35,715 bases of DNA from a bacterium (GTDB lineage: Bacteria; Patescibacteriota; Saccharimonadia; Saccharimonadales; Saccharimonadaceae): positions 1 through 35,715 of the forward strand of contig JAUIGB010000010.1 of the NCBI GenBank assembly GCA_030429975.1, given 5' to 3'. A program made the translations under genes and the position numbers. Below the pieces are notes generated by a model. The model did not search any database and was not told the DNA's origin. It worked only from the letters and a program-made list of their open reading frames with translations. Shown piece by piece: positions 1 to 35,715 of the stretch (positions are counted from its first letter, which is position 1; every line of letters starts with the position of its first letter).

Positions 1-5
1 TAACG

Positions 6-143
6 ATGGTGGGTGCAAAGCAGAATGGTAAGGTTGACACCTTCAGGGTCGTGTTGGGTGGCGTGTTTTTCGTTATCACGCTAGTTATCTTGGCTATCAC
101 CATCAATATGGGAATTGAGGTATTCTCGTGGCCGAGGTATTAA
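6..143 (+). CDS. Small single-span membrane protein (45 aa), possibly the end of a longer gene
   Basis: An ATG at base 6 opens a 45-codon frame ending in two adjacent stops. The product has a short polar start (MVGAKQNGK), one hydrophobic helix at about residues 15-37 and a short tail. The frame is also open through the few bases before the ATG, so this may be the C-terminus of a gene that begins outside the window. The last five codons overlap the GTG start of the next gene, which suggests translational coupling. I recognise no family. Function unknown; probably a membrane peptide of the same small cluster as the next two genes. Confidence 0.4.
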   Translation: MVGAKQNGKVDTFRVVLGGVFFVITLVILAITINMGIEVFSWPRY

Positions 144-340
144 TAACAGCCACAATTGCAACGTTGTTGCTTGGCGCACTAGCTTTTTTCACGTTGCGCG
201 AGGCGTATGAGTCATGCAGGTTCAATACCGGCATCTCCGACATTGTAATTGGCATTTGGTTCGGTATCGTTGGACTTGCCTGTATTGCCGCGGCTGCTGG
301 ATGTATTGTCGAAGCGGTACGGTGCATCATGCGCCAATGA
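128..340 (+). CDS. Small two-span membrane protein (70 aa), unknown
   Basis: GTG start preceded by GAGG at 117-120 with 7 nt spacing, which decides the start. The protein has two hydrophobic helices (about residues 3-23 and 38-64) joined by a short loop with an E, a C and a G (YESCRFNTG). It starts inside the end of the upstream 45-aa gene and is followed 44 nt later by a third small membrane gene, so the three are probably one transcript. No catalytic motif is visible and I do not recognise the family. Confidence 0.6.
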   Translation: MAEVLITATIATLLLGALAFFTLREAYESCRFNTGISDIVIGIWFGIVGLACIAAAAGCIVEAVRCIMRQ

Positions 341-384
341 GCTGAAATAAGCACTAGAAGAAGCGAACAAGGATAGGAGTACGG

Positions 385-666
385 ATGTCAAGAATTAAGC
401 TGAACCTCGCGCCAACCTTGGGCGAGGTTATCGCAGGAATATTTATGTTTCTGTGCGTGCCAGGTCTCACGCTGATCGGAATGATGTTTCTGACCACAAA
501 AGAAACATTGACGTTCGAGGCTGCGCTATTCGGTGGTATTTTCATCGTGATGGCAGTCGCGATGGCACTGGTCGCCGCGTTCGTGTCGATGGTAAAGCGC
601 GATGAGTTTCGCGAAACCGAATTCATCACGTTTGGCGAGCTGTTTCCGATGTCGTGGCGCTTATAA
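385..666 (+). CDS. Small two-span membrane protein (93 aa), unknown
   Basis: ATG start with a good Shine-Dalgarno (AGGAG, about 373-378). Hydrophobic helices lie at about residues 14-38 and 46-70, separated by TTKETLTFEA, followed by a charged tail (KRDEFRETE) and a final aromatic segment. It is the third of three consecutive tiny membrane-protein genes on the plus strand. No family recognised. The arrangement resembles accessory membrane modules in CPR genomes, but no function can be read from the sequence. Confidence 0.65.
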   Translation: MSRIKLNLAPTLGEVIAGIFMFLCVPGLTLIGMMFLTTKETLTFEAALFGGIFIVMAVAMALVAAFVSMVKRDEFRETEFITFGELFPMSWRL

Positions 667-682
667 TAGCGACACACGAATC

Positions 683-722
683 GGGGGCGAGATAGTGGAC
701 TCATTTCTCCTCTGTCTCCCCC
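683..722 (+). terminator. Weak hairpin after the small membrane genes
   Basis: GGGGG plus AGATAG can pair with CTGTCT plus CCCCC across a 16-nt loop, with a two-base bulge. There is no T-run after it, so termination here is only a suggestion. Confidence 0.25.
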
Positions 723-784
723 AACTAACCTTCTAAATATATTTAGGATGATAGTTGCGGGAGAAATGCGATATTATAGTACTA

Positions 785-1828
785 ATGTTACACAAGGCCC
801 ACCCTTTGCGAATATTTGCGTTTTCTGGGATTATTTCCGTCCTCATTGCCCTGGCCGTGATTTATTTTGGCGGTATAGGTCTACTGTGGCTGTTTATAAT
901 ACTAGCTATTTTGGAAGTGACGTTTAGCTTTGATAACGCCGTGATCAACAGTAGGATACTCTCGCGTATGTCAAAGATATGGCAAACGCTGTTTTTGACC
1001 GTTGGAATATTTATCGCCGTGTTCGTCGTCCGTTTCGCTCTGCCCATTTTAGTTGTTCAGTTCGCTACGGGGTTGTCGTTTATGGATGTGGTTCACCTAG
1101 CACTCAACGATCCCGTGAAGTATGGTGACGAATTACACCATGCCGCGCCGGTTATAGAGGCTTTTGGTGGCACATTCCTACTAATGCTCGGTATCAGTTA
1201 CTTCCTCGATCATGACAAGGTAGTGCATTGGTTGCGACCACTAGAAAAGCAACTAGCCCGGGCTGGAAAAATACGATTTATAAAGTTAATTTTCATGGCG
1301 CTAGTCCTGGCGTTTTTGTTCCTGACCGTGGACCCAGAACTACGAGATACAGTGATGTTCTCTGGTCTTTTGGGAATCGTATTGCAATTTGGCCTACATT
1401 CCATGTCGGTATTCTTCGAAAAGACTTTTGGAAATACCAATTCATCGGGTCATTTGATAGGCTGGGCGGCGTTCGCGTCGTTCATGTATCTGGAAGTGTT
1501 AGACGCCTCGTTTAGTTTTGATGGCGTGATTGGAGCCTTTGCCATTACGACTAGCGTGCTGTTAATCGTCGCGGGACTAGGCGTAGGAGCCTTCTGGGTG
1601 CGCTCTATGACGATTTACCTTATGAGGGCGGGTACATTGGCAAAATATCGCTATCTCGAGCACGGAGCGCACTGGGCAATCCTGGCGCTAGGTATCGTTA
1701 TGTTGGCGAAGTTATATCATCTTGAGTTGCCCGAAGCGGCGACGGGTTCGCTAGGTCTCGTGTTTATCTCGACCGCCGTAGTGACGAGTATTTTGGAAAA
1801 ACGTCTGGGTGAAAAAACTCATGCTTGA
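785..1828 (+). CDS. DUF475 / TerC-like integral membrane protein
   Basis: A 347-aa polytopic membrane protein with about nine hydrophobic segments. It carries the TerC/DUF475 signature of acidic residues inside helices: EVTFSFDNAVIN near the N-terminus and a second, symmetrical EVLDASFSFDGVIGAF near residue 240. This internal pseudo-repeat is typical of the family, which is linked to metal-ion handling and tellurite-type stress. The open frame extends upstream to a TTG at 755, but the ATG at 785 is preferred: a TATTAT box (772-777) sits 7 nt before it, the spacing seen at other likely leaderless genes here. Its stop codon lies inside the -35 box of the next gene. Exact substrate unknown; the nearby metal regulator and ZIP transporter make a metal role reasonable. 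Confidence 0.85.
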   Translation: MLHKAHPLRIFAFSGIISVLIALAVIYFGGIGLLWLFIILAILEVTFSFDNAVINSRILSRMSKIWQTLFLTVGIFIAVFVVRFALPILVVQFATGLSFMDVVHLALNDPVKYGDELHHAAPVIEAFGGTFLLMLGISYFLDHDKVVHWLRPLEKQLARAGKIRFIKLIFMALVLAFLFLTVDPELRDTVMFSGLLGIVLQFGLHSMSVFFEKTFGNTNSSGHLIGWAAFASFMYLEVLDASFSFDGVIGAFAITTSVLLIVAGLGVGAFWVRSMTIYLMRAGTLAKYRYLEHGAHWAILALGIVMLAKLYHLELPEAATGSLGLVFISTAVVTSILEKRLGEKTHA

Positions 1829-1853
1829 GGTGCGAGGGGCTTACAAGTATACT
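1825..1853 (+). promoter_or_regulatory. Promoter of the 53-aa gene
   Basis: TTGAGG (1825-1830), 17 nt, TATACT (1848-1853). The -35 overlaps the TGA of the DUF475 gene. Predicted start near 1860 leaves a 5' leader of about 70 nt. Confidence 0.6.
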
Positions 1854-1928
1854 GCCTGATAGATCACCAACCGGAGGGTCTACCCTGCTACGAGGTTCTC
1901 GTAGTGAATGGCGAAAGGACCGACTCCC

Positions 1929-2090
1929 ATGTCGTGGTTCACCAGTAAGCCAGCCGCCGAATTGCCGACGGATCCCGCCCGGGCAACGCCTTGGCAGTTG
2001 TTCGTCGCAGAGATTAAGCTCGGGCTCCTAGAGAGTCAGTTCCCCTGGATTTTCGGCAAGGCCTGGCCATGGTCAAAGCCGGCGGAGTAA
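1929..2090 (+). CDS. Small tryptophan-rich protein (53 aa), unknown
   Basis: A short gene with its own promoter (1825-1853) and its own hairpin at the end. ATG 1929 has AAAGGA at 1914-1919 with 9 nt spacing; an in-frame ATG at 1908 would add seven residues and has only a distant GAGG. The product is hydrophilic at first and then amphipathic, with Trp at five places and the segment WQLFVAEIKLGLLESQFPWIFGK. It has no true membrane helix. It may be a membrane-associated peptide. No family recognised. Codon use is GC-richer than in the neighbouring DUF475 and fur genes. Confidence 0.55.
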   Translation: MSWFTSKPAAELPTDPARATPWQLFVAEIKLGLLESQFPWIFGKAWPWSKPAE

Positions 2091-2100
2091 TCCGCCGGCT
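2077..2100. terminator. GC-rich hairpin with the stop codon in its loop
   Basis: A perfect 10-bp stem, AGCCGGCGGA / TCCGCCGGCT, closes a GTAA loop whose last three bases are the stop codon of the 53-aa gene. It lies between convergent genes and could end transcription from both sides, though T-runs are poor (TTTG on the minus strand). Confidence 0.55.
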
Positions 2101-2115
2101 CGTCCCATTTAGGGA

Positions 2116-2520
2116 CTATTTGCAATCCCTGCAGAGTCCTCTGATTTCGAACGTGTGGTCCGTTTCCGAGAAACCATTCTCTCTTGCGACGTCACTTACT
2201 ACTGTTTCAATGTTTTTTGAGTGAATATCTATTAGATTGCCGCATTTGGTGCATGAAAGGTGGTGGTGGTGTTTTTTGAACAGATCTGTTAATTCATATT
2301 TCTGTTTCCATCCTATGGGAACTATCTTTACTATGTTTTCGCGCACGAATAAATCTATCGTACGGTATACACTGGTGCGCTCGGATATGGGGCACTTTTT
2401 GATCAGTTCACTGATAGATAGCGGGGCCTTGCTGGATTGCATAGCTAGAAAAACCTCTCTTCGGGGCGTAGTGAGGCGTAGCTTTTTCTGTGCGAATAAT
2501 GATTCGAGCTCTCTTTCCAT
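2116..2520 (-). CDS. Fur-family metalloregulator (Zur/Fur/PerR type)
   Basis: A 134-aa protein of normal Fur length. Residues 1-80 form the winged helix (TTPRREVFLAM, SISELIKKC, SERTSVYRTIDLFV). The dimerisation part holds the HHHHLSCTKCG motif at about 84-94 and a second CxxC (CRDC) at the C-terminus, so the four-cysteine structural zinc site is present. It is divergent from a ZIP metal transporter and both start regions flank one palindrome (2535-2563), which makes it the likely repressor of that transporter and of itself. This context favours zinc or another divalent metal over peroxide sensing, but the metal cannot be read from sequence. A TATAAT box lies 6 nt before the ATG and no Shine-Dalgarno is visible, so the mRNA is probably leaderless. 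Confidence 0.88.
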   Translation of the reverse strand: MERELESLFAQKKLRLTTPRREVFLAMQSSKAPLSISELIKKCPISERTSVYRTIDLFVRENIVKIVPIGWKQKYELTDLFKKHHHHLSCTKCGNLIDIHSKNIETVVSDVARENGFSETDHTFEIRGLCRDCK

Positions 2521-2526
2521 AGTTGC

Positions 2527-2532
2527 ATTATA
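2527..2532 (-). promoter_or_regulatory. -10 box of the Fur-family gene (leaderless)
   Basis: TATAAT on the minus strand with only six bases (GCAACT) before the ATG. The palindrome just upstream covers the -35 region. Confidence 0.65.
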
Positions 2533-2534
2533 CC

Positions 2535-2563
2535 ATCTTATTGCAACAAATTTGCAATAAGAT
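2535..2563. promoter_or_regulatory. 29-bp perfect palindromic operator, probable Fur/Zur box
   Basis: Left arm ATCTTATTGCAA, spacer CAAAT, right arm TTGCAATAAGAT: 12-bp arms with no mismatch. It lies between the divergent Fur-family and ZIP genes. The right arm contains the TTGCAA that serves as the -35 of the ZIP promoter, and the site also covers the -35 region of the regulator gene, so a bound dimer would block both. Confidence 0.75.
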
Positions 2564-2581
2564 ATCGTTTGGGTTTATGCT
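2552..2581 (+). promoter_or_regulatory. Promoter of the ZIP transporter
   Basis: TTGCAA (2552-2557), 18 nt, TATGCT (2576-2581). The -35 is inside the palindromic operator, as expected for metal repression. Confidence 0.5.
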
Positions 2582-2613
2582 AACTAAAGCAAAATAAACG
2601 AAAGAGATAATAC

Positions 2614-3438
2614 ATGGAAATGATACTAATGATATTGGCGATTCTAGCTGGTAGTGCTATTTCACTGGCTGGTGGCGCGTTAATATTCACAACTAAAAAA
2701 AGACGGGACAGAGCGTTACTTATTGCTATGCCCTTTGGTGCGGGCGCGTTGCTCGCGGCGGCATTTTTTGATTTGCTGCCAGAGGCCTTTGAGCAGGCGC
2801 CCGTCGACGAGACGTTGATATGGGTTCTGGTTGGATTTTTGGCGTTTTTCCTATTCGAACGAAGCGCCAGTTGGTTTCATGCGCATCATGAACACGATCA
2901 TAGGGGCAAAGACTCTGCCCAGCGAAAGCTGATTATACTGGGTGATCTGGTTCACAATGCTATCGATGGCGTGGCAATCGGCGCCGCGTTCGTGGTGAAT
3001 CCAGCACTGGGCATCATCACTACTATCGCCGTGAGTGCCCACGAAATACCAAAAGAACTGGGTACGTTTGCCCTATTGCTGTCACGAGGATGGAAGGACA
3101 AAACTGTCTTGTTAGCGAATATAGCTACCGCTGTAGCCACAATTGTTACTGCCGTACTGGTGTTTTCCTTGGGAAGTGCCGATCAATTCCCAGCTGCGGC
3201 TATTTTGGCCGCGACGGCTGGATTCTTTATATACATCGCCGCGAGCGATATAATTCCTGAAATCCATGAACAATCACACCGACCCGGTATGATTCAGGCG
3301 GGCATGTTGGTTATAGGTGTGGTTTTGGTGGGTTCACTCATCACCGTTCTCCATTCGTCGGAGTTACACGGTCATGACCACGAACCGAGCCATAGCCACA
3401 TAGAAGAGCACCATGATGAACACGATGATGAGCACTAA
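2614..3438 (+). CDS. ZIP-family divalent metal transporter
   Basis: A 274-aa membrane protein with about eight helices. It has both metal-binding helix motifs of the ZIP family: HNAIDGVAIG in helix 4 and HEIPKELG in helix 5. A histidine-rich loop (HAHHEHDHR, about residues 89-97) lies between helices 3 and 4, and the C-terminus is very rich in His, Asp and Glu. The family imports Zn, Fe or Mn across the cytoplasmic membrane. It is transcribed away from a Fur-family regulator with a shared palindrome, so it is likely derepressed when metal is scarce. GAAAGAGA upstream gives a weak ribosome site. Its stop overlaps the stop of the convergent pth gene by three bases. Confidence 0.9.
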   Translation: MEMILMILAILAGSAISLAGGALIFTTKKRRDRALLIAMPFGAGALLAAAFFDLLPEAFEQAPVDETLIWVLVGFLAFFLFERSASWFHAHHEHDHRGKDSAQRKLIILGDLVHNAIDGVAIGAAFVVNPALGIITTIAVSAHEIPKELGTFALLLSRGWKDKTVLLANIATAVATIVTAVLVFSLGSADQFPAAAILAATAGFFIYIAASDIIPEIHEQSHRPGMIQAGMLVIGVVLVGSLITVLHSSELHGHDHEPSHSHIEEHHDEHDDEH

Positions 3439-3995
3439 ATCCTATGGCTAGTAATTGAGTGATTATCGCCAACGAAATCGTCGATTAATTCGACGATTTT
3501 TGGCAAGATATCGCTTTCCGCCTTCTCTCTTTCGGTGCTGGAAAAACTAGATAGGACAAAATCATGGTCTCCTATTTTTTCGGTTAGATCGTTACGGGTG
3601 CCTACTCGTATTCGCATGTAGTTTTCGCCCAAGCTGGCGTTGAGTGATTTGATGCCATTGTTACCCGCATCCCTACCCTTCTCGCGAGTGCGAATAGTTC
3701 CGAAAGGTAGTGACAGATCGTCATGAATGACCAGAAAGTTATCGGTTGGCACTTTGTAAAAATCTGCTATTGCCCTGGCTGAGCGACCCGTTTCGTTATA
3801 AAAAGTAGTCGGTTTTACTAGTAGTACCTTGTCCTCTCCGCCTCCAATCTCAGCGATATCGGCGAACATTTTTTGTTTCGAGACGAATTTTAATCCTTTT
3901 TGGTCCACATAATGATCAAGCGCCATAAAACCTACGTTGTGGCGAGTCCGCGTGAATTCTGTTCCTGGATTTCCTTGTGCGAGTATAACCTTCAT
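3435..3995 (-). CDS. pth: Peptidyl-tRNA hydrolase
   Basis: A 186-aa protein of normal bacterial Pth length. It releases peptides from peptidyl-tRNA that has dropped off ribosomes. GNPGTEFTRTRHNVGF holds the catalytic His (H19) and the conserved Asn. The HDDLSLPFG motif holds the catalytic Asp near 92. In the usual GGHNGLKS segment this protein reads AGNNGIKS, so the second conserved His is Asn (N112). The open frame runs to 4049, but the family starts at MKVILAQGNPG, where the ATG lies 7 nt after a TATACT box. Probably leaderless. It converges on the ZIP gene. Confidence 0.92.
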   Translation of the reverse strand: MKVILAQGNPGTEFTRTRHNVGFMALDHYVDQKGLKFVSKQKMFADIAEIGGGEDKVLLVKPTTFYNETGRSARAIADFYKVPTDNFLVIHDDLSLPFGTIRTREKGRDAGNNGIKSLNASLGENYMRIRVGTRNDLTEKIGDHDFVLSSFSSTEREKAESDILPKIVELIDDFVGDNHSITSHRI

Positions 3996-4002
3996 ATGTC
4001 CT

Positions 4003-4019
4003 AGTATACCCTGTATAAT
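4003..4019. promoter_or_regulatory. Back-to-back -10 boxes for pth and the 65-aa gene
   Basis: Minus-strand TATACT (4003-4008) is 7 nt before the pth ATG. Plus-strand TATAAT (4014-4019) is 8 nt before the ATG at 4028. The two divergent promoters are packed into about 30 bp, and each upstream region runs into the other gene. Confidence 0.55.
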
Positions 4020-4027
4020 AGGTATCA

Positions 4028-4225
4028 ATGACCAATAAAAGAAAATCAAAGCGCGCGAGTCGAAAGCAAAGCACGAATCAAAAACTATCGTCGTTATTTC
4101 GAATGTCGCGCGAACAGTTGAGGCAGAAAAAACTTACTGGTGGCGGTTTGCACAAGACACACAAAGACGTACCAAGGGCCGAAGTAAAGCGCAGAGCTTT
4201 TCGTGACCAACTAGACGTCAGCTAG
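4028..4225 (+). CDS. Small very basic protein (65 aa), unknown
   Basis: Starts 8 nt after a TATAAT box, with no Shine-Dalgarno, so probably a leaderless message. The product is extremely rich in Lys and Arg (NKRKSKRASRKQ at the start, EVKRRAFRDQ near the end) with no membrane helix. Such composition suits binding to nucleic acid or ribosomes, but I recognise no family. It is divergent from pth, with promoters almost touching. Confidence 0.6.
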   Translation: MTNKRKSKRASRKQSTNQKLSSLFRMSREQLRQKKLTGGGLHKTHKDVPRAEVKRRAFRDQLDVS

Positions 4226-4245
4226 AGCCTTGTATCAGGGGGATA

Positions 4246-4274
4246 TTGTCAGGCTCCGAAAAGCATGTTATAAA
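4246..4274 (+). promoter_or_regulatory. Promoter of the 40-aa membrane peptide
   Basis: TTGTCA (4246-4251), 17 nt, TATAAA (4269-4274), with TG one base before the -10 (extended type). Predicted start near 4281. Confidence 0.55.
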
Positions 4275-4310
4275 TACACAGTACTGATCGCACGTCGAAA
4301 GGCACCTCTG

Positions 4311-4433
4311 GTGAAACGATTTTTCAAGAGCGCGGGATTCGTGTTCTTATCGGCCGTCATGGCTCTGGTCGTGGCGACGCTCGGGATGAACATCCTGGGC
4401 ATCGGAATGCCACTGATGTGGTGGTTCCTGTGA
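4311..4433 (+). CDS. Single-span membrane peptide (40 aa), unknown
   Basis: The open frame could start at a TTG at 4230, but the GTG at 4311 has GAAAGG at 4297-4302 with 8 nt spacing and lies just downstream of a good promoter (4246-4274) whose start site would cut off the longer version. The product is VKRFFKSAG followed by one long hydrophobic helix and ends MWWFL. No family recognised. A strong hairpin follows it. Confidence 0.5.
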   Translation: MKRFFKSAGFVFLSAVMALVVATLGMNILGIGMPLMWWFL

Positions 4434-4443
4434 CCAATCAGAC

Positions 4444-4492
4444 GAGCCTAGGCATAGCCGGTTTTCCGGTTCCCTGCCTAGGTTCTATTTTT
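4444..4492. terminator. Bidirectional terminator
   Basis: An 11-bp stem (GAGCCTAGGCA / TGCCTAGGTTC, one G-T pair) with a small CCGG hairpin in the loop, followed by TATTTTTA on the plus strand. It sits between the 40-aa gene and the convergent unknown gene ending at 4502. Confidence 0.7.
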
Positions 4493-4501
4493 ATATGATA
4501 A

Positions 4502-5269
4502 TTAACGGCGTCTTTTGGTCGGGAGGGCGTTGATTTGGTCCAGATTCTCACCCTTATCTATAATCATGAAGAGTTTTTCTGGTCCCAGTCCGGCATCGTA
4601 TAGTCTCTCGGTCATGCTATTGCGATGTGCTAGTCCATAAGTCAAGTATCCAACAGGCCTACCATCGCTTGTTCGCTCAATTGTATCCGGATCATAGATA
4701 GCTAGTCGACCCAGGGTATTGTATATGCTAGCAATCGCCGAGTTTTCGCGCACGTCATTTGAATCTATCGCAATTCGCCAGAATGTATCACGAGCAGTGA
4801 GTATCTTGAGAAGAGTCTCGTCAGACGGCTCTTGCTCAAGCAAGCATAGCCTAGCCCAGTCATCCTGTACCCAAAAAAGATTATCGATCGCGAGTCCATC
4901 TCCTGAATAGTCGGTATAGTCCGCTAAGATCGTTGGACAGTTTTTCTCCGCCACGCCATCTAGCATACGCATAGCAAAGCCTACAGAACGAACCGCTATG
5001 TCATCAGTCTGTTCTTTTCGCCTGCGTTTTATTGCCTGTAGGATATTCTTCGCCTCTGAAGTGTATTCTCCTTCGCGTAAGCGTATGTCCGCCATTTGTT
5101 CCACCATGTGCGCGACGTCTAAAAAGTTATGGCGAGTGTAACCCTCGCGGAACACTAGCGTGTCGGGCTCGATACAGCCTAGGACGTCGTCGGCGTCTTG
5201 CGCGGTTCGGTGACTATGAAAGATACCATTTAATTCGATCGAGGGTTTCGCGCGCCTAATCTTGTTCAT
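4502..5269 (-). CDS. Unknown protein (255 aa), faint TraB/Tiki-like features
   Basis: The ATG overlaps the last 14 bases of der, so the two genes are one operon and translation is probably coupled. The soluble product begins with a strand and a HSHRTAQDADDVL-IEPDTLVFREG segment, followed by helical regions, and near the end has LAHRNSMTERLYDAG. A histidine followed by a helix, a pIxPD-strand-E pattern, and a late histidine before a helix loosely recall the TraB/Tiki fold, but the match is weak and made by eye. No signal peptide or membrane helix. Function unknown. Confidence 0.6.
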   Translation of the reverse strand: MNKIRRAKPSIELNGIFHSHRTAQDADDVLGCIEPDTLVFREGYTRHNFLDVAHMVEQMADIRLREGEYTSEAKNILQAIKRRRKEQTDDIAVRSVGFAMRMLDGVAEKNCPTILADYTDYSGDGLAIDNLFWVQDDWARLCLLEQEPSDETLLKILTARDTFWRIAIDSNDVRENSAIASIYNTLGRLAIYDPDTIERTSDGRPVGYLTYGLAHRNSMTERLYDAGLGPEKLFMIIDKGENLDQINALPTKRRR

Positions 5270-6614
5270 TTTTAGCCTTTTTTAAGCGGTTGGCTTTGAT
5301 TTGCTTTTCATCTCGAAAGCTAAACTTTATCGGCGTGCCAGAATAGTCGTAGGCTTTACGAATAATCTTTTCTAAATACCGTTTATACGACCAGTGAAGG
5401 TACTTTAGATTACTGCCGTATATGACGAACCAAGGTGGGTTCGTGTCAGTGTGAACCATATAACGAAGCTTGGGATGAGTGTTTTTTAGTCCGGCTGGCG
5501 GGTGTTCTTGAATGGCGCGACCTAGTAAGTCATTTAACATTCGTGTCCTGGTCTCTTGTTTGCGTCGTTTGTCGATATCCAATGCTAGGTCAAAAAGTTT
5601 GGTTACGTTTTGGCCGGTGACGGAACTCGTGAAAATCAATGGAGCCCAAGGTACAAAGTCGAATGTGCGTGAGATCCGCGGTGCTATGGAGTCGCGCGTA
5701 TAGGCGTCTTTGTCCTCTGCGATATCCCATTTGCTGACCACCATGACCATGCCCTTGCCGGCTTCGTCGATGATGCCCGCTATGCGCTGGTCTAATTGAG
5801 TGTTCAGTTCGTTGACGTCCATTAGCAATAGACATATGTCTGACTCTTCTATGGCTTGTAGAGTACGTAGCACGCTGAACTTCTCTATGCCCACCTCTTG
5901 CTTGCCTGGCTTTCGCATGCCTGCTGTGTCTAGAATTTCTATATCGCGTTTATCGTATCTTACGGCGACACGGTTTATGTCGCGAGTCGTACCGGCCAGA
6001 TTGGCCACGATTGCCTGTTGTTTGCCGGCCAATGTATTAAACAGACGTGACTTGCCTACATTTGGTCGCCCTACCAACGCTATTCGCAGTACGTCGTCCA
6101 GTTTGTTGTCGGTAACGGCGGGAATCTCGCTTGTAACGCGGTCTAATATCTCGTGAATGCCGCGTGCGTGTTCGGCGCTAGATCGAATCATAGTAGAGAT
6201 ACCTAGTCGACGGAATTCGTCGTTTGGCAGGGCTTCGCGGAGGTCGGTCTTGTTCACTACCAGCATGACTGGTTTTTTACTGCGCAGTGCCTTTTTGGCG
6301 ATTTGGCGGTCGCTGTCGCTGGGATATTGGGTGCTGTCTACGACCATGAGTATGACGTCGGACGCGTCTACTGCCTCTGTGATCTGCTCTTGAATGGTTG
6401 CTTCGAATTCGTCCTCGGCAGATTTTAAGCCAGCCGTGTCGACTAGCCAGAAGTTATTTCCGTTATGCTCTACTCTTCCTATAACGCTGTCGCGTGTTGT
6501 TCCAGCCTCGCGAGCGACGATAGCCTGATTCGCTCTGACTAATCGGTTAAAAAGCGAACTCTTGCCTACGTTCGCCTGTCCAATAATCGCAACTGTTGGT
6601 AATTTGTTGGCCAT
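5256..6614 (-). CDS. der: Ribosome assembly GTPase Der (EngA)
   Basis: A 452-aa protein with two GTPase domains in tandem and a C-terminal KH-like domain, the layout found only in Der. Domain 1 has GQANVGKS, DTAG and NKTD. Domain 2 has GRPNVGKS, DTAG and SKWD. The C-terminal part ends in a basic tail rich in Lys. Der is needed for maturation of the 50S ribosomal subunit. The ATG at 6614 lies 14 nt after a TATAAT box, and the promoter at 6629-6657 is near consensus. The downstream unknown gene overlaps it. Confidence 0.96.
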   Translation of the reverse strand: MANKLPTVAIIGQANVGKSSLFNRLVRANQAIVAREAGTTRDSVIGRVEHNGNNFWLVDTAGLKSAEDEFEATIQEQITEAVDASDVILMVVDSTQYPSDSDRQIAKKALRSKKPVMLVVNKTDLREALPNDEFRRLGISTMIRSSAEHARGIHEILDRVTSEIPAVTDNKLDDVLRIALVGRPNVGKSRLFNTLAGKQQAIVANLAGTTRDINRVAVRYDKRDIEILDTAGMRKPGKQEVGIEKFSVLRTLQAIEESDICLLLMDVNELNTQLDQRIAGIIDEAGKGMVMVVSKWDIAEDKDAYTRDSIAPRISRTFDFVPWAPLIFTSSVTGQNVTKLFDLALDIDKRRKQETRTRMLNDLLGRAIQEHPPAGLKNTHPKLRYMVHTDTNPPWFVIYGSNLKYLHWSYKRYLEKIIRKAYDYSGTPIKFSFRDEKQIKANRLKKAKNEQD

Positions 6615-6628
6615 AATTAATCAGTACC

Positions 6629-6657
6629 ATTATAACAGAGGTAGCATATCTTGACAA
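6629..6657 (-). promoter_or_regulatory. Promoter of der
   Basis: Minus strand TTGTCA (6652-6657), 17 nt, TATAAT (6629-6634). The leader before the ATG is only about 7 nt. Confidence 0.7.
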
Positions 6658-6697
6658 TAGCAAATTATAGTTTTGTAATTTGCACATGAAAGGTTGC

Positions 6698-6718
6698 GCC
6701 CCAGGCAATGCCTGGGGC
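6698..6718 (-). terminator. Hairpin after the first DUF4185 gene
   Basis: Perfect 10-bp arms GCCCCAGGCA / TGCCTGGGGC around a single base. It lies 20 nt past the stop of the lipoprotein gene. No clear T-run, so it may terminate weakly or protect the 3' end. Confidence 0.5.
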
Positions 6719-6738
6719 TAGTTGGTGAAGCTGACTGG

Positions 6739-7887
6739 CTATACGGAACCACGGAATATGGTTACGTCGTAACGCTGGTCGAGCTCCTCGGAATGTTCTC
6801 TCCAAGTCGAGACGTAGAAGTCCAACTCCAGAGGCGTGCTACCTGGACGCAAGAAGCCTCCGTACAGACGCGGGAACCGCTGCTCCGTTATCTGCACCTT
6901 TTTATTACCCCAATCCTCACTGGGGTGGGGTGCCGTATGGGTGACGATTTGCCAGTTGAGTTCGCCGGTGTCGGGGTTCACCCCATACTCCAGTAGACTC
7001 AGAACCCACAAATCATCGGCTACCTTCATTAGCGATGGCTCGCCGAAACGCCCGCTCAGTATTGGTTTGGCTTGCTCCTGGGGTCCCCAGCGCTTACCGT
7101 TCCAGTACGAATAGGCATCCTTTTCCAGTAGTCGATTCCAACGAACGCGCATCATCATAATCGGACCCGTTTGCCTTCCGGCGCGCGTTGTCACGATATA
7201 GACCCACGGGCCATCACGGTGCATCGACCACATCTGATAAGGGTCGGTGTTATCCGCGTTGTTTGGCCAAATAGGTCCGATGTCACGGTCAAAGAACTGG
7301 CCATCACGGCTGTGCGCTAGCCCAGCGTAGTGCGTGGTCCAGTCGGACTCCCCTACGTCGTGCCAGTGGTCGATGCTCATGAACGAAATTATTTCGTCGC
7401 CAGTTTCGGGAAAGCTGATACCGTCGTTTGGAATAACGGAGTGCTCTTGACCGGTATACCAGCGATTGTCCATGACTCCACGAGCCACGCCATTGGGGCC
7501 GATATTCGCCGCGCCCGTAAAAGCAAACGGGTCGTCGCTACCTTGCGTTACGTCAGAATATAGAATGACAGGCGATCGCCAGCCGTTTGCTCCTACTTGA
7601 TTTGCGGGGTCTCTAATTTCGAACGTATCGCCAAAAGCGTGGGCAAAAGTACCGTCAGCCCGCCTGTAGACTACGCCCAGGTCGGTGCCACAGACACGAT
7701 ATTGCCTACATGCGTCTAAATCAGCTCCAGTGATGCGCTCTATCTCGACCGCAGGTCCTGGCGGGGATATCTCCTCCCAGTTCGGCGTAGATATGGAGCG
7801 CGGTTGCACGATTTCGGGTGGCTGTGTAGCCGACCCGCAAGATACCGCTACAAGTGCAGTAGCGATTAACGCGATCAAACGAAACAC
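6739..7887 (-). CDS. DUF4185 lipoprotein, GH183-type (candidate endo-D-arabinanase)
   Basis: A 382-aa exported protein. Start chosen at the GTG at 7887: AGGAGG lies 8 nt before it, whereas the GTG at 7896 runs into that Shine-Dalgarno. Residues 1-17 form a lipoprotein signal (hydrophobic stretch, then VAVSC with Cys17), so the enzyme should sit on the outer face of the membrane. The rest is one DUF4185 domain: CGTDLGVVYR, HAFGDTFE, GWRS, the PNDGIS and NADNTDPYQMW segments and SGRFGEPSL. DUF4185 is assigned to glycoside hydrolase family GH183, whose tested members cut the D-arabinan of mycobacterial arabinogalactan; the catalytic residues were not checked here. It is a paralogue of the next gene, with its own promoter. 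Role against an actinobacterial host wall is inference. Confidence 0.85.
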   Translation of the reverse strand: MFRLIALIATALVAVSCGSATQPPEIVQPRSISTPNWEEISPPGPAVEIERITGADLDACRQYRVCGTDLGVVYRRADGTFAHAFGDTFEIRDPANQVGANGWRSPVILYSDVTQGSDDPFAFTGAANIGPNGVARGVMDNRWYTGQEHSVIPNDGISFPETGDEIISFMSIDHWHDVGESDWTTHYAGLAHSRDGQFFDRDIGPIWPNNADNTDPYQMWSMHRDGPWVYIVTTRAGRQTGPIMMMRVRWNRLLEKDAYSYWNGKRWGPQEQAKPILSGRFGEPSLMKVADDLWVLSLLEYGVNPDTGELNWQIVTHTAPHPSEDWGNKKVQITEQRFPRLYGGFLRPGSTPLELDFYVSTWREHSEELDQRYDVTIFRGSV

Positions 7888-7935
7888 AGCCCTCACCTCC
7901 TAGTAAAGTTGCGCTATAGGTCTATAGCTATGTAT

Positions 7936-7964
7936 ATTATATCATGGAATAGATAAATTTGCAA
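7936..7964 (-). promoter_or_regulatory. Promoter of the first DUF4185 gene
   Basis: TTGCAA (7959-7964), 17 nt, TATAAT (7936-7941) on the minus strand. The -35 lies within the last codons of the upstream DUF4185 gene, so the two paralogues can be transcribed separately. The leader is about 40 nt and ends in AGGAGG. Confidence 0.7.
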
Positions 7965-9240
7965 CCTGACCGGGGTCCTCGGGCGGTTTGATGCCCAAAT
8001 CTCGCATGATATGCCCGACGAAATACCAAATTAACTCACCCTTATCACCCTCTGGTGCGTCGTGTTCCCATTCTCGTTTCCAAGAAGATACCGACATGAT
8101 TACATTATCCGCGGTTGATGCTGGATGGACGTATCCGCCATATGGAAATTCTAGTTGATGCCATGTCAGTTGCGTCACGGGGTCTAGCCACTCTCCGGAT
8201 GGTCCGTCATCGGGGTTTTTCAATGTTTGTGTAACGATCTTTGGCAAGCCGCTATAATCCGCGTATGCTAATACCCAGTTTCCATCCGAAATCTTGCGTA
8301 GTGACGGTTCGCCAAAATGACCCTCCATGATAGGCTCGGCATCCTTTTGCTCTCCCCATCCATCGCCATTCCAATAGGTGTATGCATCTTTTTCTAGGAT
8401 TTTGTTGTGTGGAACGCGAAACAACATCATTGGTCCCGGCTGTCTACCTGCCCGGACACTTACTACGTATACATGATTGCCGTCTTGTTGCATCGACCAC
8501 ATCTGGTAAGGATCCGTGTTATCCTCGTTATTTTCCCAGATTGGTCCTGTTAATTCGAAGGTTTTACCGCCGTCATCGCTCCAGGCAATTCCCGCCTGAT
8601 CGGTTTTCCAGTACGGCCTGCCTCCTTTGATATTTTGATATGAAATTGCTATGTCGTCGGTGCCAGGGATGGCCACCCCATCCGTTATAGTGTGTCCCCA
8701 TCCAAACAAATCTGGCGCTATACCTTCACTATCAGTACCTAGTGCACTATCGAATTCGATTGGTTTGCCGTGTGTTGGTATTTCGTCTGTCACCAAGGCT
8801 GTTTGAGGGCGGTATTTATCATATCCATCTGGTAAGTCTGGTAGATGTGGTCCCGCCGACTGGAATGAATCGCCAAATAGATGCAGATACCTACCATCGT
8901 TTAGCTCGACTATAGCCCCTAGGTCGGCACCACATACTCGATGCACTTCGCAGGATTGCATGTCAGTTCCAGTATCCCTGGTTACGTCATTTATCATTAG
9001 TGGTGGCGGTGGTGGCTGATTAATCACGACAGGTGTTGGCTCCGCTTCCTCGATCTCTATATCCGGTTCGTATTCCGAGAAATCTGGCGCAGACGGCGCT
9101 GTTCCGAGTGATTCAGGGCGGTCATGGATGGTGGACGAGGGCACGATTAGCACTGCCGCAGTCGCTGTTAGGCCAATTGCTTTTTTCAGCCACGGGGATA
9201 AACGATGTTTTACCCCTTTTTCCATCAACTCATATGACAT
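7942..9240 (-). CDS. DUF4185 exported protein with proline linker, GH183-type
   Basis: A 432-aa paralogue of the neighbouring lipoprotein. The N-terminus (MSYELMEKGVKHRLSPWLKKAIG) is long and basic, followed by one helix (about 21-38), which reads as an uncleaved anchor or a signal peptide without a lipobox Cys. Residues 40-90 are an acidic and proline-rich linker (EEAEPTPVVINQPPPPP). The DUF4185 domain follows with CGADLGAIVE, LFGDSFQ, the shared NEDNTDPYQMWSM block, DAYTYWNG and HFGEPSL. These blocks align closely with the neighbour, so the pair arose by duplication. A TATAAT box at 9251-9256 precedes the ATG by 10 nt. An exported arabinan hydrolase is expected from the family, with the linker letting the domain reach away from the cell. 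Confidence 0.83.
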   Translation of the reverse strand: MSYELMEKGVKHRLSPWLKKAIGLTATAAVLIVPSSTIHDRPESLGTAPSAPDFSEYEPDIEIEEAEPTPVVINQPPPPPLMINDVTRDTGTDMQSCEVHRVCGADLGAIVELNDGRYLHLFGDSFQSAGPHLPDLPDGYDKYRPQTALVTDEIPTHGKPIEFDSALGTDSEGIAPDLFGWGHTITDGVAIPGTDDIAISYQNIKGGRPYWKTDQAGIAWSDDGGKTFELTGPIWENNEDNTDPYQMWSMQQDGNHVYVVSVRAGRQPGPMMLFRVPHNKILEKDAYTYWNGDGWGEQKDAEPIMEGHFGEPSLRKISDGNWVLAYADYSGLPKIVTQTLKNPDDGPSGEWLDPVTQLTWHQLEFPYGGYVHPASTADNVIMSVSSWKREWEHDAPEGDKGELIWYFVGHIMRDLGIKPPEDPGQVANLSIP

Positions 9241-9276
9241 TGATGTATGTATTATATCCGTAATCTGTCAAAAAGC

Positions 9277-9969
9277 TTATAATTTACTGGCAATTTTGAT
9301 CTGACCGGGTGCTAACTCACCGATGGTATAAGGTCCAAAATCGGTACGATGTAGTTTTGACACCACATAACCTAGCGCGCTGAAAGTCCGTCGAATTTGC
9401 CGATTACGTCCTTCACTCATGGTCACAATCCAGTTCGCTCTGGAATCATCCATGCGTTCCAGGCCCAGCTGACTTTGGCCGTCATCGAGGTTAACACCGA
9501 TGTCGGCTATCATTTGTTGGTGGAGGGGCTCTAATGGCTTATCAAGCAATACGTTATATCTTTTGACTTTTGCATATCTAGGGTGTGTCATGGATTGAGA
9601 GAAATCTCCGTCGTTTGTCAGTAGAATTAGGCCGCTACTGTCCCGATCCAGTCGCCCCACCGTTTTTAGAGAATGATATTTGCCGGGAATAATGTCATAA
9701 ATTGTTGGGTCACTGCCCTGTGCTCTCCTTGAGCAGACATAGCCAACTGGTTTGTGGAACAGTAAATACTCCATGCTTGTCGAATCATCAATTAAGTTCC
9801 CGCGTAAACGGACTTCGTCTCCGGGACTTACCTGTACGCCAATCTTGGCAATCTGGCCATTTATCGTGACCTGATTTTTATCTATAAACTCATCAGCTTC
9901 ACGCCGGGATATTCCGGCGTGAAGCGCTAGATATTTATTCAATCTAATTGAGTCGCTATCGTTACTCAT
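9277..9969 (-). CDS. RluB/RsuA-type pseudouridine synthase
   Basis: A 230-aa protein with an N-terminal S4 RNA-binding domain (RLNKYLALHAGISRREADEFI, about residues 8-65) and a RsuA/RluB catalytic domain with GRLDRDSSGLILLTNDGD, where the Asp in GRLD is the catalytic residue. RNRQIRR near the C-terminus is another family hallmark. It converts uridine to pseudouridine in ribosomal RNA, probably 23S by resemblance to RluB, though the exact position cannot be told. It lies 24 nt after the stop of the receiver gene; a TATGAT box 8 nt before the ATG could drive it separately. Confidence 0.9.
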   Translation of the reverse strand: MSNDSDSIRLNKYLALHAGISRREADEFIDKNQVTINGQIAKIGVQVSPGDEVRLRGNLIDDSTSMEYLLFHKPVGYVCSRRAQGSDPTIYDIIPGKYHSLKTVGRLDRDSSGLILLTNDGDFSQSMTHPRYAKVKRYNVLLDKPLEPLHQQMIADIGVNLDDGQSQLGLERMDDSRANWIVTMSEGRNRQIRRTFSALGYVVSKLHRTDFGPYTIGELAPGQIKIASKL

Positions 9970-9993
9970 CAGGAGTAATCATAGCACACACTA

Positions 9994-11001
9994 CTAAACT
10001 GCTGGCGCGCCAGGAGCTGGAGGAGTAGTGTTATCGTCACCTGCTGGTGGTACCGGTGGAACTGGAGGTACAGGTGGAACACCTGCGTCACCGCCTACAG
10101 GAGGCACTGGTGCCTCTGGAGCTGGTGCTTCTGGTGTTGGTGGAACTGGAGGTACAGGTGGAACACCTGCGTCACCGTCACCTGCTGGTGGTACCGGTGG
10201 AACTGGTGGAACGCCACCTGCTGGTTGGTCAGTTGTTGGGGTTGTTGGATCTGTTGGATTCATTGCATTTTCTCCTAAGTTAGATGGTCTTGGTGATGAA
10301 AATGGTGCCGTAGGTTGCGGCATTTCATTTTCTAGTTCGGTTGGCTGGGGCGGTAATGGACCTGCGTCCTCATTCCCCGGTGCCGGTGTCGCAGAGTCGC
10401 TACTATCACTAGTAGCCGATGGCGCTGCGTCCTCGCCTGCATGCTCCGTGGACTCCTCCTTGTTGTTATTTGTTTCATCTGATTGGCCAGTTGAGCTATT
10501 ATCATTCGACGCGGCAGTGGTTTCTGCTGAGTCGTTCGGTACGGAATCTCCACCGGGCGCTGCCGCAGTAGATTCTTCTGGTTTTGGTGCTTCTTCTGGT
10601 TTTTCCGCGGCATTGGTAGCTGGAGAATCACCCTTTGAGCCCATGACTTCGTGGACTGTTTGGACGACGTCTTCAATCCCAACCTGTGACTTTACTAGGT
10701 ACTTGTCGGCACCTAATTGTTCACCACGGGTGCGCTGATCATCACTAGATAGCGCTGTCATCATGATTACCTTGATGTCACGCGTTTCTGTCGTGCTACG
10801 CAAAATATCCAGCATATCAAAGCCACTAATTTTTGGCATCATAACGTCGCTGATTATGAGCTCTGGTTTTTCTTTGATAGCCATGGCCAGAGCTTCTTCG
10901 CCATCGCCTGCCGATACAATGTCAAAACCTTCCGCCAGTAGGCGCACGCCATAAATTTCGCGCAGGCTTTTATCATCTTCAACCAATAATATTTTTGTCA
11001 T
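9994..11001 (-). CDS. Response regulator receiver with long proline-rich tail
   Basis: A 335-aa protein. Residues 1-120 form a complete receiver domain: VEDD (E8, D9, D10), phospho-acceptor D52 in ISDVMMP, the MMTALS switch Thr and the conserved Lys in DKYLVK. There is no DNA-binding or enzyme domain. Residues 125-335 are low complexity: first Glu, Ser, Asn and Ala rich, then repeats of VPPVPPVPP with GGDAGVPP units. GGAGG lies a few bases before the ATG. The gene follows the hybrid-length kinase by 53 nt, so they are a pair. The output must be by protein contact, perhaps through the tail. The tail is encoded by direct DNA repeats and could vary in length. Confidence 0.85.
   Translation of the reverse strand: MTKILLVEDDKSLREIYGVRLLAEGFDIVSAGDGEEALAMAIKEKPELIISDVMMPKISGFDMLDILRSTTETRDIKVIMMTALSSDDQRTRGEQLGADKYLVKSQVGIEDVVQTVHEVMGSKGDSPATNAAEKPEEAPKPEESTAAAPGGDSVPNDSAETTAASNDNSSTGQSDETNNNKEESTEHAGEDAAPSATSDSSDSATPAPGNEDAGPLPPQPTELENEMPQPTAPFSSPRPSNLGENAMNPTDPTTPTTDQPAGGVPPVPPVPPAGDGDAGVPPVPPVPPTPEAPAPEAPVPPVGGDAGVPPVPPVPPVPPAGDDNTTPPAPGAPAV
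10037..10206. repeat. Direct repeats coding the proline-rich tail
   Basis: A 39-bp unit occurs exactly twice (10055-10093 and 10139-10177). An overlapping 29-bp unit also occurs twice (10037-10065 and 10178-10206). They encode the VPPVPPVPP stretches of the receiver protein and could expand or contract by slippage or recombination. Confidence 0.85.
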
Positions 11002-11054
11002 ATCTCCTCCATTCTACTAAAGCGTTAGCGAAAATGCTATACCCCTTATGATTT

Positions 11055-13481
11055 TTATTGATTATTTTGAGTTGGATGTTGATTTGCATTTTGTGGTCCC
11101 ATCGCGGGCGTGCTGTTCGGCTGCCCTACAGGGGGCGTGGTAATAGGTGGCGCTTGTTTGGGTACTGCGGTCGGCTCGGGTTCTAGAATAGGGGTTGAAT
11201 CGTCGGCAGTTTGTTCAGGATTAGTCTCTATTGCTTGTGGCGCGGGTGGAGAGGTCTGGGGCTTTGTGGGTGCTGGAGTTGGCGTAGATGTAGGGACGGC
11301 TATTGGTTTTGGTGTTTGGGTGGGTGGTGGTGTTGGTTGTGGCACGGGGGTCGGAGGTTTTATGTCGGCAGGCACTGGGTTGACGGGTGGTTGAGGCGTG
11401 CGAGGAGGCGGAACTGTAGGTGCTGGCCGGGGTGGTGGCACCGGTGTTGGTGCTTGCTTTGGCGCCGTCGGTGGTATGACCATTCTATCTTTGTTCCGCA
11501 TAGGCTCGGGTTTATTAGAAGAATTACCTCCCAGTAACTGATCGGCTGGGTTGGGCGCGGGCGCCTTTGCGACTGGAGTTTTATATGGCATGGATTGCGA
11601 GCCAGATTTTCCGCCTTTTTCTTTGCCCTTGGCGACTATAATTGGCGTGTTCAGAGCTATCTGACGATGTTTTTGAGTCTCGGCATCTACCTTTGACTTG
11701 TCTATGTATTTATTGTTGTCTTCTGGTTTCGCGACTTCGGCCGATGCTGCTTCTATGCGTCGTTGCGCTTCCATGTGTGAAATCCTAGGTAGTTCGACAA
11801 AGAAAGTTGAACCTTTTTGGAATTCACTCTCCACCCATATACGACCTTCCATTGCCTCTACCAATCGTCGGCATAGGTATAAACCTAGTCCGGTACCGCC
11901 AATTTCGCGAGTATCACTATTATCTACACGATAAAATTTCTGGAATAAATGCGGTATGTCTTCTGTCGGTATTCCAATTCCACTGTCTTTTATCGCGACG
12001 ACGGCATGATCGTCATCACCATGAAGGTCGACCACTACTTCGCCCTGTTTTGTATATTTGATGGCGTTTTCGACGAGATTATTTAGTATCTCGCGCAAAT
12101 GATCAGCGTCCACGTCTACGTAGTACACTGGTTCTAGATTCTTTAGCCCTCCAACCTCGTCTCCGACTGGTTTAAAGAATAATGTCAGCCCTTTTGCCTC
12201 AGCTTTTGGCTTTAGACCGCCTACGATTCCGTCAGTGAACGAGACTAAGTCTATGACCTTTGGATTATTCTTTAATCTTCCATCGTCAGCCTTGGTCACG
12301 TCCAATAAATCTTGGAACAAATGCCCTAAATGCTGGGCGGACTCGTGAGCTTTTGATATATATTCACGGGCTTTGTCGTCGATCTTGGCGGTAGCCGGAT
12401 TGAGTGCTAACCCTAGATATCCCTCTATAGAAGCGACTGGCGTGCGCATTTCGTGGCTGGCGGTACTAATGAACTCGGCCTGCTCTTTTTCGTCCTGTTG
12501 CTCCTTGGTGATATCTCGGAACACAATTATTCCACCTTCGCCTATGCGACCTATCGGAGAAACGACTAGTTCAATGTTAAGTTTTTTGCCGGCGTTTGTT
12601 TGTAATACTAAATCTTCACGACGCACGGACTGGTTGGTTGATAGTACCTCGAAGACAGGGTCTTTGGATTTGTCGAGAGCGCTTCCATCCTTGGATAATA
12701 GTTGCAGTACGGACTTGTAGTCCAGTCCTATCGCGTCTTGCTTGCCCCATCCTGTCATGCGAATGGCCGCAGGATTAATCAGTTCTATATTACCCTGGTT
12801 GTTTATTGCTATAACGCCGTCACTGATAGCTCCGATGACCGTATCGGATTTGCCGGATACCTGGTTGAGTTCACTAGCTAAATCATAGTAGGCGCGCTCA
12901 TTGGTCTTTTCGTTGCTTGCCTTGCTGTGCCACAAGATTTGACTGACTATCACGGGCAAAAAGCCCGCCAACGCTATTCCGATAATCACCTCTTCTACTA
13001 GTAAACCTTCATACCATAGCCACACTGTATATCCAGACAGCCCTGCTAGTAATACGCCAACAATCCATACCCCGAACGTCCCCGCGAAGATAGATGTAAT
13101 CATCCATAGCGCCAAAAATGGCGAATCGTACGTACCGGTTGATACGGTCAAATAACCGACCGATCCCAGTAGTAGGGCGTATGCGAATAGCGCAGTCAAT
13201 ATCCTGACACTGAACGACCTCTCGGGCACGACTAGATACGAAAGCGTGGCTATTATCATGCTGATGACACTAATGCCAACGGCAAACATTCCGATTTCGT
13301 AGCTACCTATACCTCCTGTATTAGAAAACACAAACAAGGCTATGATGATGGCATTAATAATCAAGGTCGCTTCACATACGCGACGATGCCAAAACGGTGT
13401 TAATGTCAGTTGTTTTATGTTGCCTCCCCTTTTTGACTGACAGGCCCGAGCCACTCCACGCCCACGTTGGTCTATACGCAA
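11055..13481 (-). CDS. Membrane sensor histidine kinase with proline-rich C-terminal tail
   Basis: 808 aa if the TTG at 13481 is used. Residues 35-185 hold six or seven membrane helices. A PAS domain follows (about 205-325, GAISDGVIAINNQGNIELINPA), then HisKA with H343 in STASHEMRTP, and an HATPase with the N box NNLVENAIKYT, DSGIG and GGTGLGL. After about residue 565 comes a 240-aa tail, first Lys and Asp rich, then almost pure Pro/Thr/Ala/Gln. A strong GGGGAGG at about 13423-13429 is followed by no ATG, GTG or TTG at useful distance (an ATA is 4 nt on), so the start is uncertain; a GTG at 13454 is also possible. It pairs with the downstream receiver protein. Signal sensed unknown. Confidence 0.85.
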   Translation of the reverse strand: MRIDQRGRGVARACQSKRGGNIKQLTLTPFWHRRVCEATLIINAIIIALFVFSNTGGIGSYEIGMFAVGISVISMIIATLSYLVVPERSFSVRILTALFAYALLLGSVGYLTVSTGTYDSPFLALWMITSIFAGTFGVWIVGVLLAGLSGYTVWLWYEGLLVEEVIIGIALAGFLPVIVSQILWHSKASNEKTNERAYYDLASELNQVSGKSDTVIGAISDGVIAINNQGNIELINPAAIRMTGWGKQDAIGLDYKSVLQLLSKDGSALDKSKDPVFEVLSTNQSVRREDLVLQTNAGKKLNIELVVSPIGRIGEGGIIVFRDITKEQQDEKEQAEFISTASHEMRTPVASIEGYLGLALNPATAKIDDKAREYISKAHESAQHLGHLFQDLLDVTKADDGRLKNNPKVIDLVSFTDGIVGGLKPKAEAKGLTLFFKPVGDEVGGLKNLEPVYYVDVDADHLREILNNLVENAIKYTKQGEVVVDLHGDDDHAVVAIKDSGIGIPTEDIPHLFQKFYRVDNSDTREIGGTGLGLYLCRRLVEAMEGRIWVESEFQKGSTFFVELPRISHMEAQRRIEAASAEVAKPEDNNKYIDKSKVDAETQKHRQIALNTPIIVAKGKEKGGKSGSQSMPYKTPVAKAPAPNPADQLLGGNSSNKPEPMRNKDRMVIPPTAPKQAPTPVPPPRPAPTVPPPRTPQPPVNPVPADIKPPTPVPQPTPPPTQTPKPIAVPTSTPTPAPTKPQTSPPAPQAIETNPEQTADDSTPILEPEPTAVPKQAPPITTPPVGQPNSTPAMGPQNANQHPTQNNQ

Positions 13482-13563
13482 AAAACGCCACCCAATCGAT
13501 ATAGATTAGCTCAAGCTTTATTATGGTCGATTCTTGTGCCTAAATCAAGCAAAAATGAAAATA

Positions 13564-15759
13564 TTAAAACAGAGTTGCTTCGCTATTTTCGTCAGAGAAA
13601 TTTCTGGAAACTAAATCAACCATTCTGCGCCCATAGGCTTCGTCGCAGTATAGGTGCAGCTTTTTTCTGCCGCTATCATCAACATGGACTATACATACGT
13701 ATTCACAGTCTGGTTCCGTTACCACTGTCACGTATTGGTTGCCGTCGACATCCACGTCGCGTACACCTTGGAATTTGTCATAGCCGATATTGGTGATGAA
13801 CTGCGTTATCTCACTATTGCTATCTAGTTTATGATTAAACACTTTTGTTTCGCTGCCTTTTTCAAATAAGTTGAACTGTATACTGTCAAATCCGTCTGGG
13901 GCGTTGTCGTATATCTCGTCCAGTTCCACTCCGCCCGACACTACCCACATCTGCCCGTCGTTTATCAATAGACAATCTTCTGATCGTTGCTTTGGCAGTA
14001 TGCTTTCTGGCGCGTCATAGCTTAGCGACTCCATCAGTTCCTTTTCTATCTCGGGTAGCAACTGATAGTTCAAAACGTCCAGTATTATTTGTCGAGATTT
14101 TGATTTTGGGTCTGCCAGCTCCATCTGCATGATTCTGGCACGATCAGTGACGCGTACATGCTCTGATTTGGTTATGATATTGTCAGTAATCATATTCATG
14201 ACGGGTCTTACTATTTCTTCCGTCATTAGGCCACGCGCGAATTTGGCGCGATCCCTTTCGTTCATAAAAGCCTGCGCGATATTAAACTTTGCGCCCCGTT
14301 GGTATGCCTCTGATATCTCGTCCGCATAATGGCCGAATATAAAAGGTTTGTAGATATGTAACGAGTTGGTCACGGTTTTTCGCGCGCATTCGTATATCTC
14401 TGGATTGATAGATAGTATATCGACAACATAATCCTTGCCTTCCTCGGGGTTTTCGGGATCGTAACGATCCTCTAGGTCTTGGGTCAATACATCGAATACT
14501 TTGTTGAACATATGGTTGAGCGTTGCCAGCCACATATCATGCTTGTCGGAGTCGTGACGATACGCATAATTGGAGTTATTGAGGGTTTGTAGGATTCCAG
14601 ATAGTCTGGTCAGGTCTTCGTGACCGCCTAGGTATTCATCTATGTATGTATCGAGGAATGCCCGTATCGTAGCCGGTGGATTATTCGGTTTTCGCTCTGC
14701 TGGTGGGTCGTAGAATTCATCGAGCATAAAAATGCTCAAGGCATCTCTGATATCCCTGGCTATATCCATGTCCGTCACCGGCTGATCACCCAATCCTAGC
14801 GGTTCTCCATGTACGCTATCTAGGTCGACTATCGCTCCTAGTGCTGTCAGGTTGCCAGCGTAAACGAATCCATGGGTTAAGTCCGCGCCATGCAGTCTGG
14901 CGAGATTTCTGGCCACGTTTGGTGCTAGGTAGTTTTTTGTATATCGTCTAATATCTTGTGCGTTTTCTACGTCCAGCGGTTCTTCCCCGTCGAATAGTAA
15001 GCGCATGTTAATTTGTTCGTACACTCTGGCGAGGCGTTTCTTGTCCTTAATGTCCCCCAACCTATAGGGGCTGTCCGTCGCGCGTAGAGATATATAAAAA
15101 GTCGTGTCCTGGAACACTGCCATCATGCCGAGTCGCTCGGCGATTGTCTGCTTTTCCTTCGGCTGTCGTTGTATGTATTTTTCGATGATGCGAATTTTGT
15201 AATCGGCCAAGTCTATCAGTTCATGGTGGTCTGTCTCGTCGTCCGCCAGTGGCCATGGATATTGATCAATTTTTGGCTCGGCGATTCCCAATATTTTTTC
15301 TGTCGATACGCCGATTTCACACAGTAACCGCGAGGCTTTTAATACCCTCTCGATGATGGCGCTTTCTTGTAGGCCATATGCTATATATCTGAGCGCCGCC
15401 GTCGGATGTTCTGTCACGTCGGGACTTGTAAAATTGTTGCCTTTTAGCGACGTCGCCTCGTAGGTATTACCATATTCGTCTGTCCACGGTCGGTTGAATA
15501 CTTCGTCGGTTAGCATATATGAACGTCCGTGCGTGCTGCTGGGGCGCTTCATGATGTCAGTTGCCCTGCCCATTCGTCCTCCATCATTAAAAGGTAGCGA
15601 GGGCTGATCGGCATCCGGACTGGTTAGCATTATGGGAGGATTGGTCAATAGACTACGCAGTGTTCGACGAGGAATCGGGCAACCTTCAATATCTTGCGGT
15701 ATCTTTAGATCTTTTACCGCGCTTATTTCATGAGCTTTGATTCTGCGACTGACAGTCAT
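13564..15759 (-). CDS. Large unknown protein (731 aa) with SelO-like kinase motif
   Basis: A soluble 731-aa protein without signal peptide or membrane helix, second gene of a two-gene unit (23 nt after the 129-aa gene). Around residues 288-314 it reads LARLHGADLTHGFVYAGN and then LTALGAIVDLD. The spacing of HG, N303 and D312 matches the catalytic loop and metal-binding Asp of the SelO pseudokinase fold (HGxxxxDN then IDYG). The residue that is the catalytic Asp in SelO is Gly here (G302). An upstream helix with a conserved Glu and the segment CEIGVSTEKILGI could be the N-lobe counterpart. The C-terminal 200 residues are beta-rich and unknown. SelO enzymes transfer AMP to proteins; activity here is doubtful. 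The relation is suggested by eye only. Confidence 0.6.
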   Translation of the reverse strand: MTVSRRIKAHEISAVKDLKIPQDIEGCPIPRRTLRSLLTNPPIMLTSPDADQPSLPFNDGGRMGRATDIMKRPSSTHGRSYMLTDEVFNRPWTDEYGNTYEATSLKGNNFTSPDVTEHPTAALRYIAYGLQESAIIERVLKASRLLCEIGVSTEKILGIAEPKIDQYPWPLADDETDHHELIDLADYKIRIIEKYIQRQPKEKQTIAERLGMMAVFQDTTFYISLRATDSPYRLGDIKDKKRLARVYEQINMRLLFDGEEPLDVENAQDIRRYTKNYLAPNVARNLARLHGADLTHGFVYAGNLTALGAIVDLDSVHGEPLGLGDQPVTDMDIARDIRDALSIFMLDEFYDPPAERKPNNPPATIRAFLDTYIDEYLGGHEDLTRLSGILQTLNNSNYAYRHDSDKHDMWLATLNHMFNKVFDVLTQDLEDRYDPENPEEGKDYVVDILSINPEIYECARKTVTNSLHIYKPFIFGHYADEISEAYQRGAKFNIAQAFMNERDRAKFARGLMTEEIVRPVMNMITDNIITKSEHVRVTDRARIMQMELADPKSKSRQIILDVLNYQLLPEIEKELMESLSYDAPESILPKQRSEDCLLINDGQMWVVSGGVELDEIYDNAPDGFDSIQFNLFEKGSETKVFNHKLDSNSEITQFITNIGYDKFQGVRDVDVDGNQYVTVVTEPDCEYVCIVHVDDSGRKKLHLYCDEAYGRRMVDLVSRNFSDENSEATLF

Positions 15760-15782
15760 GTCGTGTGGTGGATTAGTGGTTT

Positions 15783-16172
15783 CTAGTGCTTGCGACCGCT
15801 GGTATTGATAGCGTTCGTGTCAGTAGGTTTATCTTCCTCTGTCTTTGCTACTACCTTGTATGAATCTGGTGCTAGTCCGGCGTATGTTTCTTCTTTGCCA
15901 GAGACCCAGCCGAATTCCTCGTCTGTCAGCGGCGGTTCAACGCGACCTGCTTTTTCCGCTTCTAGTACATTCATGCAAGCTTGGTACATCTTGCCATAAA
16001 AATGGCTTGTTGGTCCCGTTGCTGTTTCGCGAGATTGTTCTGCCGTGGCCAGTGCATCCAACAATACTGCACTATTTACCGCTTCTCGGCCTGCTAGTTG
16101 TTGTACGTTATCGATTCGCTGATCAAAAGTTGATACTTCGTGATTCTTTCGGCCTCTACCAAAGATTCCCAT
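15783..16172 (-). CDS. Unknown protein (129 aa), partner of the 731-aa gene
   Basis: Start set at the ATG at 16172, which has GGGAG about 8 nt upstream; a TTG at 16187 lies in frame but is inside that site. The product starts MGIFGRGRKNHEV, is hydrophilic and mostly helical (VQQLAGREAVNSAVLLDALATAEQSRE), and ends in a charged tail. No membrane helix and no known motif. It precedes the 731-aa gene by 23 nt, so the two are probably co-transcribed and may act together. A TATAGT box lies upstream in the intergenic region. Confidence 0.65.
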   Translation of the reverse strand: MGIFGRGRKNHEVSTFDQRIDNVQQLAGREAVNSAVLLDALATAEQSRETATGPTSHFYGKMYQACMNVLEAEKAGRVEPPLTDEEFGWVSGKEETYAGLAPDSYKVVAKTEEDKPTDTNAINTSGRKH

Positions 16173-16213
16173 TACTGATTCTCCCAATGTTAACTATTTA
16201 AACCTGACTATAA

Positions 16214-16288
16214 CATGAAAACTAGCTGAGAGGTAATGCTTATGCGGAGCATACTGCTCCGCCGCTCCGGCGGTTTTCTCGTTTCATG
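16214..16288. other. Compact intergenic structure with competing hairpins
   Basis: Outer pairing CATGAAA (16214-16220) with TTTCATG (16282-16288) and GAGA with TCTC. Inside are GCGGAGCA / TGCTCCGC (16244-16262) and CCGCCG / CGGCGG followed by TTTT (16259-16277). The two inner hairpins share CCGC and cannot form together, the pattern of an antiterminator and terminator. Strand unknown. Confidence 0.4.
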
Positions 16289-16308
16289 ACATAATTTCAT
16301 AAATTGAT

Positions 16309-16343
16309 AACGGCCCGTACCTCCAGTGGAGATACGGGCCGTT
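16309..16343. terminator. Strong hairpin after the 525-aa gene
   Basis: 11-bp perfect arms AACGGCCCGTA / TACGGGCCGTT, extended inside by CTCC / GGAG. It lies 20 nt past the stop of the minus-strand gene, yet its T5 run (16342-16346) is on the plus strand. Confidence 0.65.
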
Positions 16344-16363
16344 TTTGGTAGAAGGAACAAGGG

Positions 16364-17941
16364 TCAGTAGTTAAATATGTCCGGACGCAGAATGATCAAA
16401 CTGCGCAGTTGAGTCAGCTGGTATTTCCGATAACCGGCTTTTTCCAGCTCTTCGTGCCAGCTACGCAATAGAGGCGATGCCTCTAGCGCTCGCGCATAGT
16501 TATCGGATGCCGCGTCGTTGACGAACACAAAGCGCATTGCCTCGATGACGGCCTCCATCATGTTTTCCAGTGGGGGCTCGCTGTCGCGCCGATTCTGCCT
16601 ACCAAAGTAGCCATTTTCTATCGCGCGATCACCTAGGGTCAGGAGATAGTTGTATATCTGGTCTGGGGTATCCACCTTTCCGGTTTCGTCCACCAGTCTC
16701 AGTATAGCTACTCTGAGAGCCCAGTTGAGTTGTCGTAGCTCGTCCTGGTCGCAGTCACCCTGTGCGACCTTTTGCAGGGTCGCTTCGATGACATCGATGG
16801 CATAGCCAGTTCGCTCCTTGTCGTTGAACAGAGGGCTTTCCTCTATTAACGAGATGACGCTGTCGATTGCACGGCTATCCGCGTCCTCGTTCATGGCGAC
16901 TTCTCCGTGCGCGACGCGATCGGCGAAATCACGGAACTGTCGTTTGCACATCGTCTCGACCTCGGCGTTGTACGCCTTGCGCATTGCCTGAGTCGCATGG
17001 CGATACTTGAGCTTGGTTTCTTGGTAGATTGGACGCTCAAGCCAGTCGAGGTTGTTGATGACTTCGTACAGATGCTCGCGCTCGTGTTCCGTTAACTCCA
17101 TGTTGTGGATGATCGCGAACATGTTACGTGACTGCTGGTAGTGGCCCTTTTCGACCATCTCGCCTAGCCTATCCAGACGATAGTCGACCTGCCTGCGCAG
17201 GGCCTCGTACTCGTCACGACGCGACGCGCTGGGTTCTAGCAGGTACGCGTGCGCGTATCCGCCGTCCAGCACTGGTACGTTCATGCCACTCGCTCCGACG
17301 TTTAGTCGAATCTTTTCACCTATCATGACAGTTTTGCCCGACAGGTTTTCGTACACGCCATCAGCGAACACCATGATTCCGAGTTGAGACCAGATGACGT
17401 AATTGATGCCATTGGTCCCACGAATCGCGAACGATTGCTTGTAGCCCTCGAACCGGCCGTAGCTCCATTTGCTATCGTAAACACCCATGAGCGTGCCCTC
17501 GATGGTCACTGGCATGCCATCGGGCATCGCGACGATTTTATCGGGCGTTGGGTTCACGGGCGTCAGGGTTAGTTCGATATCCCTGACGACATATCGATGA
17601 CCGACGTGAATTTGGTCGCCAACGTCGACGATCGTGACTAGCGCGATACCCGTCTGCTGTGATACCTCACCAAACGCGGTGATATCGTCTGCGGTGATGG
17701 ATTCCGGAACGAAGATGTCCTTGGCGCATCCCTGGCTGACTACGTGTAGTTCGGGAGGCGCGCCGGGCGCGCAAACGACTGTAACGTTGGCGGCGACTTT
17801 TTCGCCGACTTGGAATTGGTCGTCTTCTCGCTTGAAGCGTTCCTGCCAGTCGACGACATCTTCCCTTCCCGGGAAGTACGTTGACGGTATGTCATGCTGA
17901 GCACCCGCGGGCGCGTCAGTCATTACGGCTGTATTCGACAT
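16364..17941 (-). CDS. Large unknown soluble protein (525 aa)
   Basis: ATG with GAAGGGA about 10 nt upstream and a promoter at 18003-18031. No signal peptide or membrane helix. Residues 1-230 look beta-rich (GEKVAANVTVVCAPG, VGHRYVVRDIELTLTPV, GKTVMIGEKIRLNVG), perhaps OB-fold-like modules. Residues 240-525 are helical and charged (RRDEYEALRRQVDYRLDRLGEMVEKG and later repeats). I recognise no family or catalytic motif. Codon use is GC-richer than in the flanking genes. It is a single-gene unit closed by a strong hairpin, and its leader is about 50 nt. Confidence 0.7.
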   Translation of the reverse strand: MSNTAVMTDAPAGAQHDIPSTYFPGREDVVDWQERFKREDDQFQVGEKVAANVTVVCAPGAPPELHVVSQGCAKDIFVPESITADDITAFGEVSQQTGIALVTIVDVGDQIHVGHRYVVRDIELTLTPVNPTPDKIVAMPDGMPVTIEGTLMGVYDSKWSYGRFEGYKQSFAIRGTNGINYVIWSQLGIMVFADGVYENLSGKTVMIGEKIRLNVGASGMNVPVLDGGYAHAYLLEPSASRRDEYEALRRQVDYRLDRLGEMVEKGHYQQSRNMFAIIHNMELTEHEREHLYEVINNLDWLERPIYQETKLKYRHATQAMRKAYNAEVETMCKRQFRDFADRVAHGEVAMNEDADSRAIDSVISLIEESPLFNDKERTGYAIDVIEATLQKVAQGDCDQDELRQLNWALRVAILRLVDETGKVDTPDQIYNYLLTLGDRAIENGYFGRQNRRDSEPPLENMMEAVIEAMRFVFVNDAASDNYARALEASPLLRSWHEELEKAGYRKYQLTQLRSLIILRPDIFNY

Positions 17942-18002
17942 AGATCATGTCCCTTCTTGTGTAGGTGCGACGGTCGTTAGTCGCGTGTAAAAACTGATAT
18001 AT

Positions 18003-18031
18003 ACAATAACATATTTTTCGATAAATATCAA
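18003..18031 (-). promoter_or_regulatory. Promoter of the 525-aa gene
   Basis: TTGATA (18026-18031), 17 nt, TATTGT (18003-18008) on the minus strand. Confidence 0.5.
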
Positions 18032-18045
18032 TAATGCAACAGATG

Positions 18046-18183
18046 TGATATAATGAGGCCGATATAAATCCGCCAATGCAAACCCAGTCTTGCCCACGAC
18101 TAATCAGGGAACGCGGTATTCACCGGCGGGGCACCGGAAATAGTCGAATAACCGGTTTATATAAACTAAACGAGGTTACGCAC
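18046..18183 (+). promoter_or_regulatory. Extended -10 promoter and structured leader of the 63-aa gene
   Basis: TGA-TATAAT (18049-18054) is an extended -10 without a clear -35. The leader of about 120 nt can fold: CGACTA pairs with TAGTCG around inner hairpins such as CGGT-ATTC-ACCG. The long leader is unusual here and may control expression. Confidence 0.45.
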
Positions 18184-18375
18184 ATGAGCGATAACGAAAA
18201 AGCAAGAAAGAAACAAGAAGAAGCCGTTATGGGAAAAGAGTGGTACGAACTCACCCATAAGAACTGGCGCGCTTGGGGCAGCTGGTTCAGCTGGGGTTCA
18301 CCAGTAGGACTTGCCCTCTTCGTCTCGATACCGATGGTTGCCTTTGGTATCATGCACTGGCTGATGGGACTTTAG
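18184..18375 (+). CDS. Small single-span membrane protein (63 aa), unknown
   Basis: ATG with CGAGG about 9 nt upstream; the frame is open from 18076 but the ATG is clearly better. Residues 1-20 are highly charged (SDNEKARKKQEEAV), residues 21-38 hold five Trp or Tyr (WYELTHKNWRAWGSWFSW), and residues 40-62 form one membrane helix. It looks like an inner-membrane peptide with a cytoplasmic charged tail. Own promoter, long leader and a very strong terminator suggest high, separate expression. No family recognised. Confidence 0.65.
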   Translation: MSDNEKARKKQEEAVMGKEWYELTHKNWRAWGSWFSWGSPVGLALFVSIPMVAFGIMHWLMGL

Positions 18376-18386
18376 CCCGGCCATGC

Positions 18387-18422
18387 AACAAAAATCCCCG
18401 GATTGATCCGGGGATTTTTGTT
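18387..18422. terminator. Strong bidirectional terminator
   Basis: A 16-bp perfect stem, AACAAAAATCCCCGGA / TCCGGGGATTTTTGTT, with a TTGA loop. A-rich and T-rich ends let it work in both directions, and the stop of the minus-strand gene lies in its right arm. Confidence 0.88.
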
Positions 18423-19317
18423 ATTTTGCAGAGCTGGCGATTATGAGGTCGGTTGAGTTTTTGATCAAGTCTTTTGCCTCGTCCATTTGTACAGGTCTTT
18501 TACCGGCGTTATTGAGTCTGTGTAGGTTGCCCTCTGCATCCCACGAGATTTCTGGAAACCGTTGAACTAGCTTTGATAGTTGTCGGTTTACGTTTTCGCC
18601 ACTCAATCCTCCGGCGATGGCGAAATTGACATGAGATAGCTCGTTTGATTCATATGCAGCTTCCAAAAACGGACTCAGTCGGTCGGCTTCTAAATCCTTG
18701 CCCAATCCCAGTGAAGCGTCGAATAGCACGTAATCCATGCTGGCAGCGAACTCGCCTAGTTTTCGCACTACGCCCTGGGGTTTTAGGCTATACATCTGTT
18801 CGCCAGTACATTGCAGGATCACCTTGAAGCCGCGCTGTTGGCGAGTTTCCTGTGCATATTTCAGTAGATTATCGTCTAGATGCCAATCCAGCGCGTCGAA
18901 CTGCACGGCTTCCAGCCATTTACGCCCTCGCCAAGCGATACGATTCATGAAACGGTCACGATAAACAGCGTTGCCGGCATGTCGTGGATGTAACCAAACT
19001 TGGGCGGTTCCTAGGGTGTTTGGATGCTTATCGCTATCACCTAGCGCATCGGCAAAAGACTCCTCGCCTATCGGAAACCATTCAGGTCCCTGTACTTCGC
19101 CGTCTCTTGTGTGTGTTTTATCTAAAAACTGATTTGTGTGCATACCCTTTACGCCCAACAATAACTGACGGTTGGTCTTGTCGAACATACCGACATCTTG
19201 TGCGTAGGCTTCTAGCCATAGCTGCTGCGGTTCTGTCACGACTAATCCGCTAGGTAACACCTTTTTTTCGTTTACAACTCCACTGATTCCCACATAGGGG
19301 CGCGGTCTCTCGTTCAT
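18421..19317 (-). CDS. TrpF-like TIM-barrel protein (298 aa), orphan
   Basis: The first strand YVGISGVVN and the late segments MDYVLFDASLGLGKDL and NFAIAGGLSGENV resemble phosphoribosylanthranilate isomerase (VLFDS..GGTG, FILAGGLNPENV). A barrel strand with a phosphate-binding GG loop is therefore likely. At 298 aa it is longer than TrpF (about 200), with an insertion in the middle (GPEWFPIGEESFADALG...HPRHAG). No tryptophan genes are near, and these organisms usually lack the pathway, so a different sugar-phosphate substrate is likely. TATACT is 7 nt before the ATG with TG one base upstream, so it is probably leaderless. Confidence 0.6.
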   Translation of the reverse strand: MNERPRPYVGISGVVNEKKVLPSGLVVTEPQQLWLEAYAQDVGMFDKTNRQLLLGVKGMHTNQFLDKTHTRDGEVQGPEWFPIGEESFADALGDSDKHPNTLGTAQVWLHPRHAGNAVYRDRFMNRIAWRGRKWLEAVQFDALDWHLDDNLLKYAQETRQQRGFKVILQCTGEQMYSLKPQGVVRKLGEFAASMDYVLFDASLGLGKDLEADRLSPFLEAAYESNELSHVNFAIAGGLSGENVNRQLSKLVQRFPEISWDAEGNLHRLNNAGKRPVQMDEAKDLIKNSTDLIIASSAK

Positions 19318-19324
19318 TAGTTGT

Positions 19325-19330
19325 AGTATA
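19325..19330 (-). promoter_or_regulatory. Extended -10 of the TrpF-like gene
   Basis: TGA-TATACT on the minus strand, 7 nt before the ATG. It directly follows the T-rich tail of the terminator of the upstream gene. Confidence 0.55.
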
Positions 19331-19343
19331 TCAAAAAGAAAAG

Positions 19344-19394
19344 GACCCCAGCTAGCGCGGGCGTCCTTTTCTGGACTATGCGCTAGCTGGGGTC
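19344..19394 (-). terminator. Terminator of the 99-aa gene, 15-bp arms
   Basis: GACCCCAGCTAGCGC (19344-19358) pairs perfectly with 19380-19394. On the minus strand it is followed by CTTTTCTTTTTG. An alternative pairing, AAAAGGAC (19339-19346) with GTCCTTTT (19363-19370), uses part of the same arm. Confidence 0.8.
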
Positions 19395-19405
19395 GGGAAT
19401 GCCTG

Positions 19406-19705
19406 TCAGGCGATTGAAATCGACACCAAGGCCATGCCGTGGGAAACCGTCACTCGTGGCGAGGAGTCCCAGGCGATGGTACCGCCGTACAACATGTTGG
19501 GCTGACCTAACGAGGGATGGAGTTGCCAGCTGAGCGCCTTGCGCTCGGGAGTAATCGCGGTCAGGTGATCGTTGAAGATGCTCATGTCATCGACTTCGAT
19601 CCTCTGGGTTTCCCCGCCCTGCACGGGAACTACGTTGACGTAGTTGTAGTGCGCTAGGGCTTGGTTATCCAACCAGGATGGTATTGCGGTATTCGAATTG
19701 GTCAT
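19406..19705 (-). CDS. Small unknown protein (99 aa)
   Basis: ATG at 19705 with GGAACGG just upstream; an in-frame TTG at 19717 is inside that site. The product is soluble, beta-rich in prediction by eye (HYNYVNVVPVQGGETQRIEV, GGTIAWDSSPRVTVSHGMALVSISIA) with no motif I know. It is a single gene between a consensus promoter (19746-19774) and a strong terminator, and is divergent from the 166-aa gene. Confidence 0.6.
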   Translation of the reverse strand: MTNSNTAIPSWLDNQALAHYNYVNVVPVQGGETQRIEVDDMSIFNDHLTAITPERKALSWQLHPSLGQPNMLYGGTIAWDSSPRVTVSHGMALVSISIA

Positions 19706-19745
19706 GTTCCGTTCCAATCAACGTCGAATTTGGACTTATATTTAT

Positions 19746-19774
19746 ATTTTACACTATATATCAGTATTTGTCAA
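19746..19774 (-). promoter_or_regulatory. Promoter of the 99-aa gene
   Basis: TTGACA (19769-19774), 17 nt, TAAAAT (19746-19751) on the minus strand. Confidence 0.65.
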
Positions 19775-19793
19775 TACACCTCCGTTCTTGGAC

Positions 19794-19821
19794 TTGTAAA
19801 ATATGAAAATTATATTATAAT
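19794..19821 (+). promoter_or_regulatory. Promoter of the 166-aa gene
   Basis: TTGTAA (19794-19799), 16 nt, TATAAT (19816-19821). Leader of about 30 nt with GAGGAG. Confidence 0.55.
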
Positions 19822-19857
19822 AATATCAACGCTTGTCCCCGACGAAGAGGAGCGCAG

Positions 19858-20358
19858 ATGAGCGAGAACAGCAGCAAACTGGATGAAGTTCGCCAGTTTC
19901 TAGAAGATCAGACGGACAGTCACGTGATGATTCGCGAGCTACCGTTGAGCAGAGACCTAATGGTCACGGATCGCGCCGGATATGCCGAGTGCTATCGGTT
20001 CGGCATGAGTCCCGAGGCTGGATATGGACTGTGTCACACGGTTCGATCACTGGCAGATGAACTTCGGTTCGATTACGGCTTGAGGCCGCGTGGAGGTGAT
20101 GTTTGCATTGATGGCCTGATGTGCCGACTGGGCACTACCGAGACCATCGGCGCTATCCAATCTCGCACGTCGCAATCGATTCATATCACCGATCCGTCCA
20201 GCTCTTTGCGCGTCGCTACCGTGGTCGCGTCGCAATCTCTGTCGGCCAAGGTAACGTCAGAGCCGTTGGTCCGCTCTATCGAGGTATGGGTTTTCGAAAC
20301 CGCCGCCAAACTGGAGCGCCAACGCCTGTACGAACTGCAGAATGTTATCTCTGCTTGA
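19858..20358 (+). CDS. Unknown soluble protein (166 aa)
   Basis: ATG with a strong GAGGAG about 7 nt upstream. No signal peptide or membrane helix. It begins with a charged helix (SKLDEVRQFLEDQ), has a Gly and Cys containing middle (GYGLCHTVRSLADELRFDYG, GDVCIDGLMCRLG) and ends in a helix (ETAAKLERQRLYELQNV). No known motif. A hairpin follows the stop. GC-rich codon use and a good ribosome site set it apart from the leaderless genes nearby. Confidence 0.65.
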   Translation: MSENSSKLDEVRQFLEDQTDSHVMIRELPLSRDLMVTDRAGYAECYRFGMSPEAGYGLCHTVRSLADELRFDYGLRPRGGDVCIDGLMCRLGTTETIGAIQSRTSQSIHITDPSSSLRVATVVASQSLSAKVTSEPLVRSIEVWVFETAAKLERQRLYELQNVISA

Positions 20359-20359
20359 A

Positions 20360-20404
20360 CCCCGCATCAAAGCGACTCCCCTCGCTATTATGGTGCGGGG
20401 ATTT
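20360..20404 (+). terminator. Terminator of the 166-aa gene
   Basis: CCCCGCA (20360-20366) pairs with TGCGGGG (20394-20400), and AGCG with CGCT inside, followed by ATTTGC. The T-run is short. Confidence 0.5.
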
Positions 20405-20408
20405 GCTA

Positions 20409-20569
20409 TGCACGCATTTCACACTTCTCACTCCACCCGCTGCACACCAGGCCGGTTGCAAACTGTTTTTCCGTCTTCAACGTAGCTACGGCTACGCTTC
20501 AGCCGGATAAAAAAGTTTTCGCTTGCCCCTGAGCACACCGGGAAGTAGCAGAAGTGTGAAAAGCGTGCA
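20409..20569. ncRNA. Long rod-shaped inverted repeat, candidate structured RNA (6S-like) or small mobile element
   Basis: A 161-nt non-coding stretch with 20-bp end arms (20409-20428 and 20550-20569) that pair with one mismatch. The middle is partly unpaired. An inner stem (GTTTTTCCG with CGGATAAAAAAG) leads to an apical hairpin CGTAGC-TACG-GCTACG (20481-20496), a C(UACG)G-type stable tetraloop. A closing stem, a central bubble and an apical arm in about 160-200 nt is the layout of 6S RNA, but no 6S sequence match can be claimed. The 20-bp terminal inverted repeats next to TA dinucleotides could also mark a MITE. Strand not decided. Confidence 0.4.
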
Positions 20570-20573
20570 ATAC

Positions 20574-20605
20574 AAAAAAAGACACCCCCGCGTAGCGAGG
20601 GTGTC
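20574..20605 (-). terminator. Strong terminator of the 120-aa gene
   Basis: GACACCC / GGGTGTC with an inner CGC-GTA-GCG, followed on the minus strand by seven T. It lies 24 nt past the stop of the minus-strand gene. Confidence 0.88.
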
Positions 20606-20629
20606 CGTGACGGTCTCGTTACTCGGGGG

Positions 20630-20992
20630 TTATGGACGTGGTGACCACGGTGGACGAGGACTGGGTACGTACATGGTCAGTCGCCAACGTGGTTGATTTG
20701 GCGATGAACTTTGAGGGCCAGACCATATGATTTCGGCGACACTGTTCCCTACACTGCTCCGATAATCGGAGCCGAACTCGACGCCACGAATCAAGTCTGG
20801 CATGTTGTCGGGATTGCCCCTGACGACATTGCGCGTAACGAAGTTGACTATCACGCTCTTGCGCCAAAAGCCGCCTCGCACGCGATAAATTATGCCACGC
20901 ATCATGTGACCGGTGTTTATGTCTTCCAAGTAGTACCAACCACCCCGAAAATCTTTACCGATGAGTCGGGCGCTGTTATTGCGACGTTTCAC
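20630..20992 (-). CDS. Small basic unknown protein (120 aa)
   Basis: GTG start with GAGGAG a few bases upstream. The product is basic and aromatic, with GKDFRGGWYYLEDINTGH and IIYRVRGGFWRKSVIVNFVTRNVV, and a Pro/Arg-rich end (SPRPPWSPRP). No membrane helix, no family known. A T7-tailed terminator on the same strand and the Shine-Dalgarno support this strand over a 117-aa frame on the other. A possible promoter is TTGATT, 17 nt, TAAAGT (21053-21081); the leader holds a GAACAC/GTGTTC hairpin. Confidence 0.55.
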   Translation of the reverse strand: MKRRNNSARLIGKDFRGGWYYLEDINTGHMMRGIIYRVRGGFWRKSVIVNFVTRNVVRGNPDNMPDLIRGVEFGSDYRSSVGNSVAEIIWSGPQSSSPNQPRWRLTMYVPSPRPPWSPRP

Positions 20993-21087
20993 GGCTCTCC
21001 TCTACACACTAGTAGGTCCGTAGAACACATGTCCACGGTGTTCCATGTATATACTTTACAATAATTTGATAATAAAATCAAGTATAG

Positions 21088-22173
21088 CTAAACTATTGCT
21101 TTGTGCCAGTTGTCTTCTTGATCGCTCGGATGTTTTGTGAATCCTAGGCGCTTTGCAGGGGTATCATAACAACGTTCCGCATTATCTGGTGATAGATAAT
21201 GATCATCACCTTCGTCACCTTTGGCCCAAACGTTGTTTTTGCCGGCTTGTATACCTATGTTTCGAGCACCGGCATTTTCGCCGATGGCTCCAGTTACCTC
21301 GACCAGTAGTTTTTGCCAATCTATAGGCATCAGTCCCCTTGATTTAGCCTCGCCTTTCACGTAGTTGTCGTCATACGCACTTTTGCTTGGGTCAATTCGC
21401 TTACCCCTAATGCCCTGCACTTGGTACATCATTATCTCATCTGTTCCACGCATCGCTAGACCTGCTATCGCGTTTGGTAGACCCTTGTAGGCCAAGATAA
21501 TTCCTATAGGCGCATCCATCCATATGTCGTAACGTATGTCGCCTGCTACCCTTCTGGTCCATTCGCGGGTCCAGCCTCCCTTGAGAAGCGTGTTGTAGCC
21601 ATCCTCCTCTAGTTCAACTGGCAATAACGCATAATCTGCCAGCCTCTTTTGACTGAGATTTATATCTGGTTTGGCGTTTGTTTCTAATAAATTCGGTAAA
21701 TCTATATTGTCCAACGCTCCATTTTTTATAGATTGCATTAGCTGATAGTTAGACAAAATTGGTTTGCCATGGCTATTGTGGTGATTATTCCATTGCCACA
21801 GTCGGCTGATTTCTAGATCGTCTGTATCATAACCGCCACGGTCGGTTAGAACCTTGTTGACCCCATCGCTTTCGCCCATTATCGGGGTGTTAACTGATGC
21901 CCAGACGGCTAGTTCGTGACCAAAGTTTTCATATACTACCTCGGGTGGTAAAAAAAGTAGTGCTCGACATATGGCCTTTGCCCTGGTATAACCATCAGAG
22001 TCACCTTCCGTGTGTATGTCATTTAGCATTGAATCGAGATATGCAACCATGTCAGGTTGTTCATGTAAGTTCTCGGCCATGGCTATGGATTCTTCGAGGG
22101 ACGTGTTGTAGCTCCACCAGCGCTCGCTCCTGTCGTAGGGATATTGCGCATGTAATTCAGCGACTGATTTCAT
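21088..22173 (-). CDS. Unknown protein (361 aa), C-terminus faintly GNAT-like
   Basis: The ATG lies 2 nt after the stop of the 200-aa gene, so they are one operon. No signal peptide or membrane helix. The N-terminal 150 residues are helical (SLEESIAMAENLHEQPDMVAYLD). The C-terminal 150 residues alternate strand and helix and finish with NAERCYDTPAKRLGF, a pattern often seen at the end of acetyltransferase-like domains (YDxxAxRLGF). GARNIGIQAGKNNVW would be a core strand. This match is by eye and weak. Function unknown. Confidence 0.6.
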   Translation of the reverse strand: MKSVAELHAQYPYDRSERWWSYNTSLEESIAMAENLHEQPDMVAYLDSMLNDIHTEGDSDGYTRAKAICRALLFLPPEVVYENFGHELAVWASVNTPIMGESDGVNKVLTDRGGYDTDDLEISRLWQWNNHHNSHGKPILSNYQLMQSIKNGALDNIDLPNLLETNAKPDINLSQKRLADYALLPVELEEDGYNTLLKGGWTREWTRRVAGDIRYDIWMDAPIGIILAYKGLPNAIAGLAMRGTDEIMMYQVQGIRGKRIDPSKSAYDDNYVKGEAKSRGLMPIDWQKLLVEVTGAIGENAGARNIGIQAGKNNVWAKGDEGDDHYLSPDNAERCYDTPAKRLGFTKHPSDQEDNWHKAIV

Positions 22174-22175
22174 GT

Positions 22176-22778
22176 CTATTGCCTCTTGTCCGTATAAAAG
22201 GTCGTGTCTACGCGTCGCGGTGCTTGCCTAGTAACTCCCATGTGTGGGCGACTAGGGTTGAATATAGCAGTTTGCCCCATGGCAATGTCCAGTCTGGTGA
22301 TTTTGCTATCCAGGTTTTCTGTGTTTACGGTTCCGCGTGCAAGGATGTTGACCGTGTCCTCATGCAGACTGTCCCATAGCTCCACGGGAGATTGATCTAT
22401 TATGGCTGGTCCGCGGTTTGCTATATAGATAGAATACGCTCCCGAATGGCACTTCGAGATGGATAGAATTCTGTCCCCCTCTGCGCCGTCGGCATGCAAT
22501 GGCGTAACACCTAGCGATTCCCAGTCTTCATGCGAGGGCCGATCAGAATCATTGAAGCCCTCCGAGGAATCGTCATAGTTAAACGGCATAGTGGTGCTGT
22601 TTACGCCACCTGACAGACCTAGTCGTTCGGCGTAATCTATGCTGCGTCCAAATACGTCCGACGAAAAAACCAGACCATTTTCTTGGCCACAAAGAATCGC
22701 GTCTATATGATTACGCAATACGTCAGTATTATCCGTATTGATAACACTAGGACGGACTATTTCCACTCGACTACTCAT
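22176..22778 (-). CDS. Unknown protein (200 aa), first gene of a leaderless operon
   Basis: The ATG is 6 nt after a consensus TATAAT box with TTGCAT 17 nt further up, and there is no Shine-Dalgarno. The product is acidic and soluble, with NYDDSSEGFNDSDRPSHEDWE in the middle and beta-rich flanks (YSIYIANRGPAIIDQSPVELWD). The end is basic (RQAPRRVDTTFYTDKRQ). No family recognised. It is followed immediately by the 361-aa gene. Confidence 0.6.
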   Translation of the reverse strand: MSSRVEIVRPSVINTDNTDVLRNHIDAILCGQENGLVFSSDVFGRSIDYAERLGLSGGVNSTTMPFNYDDSSEGFNDSDRPSHEDWESLGVTPLHADGAEGDRILSISKCHSGAYSIYIANRGPAIIDQSPVELWDSLHEDTVNILARGTVNTENLDSKITRLDIAMGQTAIFNPSRPHMGVTRQAPRRVDTTFYTDKRQ

Positions 22779-22784
22779 ATTTTC

Positions 22785-22813
22785 ATTATACCATAAAAAG
22801 TATAAAAATGCAA
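22785..22813 (-). promoter_or_regulatory. Leaderless promoter of the 200-aa gene
   Basis: TTGCAT (22808-22813), 17 nt (TTTTATACTTTTTATGG), TATAAT (22785-22790), then GAAAAT and ATG. The spacer is almost the same as that at 30004-30032. Confidence 0.8.
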
Positions 22814-22826
22814 TATCTGAAAGGTG

Positions 22827-23531
22827 TTATATGTCTAAATCTGCTACTAGTGGAATGTGATCGGACGCGCATTGCCTGTTCGGAATCGTGGTCAAATCAT
22901 AGTCGCGATTTATCCATTTAGCGCGCACGCCACGCACTGCCAGTAGGTCGAGCGCCGCCAATTCACCGTTTATCGTCGCTGTCGGCCGTTCGTCACTCAT
23001 ATTCAAAAATCCCGCCTCGTCGACCAGCCTTTTGACCGGTCCGCCGGGCCTGTCATTACAGTCCGCCAGGATAGCCGCGGGTGTGTAATTATCTAATTTT
23101 ACTAACAACTCTTTTGTTTGTGCTACGCCAACATGGTCCGGGTCGTCGGCAGGCGCCCATTTCATGTGCGAATTGGCTACCGCTAGGCGACCAACCATGG
23201 TTATTTGGTAAACCGATCCAGTTTCGTCATCATAGGTTGATGATTCGTGGTCCGTTATCTCTAGACCCTTTTTCACTAGTGTCAAGCACCCATCGGGTTT
23301 GTTACGTCCCTTCGGAGTCCACAGCGTTTGCCATCGTCCGTCATCTTCGAACGCTTCATGCAGATAATAATCAGCTTCCTGGAGTCCTATGACGTCCGCG
23401 CCTAGGCTGTTGATTTCACGAATAATATGGCGTTGGCGCGCGCCGGGTTGCAATAGACCTGGGTCGACATGACTATAGTTGCCATGGCTGAGGTACGCAT
23501 CTGCCAAAACGTTGAACGACGCGAGCCTCAT
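22827..23531 (-). CDS. Endonuclease/exonuclease/phosphatase (EEP) family hydrolase
   Basis: A 234-aa protein with every core EEP motif in order: ASFNVLAD near the start (Asn7), GLQEAD with the metal-binding Glu, ANSHMKW, ADCNDRP (the D-x-N pair) and CASDHIPLVADL (the SDH motif with the catalytic His). The family cleaves phosphodiester bonds in DNA, RNA or small phosphates. No signal peptide, so it acts in the cytoplasm. The substrate cannot be told. Its ATG overlaps the TGA of the upstream 214-aa gene (ATGA), so the two are translationally coupled. Confidence 0.85.
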   Translation of the reverse strand: MRLASFNVLADAYLSHGNYSHVDPGLLQPGARQRHIIREINSLGADVIGLQEADYYLHEAFEDDGRWQTLWTPKGRNKPDGCLTLVKKGLEITDHESSTYDDETGSVYQITMVGRLAVANSHMKWAPADDPDHVGVAQTKELLVKLDNYTPAAILADCNDRPGGPVKRLVDEAGFLNMSDERPTATINGELAALDLLAVRGVRAKWINRDYDLTTIPNRQCASDHIPLVADLDI

Positions 23532-24172
23532 GGTTGTTCCGTTTCGTTTTTTCCTAGCTCGTATGCACCCAGTGTGGACTCTAGTACGGCAATACCTATC
23601 TTGCTTAGTCGACTGACTTCGCCTATGAATACTTTTTCTGGACCCGCCTTGTCCGACCGTGTCAATGCAAGCACTAGATAATTGCCCGATCTAATATATA
23701 CCGCACCCGATGGATGTGGACTGGTCTTGGCAATGTATTCGTCGTAATCATCCGCGCAAATTCCGACTAGCGCAGCAATCGTCGATTTGTCGTACTCTCC
23801 GCCCCCAAAACCGGACTGGAGTTCCCGCCATGATTTGCCTGGTTCCACACCCAGAGCCTCGGTTTCAAAAGATTCTATTAGATCATCGTGCTCGACTGGA
23901 TAATCATCGGTGTATATTTCTGCGACGAGTGGCCAATTGGGGTGTAGCCATGTGACGGCGCTTTGTACCGCCTGCACTACTTTGCCTGTCATGATGTATT
24001 GGCTGTCGGCTAGGTCAATATAATCACGTAGACTATCGTCGTTTTCGTCATCGCTCCAATCTAGCGCGTTTTCTCGCCAGTATTTGTTGAGTGTTTTGAT
24101 GCGCCTAGAAGGCTCCCACGGTAGTGGCAGCTGTAGTGGTTCTATATGTTTCGGTGTCTCTGGAATAGCCAT
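23528..24172 (-). CDS. Unknown protein (214 aa) coupled to the EEP gene
   Basis: It overlaps the EEP start by ATGA and starts only 28 nt after the 3' end of tRNA-Glu, so it may be read from the tRNA transcript or from a weak TTATAA box 6 nt before the ATG. The product has a proline-rich start (HIEPLQLPLPWEPSRR), an acidic helical middle and a hydrophobic strand region near the end (AVYIRSGNYLVLALTRS). No family or motif recognised. It may be a partner or substrate adaptor of the EEP hydrolase. Confidence 0.6.
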   Translation of the reverse strand: MAIPETPKHIEPLQLPLPWEPSRRIKTLNKYWRENALDWSDDENDDSLRDYIDLADSQYIMTGKVVQAVQSAVTWLHPNWPLVAEIYTDDYPVEHDDLIESFETEALGVEPGKSWRELQSGFGGGEYDKSTIAALVGICADDYDEYIAKTSPHPSGAVYIRSGNYLVLALTRSDKAGPEKVFIGEVSRLSKIGIAVLESTLGAYELGKNETEQP

Positions 24173-24200
24173 TTGTTCTTATAATCCTTCACAACATTCC

Positions 24201-24275
24201 TGGTGACCTCACGGGGAATCGAACCCCGATTGCAAGGATGAGAACCTTGTGTCCTAACCGTTAGACGATGAGGCC
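24201..24275 (-). tRNA. tRNA-Glu (anticodon CTC)
   Basis: Read on the minus strand it starts GGCCTCATCGTCTAACGG, has the anticodon arm CAAGG-TTCTCAT-CCTTG with anticodon CTC, the T arm CGGGGTTCGATTCCCCG, the acceptor GAGGTC and an encoded CCA end. All four stems pair. It reads GAG codons. The next gene starts 28 nt downstream on the same strand. Confidence 0.97.
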
Positions 24276-24330
24276 ATCGGGAATATCGTGAAAACTACTC
24301 TACTGTACCAGATTTAACAGGGGTTGTCCA

Positions 24331-25017
24331 CTAGTATTCGGCGACATTTACCGTAACCCAATCGGACATGCCAGACTCGTAGATATAGTCTGGTCCGAGG
24401 CATTTGACAGCTAGGGACCTATGTCGGCCGTTGCCGACTACCCACTGAGTGTCGATTTCCATGCCGTCACTCCCTGCGGGTCGGCGACTTAGAAAAACGC
24501 CGTGATACGCGATAGGATCTGCCATTACTGTGGCGACACCATGCATGTATTCGCCATCTGTTTTTGCAGAGGTTCTAGAGTTTACTTGGTTCCAGTCTGT
24601 GCGGACGTAGCGTGAAACTTGGTCTAGTGACGGCACCTCGCCAACATTCAACATGTATGGTGGCGCAATTGGGCGTCCGCTACGTATCCGTGCGATGTGT
24701 TCGTCAAAATACGCAACATCCGGCACGTTGATTGCTGGCCTAGGTTTGCGGGCGCGACTATTCGCGTCGTTGCGTAGCCTTAGGGCTGTTTGTATGGCGT
24801 TCGGATCGCTAGGGTCTATACCTAGTTGTTCGTAGTAATACGCCAATCGGGCGCGTTTGATACTTCGTGCTAGTGGATTTACTGACGGCCCTACCTCAAC
24901 CAACCAGCTGATGATAGCTTCGATTTCGTTTAGGATATCTAGTACTTCGAATATTTCTGCCGATTCACTGGCGTAAGTTTCGGTACTTCCACTGCTAGGA
25001 TAACCTTCTTTGCTCAT
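24331..25017 (-). CDS. Unknown protein (228 aa) with ParB/sulfiredoxin-like motif
   Basis: ATG 6 nt after TATAAT, no Shine-Dalgarno: leaderless. Residues 20-65 are helical, followed by a link region (RARKPRPAINVPDV). The end holds WVVGNGRHRSLAVKCLG, close to the xGxHRxxAAxxLG signature of the ParB/Srx fold, which in ParB proteins binds CTP or acts in nucleic-acid cleavage. The upstream strand-rich part (YHGVFLSRRPAGSDGMEIDTQW) fits such a domain. There is no helix-turn-helix as in true ParB, so it is not the chromosome partitioning protein. Function unknown. Confidence 0.6.
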   Translation of the reverse strand: MSKEGYPSSGSTETYASESAEIFEVLDILNEIEAIISWLVEVGPSVNPLARSIKRARLAYYYEQLGIDPSDPNAIQTALRLRNDANSRARKPRPAINVPDVAYFDEHIARIRSGRPIAPPYMLNVGEVPSLDQVSRYVRTDWNQVNSRTSAKTDGEYMHGVATVMADPIAYHGVFLSRRPAGSDGMEIDTQWVVGNGRHRSLAVKCLGPDYIYESGMSDWVTVNVAEY

Positions 25018-25023
25018 ATTTTT

Positions 25024-25068
25024 ATTATATCATAAAATGTTGCATTTTTCAATGATTTGAAGTAGAAT
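25024..25068. promoter_or_regulatory. Overlapping divergent promoters
   Basis: Minus: TTGAAA (25047-25052), 17 nt, TATAAT (25024-25029), leaderless for the 228-aa gene. Plus: TTGCAT (25040-25045), 17 nt, TAGAAT (25063-25068) for the 45-aa gene. The -35 regions overlap, so the two probably compete. Confidence 0.7.
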
Positions 25069-25110
25069 AACAGATGAAAGTCCCCAGACAATAGAACATT
25101 AGGAGTTACG

Positions 25111-25248
25111 ATGGGAATCGAAAACCCGACCCGCGAAACACAGGTTCCGAACAGGCCTTCGCCACCTTATCAGCCTCGTCGTACTGCCCCCGCCAAGCCA
25201 GCGCAACCTGTCAAGGTGCCCGCACCGGCCGAACCGGTACCGGCATGA
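25111..25248 (+). CDS. Small proline-rich protein (45 aa)
   Basis: ATG with AGGAG at 25101-25105. The product is 45 aa, very rich in Pro, Ala, Arg and Gln (PPYQPRRTAPAKPAQPVK) with no membrane helix. It is likely disordered. Its TGA overlaps the ATG of the next gene (ATGA), so translation is coupled and the peptide may act with, or simply lead in, the zinc-binding protein downstream. It has its own promoter (25040-25068). Confidence 0.6.
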   Translation: MGIENPTRETQVPNRPSPPYQPRRTAPAKPAQPVKVPAPAEPVPA

Positions 25249-25925
25249 CCGGATACGGTGAGGCAAAAACACTGCCCCAGATATACTCTGGGTCGCTAGT
25301 TGGCTGGAAATTGACGCATGGCTATGTCCGCGCCGACAACGGCGAACTGCGTTTTCGTGCCCTAAATGGACGAGGGATTACGCATGCCGTAGAAGACAAA
25401 GCCTACTGTGCGCATTTTGAGCACTGGAGGGAGCCGTCCCCCTACGTACATTGCCTATGTGGTTTTAACGCTTGGGCGGATGTTCCGACGGCCATGCGCG
25501 CGGTTGATGGTGTATTGAAATATTACAAAGAACGCCTAGATATGTACAAGGGAACGCCGTTCGCGGAATTACCGCCTGCGTGGGTCATGCAACGCGTTGA
25601 CCTGCACGGACGAGTGATAGAAGGTACGGTGGAGGCCGGCGACGTCAGTAGTTACGGCTATCGCGCCGAATACCAGACGGTTCGCGACGTTTTCATTCCT
25701 CCGGATTGTGACCGTTGTATCAAACCGGCCGATCATCTGGCGTCCGTCAGCATCGAGTCATTCATGGTCAGCTTATATAACCGCGACTCCGTCGATCACC
25801 ATCGTTTGCGACCACTGTGCGATGATCACGTGGACATCGCTTACCGGGTATTCGACCTGCACGAACTGGCCGATCGCAACAACGTCGGTGTTCACTGGGG
25901 ATATCCAGACCCCGCCCCCGAGTAG
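25245..25925 (+). CDS. Cys/His-rich protein resembling an actinobacterial family (226 aa)
   Basis: No signal peptide or membrane helix. Conserved-looking features: WREPSPYVHCLCGFNAW in the middle, then a strand VDLHGRVIEG, and SSYGYRAEYQ. Near the end CDRC and, 40 residues on, RPLCDDH could bind one zinc ion. The order (an alpha/beta start, CxCGxxA, a GRVxEG strand, GYRAEY, CxxC) resembles hypothetical proteins common in Actinobacteria. GC-rich codons and coupling to a tiny proline-rich gene support an imported cassette. Function unknown. The resemblance is from memory of the family pattern and needs a search. Confidence 0.6.
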   Translation: MTGYGEAKTLPQIYSGSLVGWKLTHGYVRADNGELRFRALNGRGITHAVEDKAYCAHFEHWREPSPYVHCLCGFNAWADVPTAMRAVDGVLKYYKERLDMYKGTPFAELPPAWVMQRVDLHGRVIEGTVEAGDVSSYGYRAEYQTVRDVFIPPDCDRCIKPADHLASVSIESFMVSLYNRDSVDHHRLRPLCDDHVDIAYRVFDLHELADRNNVGVHWGYPDPAPE

Positions 25926-25936
25926 AGGCTACTAAA

Positions 25937-25963
25937 CAAAATGCTTTGAAAGGGGGCGTTTTG
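25937..25963. terminator. Weak hairpin between convergent genes
   Basis: CAAAATGC (25937-25944) can pair with GCGTTTTG (25956-25963) with one G-T pair; a T5 run follows at 25973. Confidence 0.35.
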
Positions 25964-26335
25964 CTATCCTAATTTTTCGATAACGTCTAGCAGTTTTTTG
26001 GGAGTAATCTCGGCTTTTATCAGGTAGGCGTCGGCGCCACGCTCCATGGCCATGCGTGATTCCTCGTCTTGTTCAAAATTAGTTATCACGATTATTTTTG
26101 ATTCCGGTATCAAATCTTCCTTGCCACGCAAGGCGTCCATAATTTCGTTGCCACGCCGTTCGGGCAACATAATGTCAATGAGCAACAGGTCGTACTGTTT
26201 GTTACGTGCAGCCACTAGGCCATCATTGCCTCCGACCATCCAGTCCACTTCGTACCCAGCTTTTTTTAGGCTTCGTACGTACATTTCACCGATAAATCGG
26301 TCGTCTTCGATAACTAGAATTGTTTTGATTGGCAT
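25964..26335 (-). CDS. Stand-alone response regulator receiver
   Basis: A 123-aa single receiver domain: E10, D11 and D12 bind the metal, D54 in LLIDIMLPE is the phospho-acceptor, the switch Thr is in VITNFEQ and the Lys in AYLIK. There is no output domain, so it signals by binding a partner. It starts 6 nt after the kinase stop, so kinase and receiver form one operon with DUF3048 upstream. Confidence 0.92.
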   Translation of the reverse strand: MPIKTILVIEDDRFIGEMYVRSLKKAGYEVDWMVGGNDGLVAARNKQYDLLLIDIMLPERRGNEIMDALRGKEDLIPESKIIVITNFEQDEESRMAMERGADAYLIKAEITPKKLLDVIEKLG

Positions 26336-26341
26336 GCCCTA

Positions 26342-27901
26342 TTATCCCCTGTACATTGAATGATTTCTTATCCAGCCACTGCCGTGTTCGATCAGGGCTT
26401 CGTTACTATTATCGCTTGATTTCAACTTTTCGGCAACAGTGTCATATATAGGTAGTGTAAAGCTAAAAGTCGATCCATCGTTTTCGATACTTCGCGCCTG
26501 TATTGTGCCCCCGTGCGAACCAATAATTGCTTTGCTGATATATAGTCCTATACCAGTACCAGCCACCGTTTCACGGCTACGATGCGAACGATAGAATTTG
26601 TGAAATAGATTACGAACGACCGATTCAGGCATACCTATTCCACGGTCGATTACGGATACTTCGACGAATCCGGGTGTCGCCTTTGCCGTGACATGAACCA
26701 AGCCACCCTCGTTGCTGTACTTGATGGCGTTGTCGATTAGGTTTGATAGCACTTCGCCGACGGCGTTTGGATCGGCCGCAACCGTTGGCAGTGATTTTGG
26801 AATTTCGGCGACCAGGATCCTGTTCTGCGCACTGGCTCGCATCTGCATGTCATCGGATATCGTGTCGTAGATGTCTCGCATTTTTGATTCGGATAGATGT
26901 AGTTTTAAGTGTTTGCGATCATAGCGCGATGCGTTTAGGATATTATTTACATAACTAGATAGTCGGCTGGCACTCACTATCAATCTGCTCATCAGTTCTT
27001 TTTGGTCGTCCGACAGATCCTTGTCCAACTCATCACTAATTACGTCCAGATATCCGCGTATAACGGTAATAGGCCCACGGAGTTCGTGCGCCGCGAATGA
27101 TATAAAGTCTAGTTCATCTTCCTCTGGTGTGTACAATGTCGTCCGATCAAACAGCGTCACTACCACTTCCGCCCTTCTGTCCTTGTGATAACTGACCGTG
27201 ATGTCATAAATATGTCGCTCTTTTTCGCCCGGAAGCTTGTTGGATATTCTAGTCCACTCCCTTTCGGCTCGAATCTCGTTCTCGCGAACGTCTGCTATCC
27301 ATGTCTCTAGGCTGTCATCATCCGGAAATATTAGGTCTAGGGTTTCTTTTTTGGTTTTGCTATCGGTGCGGATTGGCGCGCGAGGGTTCGCGTATATTAG
27401 TTCGTCTTTGCCGTTAAATATTGCCAGCCCGGATGCCATGTTGACCACCCCATCCTCTATTTCTTCGCCTTTGGTTGGTGCTTTTTCTTCCTTTGTCTCT
27501 GTCTCGGCTTTGTCGGCACCCCTTTCGTAAATAGTTTGTAGGATTTCCTTGAACCCGTCGTGCCTAGATTCGTAACTGTTTGGGTTGGGTGGTTTTACTG
27601 CGTTTGGTTCGTTGGAGACATGTACCACGGCATGCACTAGGTCACGGAATTGCCTAGACTGCGCATAGATTAGCGGAATTGTCATTATATTTAGCAACGC
27701 GGCAGAAAGCAGTGAAATTAGTATGAAAGCTAACCAGTCTAGATGCATGATACCGGTCACCCACATCAGCCCAAATGCGGTCAACACAAAGGCGCATTGC
27801 GCAGCCGTAACGATAACGTACATCCTCATGCGATACTTTGACCAAAAATCCCGCATCAGCGGTTTTGGCGCCGTTTTGTTTTGTTCGCTATCTAATCCCA
27901 C
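26342..27901 (-). CDS. Membrane sensor histidine kinase
   Basis: A 519-aa protein with two membrane helices (about 27-50 and 55-80), a charged linker, a degenerate PAS-like domain (about 150-255), HisKA with H272 in SFAAHELRGP, and a complete HATPase (NLIDNAIKYS, DRGIGMP, GTGIGLYIS). The GTG start overlaps the end of the DUF3048 gene, so translation is coupled. With the receiver downstream it forms a full two-component system. The link to DUF3048, a cell-envelope protein, hints that the signal is at the envelope. Confidence 0.92.
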   Translation of the reverse strand: MGLDSEQNKTAPKPLMRDFWSKYRMRMYVIVTAAQCAFVLTAFGLMWVTGIMHLDWLAFILISLLSAALLNIMTIPLIYAQSRQFRDLVHAVVHVSNEPNAVKPPNPNSYESRHDGFKEILQTIYERGADKAETETKEEKAPTKGEEIEDGVVNMASGLAIFNGKDELIYANPRAPIRTDSKTKKETLDLIFPDDDSLETWIADVRENEIRAEREWTRISNKLPGEKERHIYDITVSYHKDRRAEVVVTLFDRTTLYTPEEDELDFISFAAHELRGPITVIRGYLDVISDELDKDLSDDQKELMSRLIVSASRLSSYVNNILNASRYDRKHLKLHLSESKMRDIYDTISDDMQMRASAQNRILVAEIPKSLPTVAADPNAVGEVLSNLIDNAIKYSNEGGLVHVTAKATPGFVEVSVIDRGIGMPESVVRNLFHKFYRSHRSRETVAGTGIGLYISKAIIGSHGGTIQARSIENDGSTFSFTLPIYDTVAEKLKSSDNSNEALIEHGSGWIRNHSMYRG

Positions 27902-28977
27902 GTTACTTTCCCACCCCTATTTGTACCGATTGCCGTTATCCATGTTTGGCCACGGAATAATTCCATCGGTTCGTTTTCACTGTCCAAGAACTGTAGCTGG
28001 CTGTTACGACTAGTCTTTTTCCAATTGGCTTTCGTAACCTTGCCACCTTGGAATATCAATGCCTTGCCAGTGCCAGTTGTTTTGTAATTCTCGCGGTATC
28101 CATCCTCGCTAGAAGCTGTCTGGGTGGTGTGCAGTACTATAACGACGCTAGGCGTTATCCGACCTTTTTCGCGATCTACATGTGCTGCACCACCCTGCGA
28201 ACGCTTGTATTTATTCATTTTCTTGTCGTATACATATGCACTATTAAATAGTGTTCCACTGACTGTGACGTTTATCTTGGTCGCGTTTCGTTTTTCGCCT
28301 GGTTCACCATCGATGCGTGGCCATGACTTGAATTTGGAAGTTTTGTATCCCTTTGCCTTGTTTAGCGCGTTGAGTTTATCAAAACTAGTATAGACATTGT
28401 GTGGGGCCCAGCGATCTGTCGCTCGCCAGTAATACGCCGGGTTAAAGAATTGGTCGATGTCACGATAGGTGCCATTTCTGATAATTTGCAATGCGCGCGC
28501 GCTACCACCTATGTGGGCGACTGAAGCGTCAAAAGGCGCCACCCAATCAACGAAACCAGTTCGTAGACTTCGGACGGGCCCGATAAGTTTCGGTTTGTCC
28601 TCTTGGTACAGTGCCAAAAATCGCGTGATTCCACCTTCGGCCACCGCTTCATATACTACCCCGGCTTGCTTTAGGCCTGATTGAGGCCTAGCCTCGGGGC
28701 TGTTTTCTATCATTATTCCAGTGACGACGGCCTTGGTGGTGGATTCCTTTGCGACCTCCACGCCCGTTAGGGGTGAATAGTATATGACAGGCTCGGGTTC
28801 TTCGACTACTTTTGATACCGGTGCCGTGGCGGGGCGTGCAGATAGAATTAGGGATAATAGCACGATCAAGCCAACTACCAGAGTGGCTACTATTACTAGT
28901 ACGACTTTTGACAGCACGGGGTGAGCTTTTGCCCACCTTTTGATACGGTCAATAGTCCGTTTGTGTATGGAATGCAT
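27892..28977 (-). CDS. DUF3048 membrane-anchored extracellular protein (YerB-like)
   Basis: A 361-aa protein with a basic start, one helix (about 24-47), then an extracellular part. It has DUF3048 hallmarks: IMIENSPEARPQSGLKQAGVVYEAVAEGGITRFLALYQ and GPVRSLRTGF, DASVAHIGGS, and the C-terminal half with HVDREKGRITPSVVIVL and LIFQGGKV. The family is found in Gram-positive bacteria and CPR and is thought to bind the cell envelope; its function is unknown. It is the first gene of an operon with a sensor kinase and receiver. A TACAAT box lies about 30 nt upstream. Confidence 0.9.
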   Translation of the reverse strand: MHSIHKRTIDRIKRWAKAHPVLSKVVLVIVATLVVGLIVLLSLILSARPATAPVSKVVEEPEPVIYYSPLTGVEVAKESTTKAVVTGIMIENSPEARPQSGLKQAGVVYEAVAEGGITRFLALYQEDKPKLIGPVRSLRTGFVDWVAPFDASVAHIGGSARALQIIRNGTYRDIDQFFNPAYYWRATDRWAPHNVYTSFDKLNALNKAKGYKTSKFKSWPRIDGEPGEKRNATKINVTVSGTLFNSAYVYDKKMNKYKRSQGGAAHVDREKGRITPSVVIVLHTTQTASSEDGYRENYKTTGTGKALIFQGGKVTKANWKKTSRNSQLQFLDSENEPMELFRGQTWITAIGTNRGGKVTWD

Positions 28978-29056
28978 TCCTAGTTATTTCCCCCGCAATA
29001 CGTAAGCTTATTGTATCATTTGGGACGGGGGTTTGGGAAATAGGAAATAGGCTAAG

Positions 29057-29100
29057 AAGAATGAACCCGCCAAGTGGAGAACCTTGACGGGTTCATTCTT
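29057..29100 (-). terminator. Terminator of the DUF2103-like gene
   Basis: A 13-bp perfect stem, AAGAATGAACCCG / CGGGTTCATTCTT, with inner CAAG/CTTG. On the minus strand it is followed by CTTAGCCTATTT, a weak tail. Confidence 0.65.
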
Positions 29101-29110
29101 GGCGGGTTGT

Positions 29111-29506
29111 CTAGGCGAGGCCTTCGTGTCTCAGGCGTGCCCAGAGTGCTGGCAGATCGTCACTGCGCAGGATGACCTCCTGCATGCTGGTGCCGTTGCT
29201 GGCGTCGCACTTGATACCGGTCACGACACTGCCTGTCATAGCGTCGCGGGTGGCGCGGAAGTTGAAGCCTCCACCTCCCCTGCGTCGTTTGATGCCGTGA
29301 ACGGTTTCGAAGCCTCTTTCTCCTTGCTTGGGCCTTAGCTTGTCCGATCGACGGCCGACGCGATTGCGTTGCGATAGCGGACCCAAGTGGATTCTGGTGA
29401 TCTCGGGCCACTGCTCGAGCTCTTCGCAGAATTTGGGCAAGCCTTCCAGTACGGTGGAATGTCCACCAGACCGGACCTTGCCCCGCTGCTTGCTACCCTT
29501 TGCCAT
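29111..29506 (-). CDS. DUF2103-like basic protein (131 aa)
   Basis: Start set at the ATG at 29506 (MAKGSKQRGK), which has GAGAGGA upstream; the frame runs to 29566 but the longer form lies within the promoter. The pattern SGGHSTVLEGL near the start, EITRIHLGPLSQR, a strand with FNFRATRD and GTSMQEVIL near the end matches what I recall of DUF2103 (HSTxxEGL, xxIxPGxI, QEVxV), a predicted RNA- or metal-binding family of archaea and cyanobacteria. It is basic. The promoter is full consensus, so expression is probably high. Function unknown. Confidence 0.6.
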   Translation of the reverse strand: MAKGSKQRGKVRSGGHSTVLEGLPKFCEELEQWPEITRIHLGPLSQRNRVGRRSDKLRPKQGERGFETVHGIKRRRGGGGFNFRATRDAMTGSVVTGIKCDASNGTSMQEVILRSDDLPALWARLRHEGLA

Positions 29507-29549
29507 GGGCGATTCCTCTCGTAGTAGGTACAGGCAAATATTATTATAT

Positions 29550-29578
29550 ATTATATCAATTAACAACTATTATGTCAA
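29550..29578 (-). promoter_or_regulatory. Consensus promoter of the DUF2103-like gene
   Basis: TTGACA (29573-29578), 17 nt, TATAAT (29550-29555), with TG one base before the -10. It is the best promoter in the window. Confidence 0.85.
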
Positions 29579-29595
29579 TAGAATATCAGGGGTGG

Positions 29596-29997
29596 TTATG
29601 AATTCGATGATATTTTTTTACGATTCAGAGCTTTGTCGATAGATTGCAGAATCTCGTCAGTATCGGCTAGCAAAGCTTTGGTTTCGTCTGCGTTGAGCGG
29701 ATCGTCTTTTTCTAGTAGATACGAAGCGTAAGACACCAGAGCATATTCCAACTGGTCCATGCTCATTAGCAAGGTGTATTCACCCTCAGGTTTCCAAATT
29801 TCCTTTTCATTGGGGTACAGGAAGCAAAATGCGTCACGTAAAGATTCGCGTTCGTTTTGCGCGATGTGACTCCACCAGTTTGCCTGGTCTTCGGTATATT
29901 CTTCATCCCAAGCATCCATGCTTTGACCTAATGCACGATAAATCGTAGTAGGATGGTCATCCTTGTCTATGTGAGGTCGACCTCGTTCTATCTTCAT
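29596..29997 (-). CDS. Unknown acidic helical protein (133 aa)
   Basis: ATG 6 nt after TATAAT, no Shine-Dalgarno: leaderless. The start is MKIERGRPHIDKDDHP; the rest is helical and acidic (DAWDEEYTEDQANWWSHIAQNERESLRDAFCFLYP, then DQLEYALVSYASYLLEKDD). No membrane helix. No family recognised. Its promoter closely resembles that of the 200-aa gene at 22176-22778, so they may be co-regulated. Confidence 0.6.
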   Translation of the reverse strand: MKIERGRPHIDKDDHPTTIYRALGQSMDAWDEEYTEDQANWWSHIAQNERESLRDAFCFLYPNEKEIWKPEGEYTLLMSMDQLEYALVSYASYLLEKDDPLNADETKALLADTDEILQSIDKALNRKKISSNS

Positions 29998-30003
29998 ACT
30001 TTC

Positions 30004-30032
30004 ATTATAACATAAAAACTATAAAAAGTCAA
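30004..30032 (-). promoter_or_regulatory. Leaderless promoter of the 133-aa gene
   Basis: TTGACT (30027-30032), 17 nt (TTTTATAGTTTTTATGT), TATAAT (30004-30009), GAAAGT, ATG. The -35 touches the gltX stop codon. Confidence 0.8.
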
Positions 30033-31457
30033 TTACCTACCACTATCGATGGCGGATTGTATACGTTCTAGCGTGTGTTCACGTCCTAGGATTTCCATGG
30101 TCTCTGGTAATGCTGGGCTAAATGGTGCCCATGTGATTGCAAAACGTATCAAGCTGAACAATGTGCCTGGTTTTTCACCAGTTTGCTCTAGCAGGTCATT
30201 GAGCGTGCTTTGAATAGCTTCGGCGTTGAAATCGGTTGATTCCAGGGCGGTTTTTGCTTTGTCTAGTAGTTCTAGATGTTTGGTGCGTTCTAGCTTGCCT
30301 AGCTGTTTGTTATCGTCAATCATCTGCCAGTTTGGCGTAGGCTCGGCGAAAAAGTAGGTCGTTAATGCCGGCAAGTCGTGCAATATTTTCATGCGGTCTT
30401 GCGCCAGTGCTAAAACCTGTCGCTTGAATTCGTGGTCCGCGCTATCTGCCGTGTCTGGCCAAAATTCCGCCACCCTATCCCAGAGGTCGTCTAGCGACAA
30501 TTGTCGGATGAATTGCCCATTCATCCACAACAGGCGTTTTTCGTCGAAGCGCGCGCCAGATTTTTGCACGCGGTCTAGGCTGAATTTCGCGATCAGTTCG
30601 TCACGCGTAAATACTTCTTGTTCGGTTCCATCGTTCCATCCTAGGGTCGCGATAAAGCTGATTAGCGTCTCGGGCAGATAGCCTTCCTTGATATAATCCA
30701 GCACGTCTTTGGCTCCGTCGCGCTTTGACAATTTTTTGTTGCCCTGATCATTCATGACTGGTGGCATCGTGGCAAAAACAGGGTGTTCAATGCCTAGTGC
30801 TTCGTACAGGTTGAGATAATTTGGCAGGCTGGATATGAACTCTTGTCCGCGGATGACATGCGTGACGCCCATCAGATGGTCGTCCACTATGTGTGCGAAA
30901 TTATATGTAGGATAGCCGTCGGATTTTACTAATATAAAATCATCGATGACTTCTGGTCCACTGTGTAGGTTGCCCATGACTTCGTCGTGCCATTCATATG
31001 ATTTCGGGTCTGATTTGAAACGCAGGGGTGTTTTGCCGTCCCAAGGCTCGGTAGTGTCCGGACGGTGATTTCGATATAAGAATGGTTGCTTGTCAGCCTG
31101 TGCCTGTTCGCGGAATTTTTGTACTTCCTCGGCGGTATATGGATCGGCGTATGCTCGTCCAGAATCAATCAGTTTCTGCGCCCATTCGCGATAAATATCT
31201 AACCGGTCGCTTTGGCGGTATGGTCCACTATCGCCACCGACGTCTGGTCCTTCGTCATAGTTTAGTCCCAGCGCGTTCAAGCTATCAGTCAAATGTTGGG
31301 CTGACCCTTCGACTTCTCTATTTTTGTCAGTATCCTCTAGCCGTAGTATGAATTGTCCATTGTCATGCCGTGCGACCAGCCATGCGAACAGAGCGGTACG
31401 AATACCGCCAACATGCAAATAGCCAGTTGGTGATGGTGCGAAACGTGTTCTAGTCAT
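30033..31457 (-). CDS. gltX: Glutamyl-tRNA synthetase
   Basis: A 474-aa class I aminoacyl-tRNA synthetase of normal length. The HIGH motif is HVGG in APSPTGYLHVGG and the KMSKS motif is KLSKRD near residue 243. EDTD, NFAHIVDDHLMGVTHVIRG and GWNDG are further GluRS signatures. It charges tRNA-Glu with glutamate; whether it also charges tRNA-Gln (with GatCAB correcting it) cannot be decided from sequence alone. A TATACT box with TG one base upstream lies 7 nt before the ATG, so it is probably leaderless. tRNA-Glu is about 6 kb away. Confidence 0.97.
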   Translation of the reverse strand: MTRTRFAPSPTGYLHVGGIRTALFAWLVARHDNGQFILRLEDTDKNREVEGSAQHLTDSLNALGLNYDEGPDVGGDSGPYRQSDRLDIYREWAQKLIDSGRAYADPYTAEEVQKFREQAQADKQPFLYRNHRPDTTEPWDGKTPLRFKSDPKSYEWHDEVMGNLHSGPEVIDDFILVKSDGYPTYNFAHIVDDHLMGVTHVIRGQEFISSLPNYLNLYEALGIEHPVFATMPPVMNDQGNKKLSKRDGAKDVLDYIKEGYLPETLISFIATLGWNDGTEQEVFTRDELIAKFSLDRVQKSGARFDEKRLLWMNGQFIRQLSLDDLWDRVAEFWPDTADSADHEFKRQVLALAQDRMKILHDLPALTTYFFAEPTPNWQMIDDNKQLGKLERTKHLELLDKAKTALESTDFNAEAIQSTLNDLLEQTGEKPGTLFSLIRFAITWAPFSPALPETMEILGREHTLERIQSAIDSGR

Positions 31458-31464
31458 AGACAGT

Positions 31465-31470
31465 AGTATA
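31465..31470 (-). promoter_or_regulatory. Extended -10 of gltX
   Basis: TGT-TATACT on the minus strand, 7 nt before the ATG. No good -35. Confidence 0.5.
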
Positions 31471-31505
31471 ACAGATATAAAATGTTGTTGGTGCTAGTAT
31501 ATTTG

Positions 31506-31534
31506 TTGCAAAATTTAGCATATTATGTTAAAAT
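31506..31534 (+). promoter_or_regulatory. Promoter of the 142-aa gene
   Basis: TTGCAA (31506-31511), 17 nt, TAAAAT (31529-31534). A TATACT at 31534-31539 is an alternative -10. Confidence 0.5.
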
Positions 31535-31578
31535 ATACTATAAGACGAGACCCAAGCTACTAGTAGAAAGGGGACGTC

Positions 31579-32007
31579 ATGTCCTCAACAAACTGTTTCT
31601 TTCCCAACATGCCGTCATTCTTCAATAAGAGGCCCGATTTGGTGCTCCCTTGGTGGGGTAGCGTCATCCATCCCTACGTGGCCGACGATTACAAGTACAT
31701 CCCTCGGTTTCAACGGTTCTCCAAGAACGAGCCGCGTACCGATATCGATTACGTGGACTTTGCTGGCTGGGGCGGGCCGTTCTGGCACGACGAACCCATC
31801 CCCATTCCGCGATCGGCATGGGGCGACGAGGTCTCTGGCCTACTCCGCCTGAACTTCGAAGTGATCTTTCACTTGTTGCCGGACGAGAACCGAGGCCTCA
31901 AATCCGAGGTCTTGGCTATCAGCTTCGACGAGTGCGAGTCGTTCTACGTCAATCACCGGAACAGCGTGTACGTCAACTACGAGAAGGAACAAGCAGTCGG
32001 AGTCTAA
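31579..32007 (+). CDS. Unknown soluble protein (142 aa)
   Basis: ATG with AAAGGGGA upstream. The protein is rich in aromatic residues and proline (FFPNMPSFF, LPWWGSVIHPYVADDYKYIPRF, FAGWGGPFWHDEPIPIPRSAWGDE) and then has alternating strands (LRLNFEVIFHLLPDE, EVLAISFDECESFYVN). No signal peptide, no membrane helix, no family recognised. It is a single gene with GC-rich codons, between its own promoter and a very strong terminator, like the other small Shine-Dalgarno-led genes here. Confidence 0.65.
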   Translation: MSSTNCFFPNMPSFFNKRPDLVLPWWGSVIHPYVADDYKYIPRFQRFSKNEPRTDIDYVDFAGWGGPFWHDEPIPIPRSAWGDEVSGLLRLNFEVIFHLLPDENRGLKSEVLAISFDECESFYVNHRNSVYVNYEKEQAVGV

Positions 32008-32018
32008 AGCCCCGGCGC

Positions 32019-32057
32019 AAAAATCACCCCAGCGTGGTTTGCGCTGGGGTGATTTTT
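32019..32057. terminator. Strong bidirectional terminator
   Basis: A 16-bp perfect stem, AAAAATCACCCCAGCG / CGCTGGGGTGATTTTT, with a 7-nt loop and T-runs on both strands. It serves the 142-aa gene and the 80-aa gene, whose stop is the next base. Confidence 0.9.
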
Positions 32058-32300
32058 TTATTTTTTGCGGATTTTTGTCATTAGTTTGACATTGGAAACA
32101 TACTGGGCGTGGTCCATTGTTTTATGGGAGCTCATATAGCTCATATGTTTGTCTACAAACAAAGACCCATCAGAGTCACTGACCAAACTGTAAACCCGAG
32201 TGTTATAATCGGGACTTTTTACCAAGGCTTCCAGTTGTTTGCGCAACTCGATACCTTCGTCAGATGTTATGAATGCTTGCTTGGATTGAGCATTAGTCAT
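32058..32300 (-). CDS. Small unknown protein (80 aa)
   Basis: ATG with AGGAG about 9 nt upstream and a TATAAT box at 32322-32327. The product is charged and soluble (SDEGIELRKQLEALVKSPDY, SDSDGSLFVDKHMSYMSSHKTMDH) and ends in KIRKK. No family recognised. It has its own promoter and shares the terminator with the convergent 142-aa gene. Confidence 0.6.
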   Translation of the reverse strand: MTNAQSKQAFITSDEGIELRKQLEALVKSPDYNTRVYSLVSDSDGSLFVDKHMSYMSSHKTMDHAQYVSNVKLMTKIRKK

Positions 32301-32321
32301 ATAAACTCCTATTCGTGGTTA

Positions 32322-32327
32322 ATTATA
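32322..32327 (-). promoter_or_regulatory. -10 box of the 80-aa gene
   Basis: TATAAT on the minus strand, 21 nt before the ATG with AGGAG between them. The -35 is not clear. Confidence 0.5.
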
Positions 32328-32356
32328 CCACAAAGTACTATAAACTGATAGTTCTA

Positions 32357-32480
32357 TTGCTAATTCATATGAAACATGTTATTATAGAGGTAGTAGAATA
32401 ATTCTCTACTGGATGAATACACGCATTAGAAGAAACTTTTACTTGTCGTTCATCACTGCATAACGATAAGAAAGGTCTAC
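32357..32480 (+). promoter_or_regulatory. Promoter and long leader of the DEAD-box helicase
   Basis: TTGCTA (32357-32362), 17 nt, TATTAT (32380-32385). The leader of about 89 nt holds an early hairpin (AGTAGA with TCTACT) and ends in GAAAGG. Long structured leaders are common on cold-induced helicase genes, but cold control is only inferred. Confidence 0.5.
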
Positions 32481-33683
32481 ATGCAAAATCAATCCAGATT
32501 TGGCGGTAATAACCGCCGGCGCAACAATGCGCCCCACAAACGACGCTTTAACAAGCAATATAAATCTAAATCACCATCGGTCCACTATAGCCGATACATC
32601 AACAAGGCCGTCGCGCTAGCGGATGAAACTCCGTACGTACCGACAAATACTTTTGATGATTTTGATATTAGCCAACGCACAAAGGACACGCTTCGACATC
32701 TAGGTTACAGTTCGCCTACTCCTATTCAGGATCAGTCGATTCCGCCTGCTCTAGAGGGTCGGGACGTCATAGGTCTCGCGAACACGGGTACTGGTAAAAC
32801 AGCGGCGTTTCTATTGCCGACTATTAACAAACTCGCTACTGACAAAAAACTTATGAGCGCGTTAGTGCTAGCACCGACACGCGAGTTGGCACAGCAAATC
32901 GACCAAGAGTTTAAAAAGTTTTCCGGTGGCCAAAACCTGTACTCTACGCTAGTCGTCGGCGGTGCCAATATCGGACGTCAGATCAGTCAGATCAAACGTG
33001 GTCCTCATATCGTTATCGGTACACCCGGACGTATCAAGGATTTGATAGAGCGTAAGGTTTTGCGTTTACAGACAGTCGAAGTGTTCATACTAGACGAAGC
33101 TGACCGCATGTGTGACATGGGATTTGTTCGTGACATTCGCTCTATAGAGTCCGAGCTTTCCAAGGATCGTCAGACGTTTTGTTTTAGCGCGACCATGACA
33201 AAGGACGTTAAAAGCATCGTTCATGAATTTATGAACGACCCAGTATCCGTGTCCGTGGTGCGAAACCAAACGAACGATCATATCGACCAAGATGTATTCC
33301 ATGCTCGTGACAAAGAGCACAAAATCGAATACATCACCGAACTGCTAAAACAGGACGAGTTCGAAAAGGTAATCATATTTGGCGAAACCAAATTTGGCGT
33401 TCAGCGTCTGGCTGACAGGCTATCAAAAAGTGACTTGCCTGCCGTAGCAATACACGGTAACAAATCACAGTCGCAACGCGAACGTGCCCTCAAAAGTTTC
33501 AAAAACAGCCACGTGAACATTATGGTGGCAACCGATGTCGCGGCTCGTGGCTTGGATATACCAAACGTGTCACACGTCATCAACTTTGACCCGCCAAAAA
33601 TGTACGATGACTACATACACCGCATCGGCCGTACTGGCCGTGCTGGCAAGGCCGGCAAAGCGCTGACTCTTGTAAGCAGATAA
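32481..33683 (+). CDS. DEAD-box ATP-dependent RNA helicase
   Basis: A 400-aa protein with all helicase motifs in order: the Q motif (PTPIQ), ANTGTGKT, PTRELAQQ, TPGR, DEADRM, SAT, the VATDVAARGLDIPNV segment and HRIGRTGRAGK. The first 60 residues are Arg, Asn and Lys rich (RFGGNNRRRNNAPHKRRFNKQ) and unusual in being at the N-terminus; the common C-terminal extension is missing, so it stops just after the core. It unwinds RNA, as in ribosome assembly or mRNA turnover. GAAAGG precedes the ATG, and the long leader suggests regulated expression. Confidence 0.95.
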   Translation: MQNQSRFGGNNRRRNNAPHKRRFNKQYKSKSPSVHYSRYINKAVALADETPYVPTNTFDDFDISQRTKDTLRHLGYSSPTPIQDQSIPPALEGRDVIGLANTGTGKTAAFLLPTINKLATDKKLMSALVLAPTRELAQQIDQEFKKFSGGQNLYSTLVVGGANIGRQISQIKRGPHIVIGTPGRIKDLIERKVLRLQTVEVFILDEADRMCDMGFVRDIRSIESELSKDRQTFCFSATMTKDVKSIVHEFMNDPVSVSVVRNQTNDHIDQDVFHARDKEHKIEYITELLKQDEFEKVIIFGETKFGVQRLADRLSKSDLPAVAIHGNKSQSQRERALKSFKNSHVNIMVATDVAARGLDIPNVSHVINFDPPKMYDDYIHRIGRTGRAGKAGKALTLVSR

Positions 33684-33708
33684 TTTATTCGTTCGTTTTC
33701 CTAAAAGC

Positions 33709-34581
33709 TTAGCCGTTGAACTGTCTGTTGTGCCGATCGACTGCGTCGAAGTCTATCGGTCCTTTGACTCTGCTTTCGGTCGTAAAGGCTATGTCTTTTG
33801 TTTCGTAGTAACAAGCGCCTAAATGTTTGTCCCATTTTACGAAACGCAGGTTCTGCAAACGTCCCTGCGCCATTTCTTGGTTGATATTACTACCTCGGTT
33901 CACTATTGTTAGGGGTTTCTGATTGGATAGGTCTTCTATCATGCCGTGAACAGTGCGGAACGTGGATTGTGAAAATGGCAGATACATATGTATCACGTCG
34001 GCCTGCGTATAGTCATGGTCCTGTATCTTTGCTTCTATAAATTCCGTGTTGTCTAGCTCTAGTTTGTCTATTGCTTCGCGGACTCTGGCGACCCGATCCC
34101 CTACCAGTTCGATACCTCGGCACTTGGCGGTCGCGGTAATGCCTGCGTATAGCACGACCCTACCCCATCCGGCGCCCCAATCTTCGAATGTGTGCGATTC
34201 ATCTATGTCTAGGTTCTGCATGAAATTCCTGCATAAATTATACGGAGTCCATATGCCCTCGCCACCGCCAGCCCATGATCTTTCGTTGGGATGCCTAGTA
34301 TCGAGGTCTTTCATTCTGGCTTTGGCTTCGTCTGCCTCGTCACCGGTGCTAAAGCGCGCGCCGTATAGGCCACGTTCCATCGTCACTATACCGGTTCCAA
34401 AAAGCAGTTTGTCGATATATTCGTTATCGATTTTGCTTTCTGGGTAACTTTCTAGATTTAGGCGATTGATATAGCTTTTGATATCGTCGGCAGACGAAGA
34501 ATAAAGCGGAGGGTTTTGGTACTCCACTGACTGCTGTTGTCCCACCCGGCCGTGTATAGATTCGCCGGTAGTCATTTGCAT
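33709..34581 (-). CDS. SAM-dependent methyltransferase (class I, Dot1-like core)
   Basis: A 290-aa protein. Residues 105-215 form a Rossmann fold: FEDWGAGWGRVVLYAG (the SAM-binding glycine loop), GIELVGDRVARVREA (the acidic residue that holds the ribose), IQDHDYTQADVIHMYLPFS (the motif IV region). This order resembles Dot1-type enzymes in bacteria (DxGxGxGRVV, GIEL). The target is unknown. A TATACT box at 34585-34590 lies 3 nt before this ATG and 9 nt before a second in-frame ATG (34575), which may be the true leaderless start. The drug pump is just upstream on the same strand. Confidence 0.8.
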   Translation of the reverse strand: MQMTTGESIHGRVGQQQSVEYQNPPLYSSSADDIKSYINRLNLESYPESKIDNEYIDKLLFGTGIVTMERGLYGARFSTGDEADEAKARMKDLDTRHPNERSWAGGGEGIWTPYNLCRNFMQNLDIDESHTFEDWGAGWGRVVLYAGITATAKCRGIELVGDRVARVREAIDKLELDNTEFIEAKIQDHDYTQADVIHMYLPFSQSTFRTVHGMIEDLSNQKPLTIVNRGSNINQEMAQGRLQNLRFVKWDKHLGACYYETKDIAFTTESRVKGPIDFDAVDRHNRQFNG

Positions 34582-34605
34582 TACAGTATACTAATATTTC
34601 ACAAA

Positions 34606-34628
34606 ATGCAAGTGAGCTTCACTTGCAT
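34606..34628. promoter_or_regulatory. 23-bp perfect palindrome between pump and methyltransferase
   Basis: ATGCAAGTGA, spacer GCT, TCACTTGCAT. A further ATGCAAGT half-site overlaps the end of the pump gene at 34638-34645. It is either an operator or the pump terminator (a TTTT run follows on the minus strand). Confidence 0.55.
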
Positions 34629-34635
34629 TACTACA

Positions 34636-35715
34636 CTATGCAAGTCCCGGCGTCTTGTCGGGCGAAGCAGACTTGAGGGTGCGTTCACGTAGGCTGAATA
34701 CGAGAACGGCAGCAACAGTCATAAGAACGGTGGATGTTAAGAAAATTCGTTGTAGGCCATCGCTGAACACAAGTGTAATTTTATTTGCGTATTCAGACTG
34801 TTGTTGGTCAAACCGATTCGTCAACTGCTGGCGCTGTGCTTGTGGAAGTTCTGCTATGCTCTGCTGGAAGCTCTCGGTAATTTTGCCCTTGGTGTCGGGC
34901 ATATTGAGGTTCAATAAGGTATTATAATCATCCAGATTTCCAACCCCTCTGGTCGCCGAGCTCTGTTGAAGTGTTTGCAGGTACGGTGAATCCTGAATAT
35001 CTGTCAGGCTTCCTGTGACGCTAGTGGTCAGAACCGCGCCGAATATAGCGATGCCAACCGTAGATCCCAGGCTACGAAACAGCTGGCTAGAGCTGGTCGC
35101 GACACCCAAGTCATGTTGTTCGAATTCATTCTGTACAGCTAGGGTCATAACTGGCATTACAATACCAAGTCCGGCGCCGAGTACTACCATGATGACAGCT
35201 TCGTATACGTACGGTGATTCAGGGTTTAGTGTGGCCAATAGTCCGATCATGGCCGTTGCGAGCACGATGCCAATTTGCATAAATGCTTTGTAGCGGCCGG
35301 TGCGCGCAATAATCTGACCCGAAGTAATCGAGCTAACCATCAATCCACCTATCATTGGCAACAACATCAAGCCAGATTCGGTTGGTGACGCGCCAAATAC
35401 TTGTTGGTTGAACTGCGTTAGGTAAAGTATGGAGCCTATGAATGCCGCGCCGAACAGTGTAGCTATACCTATGATTAGCACAAAATTCCGGTTGTCAAAG
35501 AATCGCAGTGGGATGATGGGCTCGTGGGCTTTTCGTTCAACCCGAATGAAAGCGACCGTGGCCGCTATGACTATGCCGAACATTACGGTTCGTAGCATTT
35601 CAATACTCCAGCCAGTACCCGACAAAAGTCCCGCAAAGATGTTTTCGGTGTTATCAACTGCGAGCACTAGGGTACCCAGGGCTACTGCCAGCAATACTGC
35701 TCCTAGATAATCAAC
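34636..35715 (-). CDS. Drug efflux MFS transporter, DHA2 family (partial, 5' end outside window)
   Basis: The frame is open to the right edge, so the N-terminus is missing. The visible part starts VDYLGAVLLAVALGTLVLAVD, the pattern at about helix 7 of 14-helix DHA2 pumps (DYLGxxLLxxxxxxLLLAL). It continues with helices and loops such as MIGGLMVSSITSGQIIARTGRYK and ends with SPDKTPGLA. The family exports drugs or toxic compounds with protons as the counter-ion. The long extracellular loop before the last helix (SDQFPA-like loop absent; instead SLTDIQDSPYLQTLQQ) is typical of the family. No regulator is visible in the window; the palindrome at 34606 may be its operator. Confidence 0.88.
   Translation of the reverse strand, partial: VDYLGAVLLAVALGTLVLAVDNTENIFAGLLSGTGWSIEMLRTVMFGIVIAATVAFIRVERKAHEPIIPLRFFDNRNFVLIIGIATLFGAAFIGSILYLTQFNQQVFGASPTESGLMLLPMIGGLMVSSITSGQIIARTGRYKAFMQIGIVLATAMIGLLATLNPESPYVYEAVIMVVLGAGLGIVMPVMTLAVQNEFEQHDLGVATSSSQLFRSLGSTVGIAIFGAVLTTSVTGSLTDIQDSPYLQTLQQSSATRGVGNLDDYNTLLNLNMPDTKGKITESFQQSIAELPQAQRQQLTNRFDQQQSEYANKITLVFSDGLQRIFLTSTVLMTVAAVLVFSLRERTLKSASPDKTPGLA

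Follow-up and report, generated by a model that had tools for sequence, protein, structure and literature searches.

The closest described system is that of Candidatus Mycosynbacter amalyticus, a parasite of Gordonia, for which Al-Jourani et al. (2023) described a lipoprotein of the DUF4185 family alongside a GH172 enzyme (PMC10115798). Two models were put forward for this organism, namely feeding on arabinogalactan or local remodelling of the wall to reach host contents. All soluble DUF4185 proteins in that study cut D-arabinan; the M. amalyticus protein, when tried, was insoluble (PMC10115798). In EndoMA1, the solved GH183 endo-alpha-D-arabinanase from Microbacterium arabinogalactanolyticum (8hhv/8ic1), D33 is the nucleophile, D51 is the acid/base and E243 supports Arg198; a change at any one of these three acids removes nearly all activity (PMC10509167). 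Cellular Mycobacteriales also possess GH183 proteins with the same active-site motif (in Nocardia and Rhodococcus, and Rv3707c and MSMEG_2107 in PMC10115798), which are thought to remodel their own cell wall. The kind of enzyme discussed here and the ecological proposal are therefore already known, and most of the interpretation is in print (PMC10115798), although our search found no literature naming both Saccharibacteria and GH183. Relative to the literature searched, the new elements are tandem and variable gene copies in a fixed slot, the divergence of two paralogues at Trp138, carriers that have no GH172, and a kinship with phage enzymes.

The window, a stretch of 35,715 nucleotides, belongs to a near-complete genome of 1.02 Mb (98.9% complete) that is supported as saccharibacterial, as the sequence-only reading had supposed. 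The window is saccharibacterial DNA, and contamination is argued against by the flanking rluB and der genes, which are syntenic in the congeners G002, G003 and G009. Between these genes lie two DUF4185 paralogues, a and b (Table 1), arranged head-to-tail 54 bases apart, both free of internal stops and 39.6% identical over 359 columns. They are the only PF13810 matches in the genome (1,018,513 bases). The response regulator upstream of rluB has a long Ala/Pro-rich C-terminal tail in place of a recognized output domain, and two large open reading frames in the window, 13564-15759 (731 aa) and 16364-17941 (525 aa), gave no Pfam matches.

Table 1. Coordinates of the paralogues, their promoter candidates and the neighbouring genes in the window.
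Feature	Position	Strand	Remarks
GH183 paralogue a	6739..7887	-	Exported lipoprotein; lipobox AVSC, Cys17; catalytic D69, D87, E283 (numbered from GTG 7887)
GH183 paralogue b	7942..9240	-	N-terminal hydrophobic stretch at 22-38, then a Pro/acid-rich linker ending near residue 86; catalytic D106, D124, E311
rluB-type pseudouridine synthase	9277..9969	-	Upstream border of the slot, conserved; Pfam, synteny
der GTPase	5256..6614	-	Downstream border of the slot, conserved; named from translation (double GTPase motifs), synteny
Response regulator, long Pro-rich tail	9994-11001	-	Upstream of rluB; Pfam, conserved neighbour in the genus
PAS histidine kinase	11055-13481	-	Upstream of rluB; Pfam, conserved neighbour in the genus
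Candidate sigma-70-like promoter of paralogue a	7936..7964	-	TTGCAA-17-TATAAT, TG before -10 (extended -10); consensus match
TATAAT 10 nt before ATG of paralogue b	9251..9256	-	Read from sequence

The open reading frame of paralogue a spans 6739-7896, and translation very likely begins not at its first GTG but at the later GTG at 7887, because AGGAGG lies 8 nt upstream of the latter. The N-terminus read from this codon is MFRLIALIATALVAVSC, in which the lipobox cysteine is residue 17, as previously read from the letters; it would be Cys20 if the first GTG were used. The start codon of paralogue b is supported by the recurrence of MS[KY]EL at the N-termini of b-type proteins in four genomes. 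Its linker of about 48 residues contains 11 prolines and 11 acidic residues, and pLDDT in the AlphaFold model is below 50 across residues 31-81. The sequence-only reading had described paralogue b as carrying an anchor helix and a 50-residue proline-rich linker, and had placed one enzyme near the cell surface and the other far out. The linker of paralogue b and the lipobox of paralogue a support this in part; however, the hydrophobic stretch of paralogue b ends in proline and small residues that would also suit signal peptidase, so that it may either anchor the protein or be a signal peptide that is cleaved off.

Each gene had also been credited with its own promoter, which is borne out in part. 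The candidate upstream of paralogue a has both elements, whereas paralogue b has a TATAAT alone, with no -35 seen at normal spacing, and the number of promoter-like matches across the region is not above that in shuffles. If the TATAAT of paralogue b is used, its mRNA would be nearly leaderless.

Both proteins match PF13810, at 214 bits (E 3.6e-63) for paralogue a and 148 bits (E 3.5e-43) for paralogue b against a gathering score of 39.5, and a Pfam search of the two found no other family. The best PDB sequence matches are to EndoMA1 (8hhv, E 2.7e-33, for a; 8ic1, E 2.1e-22, for b). In Foldseek searches of 350,542 chains, the AlphaFold models (pLDDT 80.9 for a and 75.3 for b) again found EndoMA1 as the top match, with a TM of 0.76 and E 1.2e-24 for paralogue a (8hhv) and a TM of 0.62 and E 7.8e-23 for paralogue b (8ic1), and both thus have its propeller fold. 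The assignment to DUF4185/GH183 made from sequence is thereby confirmed, and the catalytic acids are kept in both copies. The equivalents of D33, D51, E243, R198 and Y293 are in fact invariant in all 12 saccharibacterial copies, i.e. the window pair and ten relatives. The window proteins are 27-31% identical to EndoMA1 and do not have its C-terminal binding module. In contrast, Trp138, the stacking residue that forms a platform in the EndoMA1 cleft, has no equivalent in the alignment in seven of the 12 copies, which are paralogue b of the window and six others. It is present in paralogue a, in a of G007, in copy 2 of G009, in copy 3 of G002 and in the G050 protein. Paralogue b has also lost part of the Trp138 loop. 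Since Trp138 is kept in a and lost in b, the pair probably differs in how the substrate fits or in what is released.

Across the genus, GH183 genes occupy a single slot, rluB-[GH183]n-der, with zero to three copies. The slot holds two copies in the source genome, G007 and G009, three in G002 and one in G008 and G003; it is without GH183 in G001 (a 48-base gap) and in G004 and G005 (other sequence), and tblastn found no decayed GH183 in these three empty slots. In G005, der appears to be split into two overlapping frames (L045:2006-3500), by sequencing error or real change. Elsewhere in the family, rluB and der are near each other: they are at most about 1.2 kb apart in 21 of 27 loci outside the genus, none of these having GH183 in the stretch covered. 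Carriers are few, amounting to seven genomes among the 394 of the family and belonging to two genera. Since four of the 10 genomes of the genus have no match, two of them being 97% complete, GH183 is not essential to the genus. A tree of RluB and Der requires five changes of GH183 presence, at least three of which are forced by well-supported branches; therefore, the slot has repeatedly gained, lost or swapped its GH183 genes. Distant DUF4185-like exported proteins occur elsewhere in Saccharimonadia (L039:8210-9328, L040:7735-9153, L041:8324-9379 and L042:2060-3280), outside the rluB-der slot; they were rejected as GH183 as they match just the C-terminal half of the PF13810 profile.

The carrier in the other genus, G050, is a single contig of 1,081,308 bases with its sole GH183, a lipoprotein 36-38% identical to the window paralogues, in the same rluB-der slot, and with one GH172. 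This size and content fit M. amalyticus, whose genome is 1.08 Mbp (PMC12592800), and G050 may well be that organism. If so, MycDUF4185 of M. amalyticus, likewise a saccharibacterial surface lipoprotein, would share the slot as well. The M. amalyticus-type kit is present in part in the source genome, paralogue a supplying the surface lipoprotein. However, M. amalyticus has a single GH183 copy and a GH172, whereas the window has two diverged copies, one of them on a Pro/acid-rich linker, in a genome from which GH172 is missing.

A tree of 59 rows placed the 12 saccharibacterial proteins in one group (99/87); an earlier tree of 52 rows agrees, with lower support. Cellular proteins in it were drawn from 148 genomes of one actinobacterial class and from pattern hits, with the mycobacterial Rv3707c and MSMEG_2107 outside the tree. 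Nearest to the saccharibacterial group are Rhodococcus phage Dorin and viral contig L127 (96/88); the next branch adds Rhodococcus phages Trina and NiceHouse with viral contig L128 (98/96). The 'hydrolase' proteins of the three named phages share the GEPSL motif with the saccharibacterial enzymes and are 35-39% identical to paralogue a, and the Rhodococcus phage gene adjoins thyX in an early-type region. GH183 domains of Gordonia phages, in contrast, lie inside lysin A and are distant from the saccharibacterial enzymes, and the main cellular group of Nocardia and Rhodococcus, including EndoMA1, is separate (100/99). Among sampled sequences, the closest relatives of the saccharibacterial enzymes thus appear to be those of Rhodococcus phages rather than those of cellular Mycobacteriales. 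Transfer may have run either way, since a single phage clade is left standing by the AU test (p 0.23). Acquisition from the chromosome of a mycolata host was rejected with the nearest cellular sequences falling in another group, although the AU test of a saccharibacterial group placed with the cellular one (p 0.073) falls short of formal rejection. On the phage side, the name EatA led in the literature solely to an unrelated E. coli protein. Viral contig IMGVR_UViG_3300007790_000993 (L127:550-5754) encodes a 1734-aa protein with a C-terminal GH183 domain that keeps all catalytic acids; judged from its size and neighbour it may be a tail protein, and the phage may carry the arabinanase on its particle.

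Taken with the published work, it is likely that a and b are surface endo-D-arabinofuranases that cut host D-arabinan, mainly for opening the wall. Both would be retaining endo-alpha-D-arabinofuranases exposed at the saccharibacterial surface, a held outside as a lipoprotein and b on its long disordered linker, or released. The substrate would be the D-arabinan of arabinogalactan and/or lipoarabinomannan, and local opening of the host wall would let the attached epibiont reach host contents. A mycolic-acid actinobacterial host is plausible because all 23 named phages among the 24 phage records that contain a homologue have Rhodococcus, Gordonia or Mycobacterium as hosts (the other record is an unannotated fecal contig) and because the nearest cellular homologues in the pattern search are from Nocardia and Rhodococcus. 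The sequence-only reading had proposed an epibiont or predator that loosens the arabinan wall of such a host; the family, the catalytic acids and the saccharibacterial genome speak for it, and the idea itself was already published for M. amalyticus (PMC10115798).

The same enzymes could serve feeding, in which arabino-oligosaccharides freed from the host wall would be imported and degraded to D-arabinose. This is one of the two models for M. amalyticus, which has an active GH172 with a predicted cytoplasmic location (PMC10115798), and GH172 (PF11175) accompanies GH183 in G008 and G050, i.e. in two of five carriers as against six of 393 class genomes overall (hypergeometric p 0.002, a value that ignores relatedness). 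However, a PF11175 search found no GH172 in the source genome, in G007 (97% complete) or in G009 (99%), and these three have no GH116 above the family cut-off either. Wall opening is therefore probably favoured over feeding in these genomes, where other exo-enzymes could replace GH172, and feeding as the main use is rather unlikely. GH172 is also found without GH183 in G165, G118, G091 and G146 of Saccharimonadia (L017, L020, L021 and L022), and exo-enzymes thus also occur apart from the endo-enzyme. GH116 was rejected as a partner, its matches staying below the cut-off in every genome searched and occurring also in genomes without a GH183 match. A cutinase or mycolyl-esterase partner was likewise rejected, as PF01083 is present in 142 of 393 class genomes and is not specific to GH183 carriers. 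In the source genome, a 793-aa open frame matches PF01083 (E 9.9e-18; G000:C36:46909-47454; L186, L192), and in Saccharimonadia this domain often lies within frames of 550-700 aa.

Another explanation is an adhesin role, in which a divergent GH183 fold would chiefly bind D-arabinan; this would apply at least to paralogue b, with its weaker family match, missing Trp138 platform and shortened loop. Invariance of the three essential acids and Arg198 across such highly diverged copies would be unexpected after loss of catalysis, and an adhesin is accordingly improbable. Still less credence is given to some other alpha-D-arabinofuranoside target, such as one that decorates the pilus or LPS of a bacterium outside the mycolata. 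Some GH183 enzymes do cut the pilin D-arabinan of Pseudomonas aeruginosa PA7, and Bacteroidota carry GH183 (PMC10115798), but the kinship with phages of Rhodococcus, with further phage matches in Gordonia and Mycobacterium, points elsewhere, and the hosts of M. amalyticus, which is the closest carrier in culture, are among the Mycolata (PMC12592800).

Wall opening of a mycolata host, the preferred explanation, bears on how Saccharibacteria living on such hosts get through their waxy wall. The predicted enzyme pair, together with a solved homologue, a fixed slot and congeners with and without the genes, makes a directly testable marker of host type, and the pair adds to the enzymes with which arabinogalactan could be opened. 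It may be, although we hold this tentatively, that an endo-D-arabinanase passed between mycolata phages and Saccharibacteria, in either direction, and then multiplied and diversified in one slot, serving to open the wall in cells that lack the means to eat its products. Given the phage kinship, tools for cutting the wall may pass between the viruses and the predators that share a host; if this is true, virus and epibiont would use one key for the same host wall.
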